Assembly (NCBI GenBank): GCA_003151115.1
Contig: PLWS01000005.1
Span: 248,001-312,000 of the forward strand
Reading direction: 5' to 3'
Length of the DNA stretch: 64,000 nucleotides
DNA from: Vulcanimicrobiota bacterium
Lineage (GTDB): Bacteria; Vulcanimicrobiota; Vulcanimicrobiia; Vulcanimicrobiales; Vulcanimicrobiaceae
Shown here: piece after piece, positions 1 through 64,000 of the stretch
Numbering within the stretch: the stretch's first letter is position 1
Layout of the letters: every line of letters starts with the position of its first letter
Position numbers and translations under genes: made by a program
Notes under the pieces: generated by a model
Databases searched by the model: none
What the model was told of the DNA's origin: nothing
What the model saw: the letters and a program-made list of their open reading frames with translations, nothing else

Positions 1-324
1 GTAGGAGACGAGGTTGATCGACTCGGTCGTGTTGCGCGTCCAGATGATCTCTTGCGTTTGGGCGTTGAAGAACGACGCTACCGTTTCGCGCGCCTTTTCG
101 AATTCGGCTGTGGCGCGCTCGGCGATTTCGTAGACGCCGCGGTGGATGTTGGCGTTGTACTGCGAGTAGTAGTCGACGAGCGCATCAATCACGACCTGGG
201 GCTTTTGCGAGGTCGCCGCCGAGTCGAGATAGATGAGGCGCTTACCCCGCGACGTCGGACGCTGCAGGATCGGAAAATCGGCGATGATGCGCCGGACTTT
301 GGGGTCGGCGATTGCGACGCTCAC
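1..324 (-). CDS. sufS: SufS cysteine desulfurase, N-terminal part
   Basis: SufS is a PLP enzyme that removes sulfur from cysteine and passes it as persulfide to the SUF Fe-S assembly machine. Only the first 108 residues lie in the window; the gene runs off the left edge, so the PLP lysine and active-site cysteine cannot be checked. The visible part has the family start: a FPIL segment, YLDSAATSQKP near residue 35, then NIHRGVYE and a RNTTESINLV block. The start is a GTG whose bases overlap the TGA of sufD (GTGA), which implies translational coupling. It is the third gene of the minus-strand suf operon. The assignment is secure for the family; the NIHRG/TTESINL pattern favours SufS over IscS. 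Confidence 0.93.
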   Translation of the reverse strand, partial: MSVAIADPKVRRIIADFPILQRPTSRGKRLIYLDSAATSQKPQVVIDALVDYYSQYNANIHRGVYEIAERATAEFEKARETVASFFNAQTQEIIWTRNTTESINLVSY

Positions 325-1430
325 GCGATCTTCGCTTCCAGAGCGGCGCGCAGCCGGTCGCGCATAGCGGCGGTCGGGAAGCGCTCGACGACGGGCTCGA
401 AGAATCCGAGCGCGATCATCTTCTCGGCGGCTTCGCGTTCGATGCCGCGGCTTTCCATATAAAAGATCAAACTTTCATCGAGTGCGCCGATGGTGGCGCC
501 GTGAAACGCTTTGACGTCGTTCGCGCCGATTTCGAGCGCCGGCACGGAGTCGATATGCGCGTGCGGCGAGAGCAGCAGCGCATCGTCGCGCAGCGACGCC
601 TCGGTGCCTTGCGCGTGCGGCGCGATGCGGATGTTTCCGAGATAGCGCGCCTGACCGCGGCCGGTCGCGGCGGATTTAATGAGCGTTTGCGACTGCGATT
701 CGCCGACGTTGTGGCGGATGGTCGAGACCATATCGACGTGCTGGTTCTCGCGCGGAAAGAAGAAGCCGTTGAGGTGCGCGTCTACGCCCGGCTGGTCGAC
801 GAGCACGTCGATGCGGCTCACCGATAGCGCAGCGCCGATCTCGGCGACGCACCACGTCACCGAGGCGTCTTTGCCGGGAGCGGCGGCGCGCGTAAAAAAG
901 GCTTGCGACTCGAGCGGCAGATTCTGTTCGGCGGCATAGGTTACCGAGGCGTTTTCCGCGGCGACGATCTCCGCGATGCCGCAGACGGTATCGGATGATT
1001 CGCCTTCGATGCGTTCGATGACCGTGCAGCGCGCGCCGCGGTCGACCACGACCAGGGTATGCGGAAAGAGTGCTCCGTTTTTCGCGGTGTACGTTATTTC
1101 GATAGGGTCGTCGACGGCTTGGTCGGGCGGGACGTAGATGAAGGCGCCGGTATTGCAGAGCGCGGCTGAGAGCGCCGCGAATTTGTCGTTGAGCGTTCCG
1201 GTGACGCTGCCGAAGGCGCGGTTGAAAATCTCGGCGTGATCGCGCCGAGCGGTCTCCAGACCGCACGCGATAAGGCCGGGTTTGGAAGGCGCGGCGATCT
1301 GCGGATCTGACGGCGCGGCTGCCTTTAAAGAAGAGAAGTCGATCGCGTCGAGATCGATCTTCCAAAATTGTCCGGGACGTTCGCGGCCCGAGCGCAGCTC
1401 GAGCGCCTTGTCGAGGGTCGCGCTAGGCAA
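321..1430 (-). CDS. sufD: SufD, Fe-S cluster assembly protein
   Basis: SufD partners with SufB and SufC in the cytosolic SufBCD scaffold that builds Fe-S clusters. The C-terminal two thirds show the SufB/SufD beta-helix family, with a HNVGESQSQTLIKS block followed by ARYLGNIRI, AHIDSVPALEIGANDVKAFHGAT and a C-terminal helix. It is about 370 residues, closer to SufD than to the longer SufB. I favour a TTG start at 1430 preceded by GAGGAG. An ATG at 1460 is also open, but its extra residues are only the shifted frame of the sufC 3' end. The gene overlaps sufC by 8 bases and sufS by 4. No sufB is seen next to it. Confidence 0.88.
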   Translation of the reverse strand: MPSATLDKALELRSGRERPGQFWKIDLDAIDFSSLKAAAPSDPQIAAPSKPGLIACGLETARRDHAEIFNRAFGSVTGTLNDKFAALSAALCNTGAFIYVPPDQAVDDPIEITYTAKNGALFPHTLVVVDRGARCTVIERIEGESSDTVCGIAEIVAAENASVTYAAEQNLPLESQAFFTRAAAPGKDASVTWCVAEIGAALSVSRIDVLVDQPGVDAHLNGFFFPRENQHVDMVSTIRHNVGESQSQTLIKSAATGRGQARYLGNIRIAPHAQGTEASLRDDALLLSPHAHIDSVPALEIGANDVKAFHGATIGALDESLIFYMESRGIEREAAEKMIALGFFEPVVERFPTAAMRDRLRAALEAKIA

Positions 1431-2193
1431 TCTGCGCCGTCTCCTCGCGGATCTTGTCATAGCCTTCGCGTTCGATGCGCTGCGCGAGTTCGGCGTCCCC
1501 TTCTTTAACGATGCGTCCGTCGATCATGATATGCACGACGTCGGGTTTGACGTACTGCAGAATGCGCGGATAGTGCGTGATAATCAGGAAGCCCGTATCT
1601 TTTCCGGCTTCGCTCGCGCGCATCGCGTTAACCGATTCGCCGACGGCACGCAATGCGTCGACGTCGAGTCCGGAGTCGGTTTCGTCGAGGATCGCGTATT
1701 TGGGCGCGAGCATCGCGAGCTGCAGCATCTCAAGCCGCTTTTTCTCACCGCCGGAAAAACCGTCGTTGAGGTAGCGGCCCATGAAGCTCGGATCCATATC
1801 GAGCAGATCCATTTTCTCTAAGAGCAGCGCGCGGAATTTGGCCGGCGGAAGATCGCCGGGGTGCAACGCTTGGCGCGCCGCAAACAAAAAGTTCGCAACC
1901 TTCACGCCCGGAATCGCGGCGGGGTATTGAAAGGAGAGGAAGAGGCCGGCCTTCGCGCGCTTGTCGGGCGGCATGGCGAGTAGGTCGGCGCCGTCGAGCG
2001 TCACCGAACCGCTCTCTACCTTAAAGCCCGGATGTCCGGTGAGTGAAAAAGCAAGTGTTGACTTGCCGCTGCCGTTTGGGCCCATCAATGCGTGAACGTG
2101 CCCGGCTTCGACCGCGAGGTCGATGCCCTTGAGAATCTGAGTGCCGCCTGCGCTGGCGCGCAGCTGATGAATACGTAGGCCCCGTTCGGACAC
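1423..2193 (-). CDS. sufC: SufC, SUF-system ABC ATPase
   Basis: SufC is the soluble ABC-type ATPase of the SufBCD complex; ATP hydrolysis opens the SufB-SufD interface for cluster assembly. The sequence has a Walker A GPNGSGKST near residue 38, the signature FSGGEKKRLEM, and a Walker B ending AILDETDSGLD, where the DETDSGLD form is typical of SufC. The start is the GTG at 2193 because AAGGAG lies six bases upstream. The product is 256 residues, normal for the family; an ATG further upstream would add a tail and place the start beyond the predicted promoter. It is the first gene of the sufCDS operon. Confidence 0.96.
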   Translation of the reverse strand: MSERGLRIHQLRASAGGTQILKGIDLAVEAGHVHALMGPNGSGKSTLAFSLTGHPGFKVESGSVTLDGADLLAMPPDKRAKAGLFLSFQYPAAIPGVKVANFLFAARQALHPGDLPPAKFRALLLEKMDLLDMDPSFMGRYLNDGFSGGEKKRLEMLQLAMLAPKYAILDETDSGLDVDALRAVGESVNAMRASEAGKDTGFLIITHYPRILQYVKPDVVHIMIDGRIVKEGDAELAQRIEREGYDKIREETAQIA

Positions 2194-2219
2194 GCTTTGC
2201 TCCTTCGGCGATACGGAAA

Positions 2220-2233
2220 GCGGCCTAAGCCGC
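2220..2233. promoter_or_regulatory. Small palindrome at the suf transcript start
   Basis: GCGGC and GCCGC are separated by CTAA. The palindrome starts where transcription from the predicted sufC promoter would begin, so it could be a second operator half or an mRNA 5' hairpin. Only the symmetry is seen; a function is inference. Confidence 0.25.
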
Positions 2234-2240
2234 CCCTCCA

Positions 2241-2269
2241 ATCCTACGGACCGGGGTGGGGAAAGTCAA
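2241..2269 (-). promoter_or_regulatory. Predicted sigma70-type promoter of sufCDS
   Basis: Read on the minus strand, a -35 box TTGACT (2269-2264) and a -10 box TAGGAT (2246-2241) are separated by exactly 17 bases. This is the best -35/-10 pair in the window. It would start transcription near 2234, giving sufC a leader of about 40 bases that contains the AAGGAG ribosome site. Confidence 0.6.
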
Positions 2270-2281
2270 GGAAAACCTGGA
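2266..2281. promoter_or_regulatory. Candidate SufR operator between divergent promoters
   Basis: TCAAGG and CCTGGA flank AAAA and form an inverted repeat with one mismatch in six. It covers the -35 box of the sufC promoter and the start of the predicted -35 box of the regulator promoter, so one bound dimer could repress both. The symmetry and position are visible; binding by the adjacent regulator is inferred from how SufR genes usually work. Confidence 0.35.
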
Positions 2282-2306
2282 CTATCTGCGTATTTCGTGC
2301 TAGCAT
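2278..2306 (+). promoter_or_regulatory. Predicted promoter of the regulator-scaffold operon
   Basis: TGGACT (2278-2283), a 17-base spacer and TAGCAT (2301-2306), with TG one base upstream of the -10 as in extended -10 promoters. The start point would be near 2313, only about five bases before the ATG at 2318, so the mRNA would be nearly leaderless. Confidence 0.4.
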
Positions 2307-2317
2307 TCGAGCAGATT

Positions 2318-2944
2318 ATGCAGGCCGATCGCTTCTTCCAGACGCCCCGCGGACGCATCGTTGAAGAGCTCCGCCGGCGTAAATCCGCCTCCGCCGTGGA
2401 CCTGGCCAAGGTCTTCGGACTCTCGCCCAATGCCATCCGGCAGCAGCTGGTCGTGCTGGAGCGGGACGGGCTGGTCGTCGAACAGTCGGTGCGCCGCGGC
2501 CCCACCAAGCCCACGCACGAATTCTCGCTGACGAACGACGGCGAAAAACTTTTTCCCCACCACTACGACAAGATGCTCGGCGCGGTTTTACGCGAGGTGC
2601 GGGCGCAGCACGGCGAGACCGGCATTGCCGCACTCTTCGAAGGTATTTCCAAGCGCACGGTCGCCAAAGCGCGCGAGCGAGTGACGGCTTCGGATACCGA
2701 GGACCGGCTCGGGCAGCTGACGCAAGTGCTGCGCGAAGGCGGCGTCGTTGCCGATTACAACTTAATCGAGGGCGGTTTCGAGCTGCACGAGCATAACTGC
2801 CCCTACTCGGCGGTCGCCAAAGATAACCCGGAGGTATGCTCGGTGATTCACCAGGTCCTGGCCGAGACGATCGGCGGCACTCACGTGCAAACCGAGTCCC
2901 TTGCAACCGGCGGCAGCGAATGCAAGTTTGAGCTGAAGGCATGA
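2318..2944 (+). CDS. sufR: SufR-like winged-helix regulator with Fe-S cysteines
   Basis: Predicted Fe-S-sensing repressor of the suf genes. The N-terminal 75 residues form a winged helix (LRRRKSASAVDLAKVFGLS, then a recognition helix with NAIRQQL). The C-terminal quarter carries the sensor cysteines: NCPY, PEVC and SECKF, spaced C-X12-C-X27-C. Cyanobacterial SufR has four cysteines; here the extra position appears to be Ser, so three remain, which resembles actinobacterial SufR. I use the ATG at 2318 because the best promoter starts transcription at about 2313; a GTG at 2297 lies upstream of that. The gene is divergent from sufCDS and overlaps the scaffold gene by ATGA. Confidence 0.85.
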   Translation: MQADRFFQTPRGRIVEELRRRKSASAVDLAKVFGLSPNAIRQQLVVLERDGLVVEQSVRRGPTKPTHEFSLTNDGEKLFPHHYDKMLGAVLREVRAQHGETGIAALFEGISKRTVAKARERVTASDTEDRLGQLTQVLREGGVVADYNLIEGGFELHEHNCPYSAVAKDNPEVCSVIHQVLAETIGGTHVQTESLATGGSECKFELKA

Positions 2945-3435
2945 ATTTTCCAAAATTTCAAAAGCTGGTCGAAGACCGCACCGGATTCCGCACGATGGAA
3001 AACCCCACCGCAAGCGGTGAGTATTTCAGCGACTCGTGCGGCGATATGTACAACTTTTTCCTCAAGGTCGGCCCGGGCGCCGTCATCGAGGATATGTCGT
3101 ACTTTACGACGGGATGCGGATTCGGCACGGCGACGTGCAGTATCGTGGTCGATCTTGCCAAAGGCAAGACGATCGAGGAAGCCGCTGCATTAAAGGAAGC
3201 CGACGTCGAGAGTGCGCTCGACGGCTATCCCGAGAAGAAGAAAGATTACCCGCAGCGAGCGCTCGAGGCGCTCCACGTCGCAATCGACGACTACAAGCAA
3301 AAGGTGGCGTCGGGCGCGGTTCCCGATTACAGCGCGATGCCGGCGCCCGAACGACCGGTCCAGCCGGTTGCGGAGACGGTTCCCGAAGCGCCGCCGCCGT
3401 CGGATAACGGCAAGCTCTTAATCAAGCTGCACTAA
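2941..3435 (+). CDS. NifU/IscU-like Fe-S scaffold protein with C-terminal tail
   Basis: Member of the NifU N-terminal/IscU family, on which Fe-S clusters are built. Visible motifs are SDSCGDMYNF near residue 33 and TTGCGFGTATCSIV near 59, matching the first two ligand cysteines of IscU. The third ligand region, HCS in IscU, reads as a Lys-Asp-Tyr-Pro stretch without cysteine; a Cys in TATCS may or may not replace it. About 35 residues rich in Pro and Ala follow the domain. It starts by ATGA overlap with the SufR-like gene, so regulator and scaffold are probably co-translated. Family certain; ability to hold a cluster less so. Confidence 0.82.
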   Translation: MNFPKFQKLVEDRTGFRTMENPTASGEYFSDSCGDMYNFFLKVGPGAVIEDMSYFTTGCGFGTATCSIVVDLAKGKTIEEAAALKEADVESALDGYPEKKKDYPQRALEALHVAIDDYKQKVASGAVPDYSAMPAPERPVQPVAETVPEAPPPSDNGKLLIKLH

Positions 3436-3461
3436 ACGCTTGAGCGCCGGTGGGCGATTAG

Positions 3462-4293
3462 TTAACGCAGTGCGTAGGCGAACGTTAAGAAATAAAACCC
3501 CGCTGCCGGTTCGCAATATGCAGACCCGGGTCTGAACGTGTCCCTCTTGACCTCGCCGAGACGGCTTGTGTCGAACACTTCATCTCCCGACGGGCCCCAG
3601 ACCCAGGTGTCGGCCAGCGTGCCGTCGGGCTTAACGGCGACTTCGATCACCGTGGTTTCGGGCATACGCGGCGGCGTGAGATCGTTGGGTTTAACGAGAT
3701 GCAGAGGTGCTGCCTACGTAAACGGCGTTGCACAGCTGCCGGTCTTGAGGGCTTGCGAAGGTTGCGCCGCGATCACCGGTGCGCTCGGTGCGGAGCCTTC
3801 AGGCAAGTCGTCGCCATCCGTTGTCGTGAAAGCGAACTTGGCTGACGGCAGCTGTATGCCGTTTCCATCCGTGTAGTTCGCACAAGACATCGCCTTGCGC
3901 GGCCCACCCGAATTGGTCACCCGACGCTTGGGCGCGCATTACCCACCGGTGCAAGATGCTCACCGGTCTTGGAAACTGCACATGCATGAACGGCGAAACC
4001 CAGTCCCGCATAACGAATTCACTCGAGGGTCCTTTGTAGTGCCGGTCCTTTTCCGTTATCGAAGTCTGTGGGACGGCGGCGGTAAACCAGCCGCCGGTTG
4101 TGTCGAATGCGATAACGGCTGAAACGTTTCGCTGCCCGAGTGCCGTCAGTTCGAATCCGAATTTAGCGGTTGGTTCGGCGCTCGCGGGGATGATGCGAAC
4201 ATCCGCCGGACAAAACTCATACAGCGCTTCCGCGCGCTGCGTGGCGCCAATCCACAAACCTACGAAAACCGCGGAAAAGAGTAACACCCTCAT
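3462..4293 (-). pseudogene. Broken third copy of the TonB-C exported protein family
   Basis: The 5' part (4293 to about 3920) encodes a signal peptide and the same N-terminal domain as the next two genes: EFCPADV, GGWF and WVSPFMHVQFPRPVS. The reading frame then changes between about 3930 and 3850. In the new frame SCANYTDGNG leads to SCATPFT, which is cut by an in-frame TAG at 3714-3716. Past that stop the same frame encodes a TonB-C-like end (VKPDGTLADTWVWGPSG, then AYCEPAAGFYFLTFAY). So one frameshift and one nonsense codon separate the parts. It lies last in the tandem array. A sequencing error could explain the frameshift but not easily the stop as well. Confidence 0.75.
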
Positions 4294-4314
4294 GATCTCT
4301 AATCTTTCATGTGC

Positions 4315-5139
4315 CTAGTACTGGAACGTTGATTTGAATAAGTAGCTGCCAGGGACAGGCTGACAGTACGCGACCGCACTCTGATATGTGGTTTCGCGCG
4401 CCGCTTTCAGCGTTGCCTCATCGAGAACTATCTCGCCGGAAGATTGAAAAAGCGTTGCTTCAGCCAAGCTGCCGTCGGCATTGATTGTTACGAGAACCTG
4501 CGAAGTCCCATGAGCTCCGTGCAGCGCGGCATCCTCCGGATAGTCGGGCGGCACCTGCGTCTGCACGCCCGCCGATCGAAACGGCTGCGCAGAGTTCGTG
4601 TTGTAAAATGGTTTTGCGAGTTTTGGTTTGAGTATCATGTTACCGGTCTGCGGCGGAAGAGTCGTCGCATCCGGATACTGCGGATCTCTGATCGTGGCCG
4701 GCGCGCGAACCTGTGTCGCCGGCTGCCAGCGAGGTTGCGGCGGACATGCCTGTCCGTTAGCCCCGAGTAGGAAAGCGTTCATTAGCGAAACGGGTTGAGG
4801 AAATTGCAGATACATAACGGGCGAGGCCCAGGCCTGCATCGCGCGGTGCGTTCCGTCGCGCTCGATGAAATGGTTCGTTGTAGGGCCAGTTGAGGCTTCA
4901 CGGACCGTTGCGCTGTACCACCCGGTTTGCGTCTCGAAGGCCAGTATCGCGTTCGAGATCGTTTTGGGCGCGCCAGCATTGAGCGTGAATCCGAAAAGTG
5001 TGTTTTTGTTTAGCGTATCGTTACCGCCGACCGCTTTCAGATAGAGGCTTGCCGCACAGAAATCTTTGGCTTGCGCACGCTGTGCCAAGCCGAAGAAGAG
5101 AAGAACGGTCAATGCGGTAAGAGTTATGAGATATTTCAT
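4315..5139 (-). CDS. Exported protein with C-terminal TonB-like domain (copy 2)
   Basis: About 274 residues with a signal peptide (MKYLITLTALTVLLFF, cleavage after AQA) and two domains. Residues about 25-135 form a domain shared only with the neighbouring copies: DFCAASLYL, TGWYSATV and WASPVMYLQFPQPVS. After a variable linker comes a TonB_C-type alpha/beta domain: VTINADGSLAEATLFQSSGE, LDEATLKAARETTYQ, YCQPVPGSY. There is no N-terminal TonB transmembrane anchor and no ExbB/ExbD here, so it is not a normal TonB; it more likely works in the periplasm or is secreted. I use the ATG at 5139; a TTG lies two codons upstream. Role unknown. Confidence 0.75.
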   Translation of the reverse strand: MKYLITLTALTVLLFFGLAQRAQAKDFCAASLYLKAVGGNDTLNKNTLFGFTLNAGAPKTISNAILAFETQTGWYSATVREASTGPTTNHFIERDGTHRAMQAWASPVMYLQFPQPVSLMNAFLLGANGQACPPQPRWQPATQVRAPATIRDPQYPDATTLPPQTGNMILKPKLAKPFYNTNSAQPFRSAGVQTQVPPDYPEDAALHGAHGTSQVLVTINADGSLAEATLFQSSGEIVLDEATLKAARETTYQSAVAYCQPVPGSYLFKSTFQY

Positions 5140-5146
5140 GCGCAAT

Positions 5147-5980
5147 TCACCAGAAACTCAAGCCGATAAGGTAGTACGACGGGACCGGTTGGCAGTAGGC
5201 AACGGCGTTCTTGTATTGCGAATGTTGTGCGGCCCACAGCAGCGCGTTATCCCACGCGGGCACGCCCGAAGGCAGCCAGATCCAGGCCTGGGCAAGCGAG
5301 CCGTCAGGATTGATGGCGGCTTCGGCAATCGAAATCCCGGTGGTCCGGTCAAAATGTGTTGTGTTTCCCGGATCGGGCATCGCGGTTCGCGTAAATTCTG
5401 CCTCGCTGAAAGGCTTGGCGCACGTTGCGTGATATGCGGGCGCGGTCGTTCGCGCGGGAAGCACCACCGAGTCCGGAGCGGGGGCCACGTTCAATTGATC
5501 CGCCTCTTTCGCGACCACGTTGTTGCGATAGAAGGTTACTGATTCCGAAAACGGATCGTTCACAGGCGTCTGATGCTCAACCGAAGGTGCACAGGCTTGC
5601 GCGTTTGCCGCTGAGACCCAAGCGTTTGTAATCCGCACCGGGTCCGGAAACTTGACGTACATCAGCGGCGAATTCCAATTGCTTCTTACCGCACTCCAAG
5701 TTCCTAGGTCGTAGTGATACTGTTTTTCCGCAAGCGCTACCGCCGGCGTCGTCAAGTTAAACCAGCCCTTATCCGTGTCGAACGTGAGCGTTGCAATCAG
5801 GTTGCGTGGCCCCGATGCTTTAAGGATGAAGCCGTAAGTCGCAGCCGGTGAGCCTGTCGCTGTGCCCACGGGACGGATGGTAAGCGATGCCGGGCAGAAT
5901 TCGATCTCGGCTTTCGTCTGAGCCGTGCAGAAGGCCACTAGCAGGCCGAGAAGGGCTACACCGAAGGCCGCTCGATTCAT
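5147..5980 (-). CDS. Exported protein with C-terminal TonB-like domain (copy 1)
   Basis: 277 residues: a signal peptide of about 24 residues, then EFCPASLTIRPVG, KGWFNLT and WNSPLMYVKFPDPV, the domain shared with the next two genes downstream. A linker with PARTTAPAY leads to a TonB_C-like domain (AINPDGSLAQAWIWLPSG, then AVAYCQPVPSYYL). The conserved cysteines (FCPA, QAC, YCQPV) fit disulfides in an oxidising compartment. The ATG overlaps the stop of the upstream phosphodiesterase gene (ATGA), so the array is probably transcribed from there. No partner is visible and the role is unknown. Confidence 0.78.
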   Translation of the reverse strand: MNRAAFGVALLGLLVAFCTAQTKAEIEFCPASLTIRPVGTATGSPAATYGFILKASGPRNLIATLTFDTDKGWFNLTTPAVALAEKQYHYDLGTWSAVRSNWNSPLMYVKFPDPVRITNAWVSAANAQACAPSVEHQTPVNDPFSESVTFYRNNVVAKEADQLNVAPAPDSVVLPARTTAPAYHATCAKPFSEAEFTRTAMPDPGNTTHFDRTTGISIAEAAINPDGSLAQAWIWLPSGVPAWDNALLWAAQHSQYKNAVAYCQPVPSYYLIGLSFW

Positions 5981-6528
5981 CCTCGCGGCTTCAGCGAGTA
6001 CCGGGCACGAACCTCGTAGCGCGTAGTGCGCTCGGCCTCAATCGATTCGAAGAGCGTCAGTTCGCGCACGGCGAGTTTCATTGGCTTTATGTCGAGCATT
6101 GGAAGATGCGCGTCTCCGCCTTTTTCTCGCGCGAGCGTTACGTGGGCTATGATTTCTTTCTCGAAATGAAAACCGAGCGCTTCATAAGGGGCGCGCAGCG
6201 CTCGTGACAGATCGCGGAACGCCGCGCCGTGTTCGCTTGCGCCGATCCAAATGACGCGCGGCTTGCGTTCGTGCGGGAAGGCGCCGAGTTTATCGAGAGT
6301 CAGATCGAATGGCGCGGTGTCCTGCGCCGAGCGCGCGAGCGCGTTGCGCACGGGCTCGACCGCTTCGGGATCGACCCAGCCGAGAAAGGCGAGGGTGATG
6401 TGGAGCTTCTCGGGTGCTTCGAAACGCGCGTCGAGTCGGCTGGCGCGCAAGCGTTCCGCCACTTCGCTACACTTTGCGCGTACGCTCGGGGTGAGATCGA
6501 TGCCGGTGAAGAGCTTGAGGCGTTTCAT
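5977..6528 (-). CDS. thpR: RNA 2',3'-cyclic phosphodiesterase (ThpR/LigT family)
   Basis: 2H-phosphoesterase family enzyme that opens 2',3'-cyclic phosphates on RNA ends. Both catalytic H-x-T motifs are present: HITLAFLG at residue 43 and AHVTLAR at residue 129. The length of 183 residues is normal. The start is the ATG giving MKRLKLFTGID, which matches the usual family beginning and has GAGAG upstream. An in-frame ATG at 6603 would add 25 residues that come from an interspersed repeat, so I rejected it. It stands between the repeat and the TonB-C array, with a 4-base overlap into the array. Confidence 0.9.
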   Translation of the reverse strand: MKRLKLFTGIDLTPSVRAKCSEVAERLRASRLDARFEAPEKLHITLAFLGWVDPEAVEPVRNALARSAQDTAPFDLTLDKLGAFPHERKPRVIWIGASEHGAAFRDLSRALRAPYEALGFHFEKEIIAHVTLAREKGGDAHLPMLDIKPMKLAVRELTLFESIEAERTTRYEVRARYSLKPRG

Positions 6529-6582
6529 GCGTTCTCTCTCGCGAACCTCGTCATGCGCGCCCAAGGGGCGCGCTGCTCGGTC

Positions 6583-6635
6583 GTCCTTCGACACGCTGTT
6601 CATCCTTACCGGATGAACGGCGGCTCAGGATGACA
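6583..6635. repeat. Interspersed repeat copy A (GTCCTTCGAC...CTCAGGATGACA)
   Basis: 53 bases bounded by GTCCTTCGAC and CTCAGGATGACA. The middle contains a perfect 8-bp hairpin, GTTCATCC / GGATGAAC with loop TTACC (6598-6618). The same end motifs occur at 39979-40021 and 49054-49106, with shorter relatives at 21697-21717 and 58209-58235. This copy is intergenic, just upstream of thpR. Confidence 0.8.
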
Positions 6636-6675
6636 CACTGCAACTCACCATGACACAAATGCTGCACGCCGCACT

Positions 6676-7311
6676 TCACTGTAGGTACGGATTCGTGTTG
6701 CGCTCCTCGCCTATCGTCGTGAACGGGCCATGCCCCGGAATCACCCGCGTCTCATCGTCGAAAGGCAAGAGTTTGCGCTGAATACTGTCGACGATGTCTT
6801 CCATCGACGTGCCGCCCAAATCCCAGCGGCCGATCGCGCCGGCAAAAAGCGTGTCGCCGGAGAGAATCGTGTGGCTGCCGCCATCGGCAAAAGCGAAACA
6901 GACGCTGCCCGGCGTATGGCCCGGCGTGTGAAGGACGTCGATTTCAACCCCGCCCGCGCGGATGCGGTCGCCGTCGCGCAAGTCACCGTCGAGATCGACG
7001 ATGCGCGGAACTTCGTACATTTCGAGCCATCGGGCTTGCATTCGAAGGCTGTGATACAGCGGCAAGTCCGCGGGATGCAGCAAGCCCTGCGCTCCGGTTC
7101 GTTCGCGCAGCGTGCCGAGATCGCCGATGTGGTCGATGTGCGCGTGCGTATGCACGAGATACTTCGCGCGCGCGCCCAAGCGTTCGAGACGCTTCATGAC
7201 TTCGGGAATGCCGTCGCCGCCATCGACGACGATGGCCTCCTTCGTTTTATCGTCGCAGAGGATCGTACAGTTGCACGCCAGCGGGCCGGCCAAAAACGTT
7301 TCGACGATCAA
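6676..7311 (-). CDS. Metallo-beta-lactamase-fold hydrolase (GloB/YcbL-like)
   Basis: 211-residue member of the MBL-fold family related to glyoxalase II. The zinc-binding motif THAHIDHIGD is near residue 54, followed by HTPGHTPGSV, SGDTLF and PGHGPFTTIGEE, so a full dinuclear metal site is expected. It lacks the extra C-terminal domain of true hydroxyacylglutathione hydrolase and is closer to short YcbL-type proteins. The actual substrate cannot be read from sequence. The start overlaps the stop of the flavin reductase gene by four bases, so the two are probably made together. Confidence 0.88.
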   Translation of the reverse strand: MIVETFLAGPLACNCTILCDDKTKEAIVVDGGDGIPEVMKRLERLGARAKYLVHTHAHIDHIGDLGTLRERTGAQGLLHPADLPLYHSLRMQARWLEMYEVPRIVDLDGDLRDGDRIRAGGVEIDVLHTPGHTPGSVCFAFADGGSHTILSGDTLFAGAIGRWDLGGTSMEDIVDSIQRKLLPFDDETRVIPGHGPFTTIGEERNTNPYLQ

Positions 7312-7802
7312 TCGATGCGGATTCCGAAATCATGAAACGCGCCGTTATAATAGCCGAGCGGCGAGCCGGGGCGCGACGCGCACGAAACCACGCGTCCGAT
7401 GAAGATACTGTGCGTGCCGGCATGATGTTCCTCGGCAACCTCGCATTCGAGGTGTGCGACGCAGCCTGAAAGGATTGCCGCGCCGGTCTGGCCCGTCTCG
7501 AATGCCACGCCTTCAAACTGATTGTCGCGCATTTTGCTGGCGAAGCGCCGGGCGAGCTGCCCTTGGTCGCCGGCCAAAATATTCACGCAGAAAATCCTCG
7601 ACTCTGAGATGTAGAGATAGCTGCGCGCTTCGCGGTTGATGCAGATCAGCACCAGCGGCGGATCGATGCTGACGCTGGCAAACGAACTGACGGTAACGCA
7701 GCGCGGCTGTCCTTCGCGAACACTGGTGACCACCGTCACACCGGTTGGAAAGTGCCGCATGGCGGCCTTGAATGAATCCGGCGTTACCGTTGTGTTGCTC
7801 AC
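7308..7802 (-). CDS. Flavin reductase-like FMN-binding split-barrel protein
   Basis: 164 residues of the flavin-reductase-like (HpaC/RutF-type) domain. Seen are MRHFPTGVTVVTS near the start, TVSSFASVSIDPPLVLICIN near residue 37, FCVNILAGDQ, and GRVVSC with PLGYYNGAFHDFG at the end. Relatives reduce FMN or FAD with NAD(P)H to feed a two-component monooxygenase, but no monooxygenase is nearby, so its partner is unknown. It overlaps both neighbours by four bases within a folD-to-thpR gene run. Confidence 0.88.
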   Translation of the reverse strand: MSNTTVTPDSFKAAMRHFPTGVTVVTSVREGQPRCVTVSSFASVSIDPPLVLICINREARSYLYISESRIFCVNILAGDQGQLARRFASKMRDNQFEGVAFETGQTGAAILSGCVAHLECEVAEEHHAGTHSIFIGRVVSCASRPGSPLGYYNGAFHDFGIRID

Positions 7803-8347
7803 GCCTTACGCGCGCCGATACCCAAGCCGCCGCCGAGCGGCAATATCGCCGCTTCGAGTTGCGGATGTTTCAAGAAGGCACGATTGAAACTGTCCGTCTC
7901 GTCGTCGGCAGTCAGCCCGTTGAGGATCACCAAGCCCGAGAGCTTCAGCACGTGCAGGCATTGCTTCAAGTATTCAGCATAGTCGCGCCGCGGCGCGTCG
8001 ACGAAGGCGATGTCGAGGTTGCGCTGCGGAAAAATGTGCAACACTTCGAGCGCGGGCTGGTTGACGATTTCGATGCGGTCGCCCACGCCGGCGCGGTCGA
8101 AGAATTGCCGCGCGACTTCCGTGCGCTCGATATAGGGATCGAACGTCCAAATCTTTCCCGCGGGCGGCTGCGCGAGCGCCATCTGCAATGTCGCATATCC
8201 GTAACCGGTGCCGATCTCAAGGATGCGGTTGGCTTGCATCGCGCTGGTCAAAACCGAAAGCAGGCGCCCGACGACCTCGGGCACCGTTGCGATGCCGTCG
8301 TGTTTGGCCTTTTGTTCGATCTCCAGAAGCAGCTCGCGGTCCATCAT
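7799..8347 (-). CDS. SAM-dependent O-methyltransferase (family 3, COMT-like)
   Basis: 182-residue class I methyltransferase of the catechol/caffeoyl-CoA O-methyltransferase type. The SAM-binding glycine motif ILEIGTGYGYATLQMA is near residue 42 and the acidic residues lie in WTFDPY and LDIAFVDAPRRDYAEYL. The last part is LILNGLTADDET rather than the family's usual VVDNVLW, so the metal site may differ. The product is somewhat shorter than typical 210-220 residue members. It sits 6 bases after folD on the same strand. Substrate unknown. Confidence 0.85.
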   Translation of the reverse strand: MMDRELLLEIEQKAKHDGIATVPEVVGRLLSVLTSAMQANRILEIGTGYGYATLQMALAQPPAGKIWTFDPYIERTEVARQFFDRAGVGDRIEIVNQPALEVLHIFPQRNLDIAFVDAPRRDYAEYLKQCLHVLKLSGLVILNGLTADDETDSFNRAFLKHPQLEAAILPLGGGLGIGARKA

Positions 8348-8353
8348 GGACGC

Positions 8354-9223
8354 TTAGTCGCGCGGCTGGGGCTTCCCCGCGCGGGCGGCCGCTTGGATCA
8401 CGTTGCGCAGCAATGCGACGTTGGTCACGGGGCCGACGCCTCCCGGAACCGGCGTAATCGCGCCGGCGACTTCAACCGCAGAATCGAAGTCGACATCGCC
8501 TTTCAGCTGTCCGTTAACGAGCGTCGTCCCGACATCGATAACCGTTGCGCCCGGCTTGATATCGGAACCGCGAATGAGATTGGGGACGCCCGTAGCGACA
8601 ACCAACACATCGGCCATACGGGCATAAGGCTGGAGTCCTGCCGATTCTTTGTGCAAGATCGTCACCGTTGCGTCTTGTGCGAGCATCAGCATCGCAACGG
8701 GCGCCCCAACGACGACCGATCGCCCGATCATCACCGCATGCAAACCCGTCAGCGGCCAATGCGGGCTGCGCTCGAGCAACAGCATTACCGCAGCGGGCGT
8801 TGCGGGAATGAATTCGGCGCCGCTGCCAAACGCGAGGTGTCCTTGATTTGTCGGATGGGTGCCGTCGACGTCCTTATGAATCGGAATTGAATCGGCGATC
8901 GCGCGGATCGAAAGATGCGCGGGCAGCGGCTGTTGCAGCATGACGCCATGTACGGTGGGATCGGCGCCCCATTTTTCGAGCCGTTCGCGCACCGCGCCGG
9001 CAGATGCGTTTTCCGGCAGCTCGTCGACGTCTACGGCGATGCCCGCGCGCTGTCCGATTTTCTCGAGATTGCGAACGTAAGCAACCGAGGATTCGTTTTC
9101 GCCGACCAGCACGATAAGCAGGCGTGGATGAATGCCGCTCGCCTGTAAACGTTTGCTTTCGGCGATCAATTCTTCGCGCAGTTCGTTGGCGACAGATCGG
9201 CCGTCCAATATGCGTGCCGGCAC
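8354..9223 (-). CDS. folD: FolD, methylenetetrahydrofolate dehydrogenase/cyclohydrolase
   Basis: Bifunctional cytosolic enzyme interconverting 5,10-methylene-THF and 10-formyl-THF. Family motifs are VGENESSVAYVRNLEK (catalytic Lys), GVMLQQPLPAHL, DVDGTHPTNQG, a shortened P-TPAAVM block, VMIGRSVVVGAPVAMLM (NADP site) and the closing ITPVPGGVGPVTNVALLRN. It has 289 residues from the GTG at 9223, which gives the family-typical start (ARILDG). Longer in-frame starts would run into the divergent thioredoxin gene. It is the first gene of a minus-strand run; the facing start is 58 bases away. Confidence 0.95.
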   Translation of the reverse strand: MPARILDGRSVANELREELIAESKRLQASGIHPRLLIVLVGENESSVAYVRNLEKIGQRAGIAVDVDELPENASAGAVRERLEKWGADPTVHGVMLQQPLPAHLSIRAIADSIPIHKDVDGTHPTNQGHLAFGSGAEFIPATPAAVMLLLERSPHWPLTGLHAVMIGRSVVVGAPVAMLMLAQDATVTILHKESAGLQPYARMADVLVVATGVPNLIRGSDIKPGATVIDVGTTLVNGQLKGDVDFDSAVEVAGAITPVPGGVGPVTNVALLRNVIQAAARAGKPQPRD

Positions 9224-9281
9224 GGCTCGCGCTTTCGTTTGCGGAAGGAACCTCACCTGGGATAGGCGCACGAAAGCAATC

Positions 9282-9806
9282 GTGAAGTGGCTCATCGCCA
9301 TAGCCGGCGCCCTCGCTGCCGTCGTGGTGCTCAAGCAATATTTTCCGAGCACCGGCCCGGCGACGACGCAAATCGCGGCGGCCGGAAAAACGGCGCCGAG
9401 CTTTCCCGTTCCCGCAATCGACGGAAAAAGCGAGACGCTGGAGGCTTATCGCGGCAAGATCGTCGTCATGAACCTGTGGGCGACGTGGTGTCCGCCGTGC
9501 CGTTCGGAAATGCCCGATCTCGAAAGATTCTACGAAACCTACCGCGGGCGCGGATTGGTCGTGATCGGCATCAATCAAGGCGAATCGCGCCAGCGCGCTG
9601 CGTCGTTCGCTCAATCGTTGCGCATCACGTATCCGATATGGCTTGACTCCCAGCAGCAGTATGGGCGCACGTATATCGCGCTCGGCCTACCGACCACCGT
9701 TGTGATCGATCGCGCGGGTGTGCCGGTGCCGCCCGGTTTCGACGGTCCGCTGACTTACGCGCAAATGAAAGCCGCCGTCGCGCCGCTCATTCGCGCGCAA
9801 CGTTGA
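9282..9806 (+). CDS. TlpA/ResA-like membrane-anchored thioredoxin
   Basis: Predicted periplasmic thiol-disulfide reductase: one N-terminal membrane helix (residues about 3-17), then a thioredoxin fold with WATWCPPCRSEMP (Cys70 and Cys73) and the cis-proline region GLPTTVVIDRAG. Relatives reduce apocytochrome c or envelope proteins. The GTG at 9282 is chosen because it starts just before the membrane helix; upstream residues overlap the divergent folD. The stop overlaps the TTG of the next membrane protein, suggesting a two-gene unit. No cytochrome c maturation genes are visible here. Confidence 0.85.
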   Translation: MKWLIAIAGALAAVVVLKQYFPSTGPATTQIAAAGKTAPSFPVPAIDGKSETLEAYRGKIVVMNLWATWCPPCRSEMPDLERFYETYRGRGLVVIGINQGESRQRAASFAQSLRITYPIWLDSQQQYGRTYIALGLPTTVVIDRAGVPVPPGFDGPLTYAQMKAAVAPLIRAQR

Positions 9807-10684
9807 TCGCGTTCTGGCTCCTGATCGCGGCGGCCGCCGGCATGACGGCTGCGCAAGACGTTTTTCCGGGCAACAGCGTCTTCCATACCGGCTGGTACAA
9901 CGCGCTGAACGTTGCGGTGGTCGTCGCAGCACTCCTTCAACGCCGTAAGAATACGCTCGCGCTGTTCGGCGCCGCGATCGTCGTGCTCTCGGGTGTCGCC
10001 GCGGGGCTCATGGGCCCGGACACGCATACCGTCGTCGGATCGCCGGGCGCGACCGTTACCGACGATCAAATCGGCTCGGCGTTCGTGTTTCCGCTCGCGC
10101 AGCCGAACGTCGATCCGCAAACGGTAACCGTTTCGCTGCGCAGCGGCTCGTCGCTCGTTACCATCGGCGCGCAGCGCCGCTATTGGGGCAGCCTCATCAT
10201 GTGGCAGGCGCCGCGCGTTTCGGTCTGGATAACCGCCGCCGACGCCGCGGGAAATCGCTTAACGATCACGCAGCCCACGAACGGAACGTTCTTGTCGCCC
10301 GTGCTTGCGATGCAGCAATCGACGGTTATCGGCGGCATGAACGTGCGTTACGACAGCTTCGCCGTGCCGGCCGAACGGCGAACGGTAAAAGCCGTGCTGT
10401 TTGACGCCCAGCAAGCTTCGCACTTGGGACCGCAGTCGCCGGCGAACGGAGGTCCCGCCGTGTTGTTCGCAGTCGCCGACCGCGGCGACCATCCGGTGCC
10501 CGGCGGAATCGGCGTCGTCCCATCGGGATCGCAAAGAAAAATCGGCGGCCTGATTCTGGGCGCGCAGGCCGGCAATTATCCCGCGGTCGTCGTGGCTTCC
10601 GGGCCGTATCTCCCCGCGCTTATCGCTGGCTTGCTGTTGTTGTTGGCCGGCGCGGCTAGAACTGCGTTCCGCTCGAAAACGTAA
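9803..10684 (+). CDS. Unrecognised membrane protein paired with the thioredoxin
   Basis: 293 residues starting at a TTG that overlaps the upstream stop (TTGA). Hydrophobic segments lie near residues 2-17, 35-47, 52-68 and 267-285. Between the third and fourth lies a soluble domain of about 190 residues, rich in beta-type sequence (TVTVSLRSGSSLVTIG, YWGSLIMWQAPRVSVWI, NRLTITQP). The topology is loosely like ResB, which works with ResA-type thioredoxins, but I see no ResB sequence signature, so this remains a guess. The 3' end overlaps the opposing tldE gene by 29 bases. Confidence 0.65.
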   Translation: MIAFWLLIAAAAGMTAAQDVFPGNSVFHTGWYNALNVAVVVAALLQRRKNTLALFGAAIVVLSGVAAGLMGPDTHTVVGSPGATVTDDQIGSAFVFPLAQPNVDPQTVTVSLRSGSSLVTIGAQRRYWGSLIMWQAPRVSVWITAADAAGNRLTITQPTNGTFLSPVLAMQQSTVIGGMNVRYDSFAVPAERRTVKAVLFDAQQASHLGPQSPANGGPAVLFAVADRGDHPVPGGIGVVPSGSQRKIGGLILGAQAGNYPAVVVASGPYLPALIAGLLLLLAGAARTAFRSKT

Positions 10685-11987
10685 AGCCTTCGATTTTCGC
10701 AGCGGGTACGACGACCGAAAACCAGTAGTCACCCGTGCGCTGGGGCGCATTCGAAAATTCGCATTTTCCTAGCGCTGCAATGATGCTTTGATTGAAGCGC
10801 ATGTTGCGCACGCCGCCGGCCACTTTGCCGTTTTCGATCAAGAACGTTCCATCGCGGGTCATGCCCGTGACGATCGCCTTTTTTTGATCGACGGTCCGTA
10901 TATACCAGAAGCGGCTGATGAGCAGGCCGCGTTTGGTTTCCGAAATGAGTTGCTCGACGGATTTGGTTCCGGGTGCGACGACGAGGTCGATGGCTTGCGG
11001 GCCGTACGCATTGGGCGCAGGCAGCGCGTGTCCGGTGTTCTCGCGGTTGAGTTTCTTCGCCCAATAGCTGTCGGTCACGAACGTCTTGGCGACACCGGCC
11101 TCAATCAGCGTGAGCCGTTTCTTGGGCTGGCCTTCGAAATCGAACGGCATAGAAGGCGCCAGCGGATCGGCGTAATCATCCCGGACGGTCAGATGTTCGC
11201 CGAAGTATTGCTTGTCGAGCCCATCGCTCAAGAACGACGAGCCTTCGTCGACGGCTTGGGCCGAAAAATGCTGCGCCAAGTAGGTAAAGAACTCGCCGAA
11301 CGCCGCCGGCTCCATAATTACCGTCCACTCACCCGGCTCGACGCCTTGCGGCTTGGCAGAGTTTTTCGCCTTGCCCGCTGCCGTTTCTGCAACACTGCGC
11401 GCGTTCAAGGTGGTGGCATCGGGTGAGTAGGCTTGGCCGTACCCGGTGGAGTCGGGCGCATTCATCTTGACGTTGATGCCGCTGTCTGTGCCGTCGAACG
11501 ATGCGCGGGCGCCGTTCGAATTCGCAATGGTAAAACCGGCGCTTTGCGTGCGCGCATAACCGGCGCACCAGAATTTATCGGCTTCGGCGACCTTAAAAAT
11601 GGCGTCGGCCATATCGGCGCGCAGTTGCGGCGACGCATCGGCCGTCGCTTTCACGTAAGCGCCTGCCGGCGCTTTCGTCGGACCGCCCGAGGGCAGCGGC
11701 GCGAGCTCCGGATCTTCGGGAGCGAGTTGCGCGATCGCGATCGCGCGTTCAACCGTCGCCTGCAGCGATTCGTCGTCGAGCATGTTCGTCGCCGCGGTAC
11801 CGGTGCGCAGCCCGAGAATCGCGCGCACGCTGACGCCCGTATCCGCGCGCGCGACGTTCTGATGTATCTCTTCGTGCGTGAAGCGCGTGAGGTCGGCCGA
11901 TTCGGTGCCGATCGTCACCTCGGTTTGATCGGCCGTCGAGAGGGCCAGCACGCGTTCGGCCAACGCTTCGCGCTGTTTGCTATCCAC
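10656..11987 (-). CDS. tldE: TldE/PmbA, partner subunit of the TldD/E protease
   Basis: 443-residue member of the TldD/PmbA family, matching TldE (PmbA). TldD and TldE form a heterodimeric metalloprotease that trims modified peptides such as microcin B17 and degrades CcdA in E. coli. It lacks the HExxxH metal motif present in the upstream gene, as expected for TldE. Seen are VTIGTESADLTRFTHEEIHQ near the N-terminus and the family end (MTRDGTFLIENGKVAGGVRNMRFNQ split over residues about 385-410). The GTG start overlaps the tldD stop by eight bases. The gene order tldD-tldE is conserved in many bacteria. Confidence 0.88.
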   Translation of the reverse strand: MDSKQREALAERVLALSTADQTEVTIGTESADLTRFTHEEIHQNVARADTGVSVRAILGLRTGTAATNMLDDESLQATVERAIAIAQLAPEDPELAPLPSGGPTKAPAGAYVKATADASPQLRADMADAIFKVAEADKFWCAGYARTQSAGFTIANSNGARASFDGTDSGINVKMNAPDSTGYGQAYSPDATTLNARSVAETAAGKAKNSAKPQGVEPGEWTVIMEPAAFGEFFTYLAQHFSAQAVDEGSSFLSDGLDKQYFGEHLTVRDDYADPLAPSMPFDFEGQPKKRLTLIEAGVAKTFVTDSYWAKKLNRENTGHALPAPNAYGPQAIDLVVAPGTKSVEQLISETKRGLLISRFWYIRTVDQKKAIVTGMTRDGTFLIENGKVAGGVRNMRFNQSIIAALGKCEFSNAPQRTGDYWFSVVVPAAKIEGFTFSSGTQF

Positions 11988-13431
11988 CGTAGCCTACGCC
12001 TACTTCGACGTTGCGGAAGCGTGCGGGCGATGCGCACTGCGCCGTCCGTCCGGTCTGCATGGGCTCGCCTTTTCCGCAGTTGGGCGTTCCCCACGCCACC
12101 CACGATTTTTCATCGGCGATCGCATCGCACGAGTTCCAGAACTTGGGCGTCATGCCGGCATAAGTGGGATTTTTCAGCAGTTTGCCGCGCTTCCCGTTCT
12201 TGACTTCCCACGCGATTTCGCAGCCGAACTGAAAGTTCAGGCGGTGATCGTCGATCGACCAGGAGCGGTTGCTCTCCATGTAGATGCCGTCTTTGACGTC
12301 TTCGAAAAGACCGTCGAAAGGCACGTTGCCGGGCAGCAGGTTCAGATTGCACATCCGGATCATCGGAACGAATTCCCAGCTCTGCGCGCGCACGCAGGCG
12401 TTGCTTTCACGGCCGATCGTGCGCGCCGTATCGTTGCTCATCTCGTATCCCACCAGCATGCCGTTGCGGATGATGTCGGACGTTCCGCTCTTGGTGCCTT
12501 CGTCGTCGTAACCAACGGTCGCCATCCCCTGCGGGAGCGTGTTGTCGATGCGGATCGTTACGATGTCCGATCCGTAACGCAACTTGTCGAGCTGCGCGAT
12601 CTCCAGAAAACTCACGCCGGAAAAATTCGCTTCCCAGCCCATGACGCGGTCGAGTTCGGCCGGATGTCCGCACGACTCGTGAATCTGCAGCGAAACTTGC
12701 GAGCCGCCCAGAATGATGTCGCGCGTTCCGCTGGGACACTGCTCGGCGGTCAGCAGTGATTGCGCTTCCTCGCCGATGCGCTGCGCATTTTGCGCGAGCT
12801 GCGCTTCCTCGATGATCTCCCAGCCGCCCGATTTGTAGAGTCCGATGTCGCCCGGAAACGTGCGCGACTGTACCTCGCCTTCCCCGACGGCCAGCGCTTC
12901 GAGGCCGCTGCCGGTTTGCGCAATGGATTGCTCGATGCGCGAGCCCAGCGTGCTGTAAAAGGTCTTGTCGGTCCGCCAGAGATCGATCCACGCGCGTCCG
13001 ACGCTGATCTTGGGCGAAACGTGCAGCGCTTTTTCAGCTGAGAGCAAGAGCGCGACGCGGTCGCCCAGCGGAATTTCGGCGGGATCGCGCACGATAGGAG
13101 TTGCGAACGTATCGACGTACGCGCGCGGAGGCGCGGCGCCGAAGCGATGGCGTGCGATGGCAGCGCCGGCCTTCGCAATCTCTACGGCGCGCGCGGCCGT
13201 CGCGTCGATGCCGGCCGGCGTGAGATCGGATGAAGCCGCGAAGCCCCAAGCGCCGCCGACGAGCGCGCGCATGCCGTATCCGCGGCTGGTGGCATCCGAA
13301 AGCGTCGCGACGATACCGTTGCGCGTCTCGATCCGTTCGGCGCGGACGACCTCGAACCGCAGGTCCGCGTACTCGGCGCCTCGCTTGGAGGCAGTATCGA
13401 GCGCGCGCGCGGCCAGATCGTCAAAACTCAT
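11980..13431 (-). CDS. tldD: TldD zinc metalloprotease subunit
   Basis: 483 residues, the catalytic member of the TldD/E pair. The metal motif HESCGHPAELDRV (HExxGHxxE type) is near residue 253. Family blocks include RGYGMRALVGGAWGFAAS near residue 50, TIRIDNTLPQ near 303, YDDEGTKS, MLVGYEMSNDTA and SWEFVPMIRMCNLNLLPG. It starts with ATG nine bases after the glycosidase gene. Its natural target here is unknown; I found no precursor-peptide gene next to it. The protein is complete and should be active with TldE. Confidence 0.93.
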   Translation of the reverse strand: MSFDDLAARALDTASKRGAEYADLRFEVVRAERIETRNGIVATLSDATSRGYGMRALVGGAWGFAASSDLTPAGIDATAARAVEIAKAGAAIARHRFGAAPPRAYVDTFATPIVRDPAEIPLGDRVALLLSAEKALHVSPKISVGRAWIDLWRTDKTFYSTLGSRIEQSIAQTGSGLEALAVGEGEVQSRTFPGDIGLYKSGGWEIIEEAQLAQNAQRIGEEAQSLLTAEQCPSGTRDIILGGSQVSLQIHESCGHPAELDRVMGWEANFSGVSFLEIAQLDKLRYGSDIVTIRIDNTLPQGMATVGYDDEGTKSGTSDIIRNGMLVGYEMSNDTARTIGRESNACVRAQSWEFVPMIRMCNLNLLPGNVPFDGLFEDVKDGIYMESNRSWSIDDHRLNFQFGCEIAWEVKNGKRGKLLKNPTYAGMTPKFWNSCDAIADEKSWVAWGTPNCGKGEPMQTGRTAQCASPARFRNVEVGVGYGG

Positions 13432-13440
13432 GCGTTCGCG

Positions 13441-15552
13441 CTATTTGGGGGGCTGTTCGAAGCCGCCTGCCAGCGTCAGCCGCACGTTGCGGATGCCGAG
13501 CGAGCCCGCGGCTGTTACCGGAATCCTTGAACCGACGCGATTGATCGCGTAGAGCGCCCTGAATGTGAGCGGCTGCGGCAATGCGGCCGGAAAGCGGAAC
13601 TGGATGCGCCGCCAGCCGTTCCAGCCGATGTGTGCGATCGTGTACATAAACCGCTCGTTGATGGCGTTGTTGACCGCGACGCGAAGCGTTTCTCCGTTTC
13701 CGTCGCCGTTAATCTCCATGCTGATCGCGAGCGCGCGCTGCGGCAGGGCGATCGACGCGTTTGCATACGCGGCACGCTCGGTTCCCGTGAAATCGTAGCT
13801 CAGAATCAGGCAGTCTTTGCACGTTGGATCGGGATCGGGAACGAGTTGTCCCGGGCCGCCGCGCGGCGCAGTTGCGAAGACGGCGGATGCAAGCGAGAGC
13901 GGCACGTCGTGCTCGCCGACCATGACGCGCTGCGTCGCGAGATAACGACCCAGCTGCAAACTCACGACTGCGTCGCTCTTTCCGGCGCGGAGATTTCCGA
14001 ATTTGTCGATTGTAGCGTTTTGGGCGTGCCAAGCTAACGCCGGTGGAAGCGCAATTGGAAAACCCGCGCGGTCGAAGGCGCGGATCGTCAGGCGTACGCC
14101 GCCGCCGGCCGGCACGACGGGATCGCTCGGAAGAATCTGCGTGCGGGCGATCGCCGTTGTTACCACGATCGGAACGTCCAGCCGCATCGCGCCGCGGCGC
14201 ACCTGCAAGATGCCGTTGCCGGCGCGGCTTCCGGCCTTGAATTGACCGGAGGCGAAACTTCCCAAGTTTCCCGGTTTTACGATGACGCGCGTGATATCCG
14301 GATCGGAAACGGCGTGGTCGGCGCGATCGACCGTCGCTAAATGGATGCCAACGCTCGCGCCGGGAAACGCGGCCACGGATTGCGGCCAGGCGACGATTCG
14401 CGAAGGCGGTCCGGCCGGCGCGTCGCTGTACGCGAACAAGCCGTCCGCAATGCTGCGCTCCGTTCCGTCCGACGGAGAGTTCACCACGCTCGCGCCTGGA
14501 TCTCCGGGCAAACGCGCGACGACGGTCGAGCTTCCGCCGCCGTCGAGCTGCATGCCGGTTTGGGCGCCGAAGGCGATCATCAGCGCGGCGAGTTGCGTCT
14601 GCAGCACGCCGATCGAAAGATCCGGCTGTCTGCCGTCAACTTGGAAGAAGAGCAAACGTCCGTCATTTGTAGCCGCAACGCCCGAAGCGGGGATGCGCGC
14701 CGCAAACTCGCCGCCCGAAGGACCATCGGGATCGGCATACCACCGGCCGTTTTGCACGAGCAGCGGGCCGCCGCCGATCGCCGTCTGCACGTCGGCTAGC
14801 GTTGCGCCGGCATTCGAAGAGATTGCAATCGCATCGCCCGGATCGGGCAGCGGAAACATTCCGTACGCGGTGGGACCGATCGCCAAATAATAACCCGCGG
14901 GCTGCGTGACGGAGTTATCTGCGATGCCGGTGACGCGATACGTTGCAAACGGCGGATCGCCGTTGACCGGCTGCAGTTGCACTTCGGTGACGTTTGACGC
15001 AGGCCGCAAAGCGCCGAACTCCGGCGTTATGAGGACCATGCGCCCACCGGGAGGCCATTCGTTGATCGTTCCAACCGGCACGCTATCGGTTCCGATTTGA
15101 ACGGACGGCGCAAGCGAAAATTCGGCGAAGCGCGGAGTTTTTGTCGCGTCGATCGCGATCGCCCAGCGCCTCGACGGCATACGTTCCAAACGGCCGTTCT
15201 GCACGAGGATGTTGAGGGGCGCGTTGGTTTGGTTGATGTCGAAATAGTCGCCGTTGATCCCCGCGACCGCGCCGCTGCGCCGCGCCATCGACGAAACGGG
15301 TTCGCCTTGCGAGACCAGATGGTCTTGCGCGAGCATCGCTCCGACGCGAACCGTCGGCTCCGTGAGATCGATCGCGACGACATGCACGGAAAGCGGACCG
15401 TCCGCGGTCAGCATCTCGTAGTCGCCGTATGCGACGCCGGGCGCGATTTCGCCGATCGTTGCCGCATCGGTGAGGATGCGCGGAAAAGGTGCGACGGGAT
15501 GTGGTGCGTGCGGAAGAAGCGCCGCGAGCGCGATCGCGGCAATCAGTGCCAT
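13441..15552 (-). CDS. Exported phosphodiester glycosidase (NAGPA domain) with C-terminal beta domains
   Basis: 703 residues with an N-terminal signal peptide (about 20 residues). The NAGPA phosphodiester glycosidase domain spans about residues 95-375: AGINGDYFD near 97, AIGGGPLLVQNGRW near 258, a GLFAYSD end, and LDGGGSSTVV near 336, the core motif of the family. Relatives remove GlcNAc from phosphodiesters and occur in bacterial cell-wall or exopolysaccharide turnover. Residues 380-700 look like beta-sandwich repeats of no assigned function. I chose the ATG before MALIAAIALAALLP because it exposes the signal peptide. The start overlaps the upstream propeller gene by ten bases. Confidence 0.85.
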   Translation of the reverse strand: MALIAAIALAALLPHAPHPVAPFPRILTDAATIGEIAPGVAYGDYEMLTADGPLSVHVVAIDLTEPTVRVGAMLAQDHLVSQGEPVSSMARRSGAVAGINGDYFDINQTNAPLNILVQNGRLERMPSRRWAIAIDATKTPRFAEFSLAPSVQIGTDSVPVGTINEWPPGGRMVLITPEFGALRPASNVTEVQLQPVNGDPPFATYRVTGIADNSVTQPAGYYLAIGPTAYGMFPLPDPGDAIAISSNAGATLADVQTAIGGGPLLVQNGRWYADPDGPSGGEFAARIPASGVAATNDGRLLFFQVDGRQPDLSIGVLQTQLAALMIAFGAQTGMQLDGGGSSTVVARLPGDPGASVVNSPSDGTERSIADGLFAYSDAPAGPPSRIVAWPQSVAAFPGASVGIHLATVDRADHAVSDPDITRVIVKPGNLGSFASGQFKAGSRAGNGILQVRRGAMRLDVPIVVTTAIARTQILPSDPVVPAGGGVRLTIRAFDRAGFPIALPPALAWHAQNATIDKFGNLRAGKSDAVVSLQLGRYLATQRVMVGEHDVPLSLASAVFATAPRGGPGQLVPDPDPTCKDCLILSYDFTGTERAAYANASIALPQRALAISMEINGDGNGETLRVAVNNAINERFMYTIAHIGWNGWRRIQFRFPAALPQPLTFRALYAINRVGSRIPVTAAGSLGIRNVRLTLAGGFEQPPK

Positions 15553-16754
15553 GTTGCGACGCTGAGCGGATAGCCGCTCGTCGGGAAGGGGGCGCCGCGC
15601 ACGCGCGACAGCGATGCAAGCGAAAAGACATCGACTCGATCTTCGCCCGCGCACGGGACGTAGAGGCGGCCGCCGGAGACGCGCGGCCTCCAAGGCGTCG
15701 AGCACGTTTGCAGAGGCGTACGCGCCGGCCGCAGCGTCGCGGCATTCAGTACGTAAACCACGTCGGCGGCCTCATCGGTAACGAAGACGCGCCGCGTTCT
15801 TGCGTCGAATGCAACGCCGAGCGGAAACTTCAAGTTCGCACTGCGCATGACGACGTGCGGCGCAGACGTATCCAAAGCGATCTCGGCGACGAATCCGCCG
15901 CCAGGCGTCATCGACGGGCTCACGTTGGAAACGACGTAGAGCCTGCGTCCCCGTTCATCCAACGCGATGCCGAATGGCCGCTCCGGGGCCGGAATCTTCT
16001 GGAGCACGCGCATCGATTGCGTATCGACGGCCGCGATCGACTTGTCGTTGACGTTGCTGACGTAAGCGATGTGCCGCACCGAATCCAATGCGATGCCTTC
16101 GGCGGTAACACCGGTCGTGACTCGCGTAACGGTTCCATCCGGCGTCACCCGCGTGAGCGCGCCCTGGCCTTGAATGTCGCGATCGCTCACGAAAACGTTG
16201 CCGGCAGCGTCGGCGGCGATTTCGTTCCCTGAATCAACGCCGGAAACGTTCGTGATGCTCCAGGGGCGGCGGCCGATACGCGTTAGCGTATCGCCGTCGG
16301 TATCGGACGTCACGAACGAACCATTTGGCAGAAAAGTGACGTCGGCGGGCGCGCCGAGGATGGCGAAGTTTCCAAGCGGCGCGAAGGTCCGCTCGTCGTG
16401 CAGCGCGATGCCGCCGCGATACGTTGCAACCGCGATCACGTGCCCGGATGCAGGCGGCGGAACGGTCCGGATCGCGGCGTACGCGACGGCGGATGAGGAA
16501 GCGCCGACGACTGTCGTCCACACCGGCCGGTTCACAAACGGGGCGACGAACGCATCGCGATCGATCGATCCGGGCCCCAAGATGGCCAAAGAGTATGGAC
16601 CGCTCACGCCCTCCGCGGCAACGCGTACGCGGCTGCCGGCAAAATACGAGCCGGCGGGAACGTGCAGACGAAAGGTGCCGATCGTTTGCGGCGCGCGATG
16701 CGGCGCCGTTCCGAGCAGAAAGAGAAGGGCGAGCGCGCTAACGCGCGTGAGCAT
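15543..16754 (-). CDS. Exported beta-propeller (YncE/NHL-like) protein
   Basis: 403 residues with a signal peptide (MLTRVSALALLFLLG). After about 100 residues of a beta domain (SYFAGSRVRVAAEGV), four to six repeated blades follow: PADVTFLPNGSFVTSD, GNEIAADAAGNVFVSD, EGIALDSVRHIAYVSN, PFGIALDERGRRLYVVSN and PLGVAFDARTRRVFVTDE. This pattern of alternating prediction and display strands is that of YncE/SMP-30-type propellers. No catalytic motif is evident, so it may bind a polymer or partner. It overlaps the nitrilase-family gene by 17 bases and the glycosidase gene by 10, so the three are probably one unit. Confidence 0.8.
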   Translation of the reverse strand: MLTRVSALALLFLLGTAPHRAPQTIGTFRLHVPAGSYFAGSRVRVAAEGVSGPYSLAILGPGSIDRDAFVAPFVNRPVWTTVVGASSSAVAYAAIRTVPPPASGHVIAVATYRGGIALHDERTFAPLGNFAILGAPADVTFLPNGSFVTSDTDGDTLTRIGRRPWSITNVSGVDSGNEIAADAAGNVFVSDRDIQGQGALTRVTPDGTVTRVTTGVTAEGIALDSVRHIAYVSNVNDKSIAAVDTQSMRVLQKIPAPERPFGIALDERGRRLYVVSNVSPSMTPGGGFVAEIALDTSAPHVVMRSANLKFPLGVAFDARTRRVFVTDEAADVVYVLNAATLRPARTPLQTCSTPWRPRVSGGRLYVPCAGEDRVDVFSLASLSRVRGAPFPTSGYPLSVATWH

Positions 16755-18000
16755 GCGCGCGTTCGAGTCCGGCAAGGACGTCGGTTCCGGGAGCGACGAG
16801 GGTTTGGGAAGCGCGCGCGGGATCGAACGTAAAGCTCGCGACCTTATAGTTATCAAACGTGCCGCAAACGATTTGTCCGTCGGGATCGACGGCATACGCA
16901 CGCATGTCTTTGCGATCGAAAACGATGACGTACATGCGCAATTCGATCGCGCGCGCCCGCGCAAAAGCGAGTTGCCACTCATCGCTGTCTTGCGTCGCCC
17001 ATGCGGCCAAATCGGCGCCCGCAAGCCTGTATGCCGCCAACCCGCCCGGGTCGAAGACGACGTCGTCGGAAACGCAAACGGCGCGCTTGGCGGCCGTTGC
17101 CGGAGTGACGATCGCTTCAGCTTCCAGAATGCCCAGCAGTTCGTCATCGCCGGCGGAAGATTCGTCCATTGAAATCGCCAGCCGCTGCGAGCGATCGTTT
17201 CGTGCGGCCTCCGAGGGCATGCGGATACCGGTCGCGCGCCGTGGTTGCGCGCCGCCGAGTTCGACTTCGGCCGTTGCGATCTCGGGATCCGTCTCAGTCG
17301 CCATCGCGGCAATCGTTCCGTCCGCGGAAATGATCTGACTCTTGCCGCAATACGCGACGCACTGCAGTTCGACTCCGCACTTGTTGGCGGCCACGAACGG
17401 CACGCCGTTTTCACGCGCGCGGATGCGTGCGAGCAGATCGGCTTGGATGTTCTCCAAATTGCGTGGGTCGCGGCCGCTGGTCACCCACGCCGTCGGCATC
17501 ACCAAGATCTCGGCTCCGCGGTCGACCAGCGTTCGCGCGATCGTGGGAATCCGGCCGTCGGCACAGATCAGCACGCCCAAATTGCCAAGCGAGGTCTGCA
17601 CCGGCCGAAGCTGTTCGGCCGGTGCGAACCATTGCCGGTCGAAGTGCCAGAGGAAGTGCTTGTCGGCGCTGCCCGCAATCTCTCCGCCGGTATCAAATAC
17701 GATCGCGCTGTTGTAGACTCGCCCTTCGTGAGCGCGCGCGGCGCCGACGACGAGCACGAGCTTAAGGTCGCGCGCTAAACTTCCGCACTCGGCCAGCGGC
17801 GCTGCGATTTCGGCTTCGTTAAACGGACGAGTTCCGAGGACGTAGGCCGGAAGCGTGCCTTCGGGCAGCACGACCAGTTGCGCACCCGCTCGCGCCGCAT
17901 CGGCGATGCGCTGCGCGATTTCGGGCCACACGCGCGGCAGCGAAGCGCGATCGTGAGCTAAGAGTTGGATCGCTGAGACCTTCACCCGACGGCGGTTCAT
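16738..18000 (-). CDS. Carbon-nitrogen hydrolase with a second, degenerate nitrilase domain
   Basis: 420 residues. Residues 6-265 are a complete nitrilase-superfamily domain with the catalytic Glu47 (VLPEGTLP), Lys114 (ADKHF) and Cys146 (LICADGRIP), so amidase or nitrilase activity is likely. Residues about 290-420 look like the second half of another such domain: RARAIELRMYVIVFDRKD, AVDPDGQIVCGTF and VASFTFDPARA. A catalytic Cys is not seen there. The start is the ATG giving NRRRVKVSAIQ, the usual beginning. A hairpin (AAGGGTG/CACCCTT, 18009-18036) lies just upstream of the start codon. First gene of the run leading to tldD/E; substrate unknown. Confidence 0.8.
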   Translation of the reverse strand: MNRRRVKVSAIQLLAHDRASLPRVWPEIAQRIADAARAGAQLVVLPEGTLPAYVLGTRPFNEAEIAAPLAECGSLARDLKLVLVVGAARAHEGRVYNSAIVFDTGGEIAGSADKHFLWHFDRQWFAPAEQLRPVQTSLGNLGVLICADGRIPTIARTLVDRGAEILVMPTAWVTSGRDPRNLENIQADLLARIRARENGVPFVAANKCGVELQCVAYCGKSQIISADGTIAAMATETDPEIATAEVELGGAQPRRATGIRMPSEAARNDRSQRLAISMDESSAGDDELLGILEAEAIVTPATAAKRAVCVSDDVVFDPGGLAAYRLAGADLAAWATQDSDEWQLAFARARAIELRMYVIVFDRKDMRAYAVDPDGQIVCGTFDNYKVASFTFDPARASQTLVAPGTDVLAGLERAHAHAR

Positions 18001-18008
18001 GGTGCAGC

Positions 18009-18036
18009 AAGGGTGTTTGCAGCCGTGGCCACCCTT
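18009..18036. other. Hairpin just ahead of the nitrilase-family start
   Basis: AAGGGTG and CACCCTT form a perfect 7-bp stem around a 14-base loop, in the 124-base divergent gap between 18000 and 18125. It would lie in the 5' leader of the minus-strand gene. No T tract follows, so it is not an intrinsic terminator. Role unknown. Confidence 0.3.
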
Positions 18037-18124
18037 CCTGTTTGCTTGGAGAGGAATATAAGCGACTAAAAGGCCGGCAAACGCTGCCGATGCCTGGTGT
18101 GGGGAGAGAAAAAGGAGCGGCGCT

Positions 18125-18586
18125 ATGCGCTTACATCGCTTTCTCTTTGTCGTAACAGCCTTGTCGCTGTTGGCGTTCACCGCGCCGCAGCCGGCATTTT
18201 CCGCCACACACGTCGCGATGGCAAAATTCACGTCACGCGTCGCACCTGCCGACGAATACTTCGGCCGTTTGAAGATGAGCATTCTGGGGATCCGCAACGA
18301 ACTGCGCGACCTCGATCGGCGTTTGACCTATTCGCCCGACGCGGGCCCGGGAGCTCTGGGAACCGCGCTCTTCGTTGAAGACGCGATCCGCGATTGGGAA
18401 GCGAAGTATCCGGCCGACCCCTGGCTCGCACGCAGCGTTTATCAACTGACACACGTCTACGCGATGATTCATACGCCCGACGGGCACGTCAAAGCCGTGA
18501 ACGCACTGCACTGGCTGGTCAGCCGCTACAGCAGCTCGCCATTCTGCAGCGTCGCGCAAACTGAGGTGGGAAGCGCTCTGAAGTAA
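18125..18586 (+). CDS. Secreted DEYFGRLK-family protein, short form
   Basis: 153 residues with a clear signal peptide (MRLHRFLFVVTALSLLAF, cleavage near AFSA). The mature part carries DEYFGRLK at 43-50, LGIRNELRD, and VEDAIRDWEAKYPADPWLARS at 84-104, the last given here as two parts (VEDAIRDWEAKYP and ADPWLARS). The next gene encodes the same pattern, so this is a paralogous pair. The content looks helical, tetratricopeptide-like in rhythm, but I recognise no named domain. AAGGAG lies seven bases ahead of the ATG. Only one Cys is present in the mature part. Confidence 0.75.
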   Translation: MRLHRFLFVVTALSLLAFTAPQPAFSATHVAMAKFTSRVAPADEYFGRLKMSILGIRNELRDLDRRLTYSPDAGPGALGTALFVEDAIRDWEAKYPADPWLARSVYQLTHVYAMIHTPDGHVKAVNALHWLVSRYSSSPFCSVAQTEVGSALK

Positions 18587-18600
18587 GCGAACCCTGCGGG

Positions 18601-19506
18601 GTGATGAAGAGGCGCTCCACCACCACATCGCTTTTAGCTGCCGCAACGGCAGTTTGCGTTCTCGGTTCCGTAGCGGCGGCGCCGACGTTGAAACCGCCGG
18701 CGAAACCGGTCCCCCAGGGGCCCAAGCCTCCGGCGGTTTCAAAATTCCGGCAGCACCAGCTCGACATGATGAAAGTCTCCGCGCCGGGAGACGAGTATTT
18801 CGGGCGGTTAAAGCTGAGCTATCTGGGGATCGACAACACCTTCCGCGACGAATCCATACGCGCCGGCGCGTATACGACAGATTCCCATATCATTTCACAG
18901 GTCGATTTCGCAGAAGACGCGTTGCGCGGCTGGGCCAACCGTTATCCCAAAGACCCTCAGCTCGCCCGTTCCTATTTCTTGGCGTACGCGATGTACCGCA
19001 AAATATGGACGCAGCCCGGTCAAACCAAAGCGTGGGAGTATTTGCACATTATCGAACAGCGCTTTCCCTCGAGCTACTTCGGGAAGCTGATCAAGAAAGA
19101 TCTCATCGGCTTCACCGAGCACTATTTCATGGAGCCGCAGCCGTGTGCGTCGGAAGCGCCGACGCAGTCGCCCTTACCGGGCGGCCGCCGTCCGCCGCCG
19201 ACGCCAAGTCCGACGCCTTCGCCGGTTCCAACGCCGACGCCGAGTCCGGCCCCGGGACAGCCGGCCGTCGAGATTCTTCCGGTTCCATGTTACACCCCGA
19301 CGCCGCCGACGCCGTCGCCGACCCCGGTACCGACAATCGGGCCGACGGCAGTGCCGACTGCGTTACCGAGTGGTCTGCCAAACGCAAAGGGTTCGTCGGT
19401 TCTGCTTCCCAGCGGGTTGTTGACGCCGACACCGCTGCCGTCGGTTCATCCGTTGTTAACACCATCGCCTTCGCCCACACGCACACCGCTTGTAAGAAAA
19501 CATTGA
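18601..19506 (+). CDS. Secreted DEYFGRLK-family protein with Pro/Thr-rich tail
   Basis: 301 residues: signal peptide (LLAAATAVCVLGSVAAA), a Pro-rich stretch, then the family domain with DEYFGRLKLSYLGIDN at 64-79 and AEDALRGWANRYP near 104 followed by KDPQLARS. From residue about 186 the protein becomes a tail of Pro-Thr-Ser repeats (PTPSPTPSPVPTPTPSP and similar) to the end, like linkers that span or attach to cell surfaces. It begins at GTG 18601 or the adjacent ATG 18604. It follows the short paralogue by 14 bases and ends ahead of a strong terminator. Function unknown. Confidence 0.75.
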   Translation: MMKRRSTTTSLLAAATAVCVLGSVAAAPTLKPPAKPVPQGPKPPAVSKFRQHQLDMMKVSAPGDEYFGRLKLSYLGIDNTFRDESIRAGAYTTDSHIISQVDFAEDALRGWANRYPKDPQLARSYFLAYAMYRKIWTQPGQTKAWEYLHIIEQRFPSSYFGKLIKKDLIGFTEHYFMEPQPCASEAPTQSPLPGGRRPPPTPSPTPSPVPTPTPSPAPGQPAVEILPVPCYTPTPPTPSPTPVPTIGPTAVPTALPSGLPNAKGSSVLLPSGLLTPTPLPSVHPLLTPSPSPTRTPLVRKH

Positions 19507-19513
19507 CACGCTG

Positions 19514-19560
19514 ATATGTGCCGAGGGGGGCGGTTCCCCGACCGTCCCCTCGGCGCATAT
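19514..19560. other. Long GC-rich hairpin before the terminator
   Basis: ATATGTGCCGAGGGGGGCGG (19514-19533) pairs with CCGTCCCCTCGGCGCATAT (19542-19560) with few mismatches, leaving a loop of about eight bases. It lies between the end of the secreted-protein gene and the intrinsic terminator. It could protect the mRNA 3' end or slow the polymerase; nothing in the sequence decides this. Confidence 0.5.
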
Positions 19561-19571
19561 CAAGAGTAAAT

Positions 19572-19606
19572 AAAAAGAGCCCCGGCTTTCGCCGGGGCTC
19601 TTTTTT
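19572..19606. terminator. Bidirectional intrinsic terminator
   Basis: Perfect 10-bp stem GAGCCCCGGC / GCCGGGGCTC (19577-19600) with a TTTC loop, an A5 tract before and a T6 tract after. It therefore works in both directions and serves the two convergent genes ending at 19506 and 19625. Confidence 0.95.
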
Positions 19607-19624
19607 GTCTAGTCTCTTATGAGA

Positions 19625-21001
19625 TTAGAACTTCAGACCTAACCCACCGTATGCACCGGTGTAGCTGTAAGCTGACGGTGCATTCTGTTTATTCCGCCCG
19701 TTGCTTCCAAGGAAGCCGAACTCGATAAACACTGGAACGTTGGGCCCGAACGTAAACGCTCCGCCGAGATCCCAGCGATAGACGTTGTACGCAAGCGTGT
19801 AAGGCACGCCGGGCGGTACGCAGGCAAGCGCGAGGCATCCCGTGCCGTTTCCTTGCACGTTCGGGTAATAGTAGAAGCTGCCGTACCAGGTGAAGCCCTG
19901 GTTGAGGTCCGGCAGTTTCTCTATGCCGACGCCAAAGTTACCTTGTTTGGGATATCCGTAATTACCGGATTGCCAGAGGTAACCGACGCCGATGTAGATC
20001 CGCGGATCCATAACCTTGAGACCCAGACGGGCATCGCCTTCATATTGACGAGCGATGAACGCAGGTACGAAGGTCTGGAAGTTGCCGCCAATCGCGGTGA
20101 CGCATCCGGCGTCGCCAGCGGCTGCGTGTCCGCTTAAGCCGTTGCAGACCTGGTTCTGATTAGAAGCAGTCGTTGCGACGCCTTGATTGTGCGGATAGTT
20201 GAATTGCCGGTAGTCGCCTTCGATCATCCACGGCAGGTTAATGAGATTGAACTCCCATGCGCCGTGAAGGCGGTACGAGAAACCACCATTCGTGTTCGTG
20301 CCGGTGTTGCCCGGGCTGAACTCGTTGTACACCTTCGGCGAGATGATATAGTCGCCGGCGATGAAGTGGTCCATGTACGGTGCCGGTACGGGTGTCGGTG
20401 TGGGTACGGGCGACGGAACCGGTGTTGCCGGAGCCGGGGTCGGAGGCGGCGTCGGCGGTATGTAGCGGACTACAACCAGACGTTTGTCCGGAACCCATTG
20501 CACGTATGCGCCCATACCTTCAGATATGACGCGGACCGGAACGACGACGTGGCCTTGGTAGATCTCAGGCGGCACGTCCAGCGGACGCGTTTCACCATTG
20601 ATCACGACCTCGGGTTTGCCGACGGTCACTTTTACGTCCGCTCCGGGCTTGGTGACGTCGACCGTCTTGGAAGCAGGGTCGTATGCGACCGTTGCACCCA
20701 TTTGCTCGAACATCGAACGTATTGGAATAAGAATCGTACCACCGCGCACGAGCGCAGCCAGTACGCGGCCCTGTTTGAGCTCGTCCGGCTTTGCGTAAAC
20801 GTGGTGATCGTTGTAGAGAATTGGAATCTGACCGGACGGCGGGGAACCGAAGTTCATCGGCGGCGGAGCCGGGCTAGCCTGCGCGATCACGTTGGTTCCT
20901 AAGTTGCCATGCGATCCAGGCTGCGACGGAGCTGCCACCGCGCTAAGTCCCAAGCCGGCCGTTAACAACGCGGCGAGGACTCCGGTGCTCAGTCGTTTCA
21001 A
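19625..21001 (-). CDS. Cu-amine-oxidase-N domain protein fused to a predicted outer-membrane barrel
   Basis: 458 residues. Signal peptide to about residue 24; residues 68-190 hold the copper-amine-oxidase N-terminal-like domain in two halves (LIPIRSMFEQMGATVAYDPA with DVTKPG, and VVPVRVISEGMGAYVQW). In other bacteria this domain is a wall- or surface-binding module, not an oxidase. A linker of Pro-Thr repeats (190-215) leads to a region of alternating aromatic/polar strands (DYIISPKVYNEF, GFSYRLHGAWEF, YIGVGYLWQSGNYGY, TWYGSFYYYPNV) ending GGLGLKF; a terminal Phe is usual for outer-membrane beta-barrels. A TTG start has AGGAGG five bases upstream. It may tether the outer membrane to the wall. 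Confidence 0.78.
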   Translation of the reverse strand: MKRLSTGVLAALLTAGLGLSAVAAPSQPGSHGNLGTNVIAQASPAPPPMNFGSPPSGQIPILYNDHHVYAKPDELKQGRVLAALVRGGTILIPIRSMFEQMGATVAYDPASKTVDVTKPGADVKVTVGKPEVVINGETRPLDVPPEIYQGHVVVPVRVISEGMGAYVQWVPDKRLVVVRYIPPTPPPTPAPATPVPSPVPTPTPVPAPYMDHFIAGDYIISPKVYNEFSPGNTGTNTNGGFSYRLHGAWEFNLINLPWMIEGDYRQFNYPHNQGVATTASNQNQVCNGLSGHAAAGDAGCVTAIGGNFQTFVPAFIARQYEGDARLGLKVMDPRIYIGVGYLWQSGNYGYPKQGNFGVGIEKLPDLNQGFTWYGSFYYYPNVQGNGTGCLALACVPPGVPYTLAYNVYRWDLGGAFTFGPNVPVFIEFGFLGSNGRNKQNAPSAYSYTGAYGGLGLKF

Positions 21002-21059
21002 GTTTTCCTCCTAGCTAGAATGAGGAGCTCGGTTTGCCTGGGCTGGCACGTTTTTAGCG

Positions 21060-21170
21060 TACCTCCTGCAGCGAACCAAGCGTGGGTTTCGTCGCAGGGA
21101 TACCCAAGGACAAGCAAAGCTAATCGTTTCGGGAGCCGGGTTGCCCCCCCTTCAGTATAAGCGAGGACGG
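21060..21170 (-). promoter_or_regulatory. Possible structured leader (c-di-AMP riboswitch-like)
   Basis: Read on the minus strand, this stretch has CGCTTATACTGAA, GGGGGGGCAACCC, a TTGGGTATCCC block and GAAACCCACGCTTGG, in the order seen in ydaO-type c-di-AMP riboswitches (CGCTTAATCTGAA, GGGGGACCC, GGGGTGAATC, GAAnCCGTCAGCTAAC). CGTCCTC and GAGGTACG could close a basal stem. The match is partial and made by eye. TATACT inside it could instead be the -10 box of the promoter (minus-strand start near 21147). A second possible -10, TATAAA, lies further upstream at about 21222-21227. Confidence 0.3.
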
Positions 21171-21237
21171 GCTTGCTGACGGCTACTTTGCCATCCGGCC
21201 CGCCCCGGGCCCGGTCCCTTCGTTTATAAAGGTAGCG

Positions 21238-21633
21238 TTAAGTGAGCTTATCTTCAAGCTTTGAGCGGAATTTTGTGCGATCCATGATGTAGCGCTCGTG
21301 GGTCCCCTCGGCCACGGCCTCCTGCTCGTCGAACACCTGTACGGCAAAACTGACCCGGGGGCCGTCCACCTGCACGACCTCTACCTCGGTCCTTAAGATG
21401 AACCCGACCGGCACCGGGGACTTATGCTCTAGGTCGATCTGGGTGGCCAGGGTGACCTGGTTCTCACCGAGGGTGGGGGCCAAGCAGGCCATGGCTGCAT
21501 CTTCTACCAGCTGGACCAGCATCGGCGTGGAAAGGGCGTCGACGCCCTTGTTGCCGGCCTTTTCCGCAGTCATCCACTCTTCGACGCGGCTCTGCCTGCT
21601 GTACGTGCGGCCGATCTCGAGTTTCGCTGGCAT
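21238..21633 (-). CDS. Hot-dog thioesterase, fluoroacetyl-CoA thioesterase-like
   Basis: 131-residue hot-dog-fold protein of the FlK-like thioesterase family. Candidate catalytic residues of that family can be placed: Thr in STPMLVQLVE near residue 36, Glu in the same helix (VEDAAM), and His in EGTHERYIM near residue 113. The block GENQVTLATQIDLEHKSP is also typical. These enzymes cleave short acyl-CoA thioesters; the FlK specificity for fluoroacetyl-CoA is not implied. It stands alone, ahead of a beta-barrel gene on the same strand. Confidence 0.82.
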   Translation of the reverse strand: MPAKLEIGRTYSRQSRVEEWMTAEKAGNKGVDALSTPMLVQLVEDAAMACLAPTLGENQVTLATQIDLEHKSPVPVGFILRTEVEVVQVDGPRVSFAVQVFDEQEAVAEGTHERYIMDRTKFRSKLEDKLT

Positions 21634-21696
21634 GGGGAAGATGGTGTACCACGCGAAGCCCCAGGGTCCCCGGTCCGGCTCGCTGGATGCGGGGCT

Positions 21697-21717
21697 CCCC
21701 TTCGACTGCGCTCAGGA
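21697..21717. repeat. Short relative of the interspersed repeat (copy E)
   Basis: CCCCTTCGACTGCGCTCAGG resembles the two ends of the longer repeats joined with almost no middle. It lies in the 275-base gap between the thioesterase and the efflux adaptor gene. Confidence 0.5.
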
Positions 21718-21871
21718 CTTCGGCGAGCATGGTTAATCGCTCGCCTCGCACCCAACCCACCGGACATTGGGTGAGCCTAGACATTTTGTGGTTGGGGGAG
21801 AGGGGACAGAGAAGTAGCGTTTGCGGGGACGGAAGGAAGGGCAGACGGTTTTAAGGTTCGATACGTATTAA

Positions 21872-21902
21872 TTGAATCAAAGCACCACAATCTCCGTATA
21901 AA
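21872..21902 (+). promoter_or_regulatory. Predicted promoter of the efflux operon
   Basis: TTGAAT (21872-21877) and TATAAA (21897-21902) are separated by 19 bases, or 18 if GTATAA is the -10. Transcription would begin at about 21909, the A of the start codon, so the mRNA would be leaderless. No ribosome site fits between. Confidence 0.45.
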
Positions 21903-21908
21903 AGAAGA

Positions 21909-23207
21909 ATGAAAGCAAAAAGCCTCACGATATTCGCCATGGCCCTCACGCTGGCCGCATGCGGCGGACAAGGTCAACAGAAGCGCGGGCCCACGGCACT
22001 GGACGTCGACGTCGCGCAAGCGCAGCGCCGCACGATCGCGACCTACATTACTTTGGACGGACAAATCTCGCCGCTCGAAGAGTCGACGCTGTCGTTTCAG
22101 CAATCCGGGCCGATCTCCGAGATTTATGTGAATCAGGGCGATCGCGTCGGCGCGGGGCAACCGCTGGCGCGCATCGACGCGTCGACACTGCAGGCACAGC
22201 TCGCGCAGGACGTGGCGCTGATCGCGCAAGCTTCGGCGCGCGCGCAGTCGTCGGCGTTGAACGTGCCGATCGTGTCGTCGCAGACCTCGGACGCCGCGCG
22301 TTCGGCCAAAGCTGCGCTCGACAATGCGCAGCTGACGTATAACCAGGATCAGCAGCTCTTCAAACAGGGGTACGTTTCGCAATCGCAACTCGTGCAGGCG
22401 CGGTCCGCCTATGTTGCCGCACAGACGCAGTATCAGTCGGCGGTCGCGAACCAGCAATCGACCGCCGTATCGAGCTCGAGCGCCGCAGCCGACCGCGCAG
22501 CCGTGCAATCCGCGCAAGCGCAGGCCAACACGCTGCGAACGGAGATCGGCCAAACCGCATTGTATGCGCCGTTCGAAGGCGTTATCACCGCTCGCTTGAT
22601 GGATCCAGGCGCGATGGCCAGTCCCGGAACGCCCGTGCTCCGCCTCGATAAAGTCGACACCGTGTGGATTAACGTCAACGTTCCGGACGAAGATTTGGCA
22701 TACGTCCGCGCCGGCACCCCGGTGACGTTTACGACGAGCACGAGCGGGCAGCGTTTCGTCGCGCACATCAGCGCGGTCAACGCCGTGCCGACGCAAGGTA
22801 CGCTCTCGTATCAGGCGCGCATCCGGCAAGTCAATCCCGGTGACATACTGCGCGGCGGAATGCTCGTCAGCGTAACGGTGCAGCAAGCGCGTCACGACAA
22901 CGCGATCGTCGTGCCGCGGCAGGCCGTGGCGCAATCCGATCGCGGCACCGCGGTATTCGTCGTCGGCGCCGACAAGAAGGCCAAAGAAGTGCCCGTGCAA
23001 GTCGGTCTGCAAACCGACACGCTGAGCGAAGTTCGCAGTCCGTTGGTTGGACCGGGGACGACGGTCATCACGACGCGGCCCGACGCATTGCAGGACGGCA
23101 GCTTGGTGGCCTACGGTTCGCAGAACGCGGGCGGCGCGCAATCCGGCCCGCCCGGCGGCGCAAAGGCGCCGGCGTCGGGACAGCCTCGCCGTAAACGGGC
23201 GCAATAG
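21909..23207 (+). CDS. RND/HlyD-type periplasmic adaptor lipoprotein
   Basis: 432-residue membrane-fusion protein. The lipobox LAACGG (Cys near residue 18) makes it a lipoprotein. Then the usual order: beta-barrel start (TYITLDGQISP), lipoyl halves (GPISEIYVNQGDRVGAGQPLARID and ALYAPFEGVITARLMDPGAM, shown with breaks), a long coiled coil of about residues 95-200 and membrane-proximal strands with VVPRQAVAQSDRGTAVFVV. It would join an inner-membrane pump to the TolC-like channel encoded two bases downstream. No pump gene is in the window, so the partner is encoded elsewhere. Confidence 0.9.
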   Translation: MKAKSLTIFAMALTLAACGGQGQQKRGPTALDVDVAQAQRRTIATYITLDGQISPLEESTLSFQQSGPISEIYVNQGDRVGAGQPLARIDASTLQAQLAQDVALIAQASARAQSSALNVPIVSSQTSDAARSAKAALDNAQLTYNQDQQLFKQGYVSQSQLVQARSAYVAAQTQYQSAVANQQSTAVSSSSAAADRAAVQSAQAQANTLRTEIGQTALYAPFEGVITARLMDPGAMASPGTPVLRLDKVDTVWINVNVPDEDLAYVRAGTPVTFTTSTSGQRFVAHISAVNAVPTQGTLSYQARIRQVNPGDILRGGMLVSVTVQQARHDNAIVVPRQAVAQSDRGTAVFVVGADKKAKEVPVQVGLQTDTLSEVRSPLVGPGTTVITTRPDALQDGSLVAYGSQNAGGAQSGPPGGAKAPASGQPRRKRAQ

Positions 23208-23209
23208 CC

Positions 23210-24607
23210 ATGCACGCAATCGTTTTAGCGGCCGTCGTTCTGGCGACGCCGACGCCGATTCCCGCGGCCACGCCGCAAGCCTTACCGTATCCGGCTTACG
23301 GCACGCCTGCGCCGGGCGCGGCGGTCCAGCGCCCGCAACCCGGTGTTCCCGTATCGATTACGCTCGCGCAGTCGATTGCGATTGCGGCGGCTCGCTCGCC
23401 CGTTCTGGCGATCGCGCGTTCGGATTACCGGTTGACGCAGCTCTCGGTGGATCTGGCGCGTACCGGACTTTATCCGAACCTGGCAGGCACGGCCAGCATC
23501 TCGCGCACGCTCGGATCGCGCGGCGGCAGTACGACCACGGGAACCATCGGCGGCGGAGTTACGAGCGAAGGCCTTAACGCAACGCTCAAACAGTTTATTT
23601 TGGACGGCGGAAGAGTCATCAGCGAAATCCGCCAAGCGCAATCCGGCCAACTGGCCGGCGCGGGAACGTATCAGCGCTCGCTGCAGACGTTGGCATTCAA
23701 CGTCGCGCAAGCATATTACAACGCGCTGCAAGCGGAATCGGCGACCAACCTTGCCGTGCAGGTCGTGCATCAAAACCAGGTGCAAGAGAATCTCGTTACG
23801 GCGCAACTGCGCGCCGGCACCGCGTCGCGCGTCGATCTCGCGACGGCACAATTGCCGACGGCGCAAGCGCGTGTCGCGCTCGTGCGCGCGCAAGGCAATC
23901 AGCTTTCGGCGTTAGCGGCTTTCGCGAATCAACTCGGCCTCGACGCCAGCGCGTTGGTCGCGCCCATCAACGACACGCCGTCCAATCCGGCCACCTCACT
24001 CTTGACGCAACAAAGTGTGGATTACGACCAGGCGGTCGCGCGCGCGCTCCTTGAGCGGCCCGACTACTTGGCGGCGCAATACACGGCGCAAGCCGCGGCG
24101 TACAATCTGCGCGCGCAACGCGCCGGTCTATTGCCCACGCTCACCGGCAACGCGTCGTACGGCACCAACTCTACGACCGCAACCGGTACCGATTTCCGGG
24201 GGAGCGGAAACGCCGGCGTAACGCTGAGCATCCCAATTTTCGATCAAGGCGTGACGCGCGTCCAAATCGCGCAAGCACAAGCGCAAGCCGATATCGCCAA
24301 TAGCGAGCTCGATGAGAGCAAGCTCACCGTCGAACTCAACGTGCGCCAGGCTTTGGTCGACCTGATCTCCGCGGAATCGGCAGTCGGACAGGCCCAGGTG
24401 GAGCTTTCAAAAGCCAATGAGATTCTGAGCGCTACACAAGCGCAATACCGCGCCGGCGTGACCACGCTGCCGCTGCTGTTGAACGCTCAGGTCGGGTTAA
24501 CGCAAGCCGAAACCGACCAACTCAACGCCGTCTACGCGCTCCGGCAAGCCGAGCAAACGTATCTGTTTGCGCTTGGCGAGAATGACTTGGGCGCCTCGAC
24601 CTTGTAG
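23210..24607 (+). CDS. TolC-family outer-membrane efflux channel
   Basis: 465 residues with a signal peptide (MHAIVLAAVVLATPTPIPAA) and the two-fold repeated outer-membrane efflux protein domain. Each half begins with a long helix and contains the family block: VSITLAQSIAIAAARSP, then NVAQAYYNALQAE in the first half; VRQALVDLISAESAVGQAQVEL and QYRAGVTTLPLLLNAQVGL in the second. It forms a trimer that spans the outer membrane and periplasm. It begins two bases after the adaptor stop. Presence of this gene is strong evidence for a two-membrane cell. Confidence 0.92.
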   Translation: MHAIVLAAVVLATPTPIPAATPQALPYPAYGTPAPGAAVQRPQPGVPVSITLAQSIAIAAARSPVLAIARSDYRLTQLSVDLARTGLYPNLAGTASISRTLGSRGGSTTTGTIGGGVTSEGLNATLKQFILDGGRVISEIRQAQSGQLAGAGTYQRSLQTLAFNVAQAYYNALQAESATNLAVQVVHQNQVQENLVTAQLRAGTASRVDLATAQLPTAQARVALVRAQGNQLSALAAFANQLGLDASALVAPINDTPSNPATSLLTQQSVDYDQAVARALLERPDYLAAQYTAQAAAYNLRAQRAGLLPTLTGNASYGTNSTTATGTDFRGSGNAGVTLSIPIFDQGVTRVQIAQAQAQADIANSELDESKLTVELNVRQALVDLISAESAVGQAQVELSKANEILSATQAQYRAGVTTLPLLLNAQVGLTQAETDQLNAVYALRQAEQTYLFALGENDLGASTL

Positions 24608-24618
24608 CTCGGGGGCGA

Positions 24619-25755
24619 ATGCCCCAAACGATCCCGGCGGCGGTTAGCGATCCGGTCAATGCTCAGATCCTCGCGATCTCCGAAGACCGGCTTACCGGCT
24701 TTCAAGAAGACCCGTTCGGCGAGATAGCCGCGCGCAGCGGCGTGCCCGTCGAGACGGTGCTCGAACGCATTGCTGCGATGCTGCGCGCCGGCACGATCCG
24801 GCGCGTGCGGCAGACGCTGCTCGCAACGAGCCTCGCGCAAGGCGCTCTCGTCGCTTGGCGCGTCCCACCGGAAAAACTCGACGCCGCTTTCGACTACATG
24901 TTCCGCGACGATCCGTTTTCCGGTCACGTCGTCATCCGCACCGCGGATCCGGCCACGCCGGGCGCGTCGTATCGTTTGTGGACCACGCTTAAAGTTCCAC
25001 AAGGCTATTCGCTGCGAAAACACGCCGAGTTTTTGCAGCGGCAGGTCGGCGCGGACCATTTCCGTCTCATGCCGGCAAAGAAATTATTTGCGCTCGGCGT
25101 GGGACACGTCCGCCGGCGCGGGATCGAGATCGGCAGCCGCGCCGACGTTCCGGCCGAGCCAATCGACACGACGATCATCGAGCTTAGCGATCTCCAGTGG
25201 CGCGTGCTCGGCGCGCTCAAGCGCGAGTTTCAGCCCGAAGAGATCGCGCGCGATCTTTGGCGTTCGCGTGCGGCGGAAGCGGGTGTCGAGCCGGATGAGT
25301 TTTACGAAACCGCGCGCGCTTTAAATGCGCGCGGCGTCATCGGCAGATTCTCGACCTTCTTAGAGCACGTCAAAAAAACGGCCGGCGATCAACGAGTGAC
25401 GCGTTACAACGCGCTGTTTCATTGGGCGGTTCCAGCTGGCCGGGAACTCGAAGCCGGACGTGAGGTCGGGCGGCATCATATCGTGACGCACGCCTATTGG
25501 CGCGAGGGCGGCGAGGAGTTTCACAACGTCAACGTCATGGCCGTCGCGCACGGGTTGGACAAAGACGTCGTGCTCGCGCATAAGGCGGCCATCGACGCCC
25601 ACCTGCGGGAAGGCGGCATCGACTTCGGGTATACGAATGTCTTCTGGGGAGGCCGCAGCGAAATCAAGCCGTCCGAGATATCGCCGCTCGCATACCGCGA
25701 GTTCTGCGCAAAGCACGGACTCGATCCCGACACGATGAGAGAGGAGCCTGGATGA
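24619..25755 (+). CDS. Fused AhbA/AhbB-like siroheme decarboxylase (Lrp/AsnC type)
   Basis: 378 residues made of two repeats, each an Lrp/AsnC-type helix-turn-helix followed by a ferredoxin-like domain. First half: EIAARSGVPVETVLERI, GTIRRVRQTLL, YRLWTTLKVPQGYS. Second half: PEEIARDLW, GVIGRFSTFLEH, THAYWREGGEEFHNVNVMAV. This is the layout of siroheme decarboxylase subunits AhbA and AhbB (and NirD-L-G-H), which turn siroheme into 12,18-didecarboxysiroheme for alternative heme or heme d1. Fused forms are known. The alternative is an ordinary regulator, but the C-terminal motifs favour the enzyme. It follows the channel gene by 11 bases. Confidence 0.65.
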   Translation: MPQTIPAAVSDPVNAQILAISEDRLTGFQEDPFGEIAARSGVPVETVLERIAAMLRAGTIRRVRQTLLATSLAQGALVAWRVPPEKLDAAFDYMFRDDPFSGHVVIRTADPATPGASYRLWTTLKVPQGYSLRKHAEFLQRQVGADHFRLMPAKKLFALGVGHVRRRGIEIGSRADVPAEPIDTTIIELSDLQWRVLGALKREFQPEEIARDLWRSRAAEAGVEPDEFYETARALNARGVIGRFSTFLEHVKKTAGDQRVTRYNALFHWAVPAGRELEAGREVGRHHIVTHAYWREGGEEFHNVNVMAVAHGLDKDVVLAHKAAIDAHLREGGIDFGYTNVFWGGRSEIKPSEISPLAYREFCAKHGLDPDTMREEPG

Positions 25756-27446
25756 AACGCATTCTCGCCGCTACGATTGCCGCGGTTTTTGTTCTCGCCG
25801 GATGCACGAAAACAGAGACTACAAATGGCGGCCAAAGCAGTACAGCAATACCGGCTAACGGCACCGATCATACGGTCATGGGCCCGGTGGGGACGCGCAC
25901 AAATAGCTGGACGACTCCCCACGTGCTGCGCTACTCAACTGCTGCCGACGTTTCATCGCTGAATCCACATTTGACACAGCAGCTCGATTTGGGGCTCATG
26001 TCTTCGCTGACGATGGCGTACCTGATCAAATGGGATCACGACAACAAACCGATTCCCGAGCTGGCCACGGAAGTACCGACCCAACAGAATGGCGGCGTCA
26101 GCAAAGATGGTTTGATCATTACGTACCACATTCGCAAGGGCGTGAAGTGGTCCGATGGCGCTCCGTTTAACGCGGATGACGTGGTATTTTCTACGCAGGT
26201 GGTCTTAAATAAGGCCAACAACGAAGTTGGCCGGTCCGGGTGGGACCAGATCGCAAAGATCGACGAACCCGATAAATACACGGTCGTATACCGCTTGAGT
26301 AAACCGTACTCACCGTTTGTGGAGACGTTTTTCTCAACGGCCGGGGCTAACCCGTGCCTGTTGCCCAAACATATCTTAGGCGGACTACCGAACATCAATA
26401 CCGCGCCCTACAATGCGCTGCCTGTGGGCATCGGACCGTTCAAGTATCAGCGCTGGGACCGCGCTTCGCGCGTCGTTATGGTTGCTAATCCCTTGTATTG
26501 GCGCGGCCTGCCAAAGCTGCAGAAGATCGTCTGGGAAATCATTCCGGATCGCAATACGGTGCTCACCCAGATTGAAGCGCACCAACTCGATATGTGGTTT
26601 CCAGTCCCCGGCAACTATTTTGGCCGGACTAGCAGCATCTCGGGGTACACGTCGGTTCGCCTTCCGTCGTTCGCCTACAATCACCTCGATTTCAACACGA
26701 GCAGATCTAAGGTCAGCGATCCGGCCGTGCGCGCAGCCCTTCGTATGGCAATCGATCGCGCGGCGATTCGTTCCAAAGTCAGGCACGGCATCGGATACTT
26801 GCAAGAACAGCCCGCATCGCACACGGCTTCGTACTGGGACCCTTCAATTAAGCTGGTCCCGTTCGACATAGCCCGGGCCAACGGAATCCTAGACAAGGCG
26901 GGCTGGACGCGTGGCCCTGACGGGATTCGCGCGAAGAACGGCGTGAAATTGAACAACCTCGAGTTCGTAAGTGCGACTGGTTCGCCCGATACCGATCTCA
27001 TGATCGAATTGATTCGATCTTGGTGGAAGCAGATCGGCGTCTCGATCGTGGTCAAGAAATATCCTTCGCCGCTCCTTTTTGCGCCCGTTGAAAATGGCGG
27101 AATCGTTTACGGCGGCAAGTGGGATATCATCGCGTTTGCGTGGTTCCTCGATCCGCTTGGCGATTTTTCCTCGATCTACGGATGTTCTCAGATCCCACCC
27201 AACGGGCAAAATGATCTGCATTGGTGCAATCAAAAAGCGGATCGCGCAATGCACGCGCTCTACGCCCACTACAATCAAGCTGATCGCGACAATGACGCGC
27301 GCATTGTAATGGAACAACTCGTCCACGACATTCCGACGATAGTAACAGACGGGCGAGAAGACACTTACGTCGTCAATCAAGACTTGCGAAATTTCCGTCC
27401 AAACGCCGTCTCGCAGTTCGATGACTTCATGAACGTCGACATTTAA
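25752..27446 (+). CDS. Family-5 solute-binding lipoprotein (peptide/nickel/heme type), copy 1
   Basis: 564-residue extracytoplasmic binding protein. The lipobox FVLAGCTK gives a lipid anchor near residue 18. SBP_bac_5 landmarks are LNPHLTQQLD, YHIRKGVKWSDGAPFNADDVVFS near residue 125 (shown in pieces), PVGIGPFKYQRWD, AALRMAIDRAAIRSKV and the C-terminal DIPTIVTDGRED. Family members bind oligopeptides, nickel or heme. The ATG overlaps the decarboxylase stop (ATGA). No permease or ATPase lies nearby. Its DNA is visibly less GC-rich than that of copy 2 next door. Confidence 0.88.
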   Translation: MKRILAATIAAVFVLAGCTKTETTNGGQSSTAIPANGTDHTVMGPVGTRTNSWTTPHVLRYSTAADVSSLNPHLTQQLDLGLMSSLTMAYLIKWDHDNKPIPELATEVPTQQNGGVSKDGLIITYHIRKGVKWSDGAPFNADDVVFSTQVVLNKANNEVGRSGWDQIAKIDEPDKYTVVYRLSKPYSPFVETFFSTAGANPCLLPKHILGGLPNINTAPYNALPVGIGPFKYQRWDRASRVVMVANPLYWRGLPKLQKIVWEIIPDRNTVLTQIEAHQLDMWFPVPGNYFGRTSSISGYTSVRLPSFAYNHLDFNTSRSKVSDPAVRAALRMAIDRAAIRSKVRHGIGYLQEQPASHTASYWDPSIKLVPFDIARANGILDKAGWTRGPDGIRAKNGVKLNNLEFVSATGSPDTDLMIELIRSWWKQIGVSIVVKKYPSPLLFAPVENGGIVYGGKWDIIAFAWFLDPLGDFSSIYGCSQIPPNGQNDLHWCNQKADRAMHALYAHYNQADRDNDARIVMEQLVHDIPTIVTDGREDTYVVNQDLRNFRPNAVSQFDDFMNVDI

Positions 27447-27448
27447 GA

Positions 27449-29080
27449 GTGATCCTTCGGGCTTGCGCGGCGCTCTTTTTGGGCGCCGCGCTCGTTTGTT
27501 GCTCGGCGAATAGCGGCCCACGCTCCGCGGGCTCGCATCAACTGCATCCGTGGACGATTCCCGGTACGCTGCGCTGGGCCGACGGCGAAGATATCGATAA
27601 CCTCAATCCGCTGCTCTCCACGGAGACGCTCGTCAACGACCTGTCGTCTTTTACGATGGGCTATTTCTTTTTGTTCGACGACAAGGGCAACGCGATACCG
27701 TCGCTGTGCTTGAAAGTCCCGACAAAGGCCAACGGATTGATTTCGGCAGACGGAAAGTCCTTGACGTTCCGGCTGCGCCACGGAGTGTTGTGGCACGACG
27801 GAAAGCCGTTTACGTCGGCCGATGTCGCGTTCACCGTCAAAACCATCCTCGACCCGCGCACGAACGTGCTCACCCGCGAAGGCTGGGATCTCATCACGCG
27901 TGTCGACACGCCGGATGCTTATACGGTGATTTTTCGCCTGAAGAAACCGTACGCCGCGTTCATCAACCATTATTTCACGCCGGTCGGCAACCCGGCCATT
28001 CTGCCTAAGCACCTACTCGAAGGCGTAGATATCAACCGCAATTCCTACAACTCGTTGCCCGTTGGGCTCGGACCGTTCCGGTACGTACGGTGGGACCGCG
28101 GCAACGACGTGGTGATGGAAGCGTTTCCCCGTTGGTGGGGCGGCGCGCCGAAACTCAAACGGGTCATCTTTAAAATCATTCCGGATGCAAACTCGGTATT
28201 CGTAGCGCTGCAGTCGCATGCGATCGATATGTACGTGCGCGTTCCGACATCCCAGTATCAATCGGTCGCGCGGACGGCCGCGACCCGAACCATCGCGCAT
28301 GACGTCACGAGCTACGGCCACATCGACTTCAACCTCAAGAATCCGATGCTGGCCGATCCTCAAGTGCGCCAAGCGCTGGCCCGCGCGATCGACGTGCACC
28401 TGCTGTGGCAGAAGGTCGATCACCAAGCCGGTTACCTCGCGTGCACGCCGATCTCCCACTTGAGTTGGGCCTACGATCCGAACGCGCCATGCTATTCGTT
28501 CGATCTGACGGCGGCCGCGGCGCAACTGGATCGCGACGGCTGGAAGCTCGGCGCCGACGGGCTGCGTCACAAGAAGGGCGCAACGCTGCGCTTCGACTTT
28601 GCCGGCAACACCGGCAATCCCGGGCTGGACGCGCGCGTGCTGATGATACAGCAATGGTTCAAGGCGATCGGCGTCGGTCTGGATTACACACGTTACCAGA
28701 CCAACCGCCTTTTTGCGTCCTACGCCGCCGGCGGGATAGCGGCGACACGCAAGTACGATCTGGCGTCGTACGCCTGGACGGTTGCGCCGGATCCCGATCT
28801 CACCAACCTGGTTGCGTGTTCGCGCATCTCGCCGCTCGGTCAGAACTACATGGCCTACTGCAATCCGGAAGTCGACGGTGCCTTACAGGATGCTCTGGTG
28901 CATTACGAGCCCGCACGCAGGCGCGCGGACTACATTTTGATGCAGGAGATCATGGCGCGTGACGTTCCGTTTATCGTGCTCAGCCAGCGGACCGATCACG
29001 TGACGTTCAACGACGATTTTACGGGCGTTAATCCCGGACCGCAGCTGATGTTTTGGAATCCACAGGATATTTCGAACTGA
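27449..29080 (+). CDS. Family-5 solute-binding lipoprotein, copy 2
   Basis: 543 residues, paralogue of the gene two bases upstream. Signal peptide with lipobox ALVCCSAN, then LNPLLSTETLVND, FRLRHGVLWHDGKPFTSADVAF, LPVGLGPFRYVRWD, ARAIDVHLLW and a C-terminal ARDVPFIVLSQRTDH. It starts at GTG. The ligand pocket cannot be read from sequence. As with copy 1, no ABC permease accompanies it, so either a distant transporter is used or the proteins act as carriers only. The 3' end overlaps the opposing GT87 gene by 53 bases. Confidence 0.87.
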   Translation: MILRACAALFLGAALVCCSANSGPRSAGSHQLHPWTIPGTLRWADGEDIDNLNPLLSTETLVNDLSSFTMGYFFLFDDKGNAIPSLCLKVPTKANGLISADGKSLTFRLRHGVLWHDGKPFTSADVAFTVKTILDPRTNVLTREGWDLITRVDTPDAYTVIFRLKKPYAAFINHYFTPVGNPAILPKHLLEGVDINRNSYNSLPVGLGPFRYVRWDRGNDVVMEAFPRWWGGAPKLKRVIFKIIPDANSVFVALQSHAIDMYVRVPTSQYQSVARTAATRTIAHDVTSYGHIDFNLKNPMLADPQVRQALARAIDVHLLWQKVDHQAGYLACTPISHLSWAYDPNAPCYSFDLTAAAAQLDRDGWKLGADGLRHKKGATLRFDFAGNTGNPGLDARVLMIQQWFKAIGVGLDYTRYQTNRLFASYAAGGIAATRKYDLASYAWTVAPDPDLTNLVACSRISPLGQNYMAYCNPEVDGALQDALVHYEPARRRADYILMQEIMARDVPFIVLSQRTDHVTFNDDFTGVNPGPQLMFWNPQDISN

Positions 29081-30410
29081 TCCAGGCGGCGTAAACCAGC
29101 ATCGCGCAACCCGCAAGCGACGCGCACCGAAGCAGCGACCAAAGCGCATTGCGCGCGAAGAGTCGCGTCGCGGCTTGCTCGGCGTGCCAAGCGGCGGAGG
29201 CGCTTAGGGCTGCAACGTGCGGCGGCAGCGCTTCCATCGCGTCAGGCCAAACCGGCATGACGTGTGTGCCGGCAAGAATTCCGGTGACGATAACGAGCAG
29301 TGCAATTGCAGCGGGCACGGCCAGCTCGCGATAAGCAAAATTATCGCGAAGGGCGAGCAGCGCCAGCGCAAATGCGCCGGTCAGCAGAAGCGTTTGGAGC
29401 GTCGTTTCCGGACTCTGCGCGAGCCCGATCCAATTTGTCGCGCATAGCAAGGCGCCGGTCATGGCAAGCGGAAGCGCCGCGGCTGGCGCGCGCAGCGTCA
29501 GCGCGATCGCCGGAACGAACAGAATGACAAGATCGTGCGGATGAAAAAATGCGGCGCCGAACGGCACAAGCGCGCAAGAAACAACGAAGAGTGTCAAGCG
29601 GTCCTCGAATACGACCATGACGCGTAGCCAGCCGAGCAGTGCCGCGACAGCGCCCGCGCCGCCGATCGCAAGCGCTATGCCGGCGGGCGCGCCGAAGCCG
29701 TAGGCTACCGCTGCCGGCGTCAGTTGTATTGCGGAGAATTGTTCCGCGCTTCCGTGCGCCAACAGCACGAGCGCATAGGCGAAAATGCCGTTGACGCTGA
29801 CGCCCGCGCACAGCAGCGCAAATAGTGCCACTGCTGCGATGAGGGCGAGCGCGGTGTCCTTCCGGCGGAACTCCCCGGCGAGCGACAATGCCAAGTTCGG
29901 CTGCGCGAACGCAGCCGTTGCCGCCAGCACTTTGCCGCCGAAGCGCGTCGCGGCATATGCGGCGGTAATAGCGGCGGCCACCGGCAATGCGATCTGGCCC
30001 AATGCCAGAGCGTTCGTGGTAGCGCCGAAACCGAGCGCGGCCGTCGCGAGCGCTAAAAGATTGAAAGGCGATCGTCGCAGCCCGCCGATCGGCAGTACGA
30101 TCCACACCATCACGAAGATCGAGAGCAGAAGAACGGCGCGCCAAAGATTCGCAGCCACCGCGTACGGAAGCCGCGCAAAGGCGGCCCATAACGGGAGCGT
30201 CGCGGGCGGTCCCACAAACGGCAGGAACTCGTAACGGTTTGCATTCACTCCGGGCAAGCTTCGTTCGGTTTGCCAGATGGCGGTGCCATAGGGGTCGCCG
30301 CCATGCGCCCAAGTAGTGCCGGCCGAATAATATGCTTCGAAATCTCGCAGCGATGGACCGGGCGCCCGATGCGGACGCGCGATGGTCAGCGCGGCGATGG
30401 CCGCGAGCAC
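29028..30410 (-). CDS. GT87 (DUF2029) polyprenol-linked glycosyltransferase, integral membrane
   Basis: 460 residues with ten or more hydrophobic helices, matching the GT87 family of mannosyl/arabinosyl-type transferases that use polyprenyl-phosphate sugars outside the inner membrane. The first loop has SLRDFEAYYSAGTTWAHGGDPYG, shown here in full length only by its key residues Asp-Phe and Tyr-Tyr near residue 23, the usual catalytic acid region. Many Ala/Leu-rich helices follow to residue 430. It starts at a GTG 26 bases after the site-2 protease gene. Acceptor unknown; it might glycosylate envelope lipids. Confidence 0.72.
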   Translation of the reverse strand: MLAAIAALTIARPHRAPGPSLRDFEAYYSAGTTWAHGGDPYGTAIWQTERSLPGVNANRYEFLPFVGPPATLPLWAAFARLPYAVAANLWRAVLLLSIFVMVWIVLPIGGLRRSPFNLLALATAALGFGATTNALALGQIALPVAAAITAAYAATRFGGKVLAATAAFAQPNLALSLAGEFRRKDTALALIAAVALFALLCAGVSVNGIFAYALVLLAHGSAEQFSAIQLTPAAVAYGFGAPAGIALAIGGAGAVAALLGWLRVMVVFEDRLTLFVVSCALVPFGAAFFHPHDLVILFVPAIALTLRAPAAALPLAMTGALLCATNWIGLAQSPETTLQTLLLTGAFALALLALRDNFAYRELAVPAAIALLVIVTGILAGTHVMPVWPDAMEALPPHVAALSASAAWHAEQAATRLFARNALWSLLRCASLAGCAMLVYAAWISSKYPVDSKTSAAVRD

Positions 30411-30436
30411 CGCGATCGCCAGCGCGGCGCCGCGTT

Positions 30437-31336
30437 TTACGCCTGGGTCGACGGCATCCCTCCGCTATGCACGGTCATCGACATGAGATAGAAGAGCGCG
30501 AAGAGCGTGACGAGATACCAGAGCCCGACGCGCACTTTGCCGGCCGTCGTCATCGTCGCAAAGCGCGGATCCTTGTGACCGCGCCACCCTGCGATCGCGC
30601 TTGGCAATGCAAGTATGGCGAACAGCAAGACGAAAAAGAGCGGAAAATGCAGTGCTAGCGAGAGCCCGAGGAACACCACAAAACCGCCGACCCACAGCAC
30701 CGGCGAGAGCGCGCCGGCGATCCGGCCGCCGTCAAACGGCAGGACCGGAATCATATTGAAAAGATTCAAGAACGCGCCAACGTATGCGGCCATGTACCAA
30801 AAGACCTGATGGGTCTCCAAGCCGAAAAGGTAGCAGATGGCCGCCACGCCCAGACCTGTAAGTGGCCCGGCAAGGGCGATGTACGCATCATGTTCGAGAT
30901 TCTCGGGAACGCCGCCGACCGTGTACGCGCCAATGAATGGAATGAACATGGGTAAGCGCGCGGGCAGACCATAATTCCGGATCGTGAAGTAGTGCCCCAG
31001 TTCGTGCGCGAGAATCATCAGCACGAAGACCAGCGCAAACTTCCAGCCCCAGAAGATCGCATAAAACCACAGAGAGATGAACATCGTGCCGCCGAACTTT
31101 AGGATAAGGATCAGCGCCTTGAAGTTAAAAAGCACCAGCAGAAGCGATTTGAATTTTAGGAGGATCGCGCCGAGTCCGAGTCCGGCGGCGCCTATGCCTT
31201 CGGCCGTTTTCTTGGCACGGTCTTTTTTGGTGTCGGGCGGAACGTAGTCGACGTCGTACGCGCGGTTCTCCGGCCGCTCGGCGCTAAATCCCGAGGCCCA
31301 CGGATTTTTCGGGGGTTTCTTCCCATCGTCGTCCAC
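30437..31336 (-). CDS. Site-2-type intramembrane metalloprotease (M50)
   Basis: 299 residues with five or six membrane helices. The zinc motif ILAHELGHYFTIR is near residue 111 and the second ligand region NMIPVLPFDGGRIAG near 194, both typical of site-2 proteases. About 45 polar N-terminal residues precede the first helix; no PDZ domain is present. Such enzymes cut membrane-bound regulators or signal peptides. GTG start with GAAGGG seven bases upstream, divergent from the NDH-2 gene by 52 bases. Its substrate is not indicated by the context. Confidence 0.88.
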   Translation of the reverse strand: MDDDGKKPPKNPWASGFSAERPENRAYDVDYVPPDTKKDRAKKTAEGIGAAGLGLGAILLKFKSLLLVLFNFKALILILKFGGTMFISLWFYAIFWGWKFALVFVLMILAHELGHYFTIRNYGLPARLPMFIPFIGAYTVGGVPENLEHDAYIALAGPLTGLGVAAICYLFGLETHQVFWYMAAYVGAFLNLFNMIPVLPFDGGRIAGALSPVLWVGGFVVFLGLSLALHFPLFFVLLFAILALPSAIAGWRGHKDPRFATMTTAGKVRVGLWYLVTLFALFYLMSMTVHSGGMPSTQA

Positions 31337-31388
31337 AATATGACCCTTCTACGATGACAACGCGAGTTCTTAGCGGAAGAGCAAGCGC

Positions 31389-32702
31389 GTGACGCGCATC
31401 GTTATTCTGGGCGGCGGTTTCGCCGCGATTGGCGCAGCGCAACGCCTGGAGCGCATCCTGCGTCCCGACGAAGCCGAACTAACGCTGATCAGCCGCGAGA
31501 ATTTCTCGCTGTTCACGCCGATGCTGCCCGAAGTCAGTTCGGGCGCGCTGGGAACGCGCGACATCGTCACTCCGATCCGCGCTCAGGTACGGCGCACGCA
31601 TTTCATTTTGGCCGACGTCACCGGCGTCGACGTGCAGAAACGCGAGGTTTCGTACGCCCACACGCTGACGGGCGTCACGGAACGCATCGGTTACGATCGG
31701 CTCGTGATGACGACCGGCGCGTCGACCTCGACGTTCGGGTTGCCCGGTATCGCCGAACGCGCCTTCGCGCTCAAGACTTTGGAAGACGCGGCGATCTTGC
31801 GGAACCGTTTCATCTGGCTGCTCGAACTCGCCGACGACGCCGGCGAGCGCGAACGAAAGAAATTGCTGACGCTGGTGGTGGTCGGCGGCGGCTTTACCGG
31901 AGTCGAAACGACGGGCGAGATGGCTGAGCTGTTTCGAAACGTCGAGCGTTTTTATCCACACGTGCGTTCTGGCGACGTGCGCATCGTGCTGATCGAAGGC
32001 GGAGCGACGCTGCTGCCCGGTCTTCCGCCGCGCATGGGTTCATACGCCGAGAAGTTTTTGCGCAAGCGCGGCGTTGAAGTCCTGACGGGCGACGGCGTGC
32101 GCGGCGCCGACGATGAAGGGATCGAACTCGTAAGCGGCAGGCGGATCGAAACGCGCACCATCGTGTGGAGCGCCGGCATCAAGCCGCGCGTACTCCCGGG
32201 AACCGAGACTCTTCCGCGCGCAAAAAACGGCGCGATTTTGGTGGACGCCGACATGAGCGTTCCCGGCTTTCCGGGCATCTGGGCATGCGGCGATTGCGCC
32301 GCGATTCCGGACGGATCCGGCAAGTTCTATCCGCCGACCGCGCAGCACGCCATCCGCGAAGCTCCGCTGCTCGCCGAAAACTTGGTCGCGGCGATGCGAG
32401 GAAAGGCAACGCGTCCGTTTCACTACACGTCACTCGGCATGATGGCGTCGCTGGGAGCGCGCAAGGCGGTGGCGCAGTTGCCGGGCGACCGCGTTCTGAC
32501 CGGTTTTCTCGCGTGGTTTCTGTGGCGGACCTATTACCTGGCGCGCTTGCCCGGCTTGGACCGCAAGCTCCGCGTCGCATTCGACTGGACGCTCGAACTG
32601 CTCTTCCCGCGCGATATTTCGGAGCTGCGCGTCTACACGCGGCGCGCCCAGTCCAGCGCGGCTGCCGACGCGGGGCTTCTCCCGCGCGACGAGAATCCGT
32701 AA
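31389..32702 (+). CDS. ndh: Type II NADH dehydrogenase (NDH-2)
   Basis: 437-residue FAD protein that passes electrons from NADH to quinone without pumping protons. The FAD-binding motif VILGGGFAAIGAAQRLE is at residue 4, the NAD-binding motif LVVVGGGFTGVETTGEMAE near 160, and the second FAD block GIWACGDCAAIPDG near 295. The C-terminal region has an amphipathic stretch (FLAWFLWRTYYLARLPG) as in membrane-attached NDH-2. GTG start. The next gene follows by three bases. Ferredoxin- or sulfide-quinone reductases are related, but the motifs and length fit NDH-2 best. Confidence 0.88.
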   Translation: MTRIVILGGGFAAIGAAQRLERILRPDEAELTLISRENFSLFTPMLPEVSSGALGTRDIVTPIRAQVRRTHFILADVTGVDVQKREVSYAHTLTGVTERIGYDRLVMTTGASTSTFGLPGIAERAFALKTLEDAAILRNRFIWLLELADDAGERERKKLLTLVVVGGGFTGVETTGEMAELFRNVERFYPHVRSGDVRIVLIEGGATLLPGLPPRMGSYAEKFLRKRGVEVLTGDGVRGADDEGIELVSGRRIETRTIVWSAGIKPRVLPGTETLPRAKNGAILVDADMSVPGFPGIWACGDCAAIPDGSGKFYPPTAQHAIREAPLLAENLVAAMRGKATRPFHYTSLGMMASLGARKAVAQLPGDRVLTGFLAWFLWRTYYLARLPGLDRKLRVAFDWTLELLFPRDISELRVYTRRAQSSAAADAGLLPRDENP

Positions 32703-32705
32703 AAC

Positions 32706-34103
32706 GTGGAATTGAAGGAGCCGATCGGGCAGCTCATTCGCGATCCGCGCGAATTCACCAAGGATCTGAAGTTCCCCGATCCGGCCGACATTCGCATCTA
32801 CGACGAGACGCTGCGCGACGGCGAGCAAATGCCGGGCGTTTGCTATACGCCCGAACAGAAGCGCGACATCGCCAAGCAATTGGCCGCAATCGGCGTGCAC
32901 ATCATGAGCGTCGGATTTCCCGCCGCGTCGGCCGGCGACCGCAAGACGCTGCAGCTGGTGATGGAATCGAAACGGAGGGGCGAGCTCGGCAACGTCGAGA
33001 TCGTCGTCATGTGCCGCAGCAATCCCAACGATATCGACGTGACGGCCAAGACGTTGGAAGAGGTGGGCGTTTCACCCTCGGAAGTGACGTTCTTCATCTT
33101 TACGAGCGGCAGCGACTTGCATTTGAAATACAAGATCGGCAAGACACTGCTGAAGTTGGAAGGGCGCGACGAACGCGAATGGCTCGACCTGCCGCTCGAG
33201 TTTTATCGCGAGGCGAACATCAAACTGCAGTGCGACGCTATCCGGTACGCGCGCAGCCGCGGCGTGACGAGCATCGAATTCGGCGCCGAAGACGGGAGCC
33301 GCGGCGACGTCGATTACTTCATTCGTTATTTCAAGCGCAGTTTGGAAGCGGGCGGCGACCGCCCCGCTTGGCCCGACACGGTCGGGTGTTTAACGCCCGA
33401 GGCCGCGCGCTGGTACTGCTCGCGCATCGTCGAGGCGATGCCCAAAGGCTTACCGATGGTCTGTCACTTTCACAACGACTACGGGCTCGGTACGATCAAC
33501 GCGATAACGGCGGTCTCATGCGGCTTCAAGGTCGTTTCGGTTACCGCCAACGGTTACGGCGAGCGCGCCGGCAATGTCAAACTGCATGAGTTCGTCACGG
33601 CACTCAACGTTCTGTACGGCATCGAGATTCCCGGTTTCAAATACGACAAGCTCCGCGAACTCGCGCGCTTTATGGAACGGATGAGCGGCGTGCCGATGCA
33701 GCAGCACGAGCCGATCGTCGGGTCGAAAGTCTTCGCGCACGAGTCGGGCATCCACACGCAGGCGATGCTGATCGACCGGCGCATGTACGAGGCCGTTCCG
33801 GCCGGGCTCGTCGGCGGAGAAATCTCTTGGATATTCGGCAAACATTCGGGCGTTGCGCTCGTCAAGGATACGCTGCGCAAACACGCTGCCGAACTTTCTG
33901 CGCAAGGCGTCGAACCTTCGGATGAACTCGCGCAACGTGTGACCGACGAGATCAAACGGTTGCGCGAAGAGCGCGCCGCGAGCAGCAAGATTGAAGAAAC
34001 CATTGCGCTGTACGAGCGGGCGATGGGGCAGCTCTCGCTGGATGAAGCCGACGTCGTCGAAATCGCGGCGGCGATAGGAGCGCGTAAAATTGTTACGCGC
34101 TAG
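32706..34103 (+). CDS. Homocitrate/isopropylmalate synthase-family enzyme
   Basis: 465 residues of the HMGL-like DRE-TIM metallolyase family, which condenses acetyl-CoA with a 2-oxoacid. Seen are YDETLRDGEQMPGV near residue 33 (catalytic Arg and metal Asp), FGAEDGSR near 195, CHFHNDYGLGTINA near 257 (metal His pair) and ANGYGERAGNVKLHEF. The C-terminal HESGIHTQAML and FGKHSGVA blocks match homocitrate synthase (NifV/HCS) better than citramalate or full-length LeuA, which has a longer regulatory domain. A GTG start follows ndh by three bases. Product remains open between homocitrate and isopropylmalate. Confidence 0.82.
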   Translation: MELKEPIGQLIRDPREFTKDLKFPDPADIRIYDETLRDGEQMPGVCYTPEQKRDIAKQLAAIGVHIMSVGFPAASAGDRKTLQLVMESKRRGELGNVEIVVMCRSNPNDIDVTAKTLEEVGVSPSEVTFFIFTSGSDLHLKYKIGKTLLKLEGRDEREWLDLPLEFYREANIKLQCDAIRYARSRGVTSIEFGAEDGSRGDVDYFIRYFKRSLEAGGDRPAWPDTVGCLTPEAARWYCSRIVEAMPKGLPMVCHFHNDYGLGTINAITAVSCGFKVVSVTANGYGERAGNVKLHEFVTALNVLYGIEIPGFKYDKLRELARFMERMSGVPMQQHEPIVGSKVFAHESGIHTQAMLIDRRMYEAVPAGLVGGEISWIFGKHSGVALVKDTLRKHAAELSAQGVEPSDELAQRVTDEIKRLREERAASSKIEETIALYERAMGQLSLDEADVVEIAAAIGARKIVTR

Positions 34104-34107
34104 ACCC

Positions 34108-34138
34108 TTGTCAAAACGCGCCGCCGTCGTGATATCTA
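34108..34138 (+). promoter_or_regulatory. Predicted promoter of the DUF4258/DUF2283 pair
   Basis: TTGTCA (34108-34113), then GATATC after 17 bases or TATCTA after 19. The start codon GTG at 34142 follows almost at once, so the mRNA would begin at or near it. Confidence 0.35.
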
Positions 34139-34141
34139 TGC

Positions 34142-34360
34142 GTGCGGTTCAGCAAATATGCAATCGAGCAGATGCGCCACCGTCGCATTCCGGAGTCGGA
34201 TGTAGCGGTGGTTTGCGCTTGGCCCTCCACGGTCATTGAAGGGCGGGAGGGCGCGAAGACGTTTTACGGCCAGGGTCCCGCGTCCGGTTATCGTATTCGG
34301 GTAACGGTCGGCCCCGACGGGACGGTGAAGAGCGCCGCCTTCGCGGACTGGCGTAGATAG
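34142..34360 (+). CDS. DUF4258 protein, possible toxin of a small TA-like pair
   Basis: 72 residues beginning RFSKYAIEQMRHRRIPESDVAV with the H-x-x-x-R-R helix and a following basic beta hairpin (TFYGQGPASGYRIRVTV) that mark the DUF4258 family (RelE-like fold). These genes are often next to DUF2283 genes, as here, and the pair is suspected to be a toxin-antitoxin-like module; proof of toxicity is not available from sequence. GTG start just behind the predicted -10 box. Ends ten bases before the partner. Confidence 0.72.
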   Translation: MRFSKYAIEQMRHRRIPESDVAVVCAWPSTVIEGREGAKTFYGQGPASGYRIRVTVGPDGTVKSAAFADWRR

Positions 34361-34370
34361 GGAGAATGCG

Positions 34371-34619
34371 ATGATGCATCCGATCGATGTCCAGATCGAC
34401 GACGAAGCCGGGGCGGGCTACATCACTTACGCAAAAGGCGAGGTCGCTGAAACGGTCGAGGTCTGGGAGCAAGGGGCCGTGGCCGCCGACGTTGACTCGC
34501 GCGGAAACATCCTCGGGATCGAAGTGCTCGGATTCGATGAAGAGCTGCTTTCGCGCGCGCGTGCTTTCGCGAGCGAAAACGAGCTCATTTTTCCGGCGCG
34601 ATTGGGTTCGCCGGTCTAA
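34371..34619 (+). CDS. DUF2283 protein, possible antitoxin partner
   Basis: 82 residues with the DUF2283 pattern: DVQIDDEAGAGYITYA, an EVWEQGAVAADVDSRGNILGIEVL block (two parts), and a short helix at the end. AGGGAG stands eight bases before the ATG, unlike the upstream gene, which seems leaderless, so the two products may be made at different rates. Acidic overall, which suits a binding partner of the basic DUF4258 protein. The 3' end is three bases from the opposing D-aminopeptidase gene. Confidence 0.72.
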   Translation: MMHPIDVQIDDEAGAGYITYAKGEVAETVEVWEQGAVAADVDSRGNILGIEVLGFDEELLSRARAFASENELIFPARLGSPV

Positions 34620-34622
34620 ATC

Positions 34623-35459
34623 TTAGGCGCGCGCGTCTGCGACAGCGCCCATTCGAAACGCGGCCACGAAAGCTTTAAACACCGTCGGGTAATCGTCGCT
34701 GGTAAACCGCACGGTGCGAGGCGCGGTGCGTTCGAATTGCGGGATTAGCGCAACCCAGTCGGCCTGCTCGACCTTCGCCAGATCGATCTCAAGGACGATC
34801 GGCGGCTCGACTACAAACGGCCTCGCATCTTTTAGCGCTCGTAAAGCCTGGGCGGCCCCTTCGTGGATCGCGTCCTGCGCCGCTTGCGGCGAAAGTGAGT
34901 CGACGGCGTAATTGCCGATGCTTTCCTTCACGACGACGCCTGTAATCCAGGGCATTTGCGCCTGCGCAGTCTCGATCGTCGCGCGATCGCCCGTGATCAA
35001 GAGAACCGGCACGCCGCAATGTCCGGCGAGCGCGGCATTCAGCGTCGCTTCGCTGCAGCGCATACCGTTGAGGCGCACGTCGTAAACGACCGACGGCGTA
35101 TACGTGTGGCAAAGCGTGGCGTTCGGCTCGCCGATCGCGCCGTGGTAACCGGTGAAGAAGACCCCGTCGAATTCCCGGTTCAGGCCTTCGTTCATCGAAA
35201 ACGGCTTGCGGTTGCCGAAGATGACGCGGGCGTTTGGCGGCAGTTCGTCGAGCAGCAGATTGCGCATCGGGCCGTGCGAATCGTTGATCGTGAAGTCGCG
35301 CGCGCCGCTTTTACGCGCGCCTTCGATTGCGGCGCAAACCTCGGCGGTCATGATCTTCCGGTAGATGAAGTAATCGGGCGTGTAGTTGCGCGCGTCGACC
35401 TGATCCCACGAGCAGACGCCGGCCGTGCCTTCCATGTCGGCTGAAATGTAGATTTTCAT
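34623..35459 (-). CDS. M55 D-aminopeptidase (DppA-like), copy 2
   Basis: 278-residue zinc D-aminopeptidase of family M55, which removes D-amino acids such as D-Ala from short peptides. All DppA residues can be placed: Asp8 and Glu10 (SADMEGTAGV), His62 (NDSHG), His106 (FFTGYHG), His118 (LCHTY) and Glu137 (CSEATLN). It starts at an ATG that overlaps the stop of the upstream paralogue (ATGA). In Bacillus, dppA is grouped with a peptide transporter; here only the two peptidases are present, about 5.5 kb from two orphan binding proteins. Confidence 0.9.
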   Translation of the reverse strand: MKIYISADMEGTAGVCSWDQVDARNYTPDYFIYRKIMTAEVCAAIEGARKSGARDFTINDSHGPMRNLLLDELPPNARVIFGNRKPFSMNEGLNREFDGVFFTGYHGAIGEPNATLCHTYTPSVVYDVRLNGMRCSEATLNAALAGHCGVPVLLITGDRATIETAQAQMPWITGVVVKESIGNYAVDSLSPQAAQDAIHEGAAQALRALKDARPFVVEPPIVLEIDLAKVEQADWVALIPQFERTAPRTVRFTSDDYPTVFKAFVAAFRMGAVADARA

Positions 35460-36289
35460 GCGCGCGCGTTCGCGGCACCGCCGAGCCGGAAGGCTGCGGT
35501 GAAGGCGCGGAAGATTTCGGGATAGTCGCGCGCATCGAATCGCACGGACCGGCCGCCGGTCCGATGATAGCCCGGCATCAGTTCGATGAAATCGGCTTGC
35601 TCGGCGCGCGTGGTATCGATCTCGAGCGTCAGCGGGGGATCGAACGTGAACGGTTTGGCGTTTGCGGCATCTTTTACGGCCCGCGCGGCCGCGTCGCGAA
35701 TGGCGGCGCATGCCGCCTGCGGCGTCATTGAATCCGCGGCGTAATGGCCGATGCCTTCCTTCACAATCACGCCGGTCACCCAAGGCATATGGGCGGTCAC
35801 GTGCTCCACGATCACGCGATCGCCGCTGACGAGCAGCAGCGGAATGCCATAGTAGCCGGCCATCGCGGCATTGAGCAGCGCTTCGCTGCATTCCACACCG
35901 TTGACGCGTACGTTATAGATCGTATCGCCGGTGTATGTGTGCGCGAGGACGCCGTTTCGATCGCCGCCCTTGGCGTGATAACCGGTAAACATCGCGCCGC
36001 CGAAAGGTGTTTCCAAGCCTTGCGTCATCGAGAGCGGCTTGCGCCCGCCCGAAATCAGGCGTACGTCGGCGGGCAATTCGTTCCACAGGACGTTGCGCAT
36101 ATCCCAATGCGAATCGTTCACCACGATCTCGCGGGCCCCGCCTTTGCGCGCACCATCGATGGCGGCGCGCACTTCCTGCGACATGTAGCGCCGGTAAACC
36201 GGATACTCGTGTGTGTTTGACGGATCGCATTGCAGCCAGCTGCAGACGCCGGCCGTGCCCTCCATGTCGCACGAAATGTACAGCCGCAT
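35456..36289 (-). CDS. M55 D-aminopeptidase (DppA-like), copy 1
   Basis: 277 residues, clearly homologous to the next gene. Metal and catalytic residues are again complete: Asp8, Glu10 (SCDMEGTAGV), His61 (NDSHW), the His of MFTGYHAKGG, LAHTYTGD and Glu in ECSEALLN. Both copies also share the end (FRAFTAAFRLGG against FKAFVAAFRMGA). Since both keep every key residue, the two may differ in substrate or form a mixed decamer. The start codon shares one base with the TPR gene stop (TAATG), so three genes form one unit. Confidence 0.9.
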   Translation of the reverse strand: MRLYISCDMEGTAGVCSWLQCDPSNTHEYPVYRRYMSQEVRAAIDGARKGGAREIVVNDSHWDMRNVLWNELPADVRLISGGRKPLSMTQGLETPFGGAMFTGYHAKGGDRNGVLAHTYTGDTIYNVRVNGVECSEALLNAAMAGYYGIPLLLVSGDRVIVEHVTAHMPWVTGVIVKEGIGHYAADSMTPQAACAAIRDAAARAVKDAANAKPFTFDPPLTLEIDTTRAEQADFIELMPGYHRTGGRSVRFDARDYPEIFRAFTAAFRLGGAANARA

Positions 36290-36726
36290 TACTGCGACTC
36301 GCTCAAGCCGGCACGCGCTTCGCTCAATCCCTCGCGGGCGGCGACGTTATGCGGATTGACCGCAAGTGCACGGACGTAATACGGAATCGCGTCGCTATAC
36401 TTATCGACCGCGAGATAAAGATCGCCCAGTTGCGTGAGGGCGACGTCGTCTTTTGGCGAGCTCGCGATGCGGGCGCGCAATTCTTGCAACTGCACGCGCA
36501 CGGTTGCCGGCGGACCACCCTCGACGTTCACGGCCGGCGGGCCGGCGGTTTCCTTTGCCGCCGGAGCCTGTGCGGCGACACCCGTGCCGTTGCCGAAAAC
36601 GGATCCGCCGGTCGCAAAGCCCTGCTTGAGGAGCCATCCGATGGCTCCCAGGAAAAGAATGGCGACAACGACGACGATGGGCAGATAGATGCGCGGCGGC
36701 AGCCCGCGCTTTGGAGCGGCGATCAC
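36289..36726 (-). CDS. Membrane-anchored TPR protein
   Basis: About 145 residues with a single membrane helix near the N-terminus (IYLPIVVVVAILFLGAIGWLL), a Pro/Ala-rich linker, and at the C-terminal end at least one tetratricopeptide repeat (ALTQLGDLYLAVDKYSDAIPYYVRAL, shown by its key parts TQLGDLY and DAIPYYVRAL). I use the GTG at 36726; an ATG at 36786 would overlap the divergent SprT-like gene by 24 bases. It is the first gene before the two D-aminopeptidases and may hold a partner at the membrane. Function unknown. Confidence 0.68.
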   Translation of the reverse strand: MIAAPKRGLPPRIYLPIVVVVAILFLGAIGWLLKQGFATGGSVFGNGTGVAAQAPAAKETAGPPAVNVEGGPPATVRVQLQELRARIASSPKDDVALTQLGDLYLAVDKYSDAIPYYVRALAVNPHNVAAREGLSEARAGLSESQ

Positions 36727-36762
36727 CAAGAAACCGTTGGACGAACGGCGAACAAACTCTTC

Positions 36763-37305
36763 GTGCCGACGGAAACCGAGCTCCAACTTCTTTTCGCCGA
36801 GCTAAACAACTACTATTTCAACGGCGAGACGCCCGTCTGCCGCATTCGCTATAACTCGCGCTTTTCAAATTCGGCCGGCCGCATTACGTATAGCACTCGC
36901 CCGGTGCTGATCGAGCTTTCCGTCAAACATTTTCGCGAACATCCTGAAGCGCTGCGCGAAACGCTCCTGCACGAGATGATCCACGCCTGGCTCTACGACC
37001 GCACCGGCGATACCGGGCATGGCGCGGAGTTTCGAAAGAAGATGGCGGAGTGCGGGCTGACGTCGATTTATCACGATCTCGGCAACATGAAGCCGTTCAA
37101 CGAGTCGGCGAAGCGCTACATTCTACGCTGCGAGCAATGCGCGCTCGAAATTTTGCGGCGACGCCTTCCGCGCGCGGCCATGAGCTGCGGTCGTTGCAGT
37201 AAGCAGGGCTACGATCCGCGCTTTCCGCTTACGTTGCTCGAAGTCACCGAAACGCGCGAGTTGGGCACCACCGTTCCGCGCGCGGCGTTTAAGTCTCAGC
37301 GCTAA
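36763..37305 (+). CDS. SprT-like zinc metalloprotease-domain protein
   Basis: 180 residues of the SprT/Spartan family. HEMIHAWLYDRTGDTGHG begins at residue 70 and supplies the HExxH zinc site plus a later His; a C-terminal zinc ribbon has CEQC and SCGRCSKQG. Eukaryotic Spartan degrades DNA-protein crosslinks; bacterial SprT-like proteins may do something similar, but this is not shown. The GTG at 36763 gives PTETELQLLFAELNNYYF, the normal SprT beginning. It is convergent with, and overlaps by four bases, the next gene on the other strand. Confidence 0.82.
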   Translation: MPTETELQLLFAELNNYYFNGETPVCRIRYNSRFSNSAGRITYSTRPVLIELSVKHFREHPEALRETLLHEMIHAWLYDRTGDTGHGAEFRKKMAECGLTSIYHDLGNMKPFNESAKRYILRCEQCALEILRRRLPRAAMSCGRCSKQGYDPRFPLTLLEVTETRELGTTVPRAAFKSQR

Positions 37306-37697
37306 CGCGAGTCTTCCACGGCTTCGCGGGCAGTTTTGTGCAAGGACTGACAGAAAGCGTCCAACACACGCATCTCCGGGACGACCGTCACACTCGAATC
37401 AACCGTTTCGTTGGCATGGACCGAGCCGCGTAAACAGCCCATCATAAAACCGGGATGCTCAAAACGAATCACGGTTAACCCTGGCGTCACGTTAAGCAGA
37501 TAAAATCTGCCCTTGTCATCGGTTCTTGTCGACCCCATGCCTGACGGGTTCGCCCAAAATACGAACGCGTTCGTAAGGGGCTTGCCCGTGAGCTCCTGCA
37601 CGGCAGTGCCTCGGACGATGCCGGTGTTTCCATCTGCTAGAACGGCGGTTTGCGTCAAACTTGCGGCGAGGATGAGCGTGGCGAACACGATTTTCAT
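37302..37697 (-). CDS. Small exported carboxypeptidase-regulatory-like domain protein
   Basis: 131 residues: a signal peptide (MKIVFATLILAASLTQTAVLA) and one beta-sandwich of the carboxypeptidase regulatory-like type (GIVRGTAVQELTGKPLTNAFVF, then STRTDDKGRFYLLNVTPGLTVIRFEHPG, shown by pieces). Such domains act as binding or adhesion modules. No catalytic domain is attached. I use the ATG at 37697, which directly starts the signal peptide; an ATG 12 codons upstream adds a charged stretch. Base composition is lower in GC than its neighbours. Confidence 0.7.
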   Translation of the reverse strand: MKIVFATLILAASLTQTAVLADGNTGIVRGTAVQELTGKPLTNAFVFWANPSGMGSTRTDDKGRFYLLNVTPGLTVIRFEHPGFMMGCLRGSVHANETVDSSVTVVPEMRVLDAFCQSLHKTAREAVEDSR

Positions 37698-37796
37698 ACT
37701 GTTAAAATGGATAGGGACCGTTCTTCGTGACAATTCCCACGCCCGGGCCTAGCGACATTTATTGGAACGCGTGATAGAGTACTTGTGAGGAGAGAC

Positions 37797-38036
37797 GTGA
37801 CGGCACAGCCTTTGGAAATACGGATGGCGCACCTCGAAGGCGCCTACGAGCAGGTCAGCCAGCGGCTGAATGGCATTGACCTGCGCCTGAACGCCATCGA
37901 TTCGCGTCTTGTCGCTTTTGAAACCCGAATGGACCAGCGCTTTGCCGCGATGGACCAGAAGTTTCTTTGGGTGATTGGGCTCGTGCTCGTTTCCATTCTC
38001 TTGCCGCTCGTCCAGCGGTTCGTTCCGCACGGGTAA
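37797..38036 (+). CDS. Coiled-coil membrane microprotein, copy 1
   Basis: 79 residues: an N-terminal heptad-like coiled coil (EGAYEQVSQRLNGIDLRLNAID, then SRLVAFETRMDQRFAAMDQKF) followed by one C-terminal membrane helix (LWVIGLVLVSILLPLVQRF) and a VPHG end. The GTG at 37797 has AGGAG five bases upstream, and aligning it with copy 2 makes both proteins start at the same residue. It resembles small hemolysin XhlA-type or DUF-type coiled-coil anchors, but I cannot name a family. Topology would place the coil in the cytoplasm or periplasm. Confidence 0.75.
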   Translation: MTAQPLEIRMAHLEGAYEQVSQRLNGIDLRLNAIDSRLVAFETRMDQRFAAMDQKFLWVIGLVLVSILLPLVQRFVPHG

Positions 38037-38265
38037 GGACGACGTCTTGAGCGCTCACCCTTTAGATATCCGGATGGCGCACCTCGAGGGCGCCTACGAA
38101 CAGGTCAGTCAGCGGTTGAACGGCATCGACCAGCGTCTTGCGGGGCTGGAGCAGAGGCTGGATTCATTGCGGAGCAGCGTGGATCAGAAATTCTTGTGGG
38201 TGATTGGGTTGGTGCTTGTTTCCATTTTGTTGCCGCTCGTCCAGCGGTTCGTTCCGCACGGATAA
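37800..38265. repeat. Tandem duplication containing both microprotein genes
   Basis: The stretches around 37821-37870 and 38071-38120, and around 37966-38036 and 38195-38265, are nearly identical at base level (CGGATGGCGCACCTCGA and CCGCTCGTCCAGCGGTTCG occur in both). The central coiled-coil segments differ by an 11-codon length change. This is a recent tandem gene duplication. Confidence 0.85.
38047..38265 (+). CDS. Coiled-coil membrane microprotein, copy 2
   Basis: 72 residues from a TTG start with TAAGGA eight bases upstream. RMAHLEGAYEQVSQRLNGID and the closing membrane helix are identical to copy 1, while the coil between (QRLAGLEQRLDSLRSSVDQKF) is seven residues shorter. Identity at both ends with divergence in the middle suggests the coil register or length is what differs between the copies. 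It follows copy 1 by ten bases and is probably co-transcribed. Confidence 0.75.
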   Translation: MSAHPLDIRMAHLEGAYEQVSQRLNGIDQRLAGLEQRLDSLRSSVDQKFLWVIGLVLVSILLPLVQRFVPHG

Positions 38266-38325
38266 ATAGCGCGCTCCGACCTTTATAGAGGCAGAACCCT
38301 AGGCCCAAGCGAGAAGATAGGGGGC

Positions 38326-39726
38326 GTGAAGACACGCACCGAGTCCGACTCCATGGGGCAAATCCAAGTCCCCAGCGACAAATATTACGGCGCTCAGTCC
38401 GCGCGCTCGCTCGTCCATTTCGATATCGGCGACGGCGAGTCGCCGCGAGACGTGATGCCGCGCCAGGTCATCCGCGCCATGGCGACGCTGAAAAAAGCCG
38501 CCGCATTCGTAAACCGCGATCTCGGGAAGCTCGCGGACGAGAAGGCCAAGCTTATCGTCGCTGCGGCCGACGAGGTTATCGCGGGCAAGCTCGAAGAGCA
38601 TTTTCCGCTGCGCGTTTGGCAAACCGGATCGGGCACGCAGACGAACATGAACGTCAACGAAGTCATTTCCAACCGCGCGATTGAGATGGCCGGGGGCGAG
38701 ATGGGCAGCAAGAAACCCGTCCATCCCAACGACGACGTCAACATGTCGCAGTCTTCCAACGACACGTTCCCGACCGCGATGCACATGGCGGCCGCCGAAG
38801 CGATGTCGGGTATGCTGCCCGCCGTTAAAAAACTGCGCGACGCGCTGGACGCTAAATCCAAAGAGTGGATGCGCATCGTCAAAGTGGGGCGGACGCATCT
38901 TCAGGACGCTACGCCGATAACGCTCGGTCAAGAATTTTCCGGCTACGTGACGCAGCTCGACCGCGCCATGGCTGCCTGCAAAGCGGCACTCGATCCGCTC
39001 TACGATTTAGCGATCGGCGGCACGGCGGTCGGCACGGGTCTCAACGCTCATCCCGAGTTCGGCGAACGGGCTGCGAAAAAGATCGCGGAACTCACGGGGC
39101 TGCCGTTCCGATCGCACCCGAACAAGTTCACCGCGCTGGCTTCGCACGACGATTTCGTCTTCGCGTCCGGAGCGCTCAAGACGCTGGGCGCAGCTTTAAT
39201 GAAGATCGCCAACGATATACGCTGGCTGGCGTCGGGGCCGCGCGCGGGCATCGGCGAGCTCACGCTGCCCGAGAATGAGCCGGGCTCTTCGATCATGCCG
39301 GGGAAGGTCAACCCTACGCAATCCGAGGCGATGACGATGGTTGTCGCGCAGGTCTACGGGAACGACCTCGCCATTAGTTTCGGCGCGTCGCAGGGCAACT
39401 TCGAACTCAACGTTTTCAATCCGGTGATGATTTACAATTTCTTGCACTCGTGCAGGCTGCTGCGCGATACGTGCACGATGTTCCGCGAGCACGCGGTCGA
39501 GGGGCTCACTGCGAATGAGGACACGATCGCAATGTATCTTCGGGAATCGTTGATGACGGTCACGGCCTTAGCCCCGAAGATCGGCTACGACAAGGCCGCG
39601 GAGATTGCCAAGCACGCGCACCATCATAAGACGACGCTTAAAGAAGCGGCAGTGAGTCTAGGACACGTGAGTGCGGACGACTTCGACAAATACGTCGTGC
39701 CGCATGAAATGACGAAACCGAAATAA
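38326..39726 (+). CDS. fumC: Class II fumarase
   Basis: 466-residue iron-independent fumarate hydratase of the citric acid cycle. Seen are [18 protein letters not shown] near residue 104, [13 protein letters not shown] near 140 with the paired catalytic His, [12 protein letters not shown] near 190, and the mobile-loop signature [13 protein letters not shown] near 323. GTG start with a GGGGG-type purine tract just upstream. It is alone on its strand; a 60-base gap separates it from the microprotein genes. Argininosuccinate lyase and aspartase are relatives, but the GTQTNMN and loop form are those of fumarase. Confidence 0.95.
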
Positions 39727-39727
39727 C

Positions 39728-39895
39728 CTAGTTGTTGCTGATGAGGACGATCTTGCAGGCGTCGCGCGTGGTTTGCCAGTCGTTTTCGTTATAACCGCCG
39801 GCCGCCAGCTGTTCGCGGCTAAATAAATCTTGCGCCCACTCCCGATAGTACGAGCCTTCGGCCTCGAGGGCGACGACCTCGCGTTCCGGTTCCAT
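39728..39895 (-). CDS. Small hypothetical protein
   Basis: 55 residues from the ATG at 39895: MEPEREVVALEAEGS, then YYREWAQDLFSREQLAAGGY and a helical end with DACKIVLISNN. No membrane segment, signal or named domain. A longer reading frame continues upstream but crosses the interspersed repeat at 39979-40021, so I chose the shorter form. It is convergent with fumC, ending two bases from it. Coding is plausible from the acidic, codon-like pattern but not certain. Confidence 0.5.
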   Translation of the reverse strand: MEPEREVVALEAEGSYYREWAQDLFSREQLAAGGYNENDWQTTRDACKIVLISNN

Positions 39896-39978
39896 ATACG
39901 CTGAATCGGCAGTTCGCGGGGCGATCTTAACGCGGCCCTTCGCCCCTCGATATGTGCGCCTACGGCGCACTACTCGGG

Positions 39979-40021
39979 GTCCTTCGACTGGAGCGCCTAA
40001 CGGCGCCCGCTCAGGATGACA
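39979..40021. repeat. Interspersed repeat copy B
   Basis: 43 bases bounded by GTCCTTCGAC and CTCAGGATGACA with a different middle from copy A: a GCGCC / GGCGC hairpin with loop TAAC. It lies in the 142-base gap between the small hypothetical gene and hpnI. A second small hairpin (TGCGCC TAC GGCGCA) flanks it. Confidence 0.8.
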
Positions 40022-40037
40022 ACAAGGGCGCGCCCGC

Positions 40038-41186
40038 TCACCGTGCGCCCGGCAGCCGGCCGTCCGTTCCGATTGTGAACCGCTCGCCGCGCCAGGTGAC
40101 GTCCCTTGCGAAGAAGGCTCCCAGCCAAGTTGCAAACACGAATGCATCCGCGGCGGGGATGAGCCAGGGCGATAACGCGACCTCCGGTGCGAATGTTTTT
40201 CGTGACTCTTTGTGGACCATGACTCGCAGCGTGAGAGCGGCTGCCAGCATTGCTCCGGCGACCGGCGTCCGCGAAAGCAGAGCCGAGATCGCGGCCAGCG
40301 GCAAGACGTACGTCACGAGCGAGCCGGCAAAACCGCGCGGCCGCGCGGCGAGGACCGTCCGCTGCCAGCGAAGGTGGTGCAGCCAGAGCGTTTCGAGGTC
40401 GGCATCGGCAACGGTCATCCGCGCGATGTGCGGACAGAGTGCAACCGTGTAGCCCGCCTTGGAGACGAGCTGACCGAGCATGAAATCGTCCGCAAGATGT
40501 TTGCCCAGAGCCGCCAGGCCGCCGATGCCATCGAGGACGTCGCAGCGCACGGCCATCGTCGCGCCAAAACAATATTCGAGCGGCTCGATCATCAGCGCTA
40601 CCAGCACCGACGGCATGAAATGTTCGTTCACGACCGCCGCGCCGAGCTCGGTAACCGTGCCGCCCGTGGGAACGCCGGCGTATAAGCACGTCGCCGCGCC
40701 GACCTTCGGATCCGAAAATGCGCCCGCAACGGCACTCAGATAGTCGGCGCCCACGCGAATATCGCTGTCGACGATGACGAGCAGGCCGTGTTTGGCTTGG
40801 CCGATCATGCCTTGCAGGTTTTCGACTTTTGGGTTTGCGCAGCGCGGCGCGGGGCCGCCGGCGACGACGCACAGATCGACGTCCGGAAACTCACGGACCA
40901 AACGCCGGGCGACTTCGAGCGCCGGATCGCGTTCGTCGCGCGCGCCGAAGATGATTTGATAGTGCGGGTACGATTGCCGGCAGAACGAGCGCAGGTTTTC
41001 GTAGAGCTGCGGTTCCTCGCCGTGCAGCGGTTTAAGAATCGTGACCGGCGGCTGCGCCTGCACGGGTCGCGCGGGGCGATTGCGAAGGCGGCGCATGCCC
41101 CCGATCTCAGCCGCAGTATATGCTAGCCCGGCCGCCGTTAGCGCATACCCGGCAAGCACTGCGGCATTCCGCAGCTTAAACGCCAT
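40038..41186 (-). CDS. hpnI: HpnI, hopanoid-associated glycosyltransferase
   Basis: 382-residue GT2/GT21-type transferase similar to ceramide glucosyltransferase. In known pathways HpnI puts N-acetylglucosamine on bacteriohopanetetrol. Motifs are VTILKPLHGEEPQLYENL near residue 48, VIVDSDIRVGADYL near 136 (metal-binding D-x-D), a KHLADDFMLGQL block near 228 and HHLRWQRT near 270, with membrane helices at both ends. It is followed by hpnK, which overlaps it by 11 bases at the 5' side. Divergent from the main hopanoid operon; hpnJ is not here. Confidence 0.88.
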   Translation of the reverse strand: MAFKLRNAAVLAGYALTAAGLAYTAAEIGGMRRLRNRPARPVQAQPPVTILKPLHGEEPQLYENLRSFCRQSYPHYQIIFGARDERDPALEVARRLVREFPDVDLCVVAGGPAPRCANPKVENLQGMIGQAKHGLLVIVDSDIRVGADYLSAVAGAFSDPKVGAATCLYAGVPTGGTVTELGAAVVNEHFMPSVLVALMIEPLEYCFGATMAVRCDVLDGIGGLAALGKHLADDFMLGQLVSKAGYTVALCPHIARMTVADADLETLWLHHLRWQRTVLAARPRGFAGSLVTYVLPLAAISALLSRTPVAGAMLAAALTLRVMVHKESRKTFAPEVALSPWLIPAADAFVFATWLGAFFARDVTWRGERFTIGTDGRLPGAR

Positions 41187-42051
41187 CGCGCGCCAATTCA
41201 GAAAACGTCACCGGTTGAACGTCCGACTCGCGAAGTTTTTCGATAACGGCAGGATCGACCAGCGCCGCGAATTCGCCGGCGTAATCAGCCTCCGGCGGAT
41301 CCGCGGAATCGAAGCGAGCGGTTGCAGGATGCGAATAGATCTCCGAAACTCCTGGCGGAAGCGCGGCGATGTATTCGCCGATCCGTGCTGCGTCCATATG
41401 CCCCGTGTCGATCATACCGAAAATGTAGTCGTTAGCGGCGAAACCCCCGCCGCGGACGCGCCGTTTCATCAACATCATCCACGGTGCCAACGAAACGGCC
41501 TGCATGAACCGCGCGCGGAAATGTGTCCGCGTTGCACGCCAAGCAGGTCTGAACGGTTCGTAAGGAACGCGGATTGCCCTCAAACCGAAATCGCGCCCAA
41601 CCTTCATCATGAGCGAAAGAATCGTCGGATGCACGTGCATGTGATTCTGCGCGTTTGCATGATCGAGCGCTAACCCCGTCTCAGAAAAGAGCTGGAATTG
41701 CTCGCGAATCTCCGCTTCGAGCTGCGCGCGGACGCGGGGCTTGAAAAAATACCTGACCCCGGCTGCGAAGAGGTTGCTCGAAAAACGTCCCTGCTCGTCG
41801 ACGAGATCCGGAACGCGTGCCGGCGGCAGCGCCGGGTGTCCATTGACAAGTACGACGTGCAATCCGACGCGCAAGTTGGGCAGGCGCCGAGCGCGTGCAA
41901 CCGCGTCGGCGGTCTGCGGAGCCGAGACCATCAGGCTGGCGGTCGAGAGGATGCCATGCATATGCGCCCGTTCGACGGCTTCGTTCACCGCAACGGCCAA
42001 TCCGAAATCGTCCGCGGTCACAATCAGGCGGCGCACCGCCGCTTCATTCAC
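41176..42051 (-). CDS. hpnK: HpnK, YdjC-type deacetylase of hopanoid biosynthesis
   Basis: 291 residues of the YdjC-like carbohydrate deacetylase family. HpnK removes the acetyl group that HpnI adds with GlcNAc, giving glucosaminyl bacteriohopanetetrol. The metal motif TADDFGLAVAVNEAV is near residue 11, LHVVLVNGHPALPP near 65 and HANAQNHMHVHPTILS near 130; the His ligands are intact. I take the GTG at 42051 (a TTG precedes it). It is 38 bases from the divergent fni start, so one control region could serve both arms of the hopanoid locus. Confidence 0.87.
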   Translation of the reverse strand: MNEAAVRRLIVTADDFGLAVAVNEAVERAHMHGILSTASLMVSAPQTADAVARARRLPNLRVGLHVVLVNGHPALPPARVPDLVDEQGRFSSNLFAAGVRYFFKPRVRAQLEAEIREQFQLFSETGLALDHANAQNHMHVHPTILSLMMKVGRDFGLRAIRVPYEPFRPAWRATRTHFRARFMQAVSLAPWMMLMKRRVRGGGFAANDYIFGMIDTGHMDAARIGEYIAALPPGVSEIYSHPATARFDSADPPEADYAGEFAALVDPAVIEKLRESDVQPVTFSELARDGV

Positions 42052-42089
42052 CAAGGAACTCGTGCGACCATCGAAGGAAGGCTGAAACG

Positions 42090-43142
42090 GTGACGGAGAC
42101 GGCGGCGCAAGGCACGGTCGCGCGCAAAGCGGACCACGTTCGCATAAACCTCGAGCAAGACGTTGCCGGCAAGGGCTCCGGCAGCGGCTTTGACGAGTAT
42201 CGCTTCGTCAATCGTGCCCTTCCGGAAATCGACCTCGCTGAAGTGGATACGTCCGCTGAACTTTTCGGACGCAAACTCGGTGCGCCATTTTTGATCTCGT
42301 GCATGACGGGTGGCACGGAGGAAGCGCGCCGCATCAATCAGACGCTGGCCTCGGTCGCACAAGAACACCGGTTCGTGATGGGACTCGGCTCGGCGCGCGC
42401 ATTGCTCGAAGAGCCCGCTTTACTCGACACGTTCGCCGTTCGCGCGGAGGCACCGGACGTGTTGCTTCTTGCGAACCTCGGCGCCGTCCAGTTGAACAAA
42501 GGTTACGGCGCGGACGATTGCCGCAAACTGCTCGATCTGTTACAAGCCGACGCGTTGGTGTTGCACCTCAACGCGATTCAAGAAGCGGTCCAGCCCGCCG
42601 GCGATACGTGCTTCCGTGGTTTGCTGAAAAAGATCGAAACGGTGTGCAAACAGATGAACGCCCCGGTGATCGTGAAAGAAGTCGGCTGGGGCATCGCAGC
42701 GGACACGGTGCGTGATCTCTTCGATGCCGGCGTCGCCGCGGTGGATCTCGCCGGCGCGGGCGGAACGTCGTGGAGTGAAGTCGAGAAGCATCGCATCGAA
42801 GAGCCGTGGCGCGCGCGCGTCGCCGGAGCTTTTGCGCAATGGGGAATTCCGACAGCCGAATGCCTGCGCGCCGCTCGCGCCGCGGAACCCGGCGGTGTGC
42901 TTATCGCCAGTGGCGGCATCCGCAACGGCATCGACACGGTAAAAGCGCTCGCGCTTGGTGCCGACGCGGTCGGAATCGCCGGACCGTTCTTGCGCGCTGC
43001 CGCCGCGGGAGAGGGAGCAGCTACCGATTTGGCGCGCGAGCTGCGCGAAGTTTTGCGCATCGCCATGTTCGCGCTGGGTGAGCGTACGATCGCCGATTTG
43101 CGCGAAACGAAACGTCTGGTGCGCGCCGGCCAGCGCTTATGA
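42090..43142 (+). CDS. fni: Type 2 isopentenyl-diphosphate isomerase
   Basis: 350-residue FMN- and NADPH-dependent IPP:DMAPP isomerase. Seen are RKADHVRINLEQDV near residue 10, FLISCMTGGTEEA near 68, QLNKGYG near 140, LHLNAIQEAVQPAGD near 163 and IASGGIRNGIDTVKALALGA near 275. It supplies the DMAPP/IPP balance for squalene. It is the first gene of the hopanoid operon, and hpnC starts inside its stop (ATGA), so isoprenoid supply and hopanoid synthesis are linked. GTG start with GGAAGG eight bases upstream. Confidence 0.94.
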   Translation: MTETAAQGTVARKADHVRINLEQDVAGKGSGSGFDEYRFVNRALPEIDLAEVDTSAELFGRKLGAPFLISCMTGGTEEARRINQTLASVAQEHRFVMGLGSARALLEEPALLDTFAVRAEAPDVLLLANLGAVQLNKGYGADDCRKLLDLLQADALVLHLNAIQEAVQPAGDTCFRGLLKKIETVCKQMNAPVIVKEVGWGIAADTVRDLFDAGVAAVDLAGAGGTSWSEVEKHRIEEPWRARVAGAFAQWGIPTAECLRAARAAEPGGVLIASGGIRNGIDTVKALALGADAVGIAGPFLRAAAAGEGAATDLARELREVLRIAMFALGERTIADLRETKRLVRAGQRL

Positions 43143-43963
43143 TGCAAGCCGACGCGTATTGCCGCGATTTGGCGATCCGGCATTACGAGAATTTTTCGGT
43201 CGCGTCGCGCTTGGTGCCGGGTCCGCTGCGCGTGGACCTGATGCGGTTCTACGCATTTTGCCGGACGACCGACGACTGTGGCGACGAAAGTCCGTCGCGC
43301 GAAGCCGCGCTAGAGCATCTGCGGCAGTGGCGCGCCGAGACGGAAGCGCTGTTCGCCGGAGGTGAGCCAGCCCATCCGGTGCTCATCGCGCTGCGCGAAA
43401 CGATTGCTAAGCGCGGCTTGGACGCGCAGCCGTTCCTCGATCTCATCGCCGCGAACGTACAAGACCAGACGGTCTCTTCGTATTCGACATGGCCCGAGCT
43501 GCAGGCGTACTGCATGCTTTCCGCAGCGCCCGTTGGGCGTGTCGTGCTGAAGATATTCGGGCTGGACGGAGCTTCCGCGCGCAAACTCTCCGACGACGTC
43601 TGCATCGGCTTGCAGCTGGCCAATCACGCGCAGGACGTGAGCCGCGACGCGAAGATCGGACGGTCTTATCTCTTGCGCGAAGATATCGAGGAGCGCGGCA
43701 CGCGCGGCGCGGTTCAGGCTCTGGTCGAGCGCGCCCGTTCGCTGCTCGCATCGGGCGAAACGCTGGAACAGATGACGCGCGGAGCGCTGCGGCTGCAGCT
43801 CTCGCTGTACCGTTTGGGCGGATTGGCGATCTGCGATCGCATCGAGCAGATCGGTTTCCGTACGGATGTAAGGCGCCCGTCGGTCTCGAAGGCCACAAAA
43901 GTGGCGCTGGTAGTTCGGGCGGCTTTTGCTTTGGCCCACCGCAACGGGAAAAAGGCATGCTGA
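43139..43963 (+). CDS. hpnC: HpnC, hydroxysqualene synthase
   Basis: 274-residue trans-prenyltransferase-like enzyme of the HpnCDE route. HpnC turns presqualene diphosphate into hydroxysqualene. The acidic region FYAFCRTTDDCGDE near residue 38 replaces the classic DxxxD of squalene synthase, and ANHAQDVSRDAKIGRSYL near 160 is the second metal block. HENFxV-type start (HYENFSVASRLVP). ATGA overlap with fni and a 7-base overlap with hpnD. Confidence 0.92.
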   Translation: MMQADAYCRDLAIRHYENFSVASRLVPGPLRVDLMRFYAFCRTTDDCGDESPSREAALEHLRQWRAETEALFAGGEPAHPVLIALRETIAKRGLDAQPFLDLIAANVQDQTVSSYSTWPELQAYCMLSAAPVGRVVLKIFGLDGASARKLSDDVCIGLQLANHAQDVSRDAKIGRSYLLREDIEERGTRGAVQALVERARSLLASGETLEQMTRGALRLQLSLYRLGGLAICDRIEQIGFRTDVRRPSVSKATKVALVVRAAFALAHRNGKKAC

Positions 43964-44817
43964 GCCCGCTCTTGGTCGATCAAGAAGCAGAGCGTTTCTG
44001 CCGTGAAATGGCGCGCCGCGAGGCGAAGAACTTCTATTGGGGATTCATTTCGCTGCCGCACGAACAGCGGATGTCGATCTACGCGCTCTACGATTTCGCG
44101 CGCCAAGTCGACGACGACGTCGACGGTGCGCCGCGGCCCGAACTGATTCCTGAAAAGCTGGCGGCGCAGCGCGATCGCGTCACGACTCCGGAGCACTCGC
44201 CGGAAGCCGATCCGGTGATGTACGTGCTTGCGCGCGCAGTCGAACGGTACGCCATTCCGCAGTCGGAGTTGCTGGCGCTCATCGACGGCGTCGAGATGGA
44301 CTGCACCAAAATGCGGTACGCGACGTGGCCCGAATTGCGCGAGTACTGCAAGCTCGTGGCGTCGATCGTCGGACGGATGTGCGTGCGCATCTTCGGCTTC
44401 GATGACCCGCAAGCGCTCGATCGGGCCGATGACCTTGGACTAGCGATGCAAATGACCAACATCATGCGAGACGTTCGCGAAGACGCGGCGATGGGGCGCG
44501 TCTATCTGCCGCACGAAGATCTGGCGCGGTTCGGCGTTTCGGAGGGCGCTTTGCTCGATGGGAATCCCGGTGAAGGCTGGGAGCGCCTCGTCGCCTTCGA
44601 GACGCAGCGGACACGCGCGCTTTTCGAGAGTGGCTATCAGGTACTCGGATATATTCCGCGCCGTGCCGCGGCGTGCGTGCAGACGATGGCCGGCATTTAC
44701 GAGCGCATCTTGGAAAAGATCGAACGCGACCCGCAATTGCCGCTGCGCGGACGCGCGGCGCTCTCGAACGGAGAGAAACTGCGCGTCGTGGTCGCCTCGT
44801 GGCTGCACCCCGGGTAG
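43957..44817 (+). CDS. hpnD: HpnD, presqualene diphosphate synthase
   Basis: 286 residues. HpnD joins two farnesyl diphosphates to presqualene diphosphate, the first step of the HpnCDE route. FARQVDDDVDG near residue 47 and MTNIMRDVREDAAMGRVYLP near 165 are the two Mg-binding regions. The KNFYWGFISLP start is typical of HpnD. It lies between hpnC and hpnE with overlaps at both ends (7 and 19 bases). Confidence 0.93.
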   Translation: MLSPLLVDQEAERFCREMARREAKNFYWGFISLPHEQRMSIYALYDFARQVDDDVDGAPRPELIPEKLAAQRDRVTTPEHSPEADPVMYVLARAVERYAIPQSELLALIDGVEMDCTKMRYATWPELREYCKLVASIVGRMCVRIFGFDDPQALDRADDLGLAMQMTNIMRDVREDAAMGRVYLPHEDLARFGVSEGALLDGNPGEGWERLVAFETQRTRALFESGYQVLGYIPRRAAACVQTMAGIYERILEKIERDPQLPLRGRAALSNGEKLRVVVASWLHPG

Positions 44818-46079
44818 CAGTCGCGGGCGGCGGTCTCGCCGGACTGGCCGCGGCGCTCGATCTCACGGGGGCCGGATGTGAAGTGCATCTCTTCGAGCGC
44901 AGCCGGCTCTTGGGCGGACGCGCGACGTCGTTCGAGATCGACGGGCACACGGTCGACAACGGTCAGCACGTGTACCTGGCATGCTGCACGGAATTCACGG
45001 ACTTCGTTGAGCGCGCGGGCATGGCGGACGCGCTTTACCTCCAGGACCGGTTCGACGTAACGGTCTATTCGCACGGCGTCCGCAGCGAACTGCGCGCCGC
45101 AAATCTGCCCGCTCCGTGGCATTTGGTTGCATCGATGGCGGCGTACCGCCACCTGGGACTTCGCGGAAAACTCCAGCTGACGCGCGCGCTGCTCGCGCTC
45201 TCACGTGAGAAAGCTCCGCCAGGAAATTTTGCGGCATGGCTGCGGCGGCACGGCCAAAGCGACGAGACGATCCGCGCGTTTTGGGATCCGTTCATGGTTC
45301 CGGCGCTGAACGCGCCGCTGGAAGCCATGAGCGCCGCGGAAGCGGCGTTCGTGATCCGGACCGCTTTTCTGCGCGACCGGGATGCCGCGCGCTTTGGCTA
45401 TTCAAAGGTGCCGCTCGCGCAGATCATGGAAGCGGCGGCGCGCGATCTGGCATCGGTCCGGCGCGCGACGGTCGTGTCGGGAATCGCCTCGCTCGACGGC
45501 GGCGTGCGGGTGCGAAGCGCGGACGCGCAAGACGACGTCTTCGATGCGATCGTGCTCGCGCTGCCGCCGCGCGCGCTGCAGCGCGTTCTCCTCGAACCGG
45601 CACGCTTCGGCGTCGCCGATCTCGAAAAATTCGAAGCGAGCGCGATCATGGACGTGCACCTATGGCACGACCGCGGGCGTTTGGATTTCGACTTTTGCGC
45701 GCTGCTCGATTCGCCCGTGCAATGGATCTTTCAAAAAGGCGATGGCTATTTGTGCTGCAGTTTGAGCGCGGCGAGTGCTCACGTCTCGACTCCGACGGAA
45801 GAGATCGTCGGAGCGATGTGGCGTGAGGTTTCGGCGGCGCTTCCGGAGCTGCGCGGCGCGCAATTGGTGCGCGGCGCGGCCACGCGCAATCCCGAGGGGA
45901 CGTACAACGCGCGGCCGGGCGCGGTGCGCCCCACGGCGCGCACGCTCGACCCGCGTGTTACGATCGCGGGATCGTGGACGGCGACGGGCTGGCCCGATAC
46001 TATGGAGTCGGCGGTGCGCAGCGGCCGCGAAGCGGCGCGCGTTCTGCTTGAACGAAACGCATGGAAGACAAAGCGCTAA
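44799..46079 (+). CDS. hpnE: HpnE, FAD-dependent hydroxysqualene dehydroxylase
   Basis: 426-residue amine-oxidase-type flavoprotein that reduces hydroxysqualene to squalene. The FAD motif VAVAGGGLAGLAAALDL is at residue 6, followed by GGRATSFEIDGHTVDNGQHVYL (its key GGR and DNGQH are conserved) and a C-terminal ATGWPDTMESAVRSGREAA. I take GTG 44799 because it directly precedes the FAD motif. It overlaps hpnD by 19 bases and the cyclase by 19. Confidence 0.92.
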   Translation: MAAPRVAVAGGGLAGLAAALDLTGAGCEVHLFERSRLLGGRATSFEIDGHTVDNGQHVYLACCTEFTDFVERAGMADALYLQDRFDVTVYSHGVRSELRAANLPAPWHLVASMAAYRHLGLRGKLQLTRALLALSREKAPPGNFAAWLRRHGQSDETIRAFWDPFMVPALNAPLEAMSAAEAAFVIRTAFLRDRDAARFGYSKVPLAQIMEAAARDLASVRRATVVSGIASLDGGVRVRSADAQDDVFDAIVLALPPRALQRVLLEPARFGVADLEKFEASAIMDVHLWHDRGRLDFDFCALLDSPVQWIFQKGDGYLCCSLSAASAHVSTPTEEIVGAMWREVSAALPELRGAQLVRGAATRNPEGTYNARPGAVRPTARTLDPRVTIAGSWTATGWPDTMESAVRSGREAARVLLERNAWKTKR

Positions 46080-47950
46080 CCGCGTCGGTCAACTGGCTGT
46101 TGGAGCGCCAAGCTCCCGCGGGCTGGTGGACTGACGAGCTCGAGACCAACGTGACGATGACCGCCGAACACGTATTGCTGCTGCGGTTCCTCGGCGTACC
46201 GGTCGACCCGATTCGCGATGGAGCAATCGAACATATACTGCACCATCAGCGCGAGGACGGCTCCTGGGCGCTCTACTACGATGGGCCGGCCGATCTCAGT
46301 ACGACGATTGAGGCGTACGTCGCGCTCAAAGTGCTCGGCCTCGATCCGGCGCGCCCCGAAATGCAGCGTGCGCTCGCGGTCATCCGCACGCTCGGCGGAT
46401 TGGCTGAAGCGCGCGTCTTTACAAAAATATGGATGGCGCTCTTCGGCAAGTATCCGTGGGACGGCATACCGACTATGCCGCCCGAGATCGTCTACTTGCC
46501 GCCGTCGATGCCGTTCAATCTCTACGACTTCGCGTGCTGGGCGCGCGGAACGGTCGGGCCGTTATGCGTGGTCATCGCGCGCCGGCCGCGCCGCGATCTC
46601 GGCATAAGCGTGCGCGAGATCGTCAATCCCGGCAGCGAAGCGAGGATGCATCGCGTGCCCGGTTCGGGCTGGTTGTGGTGGACCGATCAACTGCTGAAGC
46701 TGTACGAGCGCCTTCCATACAAGCCCGGGCGAAATGCCGCGTGCGCGAAGATGATCGACTGGGTGGCGGAGCGGCAGGAAGCCGACGGAAGCTGGGGCGG
46801 CATTCAGCCGCCGTGGGTGTACTCTCTTATCGCTTTGCATGTGGAAGGCTACGCGCTCGACCATCCCGTGATGCGCAAAGGTTTGCACGGAATGGAACGC
46901 TTTGCGTTCAGCGACAAGACGGGATGGCGCTTTCAAGCGTGCATGTCGCCAGTATGGGATACGGCGTGGGCGATTCGCGCGCTCTATCAAGCCGGGCTGC
47001 GCGCGGATCATCCCGCGATGCGCCGCGCGGTCGACTGGATGCTGGCCGAACAGATTCCCGCAAACGCTCCGGGAGATTGGCAAGTTCGCTGCAAGGATGA
47101 ACCGTGCGGCGGCTGGTCCTTCGAATTCGACAACGACGTCTATCCCGACATCGACGACACCGCAGTCATCGTCTGTTCGCTGCTCGAAGGCGGAAAAGGT
47201 GAAGCGGTGAGCGCTTCGATCGAACGCGCGGTGCGCTGGACGCTGGCGATGCGCTCGCGCAACGGTGCATGGGCGGCGTTCGATCGCGACAACACGAGCG
47301 AGATTCTCTACCGCATGCCGTTTTCGGATTTCGGCGCGATGATCGATCCGCCGACCGAAGACGTGACCGCGCACGTGCTGGAGATGCTCGCGATGCTCGG
47401 CCGCGACGGACGCGACCCGTACGTCGCGAGCGGCTTGAAATACTTGCGCGAAACGCAGAAGCCGCGCGGACACTGGTTCGGGCGCTGGGGCGTCAACCAC
47501 ATCTACGGAACGTGGTGCGTCGTTTCGGCGCTCGCGCAGCTGCGCGCGGGGCGCGATCTGGTCGAGCGTGCAACCGGGTGGACGATCGACATGCAGAACG
47601 GCGACGGCGGATGGGGCGAAACGTGCCATTCCTATGCCGACGAATCGTTCGCGGGCATCGGCACGAGCACGCCCTCGCAAACGGCTTGGGCGATCATGAC
47701 GTTGCAATGGGCAGGTTTGGGCGAACACCCGGGCGCGCAGCGGGGCCTGCGGTTCCTGCGCGAGCGGCAGCGTCCGGACGGAACGTGGGACGAGCCGCAT
47801 TTCACCGGCACGGGCTTTCCGCGCGACTTTTATCTGAACTACCACATGTACCGCCATCTCTTTCCGGCCATGGCGCTGGCCATGGATCGCCCGGCACGCG
47901 GCGCCGAAGGGGGAATATCGGCGGAAAGCCAGCACTTAACGGTTTCATGA
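46061..47950 (+). CDS. shc: Squalene-hopene cyclase
   Basis: 629-residue class II terpene cyclase that folds squalene to hopene at the membrane. The catalytic acid motif is DIDDTA near residue 364, the usual DxDDTA. Several QW motifs are visible (QREDGSWALYYDG, QEADGSWGGIQPPW, QNGDGGWGETCHSYAD, QRPDGTWDEPHFTGTGFP). The length is normal. Cyclase genes in this order between hpnE and hpnH are common. Overlap of 19 bases with hpnE and four with hpnH. Confidence 0.96.
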   Translation: MEDKALTASVNWLLERQAPAGWWTDELETNVTMTAEHVLLLRFLGVPVDPIRDGAIEHILHHQREDGSWALYYDGPADLSTTIEAYVALKVLGLDPARPEMQRALAVIRTLGGLAEARVFTKIWMALFGKYPWDGIPTMPPEIVYLPPSMPFNLYDFACWARGTVGPLCVVIARRPRRDLGISVREIVNPGSEARMHRVPGSGWLWWTDQLLKLYERLPYKPGRNAACAKMIDWVAERQEADGSWGGIQPPWVYSLIALHVEGYALDHPVMRKGLHGMERFAFSDKTGWRFQACMSPVWDTAWAIRALYQAGLRADHPAMRRAVDWMLAEQIPANAPGDWQVRCKDEPCGGWSFEFDNDVYPDIDDTAVIVCSLLEGGKGEAVSASIERAVRWTLAMRSRNGAWAAFDRDNTSEILYRMPFSDFGAMIDPPTEDVTAHVLEMLAMLGRDGRDPYVASGLKYLRETQKPRGHWFGRWGVNHIYGTWCVVSALAQLRAGRDLVERATGWTIDMQNGDGGWGETCHSYADESFAGIGTSTPSQTAWAIMTLQWAGLGEHPGAQRGLRFLRERQRPDGTWDEPHFTGTGFPRDFYLNYHMYRHLFPAMALAMDRPARGAEGGISAESQHLTVS

Positions 47951-48954
47951 GCACGCCGTTCGCGCAAAAAGCCGCCATCGCCAAATACGTTCTCAGTAAG
48001 AAGCTCGCGGGCGTGAAGAAGTACGCGCTGGTGATGGAACTCGAGCCGCTCTACCAGTGTAATCTCGCGTGCGCAGGCTGTGGGAAGATCCAGCATCCAG
48101 CCGAGACGCTGCGCAAGCGCCTGAGCCTGGAGCAATGTTTGACGGCGATCGAAGAGTGCGGCGCGCCGGTGATCTCCATTGCCGGCGGCGAACCGCTGGT
48201 GTACGAGCAGCTGCCGGCACTCGTGAACGAACTGGTGCGGCGCAAGAAAGTCGTCATCGTTTGCACGAACGCGCTGCTGCTCGAGAAGAAGATCGACCAA
48301 TTCAAACCTTCGCCTTACTTTACGTGGATGATTCATTTGGACGGAATGCGCGAACGGCACGATCAAGTCGTTTGCCGCGACGGAACCTTCGATAAAGCCG
48401 TCGCCGCGATCAAAGTGGCGCAGGAAAAGGGTTTCCGCGTCGGCACCAACACGACGTTTTTCGATCCGGACGATGCAGGAGACATTCGCGCCGTGCTCGA
48501 TTATCTCAACGACGAGCTCAAAGTCGACGCGATGCAGATTTCTCCCGGCTATGCCTACGAAAAAGCGCCCGACCAAGAACATTTTCTGGGCGTCGATCGC
48601 ACGCGCGCGATCTTCAAGGAAGCTTTCGCCGGCGGCAAGCGGAAAAAATGGCGCTTGAACCACAGCCCGCTCTATCTGGACTTCCTCGAAGGCAAATTCG
48701 ATATGGAGTGCACGCCGTGGGGCATTCCATCATACTCTATTCTGGGCTGGCAGCGGCCGTGCTATTTGATGTCGGACGCGCCGTACGCGCAAACGTACAA
48801 AGAGTTGATCGAAGAAACGGACTGGTCGCTTTACGGCCGCGGCAAAAATCCGAAGTGCGCGAATTGCATGGCGCATTGCGGTTACGAGCCGACCGCGGTG
48901 GTGAGGACCACCGGTTCGGTCAAGGAGAGCATTCGCGCGGCGCTTGCCCACTGA
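47947..48954 (+). CDS. hpnH: HpnH, radical SAM adenosylhopane synthase
   Basis: 335 residues. HpnH adds a 5'-deoxyadenosyl radical to diploptene to give adenosylhopane, the base of all C35 hopanoids. The radical SAM motif CNLACAGC begins at Cys38 (CxxxCxxC). Further family marks are APVISIAGGEPLVYEQLP near residue 75, WRLNHSPLYLDFLEG near 235 and a cysteine-rich end (KCANCMAHCGYEP), where extra Cys residues may bind a second cluster or be structural. ATGA overlap with shc. Confidence 0.94.
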   Translation: MSTPFAQKAAIAKYVLSKKLAGVKKYALVMELEPLYQCNLACAGCGKIQHPAETLRKRLSLEQCLTAIEECGAPVISIAGGEPLVYEQLPALVNELVRRKKVVIVCTNALLLEKKIDQFKPSPYFTWMIHLDGMRERHDQVVCRDGTFDKAVAAIKVAQEKGFRVGTNTTFFDPDDAGDIRAVLDYLNDELKVDAMQISPGYAYEKAPDQEHFLGVDRTRAIFKEAFAGGKRKKWRLNHSPLYLDFLEGKFDMECTPWGIPSYSILGWQRPCYLMSDAPYAQTYKELIEETDWSLYGRGKNPKCANCMAHCGYEPTAVVRTTGSVKESIRAALAH

Positions 48955-49951
48955 CCGCGTCTTCCTAACCGGTGCGAGCGGATTCGTCGGCTCGCACGTT
49001 TTACGAGAACTCGTGGATGCGGGTTATTCTGTACGCGCACTTGCACGCAGTGCGTCCTTCGACTACCCTTCGACGCACTCAGGGCAGGCTGCTACTCAGG
49101 ATGACAATGACGTAGAGATCGTCGAGGGTGATCTTCTCCGGGTCGGCGATTTCGCGCGTGCGCTGGAGGGCTGCCGGTACCTCATGCATTGCGCCGCGCT
49201 CTACTCGTTCGCGCCGGCCGATCGCCGCGCGCTGCACGACGTCAACGTGCGCGGAACGGCGGGCCTCTTCGAAGCGGCGCGCGTCGCCGGGGTGGAGCGC
49301 GCAGTCCTCACGTCGAGCTCGGCAACGCTCGGAGCTTCGCGGGACGGCCGGCCGCGCACCGAAGACGATTACGCGCAGGACGGCGGCTCCGGTTATCACC
49401 ATTCGAAGATCGCGCAAGAACGTGCGGCATTTGCCGCGCGCGTTCCGGTCGTCGCACTGCTGCCGACGGCGCCGGTTGGCCCGGGCGACGCCAAACCCAC
49501 TCCCACCGGCCGGCTCGTCCTGGAGTTCGCGAAGGGAAAAATTTTCGCGAAACCTCCGCGCGGAGGCATGAATCTGGTGCCTGTCGAGGATGTGGCGCGC
49601 GCGCACGTGACGGCGCTGCAACGCGGCCGAACCGGCGAGCGTTACATTTTAGGTGGCGACAATCTTACGCTGGACGAGGTGTGGACGTTGCTTTCGGCGG
49701 TGACCGGAAAGAAGATGCCGGCTTGGCGCGCGCCTGTTGCTCTCGCGCTCGCGATCGCCTACGCCGATGAAGCGCGCGCGCGCTTAACCGGCACCCGGCC
49801 CTTCGTGCCGGTCGAAGGCGTGCGCATGTCGCGCGAGTTGATGTTTGCCGGCAGCGCCAAAGCCCGGCGCGAGTTAGATTTCCAACCCGGCTCTGTTACG
49901 GGCGCGCTCGAGCGCGCGGTCCGCTGGTATCGCGCGCATGACTACTGCTGA
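48944..49951 (+). CDS. hpnA: HpnA, hopanoid-associated sugar epimerase, with repeat insertion
   Basis: 335-residue NAD-dependent epimerase/dehydratase-type short-chain dehydrogenase. RVFLTGASGFVGSHVLREL at residue 5 is the NAD motif, and the catalytic tail SGYHHSKIAQE near 152 contains the H-H-S-K form of YxxxK with Tyr at GYHHSK. Between RALARSA and VEIVEGD (residues 36-58) the interspersed repeat is read in frame and adds about ten residues to a surface loop. TTG start, 11-base overlap with hpnH and 14 with hpnG. Its exact substrate in other bacteria is not settled. Confidence 0.88.
   Translation: MPTDRVFLTGASGFVGSHVLRELVDAGYSVRALARSASFDYPSTHSGQAATQDDNDVEIVEGDLLRVGDFARALEGCRYLMHCAALYSFAPADRRALHDVNVRGTAGLFEAARVAGVERAVLTSSSATLGASRDGRPRTEDDYAQDGGSGYHHSKIAQERAAFAARVPVVALLPTAPVGPGDAKPTPTGRLVLEFAKGKIFAKPPRGGMNLVPVEDVARAHVTALQRGRTGERYILGGDNLTLDEVWTLLSAVTGKKMPAWRAPVALALAIAYADEARARLTGTRPFVPVEGVRMSRELMFAGSAKARRELDFQPGSVTGALERAVRWYRAHDYC
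49054..49106. repeat. Interspersed repeat copy C, inside hpnA
   Basis: 53 bases from GTCCTTCGAC to CTCAGGATGACA, the same length as copy A. The middle contains a second, nested unit (CCCTTCGACGCACTCAGGG). It is translated in the hpnA frame without a stop. Confidence 0.8.
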
Positions 49952-50534
49952 GCGCATCACCGTCGTCGCCGCCACCGGCCTGGAAGCGCGCGCGGCCAAG
50001 GCGGCGCTCGGAAATCGCGCGCGCGTCGTGCAGTCGGGAATCGCGCTGCGCGGCTTGCGCGACGATCCCGGCCCGATTGCGATCAGCTGCGGTTTAGCCG
50101 GCGGTTTACGCGACGATCTCCCGACGGGAACGGTATTGGTTCCGCGTGAGGTGCGCCGTCCGGACGGAACGATGCTGATTTGCGATCCGGAACTCTTCAC
50201 GTCACTCGTGCGCGCCGCGCGCGCGGCCGGATGCGAACCGGTCGAAGCGCCGCTGCTGACGACGGCGCGGATCGTGCGGGGTCCGGAACGCATGCGCTGG
50301 GCGCAGCAAGGTTATGCCGGCGCCGATATGGAGACGGGACTGCTACAAGCGCCGCGCATTGCATGCGTGCGCGTCATCCTCGATACGCCCGTCCACGAGT
50401 TTTCAGCAGCGTGGGAAAATCCAGCCTTGGTTATTTTCCGGCCGGACGCATGGTTCGATATTCCGTTTCTGGCTCGCGTTGCGCCGCGCTGCGCCGCGCT
50501 TGCCGCGCGCATCGTTGCGGGCGCGCTGCCTTAA
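49938..50534 (+). CDS. hpnG: HpnG, adenosylhopane nucleosidase
   Basis: 198 residues of the nucleoside phosphorylase/MTAN family. HpnG removes adenine from adenosylhopane to give ribosylhopane. Family marks are ITVVAATGLEARAAKAAL at the start, SCGLAGGLRDDLPTGTVLVP near residue 50 and the catalytic-loop block GADMETGLLQ near 128 (Glu for the ribose). Shorter than usual MTAN (about 230) but close to other HpnG. Last gene of the operon, 14-base overlap with hpnA. Confidence 0.88.
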   Translation: MTTAERITVVAATGLEARAAKAALGNRARVVQSGIALRGLRDDPGPIAISCGLAGGLRDDLPTGTVLVPREVRRPDGTMLICDPELFTSLVRAARAAGCEPVEAPLLTTARIVRGPERMRWAQQGYAGADMETGLLQAPRIACVRVILDTPVHEFSAAWENPALVIFRPDAWFDIPFLARVAPRCAALAARIVAGALP

Positions 50535-50737
50535 GAGCGCTCGGCGGTTCGGGAATCGGCTGCGGAATGCTGCGCGCAGCAGAAGAGCTCGATCAGCTCG
50601 GAGCAGATCAGCTCACCGCTGCACCCGCACGCCCACGACCAGCGGCGCGCATAGTGGTCGTCAACGGTGCCGTACTCGACGGTCGCGCACGGCGCCCCGA
50701 GTCTCGACGTGGCACCGGCGGTTTTGGCGACGATCAT
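50531..50737 (-). CDS. Possible small Cys-rich protein
   Basis: 68 residues with six Cys: one in RLGAPCAT and five clustered in ACGCSGELICSELIELFCCAQH. The ATG at 50737 follows TACAAT, a good -10 box, by seven bases, so it could be a leaderless gene. No SD site and no recognised family. It fills the 233-base gap between hpnG and the GGDEF-EAL gene and its stop overlaps that of hpnG. It may be noncoding. Confidence 0.35.
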   Translation of the reverse strand: MIVAKTAGATSRLGAPCATVEYGTVDDHYARRWSWACGCSGELICSELIELFCCAQHSAADSRTAERS

Positions 50738-50767
50738 CGCCGGAATTGTACCCGGACGGACGCTTTT

Positions 50768-52639
50768 CTATCGGAGCAGCGCGGAGATGTCTTGCGCGGG
50801 GAGCGGCGCGTGAAAATAAACGCCTTGCCCCGATGTACAACCCAGCGACATCAGCGTTTTAGCTTGCGTTTGCGTTTCGATGCCCTCGCCCGTGACGCGC
50901 AGACCGCATGCTTCACCTAATCCGACCAGAAGGCGCACGATTTGCTCGCCTTTCGGATCGGCGAGTGCGGCGATGAAACTTTGATCGATCTTAAACGAGT
51001 CGATGGGGAGCGAGGTGATGTATTGCAGCGAAGAATAGCCCGTGCCGAAATCGTCGATGCAGAGATCGACGCCGACGGCTTTAAGCGTGTCGAGAATACC
51101 GGCTGCGCGATGCTCGCTTTGCAGAATCGAGGTTTCCGTGATCTCGAGTGAGAGCATCTTCGGATCGACCGAATACGTGCGGGTCAGCTTCCGCAAGAAG
51201 TCAGGAAGACTCGGCTGCAGCACTTCTTGCACGGACAGATTCACATTCAGTCCGAGATTCGAATAGCCGGCCTGGTGCCAGCGCGCCAGGTCGCGGCACG
51301 CGGTGTCGAGCACGAACCGGCCGACGGGTTCCATCAGGCCCATCTCTTCGGCGAGCGGCAGAAACGCCGCCGGGGCGAGGTAGCCTTGCTCGGGATGATT
51401 CCAGCGCAGCAGCGCCTCGACGCATTCGATGTGGCGCGTATCGAGGTGAACGATCGGCTGATACATGACGACCAGCTGCCGCTCCTCGATCGCCTCGCGC
51501 AAATCGAGGCGTAACGAGAGGCGCTGAAGCGCCTCTTCGTGCATCGTCGGCGTAAAGATCGCATTGCGATCGCGGCCTTGGGTTTTTGCGCGGTACATCG
51601 CGGTTTCGGCGTCGCGTAGAACCTCCGCAATCGATGTATAGCCTTGATCGACCGAGACGACGCCGATGCTGGCGGTCATCGCGAGCGTACGTCCGGCCAT
51701 CGGATATGGCCGCCGCAACGTTTCGTGAATCGTGTCCAGCACGCTCTGCACCGCGGGGGCCGACGTTCCTGGAATCAGAACGGCGAACTTATCGCCGGCC
51801 ATTCGCGCGACCAGCGATCGTTCGTCGACGATCATGCGTAGGCGTTGTGCCGTTTCTTTGAGTACATCGTCCCCGGCGAGGTGTCCCAGGGTGTCGTTAA
51901 TCGCTTTGAATTCGTCGAGATCGAGATAGAGCACGCTGTGCGGCTCGCCTTCGCCGCGATGGACGGCCTCGAGTTTGCGCGCGAGCTGAAGCGAAAAAAC
52001 CGTGCGGTTGGGCAGCGCCGTCATCGAATCGTGCGTCGCTTCGTACTGAAGCCGGCTCTGCGAACGCGCGTTCACGAGCGCCAATCCCATGAGATTGACG
52101 AAGACTTGCATCGCGCGCAGCGTTTGCACGGCCGGAATCTCGCCGTTGAGCGGCCCGTCGGGCGACATATACCCGATCATCACGCCGTCGCGATCGTGCA
52201 GCGTCAGAACGAGCGCGTCGCGTTCCTGCCACTGATTGGGATATTGGCGCTTGGTTTCGTTCGGATTGAAACCCGTGTAGATCGATCGCTCCCATTCGGC
52301 ATCGCGTTCGGCCGGGAAGAAGTAGCAGTCGTCAAAAAACCGCACCGCGTGGCCGAGCATCGCGGCAAACGCTTCGCGGTCGACGTTTTCGTGCAGGCGC
52401 TCTTTGACGATCTCTTCCGGATAGCCGAGCATGACCCGGCGCTTCAGCTCGCCGTTGGGTTCCTCGGCAGCGACCATAGAAACGAAGCGCCAGCCGAAGA
52501 GTTCTTGCACGCCGCGGGCGAGCGACGTAAGCGCAGCGTCCAGGGTGGGCGCCTCCAAGACGTCGCGCGTGATTTCAAAGAGCCGCTCGAGATCGCTGAC
52601 CGAATCCGGGCGGCCCGAAACAGATCCGATCGGCTGCAT
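50768..52639 (-). CDS. GAF-GGDEF-EAL protein, likely c-di-GMP phosphodiesterase
   Basis: 623 residues in three parts: a GAF-like sensor (about 15-190), a GGDEF domain (205-370) and an EAL domain (385-620). The GGDEF signature reads RMAGDKFAVLI, so cyclase activity is probably lost. The EAL domain is intact: VEALLRWNHP, LEITETSIL, IDDFGTGYSSLQY, SFKIDQSFI and GEGIETQTQ carry the Glu, Asp-Asp and Lys needed to cleave c-di-GMP. No membrane segment, so it is cytosolic. The degenerate GGDEF may serve as a GTP-sensing regulator of the EAL domain, as in other such proteins. Confidence 0.9.
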   Translation of the reverse strand: MQPIGSVSGRPDSVSDLERLFEITRDVLEAPTLDAALTSLARGVQELFGWRFVSMVAAEEPNGELKRRVMLGYPEEIVKERLHENVDREAFAAMLGHAVRFFDDCYFFPAERDAEWERSIYTGFNPNETKRQYPNQWQERDALVLTLHDRDGVMIGYMSPDGPLNGEIPAVQTLRAMQVFVNLMGLALVNARSQSRLQYEATHDSMTALPNRTVFSLQLARKLEAVHRGEGEPHSVLYLDLDEFKAINDTLGHLAGDDVLKETAQRLRMIVDERSLVARMAGDKFAVLIPGTSAPAVQSVLDTIHETLRRPYPMAGRTLAMTASIGVVSVDQGYTSIAEVLRDAETAMYRAKTQGRDRNAIFTPTMHEEALQRLSLRLDLREAIEERQLVVMYQPIVHLDTRHIECVEALLRWNHPEQGYLAPAAFLPLAEEMGLMEPVGRFVLDTACRDLARWHQAGYSNLGLNVNLSVQEVLQPSLPDFLRKLTRTYSVDPKMLSLEITETSILQSEHRAAGILDTLKAVGVDLCIDDFGTGYSSLQYITSLPIDSFKIDQSFIAALADPKGEQIVRLLVGLGEACGLRVTGEGIETQTQAKTLMSLGCTSGQGVYFHAPLPAQDISALLR

Positions 52640-52674
52640 CGGTAGCCCCTACTTCCCGTCCGCAGGCGGGCTCC

Positions 52675-53445
52675 CTACCCGATGATGTGGCGGAAGACCA
52701 GAGCCGCTGCGGCGAGCATAAGCGCTACCGCCACCAGCACGAGCAAGAGCTGCGATTTGATGCGCAACGACAAGCGCGCGCCGGCCGGGCCTCCAAGCAC
52801 GCCGCCGATGGCGAGCGGCACAGCATCGTTCCAGCGGATGTCGTGCTGCACGACGTGCGTCAAGAATCCCAGCGGCGATGTCAGAATGATGCCGAAATGC
52901 GACGTCGCGCTGACGGCGTGTGCTGGAAGATCCGAGAAGTAAAGCAGCGACGGGACCAAAATGACGCCGCCGCCTACACCGAACAAACTCGAGATGAATC
53001 CGACTGCGAAACCGACTCCCAGCGCGCTTGGCCAAGGCATTCCTTTCAGCGAGCTTGTGTTCACCTCGCTTGCCGCGTCGGGCCTCCGCCGGTTGCGATT
53101 CAGAAAAATGTCCGCGGCGACGCCAACGAGCAAGACTGCGAACAACCAATCGAATAAGCGGGGCGAAGCATGTTTGACGGCGATAGCCCCAAGAACGCTT
53201 CCCGGAATTGCGCCCGCTCCGACGAACCAGCCGGTTCGGAGATGAACGCGCCGCTGCAGCAAATACGTCAGCGCGCCGCTGCCGCTATTCGTAATAACCA
53301 GCGCGAGCGAAGTTCCGGCGGCTTCGGCCGGAGGCAAATTCAAGAAGATCCGCAGGATCGGGACGACGATGAAGCCGCCGCCCAGGCCGACCATGGATCC
53401 GAATACGCTCGCGAAAAAACCAATGACAAATAGCCAGAGCATCAC
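52675..53445 (-). CDS. TauE/SafE-family membrane permease
   Basis: 256 residues with about eight hydrophobic helices in two similar halves: VFGSMVGLGGGFIVVPILR near residue 15 and SSLFGVGGGVILVPSLLYF near 152, the repeat typical of TauE/SafE proteins. The family exports sulfite or sulfoacetate or imports other anions; the substrate cannot be read here. It follows efp by 12 bases on the same strand and precedes the EAL gene. Confidence 0.88.
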   Translation of the reverse strand: MMLWLFVIGFFASVFGSMVGLGGGFIVVPILRIFLNLPPAEAAGTSLALVITNSGSGALTYLLQRRVHLRTGWFVGAGAIPGSVLGAIAVKHASPRLFDWLFAVLLVGVAADIFLNRNRRRPDAASEVNTSSLKGMPWPSALGVGFAVGFISSLFGVGGGVILVPSLLYFSDLPAHAVSATSHFGIILTSPLGFLTHVVQHDIRWNDAVPLAIGGVLGGPAGARLSLRIKSQLLLVLVAVALMLAAAALVFRHIIG

Positions 53446-53457
53446 GATGCTCTGGCT

Positions 53458-54015
53458 TCAGACTCTGCCGATGTAACGGCGATCGCGCGTGTCGATGCGG
53501 ATCACGTCGCCGGAATTAACGAACAGCGGCACGTTGACGACGGCGCCGGTTTCGAGCGTCGCCGGTTTTGTCGTGCCCTGCGCGGTGTCGCCTTTGAATC
53601 CAGGATCGGTTGTTTCGATGCGCAGCTCGACGTGCGCGGGCAAGTCGCAGCCGATCGGCACGCCGTCGTGAAGTTGTACTTCGACCATCATGCCGTCTTT
53701 GAGGAAATCCGCGGGCCCGCCGATCAGATCGCGTTGGAGCGTGACGTTCTCGAACGTCTCCTTGTCCATGAAGTGGTAACCTTCGGAGTCGTTGTAAAGC
53801 ATCTGCATCTCACGGTTGTCGACCGTGGCGCGTTCGAGTTTTTCACCGGCACGAAAGGTGCGCTCGACAGTCGATCCGGTCTTGACGTTCTTCATCCGCG
53901 TGCGTACGAAGGCGGAGCCCTTGCCGGGCTTGACGTGCTGAAACTCGATGACCGTCCAGAGTTGGCCTTCAACGACGATCGTAATGCCGTTGCGCAGGTC
54001 GTTTGAAGAAATCAT
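53458..54015 (-). CDS. efp: Elongation factor P
   Basis: 185 residues with all three EF-P domains. EF-P enters the ribosome E site and helps with polyproline stretches. The loop HVKPGKGSAFVRTRMKN carries Lys32, the residue modified in many bacteria, and the C-terminal domain ends SGDVIRIDTRDRRYIGRV. The genome has Pro-rich proteins (for example 18601-19506 and 19625-21001) that would need it. No modification gene is nearby. It follows plsY by 33 bases. Confidence 0.97.
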   Translation of the reverse strand: MISSNDLRNGITIVVEGQLWTVIEFQHVKPGKGSAFVRTRMKNVKTGSTVERTFRAGEKLERATVDNREMQMLYNDSEGYHFMDKETFENVTLQRDLIGGPADFLKDGMMVEVQLHDGVPIGCDLPAHVELRIETTDPGFKGDTAQGTTKPATLETGAVVNVPLFVNSGDVIRIDTRDRRYIGRV

Positions 54016-54048
54016 GACTGGGCCATACGCAGCTTGGTTTGCCGAGCC

Positions 54049-54636
54049 CTACAGTTTGATGGCGTTTTCGCGGCCGGCAAGCAGCCGGGCGATATTTTCC
54101 CGGTGCGTATATAGAATGAAGGCGGCCGCGCAGATGCCGTAGGCCGTGAACCACGGATCGCGCGTGAAATACCACAATGCGATCGCGGCCAGCACGCTTC
54201 CGAGCATCGACCCAACCGAGGAGTATCGTGTCAGGAGCGTGCCCAGAACCCAGCCGCCAATTGCCACGAACCCGGCGGCCGGGCACAGAGCAAAAATCGC
54301 GCCGAACGACGTTGCCACGCCTTTGCCGCCCTTCCAGCCTAGCCAAGGCGAAAGGCAATGTCCGATGACCGCGGCCAGCGCAACGGCGGCGGCGCCGTAT
54401 GGCGGCAGAAGATGGAAATAGAGAACAAGAAACGGCGGGAGAAAGCCCTTGAATGCGTCGAGCAGCAGTACCGCGACCGCGCCGCCTTTTCCGATCGTGC
54501 GCATGGCATTCATCGCGCCGATGTTTCCGCTGCCCGACTTCCGGATGTCGGTTCTAAAAAACGCGACGCCGATCAGATAGCCGAAGGGAATCGAGCCGAC
54601 CAAAAACGCTGCGAGAGCGAAGAGAACGAGCGTCAT
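54049..54636 (-). CDS. plsY: PlsY, acyl-phosphate glycerol-3-phosphate acyltransferase
   Basis: 195-residue inner-membrane enzyme of phospholipid synthesis with about five membrane helices. It moves an acyl group from acyl phosphate to glycerol-3-phosphate. The conserved loops are GSIPFGYLIG, KSGSGNIGAMNAMRTIG (normally SGNxGATN; the Thr is Met here), GHCLSPWLGWKGGKGVATSFG and HRENIARLLAGREN. The ATG overlaps the der stop by four bases, a common gene pairing. Confidence 0.93.
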   Translation of the reverse strand: MTLVLFALAAFLVGSIPFGYLIGVAFFRTDIRKSGSGNIGAMNAMRTIGKGGAVAVLLLDAFKGFLPPFLVLYFHLLPPYGAAAVALAAVIGHCLSPWLGWKGGKGVATSFGAIFALCPAAGFVAIGGWVLGTLLTRYSSVGSMLGSVLAAIALWYFTRDPWFTAYGICAAAFILYTHRENIARLLAGRENAIKL

Positions 54637-55982
54637 TCCCGAGTCTCCCGCGTGCGCTCCCGGAACTGGAGCGTGAGCGGCACGCCTTCAAAATCGAAGT
54701 TCTTCCGGATGGTGTTTTCCAGGAAGCGCCGGTACGACGTCTGCACCAGTTTCGGATCGTTGACGTGAAAAACGAAAAGCGGTGGATGTACGCCCGGCTG
54801 CGAGGCGTAGAGTATCTTCACGGGCTTGCCGCCGGGCGCGGGAGGCGGATGCGCGAGCGCCGCGTCGCGCACGATGGCATTTAGCTTCGCCGTCGGCACG
54901 TGGCGGTCCAAATTCTCGGCGACGCGCGTGACCACCGGCATCAGGCTTCCGAGGCGTCGCTGTGTTTTGGCCGATAGAAACGCCACCGGCGCAAAACGCG
55001 CGAACGGCAACTGCTCGTGGATCACGGTCGTGAGCTCGTTCTGACTGTACTCACCCTGTTCGCGCGCGAGGTCCCACTTGTTTCCCACCAGGATCAGACC
55101 TTTACGCTCCTCGAGGATCAATCCGGCCAGGCGGCGCTCTTGGGCGAGAATGCCTTGCATCGTATCGAAGAGCAGGATGGCGATGTCGCACCGCGCGATT
55201 GCGCCGAGCGAGCGCAGCGCGGCATAGTATTCGATGGCGCCGTGCGCCTTCGGTTTACTGCGCAGTCCCGCCGTGTCGATAAGCCGTAGGCGGCGATCCT
55301 GATACGTGTAGATCGAATCGATCGCGTCGCGCGTCGTTCCGGGGACATCGGATACGACCGAACGTTCGGATCCGATAAGCGCGTTCAGCAAGGAACTCTT
55401 GCCGACGTTGGGGCGGCCGACGATCGCGATCGCCAGCTCGCCCGAGTTGTCTTCGGCAGACGCCTCCGGCGGCAATCGCTCGACGACACGATCCAGTAAA
55501 TCGCCGGTGCCTTCGCCGTGAATCGCCGAGACGGCGAGCGGCTCGCCGAAACCGAGTTTGGCGAACTCCGCGTACATTGCGGCGAGCGCACTCGGAGACT
55601 CGGCTTTGTTGGCAGCAAGGATGACGGGGCGGCGCGTTTTGCGCAAGATTTTCGCGACGTCGTCATCGACGGGATTGCGTCCCGTGGCCGCGTCAACGAC
55701 AAAGAGAATGACGTCGGCTTCTTGCGCGGCCGCTTCGGCTTGCTTTTGCGTCGCGGCAATGGCGTCGTCGGGATCTTTTTCGGCGGTCGGATCGATACCG
55801 GCCGTGTCGACCAAACTGAACGTGCGGCCGCGCCATTCGCACAAGCCATACAAGCGGTCGCGGGTCACGCCCGGCGTGTCTTCCACGATCGCCATGCGCT
55901 GCCCGATCAGCCGGTTGAAGAGCGCGCTCTTGCCGACGTTCGGCCGCCCGACAATAGCTACGGTCGCGGGATGAAGTTGCAC
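54633..55982 (-). CDS. der: Der (EngA), double-GTPase ribosome assembly factor
   Basis: 449 residues with two tandem GTPase domains and a KH-like C-terminal domain. G1 motifs are GRPNVGKSALFN near residue 12 and GRPNVGKSSLLN near 190; the G3 (DTAG) and G4 (NKAE, NKWD) motifs are present in both. It acts in 50S subunit assembly. I use the GTG at 55982, just before HPATVAIVGRP; an upstream ATG would reach into the divergent miaB start. First gene of the der-plsY-efp run. Confidence 0.95.
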   Translation of the reverse strand: MQLHPATVAIVGRPNVGKSALFNRLIGQRMAIVEDTPGVTRDRLYGLCEWRGRTFSLVDTAGIDPTAEKDPDDAIAATQKQAEAAAQEADVILFVVDAATGRNPVDDDVAKILRKTRRPVILAANKAESPSALAAMYAEFAKLGFGEPLAVSAIHGEGTGDLLDRVVERLPPEASAEDNSGELAIAIVGRPNVGKSSLLNALIGSERSVVSDVPGTTRDAIDSIYTYQDRRLRLIDTAGLRSKPKAHGAIEYYAALRSLGAIARCDIAILLFDTMQGILAQERRLAGLILEERKGLILVGNKWDLAREQGEYSQNELTTVIHEQLPFARFAPVAFLSAKTQRRLGSLMPVVTRVAENLDRHVPTAKLNAIVRDAALAHPPPAPGGKPVKILYASQPGVHPPLFVFHVNDPKLVQTSYRRFLENTIRKNFDFEGVPLTLQFRERTRETRE

Positions 55983-56037
55983 CGCCGGAGGGTTCCGCCG
56001 CACTCGGGGTATTCCCGCGGCCGTTGCCGAACAGGCG

Positions 56038-57447
56038 ATGCCCGTGGCGAGCATCTACATCGAAACACACGGCTGCCAAATGAACGAGGCCGATTCGCAG
56101 TATATAGCGGATCGCGCGGCGTCGGCCGGCTATGCCGTGGCGGAGCGGGCAGAAGACGCCAACGTCGTTATTCTCAACACGTGCACCGTTCGCGACAACG
56201 CCGAACGGCGGGCGTACGGTCGCATGGGTCATTTCAAGTCGCTCAAGAAGGCGCATCCGGCGCTGAAGCTCGTCGTCACCGGCTGCTTGGCGGAGCAAGA
56301 TCGCGATCGCATGCAGCGCATCGCGCCGCACGTCGACGCAGTCTTTGGCACGTCGGAACTGGCGCAGCTCGGGGACGCGATTACGCGCTGGCGCGAAGAG
56401 TTTGCCGCAACCGAAGTCAGCGAAGAGCTGGCGCTGCGCATCCCGATCGGTGGCTCGCCCGATTGCGTGGCGGGCGCGTTTTCGCCGCTGCGCGGATTCG
56501 TAACGGTGCAGCGCGGCTGTTCGTACTATTGCACGTTTTGCATTGTGCCCCACGTGCGCGGCCGTTTCGATCACCGCCCGATGAACGACGTCCTGAGTGA
56601 GGCGCAGCAGCGCATTTCCGAAGGGGCGCGCGAGATCATGCTCGTCGGCCAAACGGTCAACGCGTACCGCGATCCGGCGAACGGTGACGACTTCGGTGCG
56701 CTCTGCTCTTCCGTCGCGCAGATTCCGGGTTTGGAGCGGCTTGCGTTCATCTCGCCGCATCCCAAAGATTTCACGCGCGAGATGCTGCGCGAACTCTCGC
56801 AGATTCCGCAGCTCAATCCGCGAATACATTTACCGGTGCAATCGGCGAGCGACCCGATGCTGCGGCGAATGAATCGCAAGTACACTTTCGGCCAATTCAT
56901 GGAGAGGGTCGAGTGGATTCGGGAGTTCTTCCCCCAAGCGGCCATCACGACCGATTTCATCGTTGGATTTCCCAGCGAGACCGAACGAGATTTTCAAGCC
57001 ACGCTGGACTGCGTTCGCACCGGCCTCTTTGCCAACGCCTATATGTTCATCTACTCGAAACGGAGCGGCACGCCGGCGGCGCATTGGGAGCAGGTTGAGC
57101 CCGCCGTGGCAAGCGAGCGCCACGCGCGGCTGGCCGAAGCGCAGAACGCCGTGGCGCGCGCTTATCATGAGGGGAAGATCGGTAAGCAATTCCGCGCGCT
57201 CGTGCAAGGCGTCTCGAAGAAAGACCGATCGAAGCTCGCTGCCAAGACGCTCGACAACGTCACGGCGATCGTCCCGCAGCCGCCGGATTACGACGAGCGC
57301 CTCTACGCGCTCGAACCGTGGCTCGACGTCCGAGTCGATTCGGCCCACGTGTGGGGGTGCAGCGGGACGATTGTGGGGCGTGCGCGGCGCTTCCCGGATC
57401 GCGGTTTGGCGGTCAAACCTGCGTTAATAAACTTGCTCACAGCGTAG
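56038..57447 (+). CDS. miaB: MiaB, tRNA methylthiotransferase
   Basis: 469-residue radical SAM enzyme that converts i6A37 to ms2i6A37 in tRNA. The N-terminal cluster cysteines are Cys13 (ETHGCQMN), Cys49 (NTCTVRDNAE) and Cys83 (TGCLAEQ); the radical SAM triad is Cys161, Cys165 and Cys168 (RGCSYYCTFCIVPH). A TRAM domain closes the protein. With MiaA in the same operon it completes the modification pathway. ATG start, 55 bases from divergent der. Confidence 0.95.
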   Translation: MPVASIYIETHGCQMNEADSQYIADRAASAGYAVAERAEDANVVILNTCTVRDNAERRAYGRMGHFKSLKKAHPALKLVVTGCLAEQDRDRMQRIAPHVDAVFGTSELAQLGDAITRWREEFAATEVSEELALRIPIGGSPDCVAGAFSPLRGFVTVQRGCSYYCTFCIVPHVRGRFDHRPMNDVLSEAQQRISEGAREIMLVGQTVNAYRDPANGDDFGALCSSVAQIPGLERLAFISPHPKDFTREMLRELSQIPQLNPRIHLPVQSASDPMLRRMNRKYTFGQFMERVEWIREFFPQAAITTDFIVGFPSETERDFQATLDCVRTGLFANAYMFIYSKRSGTPAAHWEQVEPAVASERHARLAEAQNAVARAYHEGKIGKQFRALVQGVSKKDRSKLAAKTLDNVTAIVPQPPDYDERLYALEPWLDVRVDSAHVWGCSGTIVGRARRFPDRGLAVKPALINLLTA

Positions 57448-57454
57448 TCGCAAG

Positions 57455-57463
57455 TTATCCACA
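57455..57463 (+). other. DnaA-box-like 9-mer ahead of mutS
   Basis: TTATCCACA, an exact match to the DnaA box consensus, is in the 41-base gap between miaB and mutS. A single copy is expected about every other window of this size by chance, and no cluster is present. Confidence 0.25.
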
Positions 57464-57488
57464 GCCCGTCTCCCGAAATGCGCGGAGC

Positions 57489-60002
57489 GTGAGCGAGCGG
57501 TATTCACCGATGCTCGAGCAGTACTTTGGGATGAAAGCCCGTCATCCCGAAGCCATTTTGCTTTCGCGTGTCGGTGATTTTTATGAAGCCTATGGTGAGG
57601 ACGCCGAACGGATCGCGCCCGCGCTTTCGATTGCGCTCACGTCAAAAGAAGCCGGCAGCGGACAACGCATCGCGATGGCGGGCGTGCCGCATCATGCGCT
57701 CTCGCAATACTTAGCGCGGCTCGTCGCGCAGCGCTACATCGTTGCGCTGGCCGAGCAGCTCGAGGTGCCGCAGCCGAATAAGCTCGTGCGCCGCGACGTC
57801 GTGCGCATCGTCACCCCCGGCACGCTGATCGAAGATCAGCTGCTTGACGGAAAACAGAATAACTATTTGGCGGCCATTACGTCGGTTGACGATACGTTCG
57901 GGCTCGCCTACGCGGATGTTTCGACGGGACTCTGCGCCGCGACGGCGCTTTCGGGTGAAGCGGCATTCGAAGAACTGCTGGCCGAGATCGGACGGATTGG
58001 CCCGGCGGAAATTGTGGCGGACGTGCCGCCGGGGTTGCGCGCGAACCTTTCGCTGACGCTCGAGAGTTCGGGAGTGCGCGTCGCCGCGCCGGCGCTCTGC
58101 TCGGTCGAAACGCGCGACCGCCGGTCGATCGAAGGCTTTTCTCTCGACGAAGCGCTCGCAATGCACCGCGCGCTCGATGCGGTGGTTGGATTCGTGCGCC
58201 GTTCCGGGGTCCCTTCGCCAAGCTCAGGACAGGCTCACGTTCAAGATCATATGGATGGAAGCACGCTGCGCCCGCCCGATTTCTACCGGTACCGCACGTT
58301 CTTGGCGCTCGATCCGAATACGCGCAAGAATCTCGAGCTCGTAAAAGCGCTGGGCGCAAATCCGAAAGCCACGCTGCAGGCGACGCTCGACAAGTGCGCG
58401 ACCTCGATGGGTTCGCGGCTTTTGGCGCGCTGGATTCTGGCGCCGCTCGTTGACGCCGAAGCGATCGGCAAGCGTCAAGACGCCATCGCGGCGCTCATCG
58501 CCGAGCACGTCAGACGAGAATCGATGCAAGAGCTGCTGCGCGGCTGCTTCGATCTCGAGCGCATCTCGCAGAAGGTGCGCTTCAAGCGCGCGCTGGCGCG
58601 CGATTTGGCGTCGCTGCGCCGAACGCTGGACACCTTGCGCCCGCTGCGCCAGGTCACACCGCCGGCATTGCATTCCTATGCGGAGCGCATGGGCGACTTC
58701 GAGGATATGCTGGCGGATTTGCAGATGACGCTCGTCGACGAGCCGCCCGCGCAGCTCGCGGACGGCGGCGTCATACGTGCCGCTGCGAGCGCCGAGCTCG
58801 CCGAATGCGTGAGCCTGCGGACCGACGCGCGGGCGAAACTTTCAGAACTCGAGGAGCGCGAACGCGAGCGCACCGGCATCAAGACGCTGAAGATCAAGTA
58901 CGTCAGCACCTTCGGATATGCCATCGAAATCGGCAGGGCGCACGCGGCAAACGTGCCGCCCGATTACGTTCGCAAGCAAACGCTGACGACCGGTGAGCGC
59001 TACACGACCCCGGAGCTCAAAGAGCTCGAGATCGCCATCTCGACGGCGCAGTCGCGACAACTGCGGCTCGAAGAGCAACTCTTCGGCGAGCTCGTCGACC
59101 GGATTGCGGCGCGGATCGAGGATCTGCTGGCGGCGGGTGAGGCGCTGGCCGAAGTCGATGCACTCGCGTCGCTCGCGCAATGCGCGGCGGAACGCGGTTA
59201 CGTTCGGCCGGAGTTCGTGCCGGAAAGCATCGTCGAGTTCAAAGACGGCCGACATCCCGTGATGGAAGCGATTCTGCAAACCAATTTCGTGCCGAACGAC
59301 TTGCACTTGCGCGAAGGCGAGCACCGCTTCGTGTTGCTGACCGGGCCCAACATGGGCGGCAAATCGACGTACCTGCGCCAGGCGGCACTGCTGACGATCA
59401 TGGCGCAGATCGGTTCGTTCGTGCCGGCCAAGGTGGCGCGACTCGGCATCGTCGATCGCATTTTCACGCGCATCGGCGCGGGCGACGATCTCGCCTCGGG
59501 GCAATCTACGTTTTATATCGAGATGGCTGAGGCCGCGAACATTCTGCGCCGCTGCACGCGGAGTAGTCTGCTGCTGATCGACGAGGTGGGGCGCGGTACC
59601 GGCACGATCGACGGCTTGTCGATCGCGCAGGCGATCTGCGAGTTCTTGCTGGGGCTGGAAGACCAAGCGCCGCTCGTTCTCTTTGCGACGCACTTTCACG
59701 AGTTGGTCGCGCTGGCCGAACACTGGAAGCTCGTTGCAAACTATCACGTCACGGCCGTCGAGAAAACCGGCGCCGACGGCGGTCCGGTCTTTTCGCACCG
59801 CGTGCTGGCGGGAAGCACGTCGCGTTCGTTCGGCATCGAAGTGGGCCGCATGGCGGGCTTGCCGGATGCAGTGGTCGAGCGCGCGCAAGAAATTGCCGAC
59901 GCGCTTTCCGGCAAGGCCGACGTCGAAGAGCAGGTTCCGCTGCGGCGCCGCCTGCCGAAGATCGTTCCCGCCGAGCGGCAGTTGACGTTTCTCGACCCGT
60001 AA
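57489..60002 (+). CDS. mutS: MutS mismatch-recognition ATPase
   Basis: 837 residues. The mismatch domain begins with SPMLEQYFGMKARHPEAILLSRVGDFYEAYGEDA, shown by the key parts MLEQYF and GDFYEAYG; the Phe-x-Glu for mismatch binding lies in that segment. The ATPase has Walker A GPNMGGKST near residue 619 and the DEVGRGTGTIDGLSIA signature. Between the second domain and LRPPDFYRYRTFLALD (residues about 238-258) there is extra sequence read from a short copy of the interspersed repeat. GTG start giving SERYSPML. Core of a miaB-mutS-mutL-miaA-hfq string. Confidence 0.95.
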   Translation: MSERYSPMLEQYFGMKARHPEAILLSRVGDFYEAYGEDAERIAPALSIALTSKEAGSGQRIAMAGVPHHALSQYLARLVAQRYIVALAEQLEVPQPNKLVRRDVVRIVTPGTLIEDQLLDGKQNNYLAAITSVDDTFGLAYADVSTGLCAATALSGEAAFEELLAEIGRIGPAEIVADVPPGLRANLSLTLESSGVRVAAPALCSVETRDRRSIEGFSLDEALAMHRALDAVVGFVRRSGVPSPSSGQAHVQDHMDGSTLRPPDFYRYRTFLALDPNTRKNLELVKALGANPKATLQATLDKCATSMGSRLLARWILAPLVDAEAIGKRQDAIAALIAEHVRRESMQELLRGCFDLERISQKVRFKRALARDLASLRRTLDTLRPLRQVTPPALHSYAERMGDFEDMLADLQMTLVDEPPAQLADGGVIRAAASAELAECVSLRTDARAKLSELEERERERTGIKTLKIKYVSTFGYAIEIGRAHAANVPPDYVRKQTLTTGERYTTPELKELEIAISTAQSRQLRLEEQLFGELVDRIAARIEDLLAAGEALAEVDALASLAQCAAERGYVRPEFVPESIVEFKDGRHPVMEAILQTNFVPNDLHLREGEHRFVLLTGPNMGGKSTYLRQAALLTIMAQIGSFVPAKVARLGIVDRIFTRIGAGDDLASGQSTFYIEMAEAANILRRCTRSSLLLIDEVGRGTGTIDGLSIAQAICEFLLGLEDQAPLVLFATHFHELVALAEHWKLVANYHVTAVEKTGADGGPVFSHRVLAGSTSRSFGIEVGRMAGLPDAVVERAQEIADALSGKADVEEQVPLRRRLPKIVPAERQLTFLDP
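58209..58235. repeat. Short interspersed repeat copy D, inside mutS
   Basis: GTCCCTTCGCCAAGCTCAGG followed by ACAGGC resembles the joined ends of the longer repeats, as at 21697-21717. It is translated in frame as GVPSPSSGQAH in a MutS linker where most MutS proteins have a shorter loop. Confidence 0.6.
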
Positions 60003-60003
60003 C

Positions 60004-61677
60004 ATGATCCACGTTCTCGATCCGCAGACCGTCGGGCAGATCGCCGCCGGCGAGATCATCGAACGGCCGCTTTCGGTCGTGAAAGAGTTGGTTGAAAACT
60101 CCGTCGACGCAGACGCGACGCGTGTGACGGTGACGTTAGAAGAAGGGGGCATCGCGTCGATCGAAGTCGCCGACGACGGCGGCGGCATCGAGCCGTCGGA
60201 CCTTGCGCTGGCGGTGCGAAGGCATGCGACGAGCAAACTCTCGCACGCGTCCGATCTCGAATCAATTTCGACGCTCGGGTTTCGCGGCGAGGGTCTGGCG
60301 AGTATCGCGGCCGTGTCGCGATTGGAAATTGTATCGCGCGGAATCGAGAGCGACATCGGCGCGCGCGTCGCCGCGCATGCCGAGGACGTCAGCGCGATCG
60401 AGAAAACGGCGGCGCCTGTCGGAACGATCGTGCGCGCACGGGATCTCTTCGGCAACGTACCGGTTCGGCGCGAGTATTTGAAATCGCCGGCCGCCGAACT
60501 GACGCGAATCTCGAGCTGGCTCTCGACCTTCGCGCTCGGCTATCCGCGGGTCGCGTTTGCGCTGCGGCATGACGGCAAGGAAGTATGGGTCATGCCCGCG
60601 GTCGACGACGAGAAGGCGCGCCTGGCAATGGTCTTCGGGAAAGAAGCTGCGCAAGCGCTGATTCCGATCGACGTGGAAGCCGCGCGCGGGATGCACGGAT
60701 CGCTTTCCGGTTTCATCAGTACGCCGGGCAACGATCGCGCGGACCGGCGCATGCAGCTGCTGTTCGTGAACGGACGGCTGCTGCGCAGCACGCTGTTGGC
60801 CGGTGCCTGGAGCGCGGGATACGCGACGTACACGATGACGGGACGGCAACCATACGGCGTTCTGTTTCTTCAACTGCCGCCGGATCACGTCGATCCGAAT
60901 ATCCACCCGACCAAGAGCGATGTACGGCTGCGCTTCGGCCATCAGGTGGCGGATACGGTCAAGCGCGCGATCGCGGTCACCTTGCGCAATCACGCCGCTC
61001 AGCGGTTCGGCGATGTCACCGTGTCGGCGGCGCCGGAGAGTATCGACGCCAGCCTCGCGCACCTGCAGACACTTTTCGAACGCGTGCCGGCCGACGATCC
61101 GTCCGAAACCGGCGCGCAGAGCGGGCTGCGCGTGCTCGCGCAAATCGAACGCACATATATTCTCGCAACCGACGGCAGCGCGATCGTGCTCGTCGACCAG
61201 CACGCGGCGCACGAACGCATCGCCTACGAACGCATCGTCGCGGCCGCTAATGCGGCGACAGCTCCAGCCGAACCTCTGCTCGTTCCGTTCGCATTCGAGC
61301 TGAGCGGCGACCGCGTAGCTGCGCTCGAGCGCGTGCTTGAACCGCTGCGTGAGGGCGGACTAGAGATCGAAAACTTCGGCGATCGCAGCTACCGCATCAT
61401 CGCCACGCCGGCGGGTTATGGTGCGCGCGCATTCGACGTCGCCGGTTTTTTGGACGACCTGACGAGCGAAGCGAAGGAACGCGACGTGCGCGAGCGCGTC
61501 TGGGCGTCGCTGGCATGCCATTCGGTGACGCGCGCCGGGGAGCGGCTCGATCTCTCCGAGATGACGACGCTGCTGGATCGCTTGCAAGTCTGCGAAAACC
61601 CGATGCACTGCCCGCACGGGCGCCCGACGATCGTTCGCATCGAACCGGGTGGTATCGCACGGCTCTTCAAACGGTGA
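60004..61677 (+). CDS. mutL: MutL mismatch repair protein with endonuclease motif
   Basis: 557 residues with the GHKL ATPase domain: AAGEIIERPLSVVKELVENSVDA (key ELVENS), DDGGGIEPSDL and GFRGEGLASIAAVS. The C-terminal domain contains DQHAAHERIAYE (DQHA-x2-E-x4-E) and CPHGRP, the metal-binding nuclease motifs of MutL proteins from bacteria without MutH. So it should nick DNA itself. Follows mutS by one base and shares a GTGA overlap with miaA. Confidence 0.95.
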   Translation: MIHVLDPQTVGQIAAGEIIERPLSVVKELVENSVDADATRVTVTLEEGGIASIEVADDGGGIEPSDLALAVRRHATSKLSHASDLESISTLGFRGEGLASIAAVSRLEIVSRGIESDIGARVAAHAEDVSAIEKTAAPVGTIVRARDLFGNVPVRREYLKSPAAELTRISSWLSTFALGYPRVAFALRHDGKEVWVMPAVDDEKARLAMVFGKEAAQALIPIDVEAARGMHGSLSGFISTPGNDRADRRMQLLFVNGRLLRSTLLAGAWSAGYATYTMTGRQPYGVLFLQLPPDHVDPNIHPTKSDVRLRFGHQVADTVKRAIAVTLRNHAAQRFGDVTVSAAPESIDASLAHLQTLFERVPADDPSETGAQSGLRVLAQIERTYILATDGSAIVLVDQHAAHERIAYERIVAAANAATAPAEPLLVPFAFELSGDRVAALERVLEPLREGGLEIENFGDRSYRIIATPAGYGARAFDVAGFLDDLTSEAKERDVRERVWASLACHSVTRAGERLDLSEMTTLLDRLQVCENPMHCPHGRPTIVRIEPGGIARLFKR

Positions 61678-62576
61678 GTTCATCCGGCGTCCTGGTGATC
61701 GCCGGACCGACCGCGTCGGGCAAGACGGACCTCGCCATCGAACTCGCGCAGAGGTTCGACGCGGAAATCGTCAACGCCGACTCGCGCCAAATCTATCGCG
61801 GCATGCCCATCGGAACAGCCGCACCGTCGCTGCAACAACTGGCCGCCGTGCCGCACCATCTCTTTGGGTTCCTGGATCCCACCGAGCGATATTCGGCAGC
61901 GCGCTACTCAGCCGACGCCGTTGCTGCGATCGCAGAGATCCACGCGCGCGGCAAGCACGCGATCGTCGTGGGGGGAACCGGATTCTACGTTCGGGCCCTG
62001 ACTGGTGCGGTGGACTTAGCTCCGCAGTACGACGAAGCGGTGCGCGAACGGTTGGTGCGCGAAGCGCGCGTGCACGACGCGGAATTCTTGCACGCGTGGC
62101 TGAGCGTGCGCGATCGCGCGCGAGCCGGTACCATCCATCCGCAAGACTCCTATCGCGTGCTGCGGGCGCTCGAAGTCGCGTTAGCGCCGCAATCAGGAAG
62201 TCGTCAAGGAGCAATAACATCGCTGCGTTCGGCGAGCATTCCCTACCTCAAAATCTCGCTCGCCGTTGACGAAAGCACGCTGCGCGAGCGCATCGGCGCG
62301 CGGACCGGCGCGATGCTGCACGCCGGGTTCGTGGAAGAGGCCGAACGCATCGGTGAGGACGCCGTCGCCGCGAACGCGGTCGGCTATCCGCAAGCGATCG
62401 CGTACGCGCGTGGATGGTGCACGCGCGACGAACTGCGCGAATTGTTGATCCGAGCCACGAGGCGCTACGCAAAACGGCAGATAACGTGGTTCCGCGGCGA
62501 ACCCGAAATCGTGCAGGCATTGCCCCAAGACGTCGAGCGGCTGGCAAGGGAAAGTCTGCAATGGGTTGAAGCGTGA
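61674..62576 (+). CDS. miaA: MiaA, tRNA dimethylallyltransferase
   Basis: 300 residues. MiaA puts a dimethylallyl group on A37 of tRNAs reading UNN codons, before MiaB acts. The P-loop is IAGPTASGKTDLAIELA at residue 9, followed by VNADSRQIYRGMPIGTAAP, PHHLFGFLDPTERYSAARY and GGTGFYVRALTG. The GTG start overlaps the mutL stop. Its DMAPP substrate links it loosely to the isoprenoid supply gene fni elsewhere in the window. Confidence 0.95.
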   Translation: MSSSGVLVIAGPTASGKTDLAIELAQRFDAEIVNADSRQIYRGMPIGTAAPSLQQLAAVPHHLFGFLDPTERYSAARYSADAVAAIAEIHARGKHAIVVGGTGFYVRALTGAVDLAPQYDEAVRERLVREARVHDAEFLHAWLSVRDRARAGTIHPQDSYRVLRALEVALAPQSGSRQGAITSLRSASIPYLKISLAVDESTLRERIGARTGAMLHAGFVEEAERIGEDAVAANAVGYPQAIAYARGWCTRDELRELLIRATRRYAKRQITWFRGEPEIVQALPQDVERLARESLQWVEA

Positions 62577-62579
62577 TTT

Positions 62580-62846
62580 ATGCCCGGAAGCCTTCAGGAT
62601 ACTTACCTCGCTGAAGTTCGTCGGCAGGGCGTTGCCGTTACGATTTATTTGGTCAACGGTTTTCAATTGCGCGGCGTGGTCAAGGGTTTCGATCCGTTCA
62701 CCATATTGATCGAATACGAGCGCAAGACGCACCTGATTTATAAACACGCCGTCTCGACCATCTCTCCCCAAGGTCCGTTTGCGACGCCCGCGGGAGACGG
62801 GGGCGCGGCTGCGCCTGAAGCGGCCGCAGAGGTTCCCACTTCGTAA
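62580..62846 (+). CDS. hfq: Hfq RNA chaperone
   Basis: 88 residues; residues 5-65 form the Sm-like fold that assembles a hexameric ring for small-RNA and mRNA binding. Sm1 is VTIYLVNGFQLRGVVKGFDPF and Sm2 contains LIYKHAVSTISP, with the YKH motif of the proximal RNA site. The tail from residue 68 is Ala/Pro/Glu-rich and short. Three bases after miaA, as in many bacteria. Its presence suggests that the organism uses Hfq-dependent small RNAs, although none was recognised here. Confidence 0.96.
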   Translation: MPGSLQDTYLAEVRRQGVAVTIYLVNGFQLRGVVKGFDPFTILIEYERKTHLIYKHAVSTISPQGPFATPAGDGGAAAPEAAAEVPTS

Positions 62847-63637
62847 TGCCCGGCGTGGCCGTGACCAAGATGCACGGCGCGTTCAACGACTTCGCAGTCA
62901 TCGACCGGCGCAATGCAACCGAAACATTCGATTCCCAAACGCTCGCGCGGCGGATCTGCGATCGCCGCGACGGCATCGGCTGCGACGGATTGATCCTGAT
63001 CGAACCATCGAAAGATGCCGATGCGCGCATGCGCATCTTCAATGCCGACGGCAGCGAAGCGGAGATGTGCGGCAACGGATTACGCTGCGCGGCGCGCTTT
63101 TTATCGGAAGCCGGTGAGGGCGATCGTTTGCGTATTGAAACTGCCGCCGGGGTTCTGTCGGCGGAAATCGTGAGCGCCGGAGAGACGTACAGCGTTCGCA
63201 CGCAACTCGGAACGCCGCGCTTCGAACCGCGGGCGCTGCCGTTTGCGAACGCGGCGTACGTGGTGGTCGGAAATCCGCACGTCGTCATCTTCGAGAAGGC
63301 ACTCGATGCTGTCGATTTGAGCCAGGCTGCGGCGAAGCTTCAATCCCTGTTTCTGAGCGGCGTCAACGTGCACGTGGCCGTTGCCGTCGATCGCGGACGT
63401 TTAGATGCGCGCCACTGGGAACGCGGAGTCGGGCTTACGCAAGCCTGCGGAACAGGGGCGGCGGCGTGTGCGGCGGCGGCGATCCGGTTCGGACTGGCGG
63501 ATAGCCCCGTTGCGGTTCACGTTCCCGGCGGCATTCTGACCGTCGAATGGGACGGCGCAGGCGAGGCGTTCTTAACCGGGCCGGCCGTGCGCGTGTTCGA
63601 TGCAAGCGTCGCGGCGTTACATGCAGCTGCCGTCTAA
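62846..63637 (+). CDS. dapF: DapF, diaminopimelate epimerase
   Basis: 263 residues. DapF turns LL- into meso-diaminopimelate for lysine and peptidoglycan. The two catalytic Cys are in ADGSEAEMCGNGLRC near residue 74 and QACGTGAAACAAAAI near 200. MHGAFNDFAVIDRR is the family start, and GNPHVVIF is conserved. The ATG shares one base with the hfq stop. The presence of DapF supports meso-DAP peptidoglycan. Confidence 0.95.
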   Translation: MPGVAVTKMHGAFNDFAVIDRRNATETFDSQTLARRICDRRDGIGCDGLILIEPSKDADARMRIFNADGSEAEMCGNGLRCAARFLSEAGEGDRLRIETAAGVLSAEIVSAGETYSVRTQLGTPRFEPRALPFANAAYVVVGNPHVVIFEKALDAVDLSQAAAKLQSLFLSGVNVHVAVAVDRGRLDARHWERGVGLTQACGTGAAACAAAAIRFGLADSPVAVHVPGGILTVEWDGAGEAFLTGPAVRVFDASVAALHAAAV

Positions 63638-64000
63638 CGATCTCGCCGTTTCGATTCGCGACGCGATGCCCGCCGACGCGGAGCGCATCGTTGCACTCGC
63701 GCTGCAGCTGGGATACGAAACTCCGCTGGCTCATGTGGAAGCCGTCATTCATGCGTCCGGTAAGAACCGGGCGATCCTCGTCGCCGTGGTGCCGCGCGCG
63801 GGCGTTGTGGGATGGATGTCCGTTGCCCGCGAGGACACGCTCATCGCGAGCCGCCGCGCCGAGATTGCGGGTTTGATCGTTGAGGACGAATTTCGCGGCC
63901 ACCGTATCGGCGAGATGCTCGTCGAGGCGGCAGAAGAATGGGCGCGTAAGCAGGGCTGTGCCACGCTGCGGTTGCTGTCGAACGTCGTCCGCGAACGCGC
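63621..64000 (+). CDS. GNAT-family N-acetyltransferase, truncated by window end
   Basis: The first 126 residues of a GNAT protein lie in the window: SIRDAMPADAERIVALALQLGYET, then GWMSVAREDTL, AEIAGLIVEDEFRGHRIGEMLVEAAEEWARKQGC (motif A, key residues R-G-x-x-I-G). The acetyl-CoA pyrophosphate loop reads RGHRIGEML. The ATG is 17 bases before the dapF stop. Target amine unknown; C-terminus not visible. Confidence 0.85.
   Translation, partial: MQLPSNDLAVSIRDAMPADAERIVALALQLGYETPLAHVEAVIHASGKNRAILVAVVPRAGVVGWMSVAREDTLIASRRAEIAGLIVEDEFRGHRIGEMLVEAAEEWARKQGCATLRLLSNVVRER

Follow-up and report, generated by a model that had tools for sequence, protein, structure and literature searches.

A short palindromic repeat family carried in frame within hpnA genes of Eremiobacterota

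The hpnA gene in a 64,000-nucleotide stretch of an Eremiobacterota genome (hereafter, the window) carries a copy of a dispersed palindromic repeat, here termed family A, which comparison of its sequence confirms as an evidently genuine family member and not a chance resemblance. Very probably, a near-neutral, REP-like repeat was inserted into the loop between strands β2 and β3 of the encoded protein, where a second copy later renewed or invaded it, and has been kept as an in-frame extension. Across the class, the same loop appears to have been filled independently about six times, the exact number being uncertain, with elements in either orientation and, in one case, with an unrelated palindrome. 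The original prediction concerned a single repeat copy in hpnA; the nested second copy, the other conserved genes that carry the family and the apparent filling of the same loop in several lineages go beyond it.

Results

The hpnA gene and its composite insert

The gene hpnA occupies positions 48944-49951 on the + strand, begins with a TTG start codon, overlaps the end of hpnH and encodes 335 amino acids. The product matches the Pfam family Epimerase (PF01370) and scores 314 bits against TIGR03466 (E 9e-94), which is below the curated cut-off of 367.65, and the name thus rests on homology and on the neighbourhood, as the squalene-hopene cyclase gene (shc) and hpnH lie directly 5′ of hpnA. Directly 3′ is an ORF at 49938-50534 that matched no NCBIfam model at E 1e-20. 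Outside the loop the dN/dS is 0.095-0.18, showing that the enzyme is maintained and that hpnA is under strong purifying selection. The features of the gene in the window are as follows.

48944..49951, + strand: hpnA, hopanoid-associated NAD-dependent epimerase/dehydratase family protein (TIGR03466, PF01370, neighbour genes)
49054..49106, + strand: composite repeat insert encoding S38-D54, SFDYPSTHSGQAATQDD (sequence, orthologue alignment, copy counts)
49054..49065, + strand: 5′ arm of the outer copy, GTCCTTCGACTA (consensus ends across about 120 copies; same arm in G005)
49066..49090, + strand: nested inner copy, CCCTTCGACGCACTCAGGGCAGGCT, whose tail is the CAGGCT variant (near-identity to the rluD copy)
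49091..49106, + strand: 3′ arm of the outer copy, GCTACTCAGGATGACA (match to other family copies)

The insert thus reads GTCCTTCGACTA-CCCTTCGACGCACTCAGGGCAGGCT-GCTACTCAGGATGACA and has no stop in the hpnA frame, its conceptual translation giving residues S38 to D54. It had been described as a full-length, 53-base repeat copy read in frame, which holds for the presence of the repeat and for the uninterrupted frame, but the insert is a nested composite in which an outer copy (GTCCTTCGAC...CTCAGGATGACA) has a second, 25-bp copy as its middle. The inner copy carries an alternative tail, CAGGGCAGGCT, and is 96% identical over 26 bp to a copy in the rluD gene of the same genome, designated G000 (G000:C6:73311-73336). 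In two species of the same genus, G002 and G005, the corresponding site in hpnA is taken by a hairpin, and the 5′ outer arm is the same in G005 (L011) and diverged in G002 (L010). The 53 bases of the insert are not a multiple of three; the net gain in the G000 protein is about 12 residues, with a loop of 26 residues versus 14 in G001, a species of the same genus without the insert.

Family A in the genome and in the phylum

Family A is present in many copies in the G000 genome (2.56 Mb, 8 contigs). The core pattern CTTCGAC-N(1-31)-CTCAGG is found 119 times compared to 5 for the reversed pattern, and CTCAGGATGACA with at most one mismatch 122 times compared to 1 for the reversed control; the copies were gathered via pattern searches together with the stretches around the matches. 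A general repeat scan of the window did not have family A among the repeats listed. Besides the one in hpnA, at least two other clear copies are located in the window, along with a short match that may be due to chance.

6584..6635, + strand: family A copy with a long stable hairpin (family match; RNA fold z -5.85 over 6584-6640)
39980..40021, + strand: family A copy (family match)
21698..21716, + strand: short core match (CTTCGACTGCGCTCAGG) without the ATGACA tail, possibly chance (pattern match)

The conserved part of the repeat consists of G[TC]CCTTCGAC, a variable middle and CTCAGGATGACA, with conservation declining at both ends and the tail bases of the consensus end kept in 72-88% of the copies. 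The units are approximately 23-55 bp long, with arms that pair imperfectly around a middle of 3 to more than 30 bases; short-form copies have AAG or AGG as the middle and long-form copies a hairpin whose stem varies, and a second hairpin is often found in the middle. Most copies have four of the six frames open, and as composition-shuffled copies keep their frames open about as often, the open frames need no special explanation.

Among the 149 Eremiobacterota genomes, 74 contain family A, almost all of them in family f1. The G000 copies are strongly one-stranded, with nearly all on the + strand of contigs C4, C7 and C8 and most on the - strand in the first half of C6; a strand bias is likewise seen in G002 (26/88) and G005 (37/10), and many other genomes are without it. 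The bias could follow the direction of replication. At G000:C6:70824-70907, units of the repeat tail (TCGACAAGCTCAGGATGACA) form a short tandem array, which suggests local amplification of half-units, and the hpnA insert in G002 is also lengthened by arrays of tail units. A literature search with sequence strings found no paper on family A, and among the titles listed for Eremiobacterota and repeats none deals with dispersed repeats.

The loop in HpnA and its relatives

The AlphaFold2 model of HpnA, built with an alignment of 34 orthologues, has a mean pLDDT of 92. Residues 44-51, located between the strands at 29-34 and 57-61, have a pLDDT below 50 although the rest of the model is confident, so that the insert is predicted to lie in a disordered loop that joins strands 2 and 3 of the nucleotide-binding fold, as expected from the earlier proposal of an exposed loop. 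In the nearest solved structure, Gox2253 (3wj7, 36% identity), the aligned loop is shorter.

Loop length, taken as the distance between the β2 arginine and the GD motif, was measured for 63 distinct hpnA loops. In most orthologues it is 11-17 residues with a modal value of 13, so the figure of about ten given at the outset was right in that most relatives have a short loop, but somewhat low, while the G000 loop has 26. In genes without a clear element the loop ranges from 11 to 23 residues. The alignment supports an insertion relative to the relatives, as genomes without family A do not have these residues and their loops are mostly short; the same residues were specifically looked for in orthologues from repeat-free genomes and were not found there. 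In the scanned hpnA coding sequences, clear elements are confined to this loop, at 0-4 residues past the β2 arginine, and the reading frame is preserved in every species with a filled loop. Longer loops in L183 (SQLEPTN), L198 and L016 have no clear element and were left out of the count.

Within the genus, the orthologue alignment shows that G000, G002 and G005 share the outer arms and the orientation of the insert and differ in the middles. The hpnA element in G003 is in the opposite orientation, and hpnA in G001 is without one. Elsewhere in the class, family A is found in the hpnA loop of G075, G062 and palsa_1505 (L175) and reversed in G065/L172. The loop in G052 (L021/L152) holds two copies of an unrelated palindrome, GTSGGCTCTTTAGAGCCSAC; there are no family A copies in this genome, and the palindrome recurs at several other places in it but in none of the three other genomes searched. 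In a tree from which the loop was left out, the presence of the insert needs seven changes, of which well-supported branches force at least six, although parsimony counts gains and losses alike and some of the changes are possibly losses. The inserts in G000, G002 and G005 could derive from one ancestral insertion with later turnover, and those in G062 and palsa_1505 from another single insertion.

The filling of the loop goes along with the number of copies in the genome. All seven genomes with a family A insert in hpnA have at least 33 copies, and the insert is missing from all 24 hpnA-bearing genomes that have fewer than 30 copies (Fisher p 0.003, Mann-Whitney p 0.0016), although these values are optimistic as related species are counted as independent. 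The middle of the G002 copy is found at seven other places in G002, and a search of G000 allowing up to three mismatches gave no match. Together with the second element in the G000 copy, this G002 subfamily suggests turnover of the filled loop from the pool of copies in each genome, which may proceed via new insertion or gene conversion.

Copies inside other genes

Of 120 gathered copies subjected to a codon-usage test, ten lie within likely genes, to which the copy in hpnA has to be added; family A is uncommon in coding sequence (about 8% of the gathered copies). One of the ten, in proS (L078), is a chance match, as the residues are native and conserved and the repeat tail is absent. In-frame copies are found inside ligA (at two sites), rluD, ileS, uvrA and dxs. 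The first ligA site, in the loop SFFAY...TQW (L080, G000:C3 ~21170-21203), has three repeat units in G000, namely VMVSLSNHPEQR twice in tandem followed by VILSGRHKAPQSK; the site is different in almost every species of the genus and is empty in others. The second ligA site is common to G000 and G002 only. In rluD, a short element is present in G000, G001, G005 and G006 and lacking in G002, G003 and the outgroups; the G001 gene has a 24-nt insert relative to its empty relatives with no evident target-site duplication of the kind expected for a MITE of a DNA transposon, although the sites have diverged. Sequence derived from the element is found in the ileS loop across most of the genus and is missing in the outgroups, and dxs and uvrA encode approximately 6-7 residues beyond those in solved homologues, exactly at the repeat. 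To judge from a reading of their sequences, from which the names are also taken, nuoG (L115), an S9 peptidase gene (L089) and an aluminium-resistance-like gene (L110:5757-5790) likely carry in-frame copies as well.

Discussion

The most probable origin of the HpnA extension is a process in which copies of family A would arise all over the chromosome through some form of copying, and selection would purge most of those that fall within genes. The survivors would be copies that happened to keep the frame in a loop tolerant of extra residues, and a filled loop would then be rewritten from the current pool of copies, either via new insertion or via ectopic gene conversion. We infer that family A spreads as non-autonomous selfish DNA and that the extra HpnA residues are tolerated rather than useful. 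A Y1 transposase of the RAYT type (PF01797) was found in none of the eight genomes searched (G000 and seven relatives), and the control genomes gave matches. A bolder extension of the model, which we offer only tentatively and regard as somewhat less likely than its negation, is that the loops in HpnA (β2-β3), LigA and IleS are standing landing sites in Eremiobacterota that are repeatedly overwritten by the current repeat subfamily of the lineage in the absence of a RAYT-type transposase.

The residues might instead have been co-opted, such that an addition close to the nucleotide-binding site tunes cofactor or substrate use or the binding of a partner and the filling of the loop is adaptive. 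Residues have been gained at the same place in several lineages, and in the model the loop directly follows the β2 arginine at the predicted dinucleotide-binding edge of the fold. However, no residues are common to the filled loops across orientations and repeat families, and even those of G000, G002 and G005 differ, so that the evidence does not support a role for the added residues. The G001 enzyme, which is without the insert, is still conserved (dN/dS 0.14), and family A is also found in the unrelated loops of the ligA, rluD, ileS, uvrA and dxs products, which renders co-option unlikely. Still less probable is that the element acts as RNA or DNA within the operon, for instance as a terminator, an attenuator or an mRNA-stability hairpin, with its translation being incidental: strong hairpins are found in some other copies, as for REP-like repeats, the one at 6584-6640 being an example, but the hpnA copy folds worse than its shuffles (z +1.74) because the nested copy has taken the place of the hairpin, and all species with a filled loop keep the frame. 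A chance resemblance, a native extension of the loop or an assembly error can hardly be entertained, since despite the natural variation in loop length and the metagenomic origin of the assemblies both arms and the inner copy match family A, related inserts are found at the same place in the separate G002 and G005 assemblies, and about 120 copies stand against 1-5 in the controls.

Family A adds a new lineage to the few known with repeats inside proteins. Protein-coding repeats have so far been worked out mainly in the obligate intracellular Rickettsia and Wolbachia, for which reduced selection is a ready explanation, whereas here the phylum is apparently free-living and the enzymes that carry them are under strong purifying selection. 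With sites that are empty, filled, reversed or refilled among close species, one can measure where proteins tolerate new residues, and the same set of species can be used to follow how REP-like DNA spreads without a recognised transposase.

Several known systems resemble family A in part. Rickettsia palindromic elements (RPE) and Wolbachia palindromic elements (WPE), the classic protein-coding repeats, are short dispersed palindromes which are also found in frame in conserved housekeeping genes, where they are translated and seem to be tolerated (PMC2229807, PMC4224334). The likeness to RPE drawn in the original prediction is borne out for this behaviour, as family A is likewise inserted in frame in conserved genes (hpnA, ligA twice, rluD, ileS, uvrA and dxs) and apparently tolerated there, but does not extend to membership: the RPE families are palindromes of about 105-146 bp (PMC2229807) compared to the far shorter family A unit, the sequences are different, and the hosts are Eremiobacterota, recorded as metagenome-assembled genomes from soil and similar habitats, and not Rickettsia. 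Unlike in RPE and WPE, one protein loop is refilled here by differing copies, orientations and repeat families.

Small palindromic REPs of the GTAG and CGTC super-families are mostly intergenic, with some encoding extra residues, and the intragenic ones in several phyla are found in uvrA and in DNA ligase, tRNA synthetase and pseudouridine synthase genes (Di Nocera et al. 2013, PMC3733652), which are the same types of genes as those hit by family A. In the same study, one gene, recB, is described as having different REPs at roughly the same position in two Xanthomonas species. The CGTC REPs have a CGTC or TGTC tag, a stem of 8-9 bp with complementary AT at its first two positions, a loop of 4-5 bases and a CCA tail, and no dedicated transposase (PMC3733652). 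The reverse complement of the family A end CTCAGGATGACA also starts with TGTC, and family A likewise has no detectable transposase of the Y1 type; in contrast, family A has bulged outer arms, an exchangeable inner hairpin and nested copies in place of a regular 8-9 bp stem, its consensus is devoid of the CCA tail, and Eremiobacterota are not among the phyla listed for CGTC repeats in PMC3733652. With the REP/RAYT systems (REPtrons) family A shares the short, palindromic, non-autonomous and high-copy nature of the repeats, but differs in the lack of both the Y1 transposase in the eight genomes and the GTAG tag in the consensus. Family A is thus a distinct new repeat family doing a known thing, and what sets it apart is how often one loop has been filled independently, in either orientation and with unrelated repeats.
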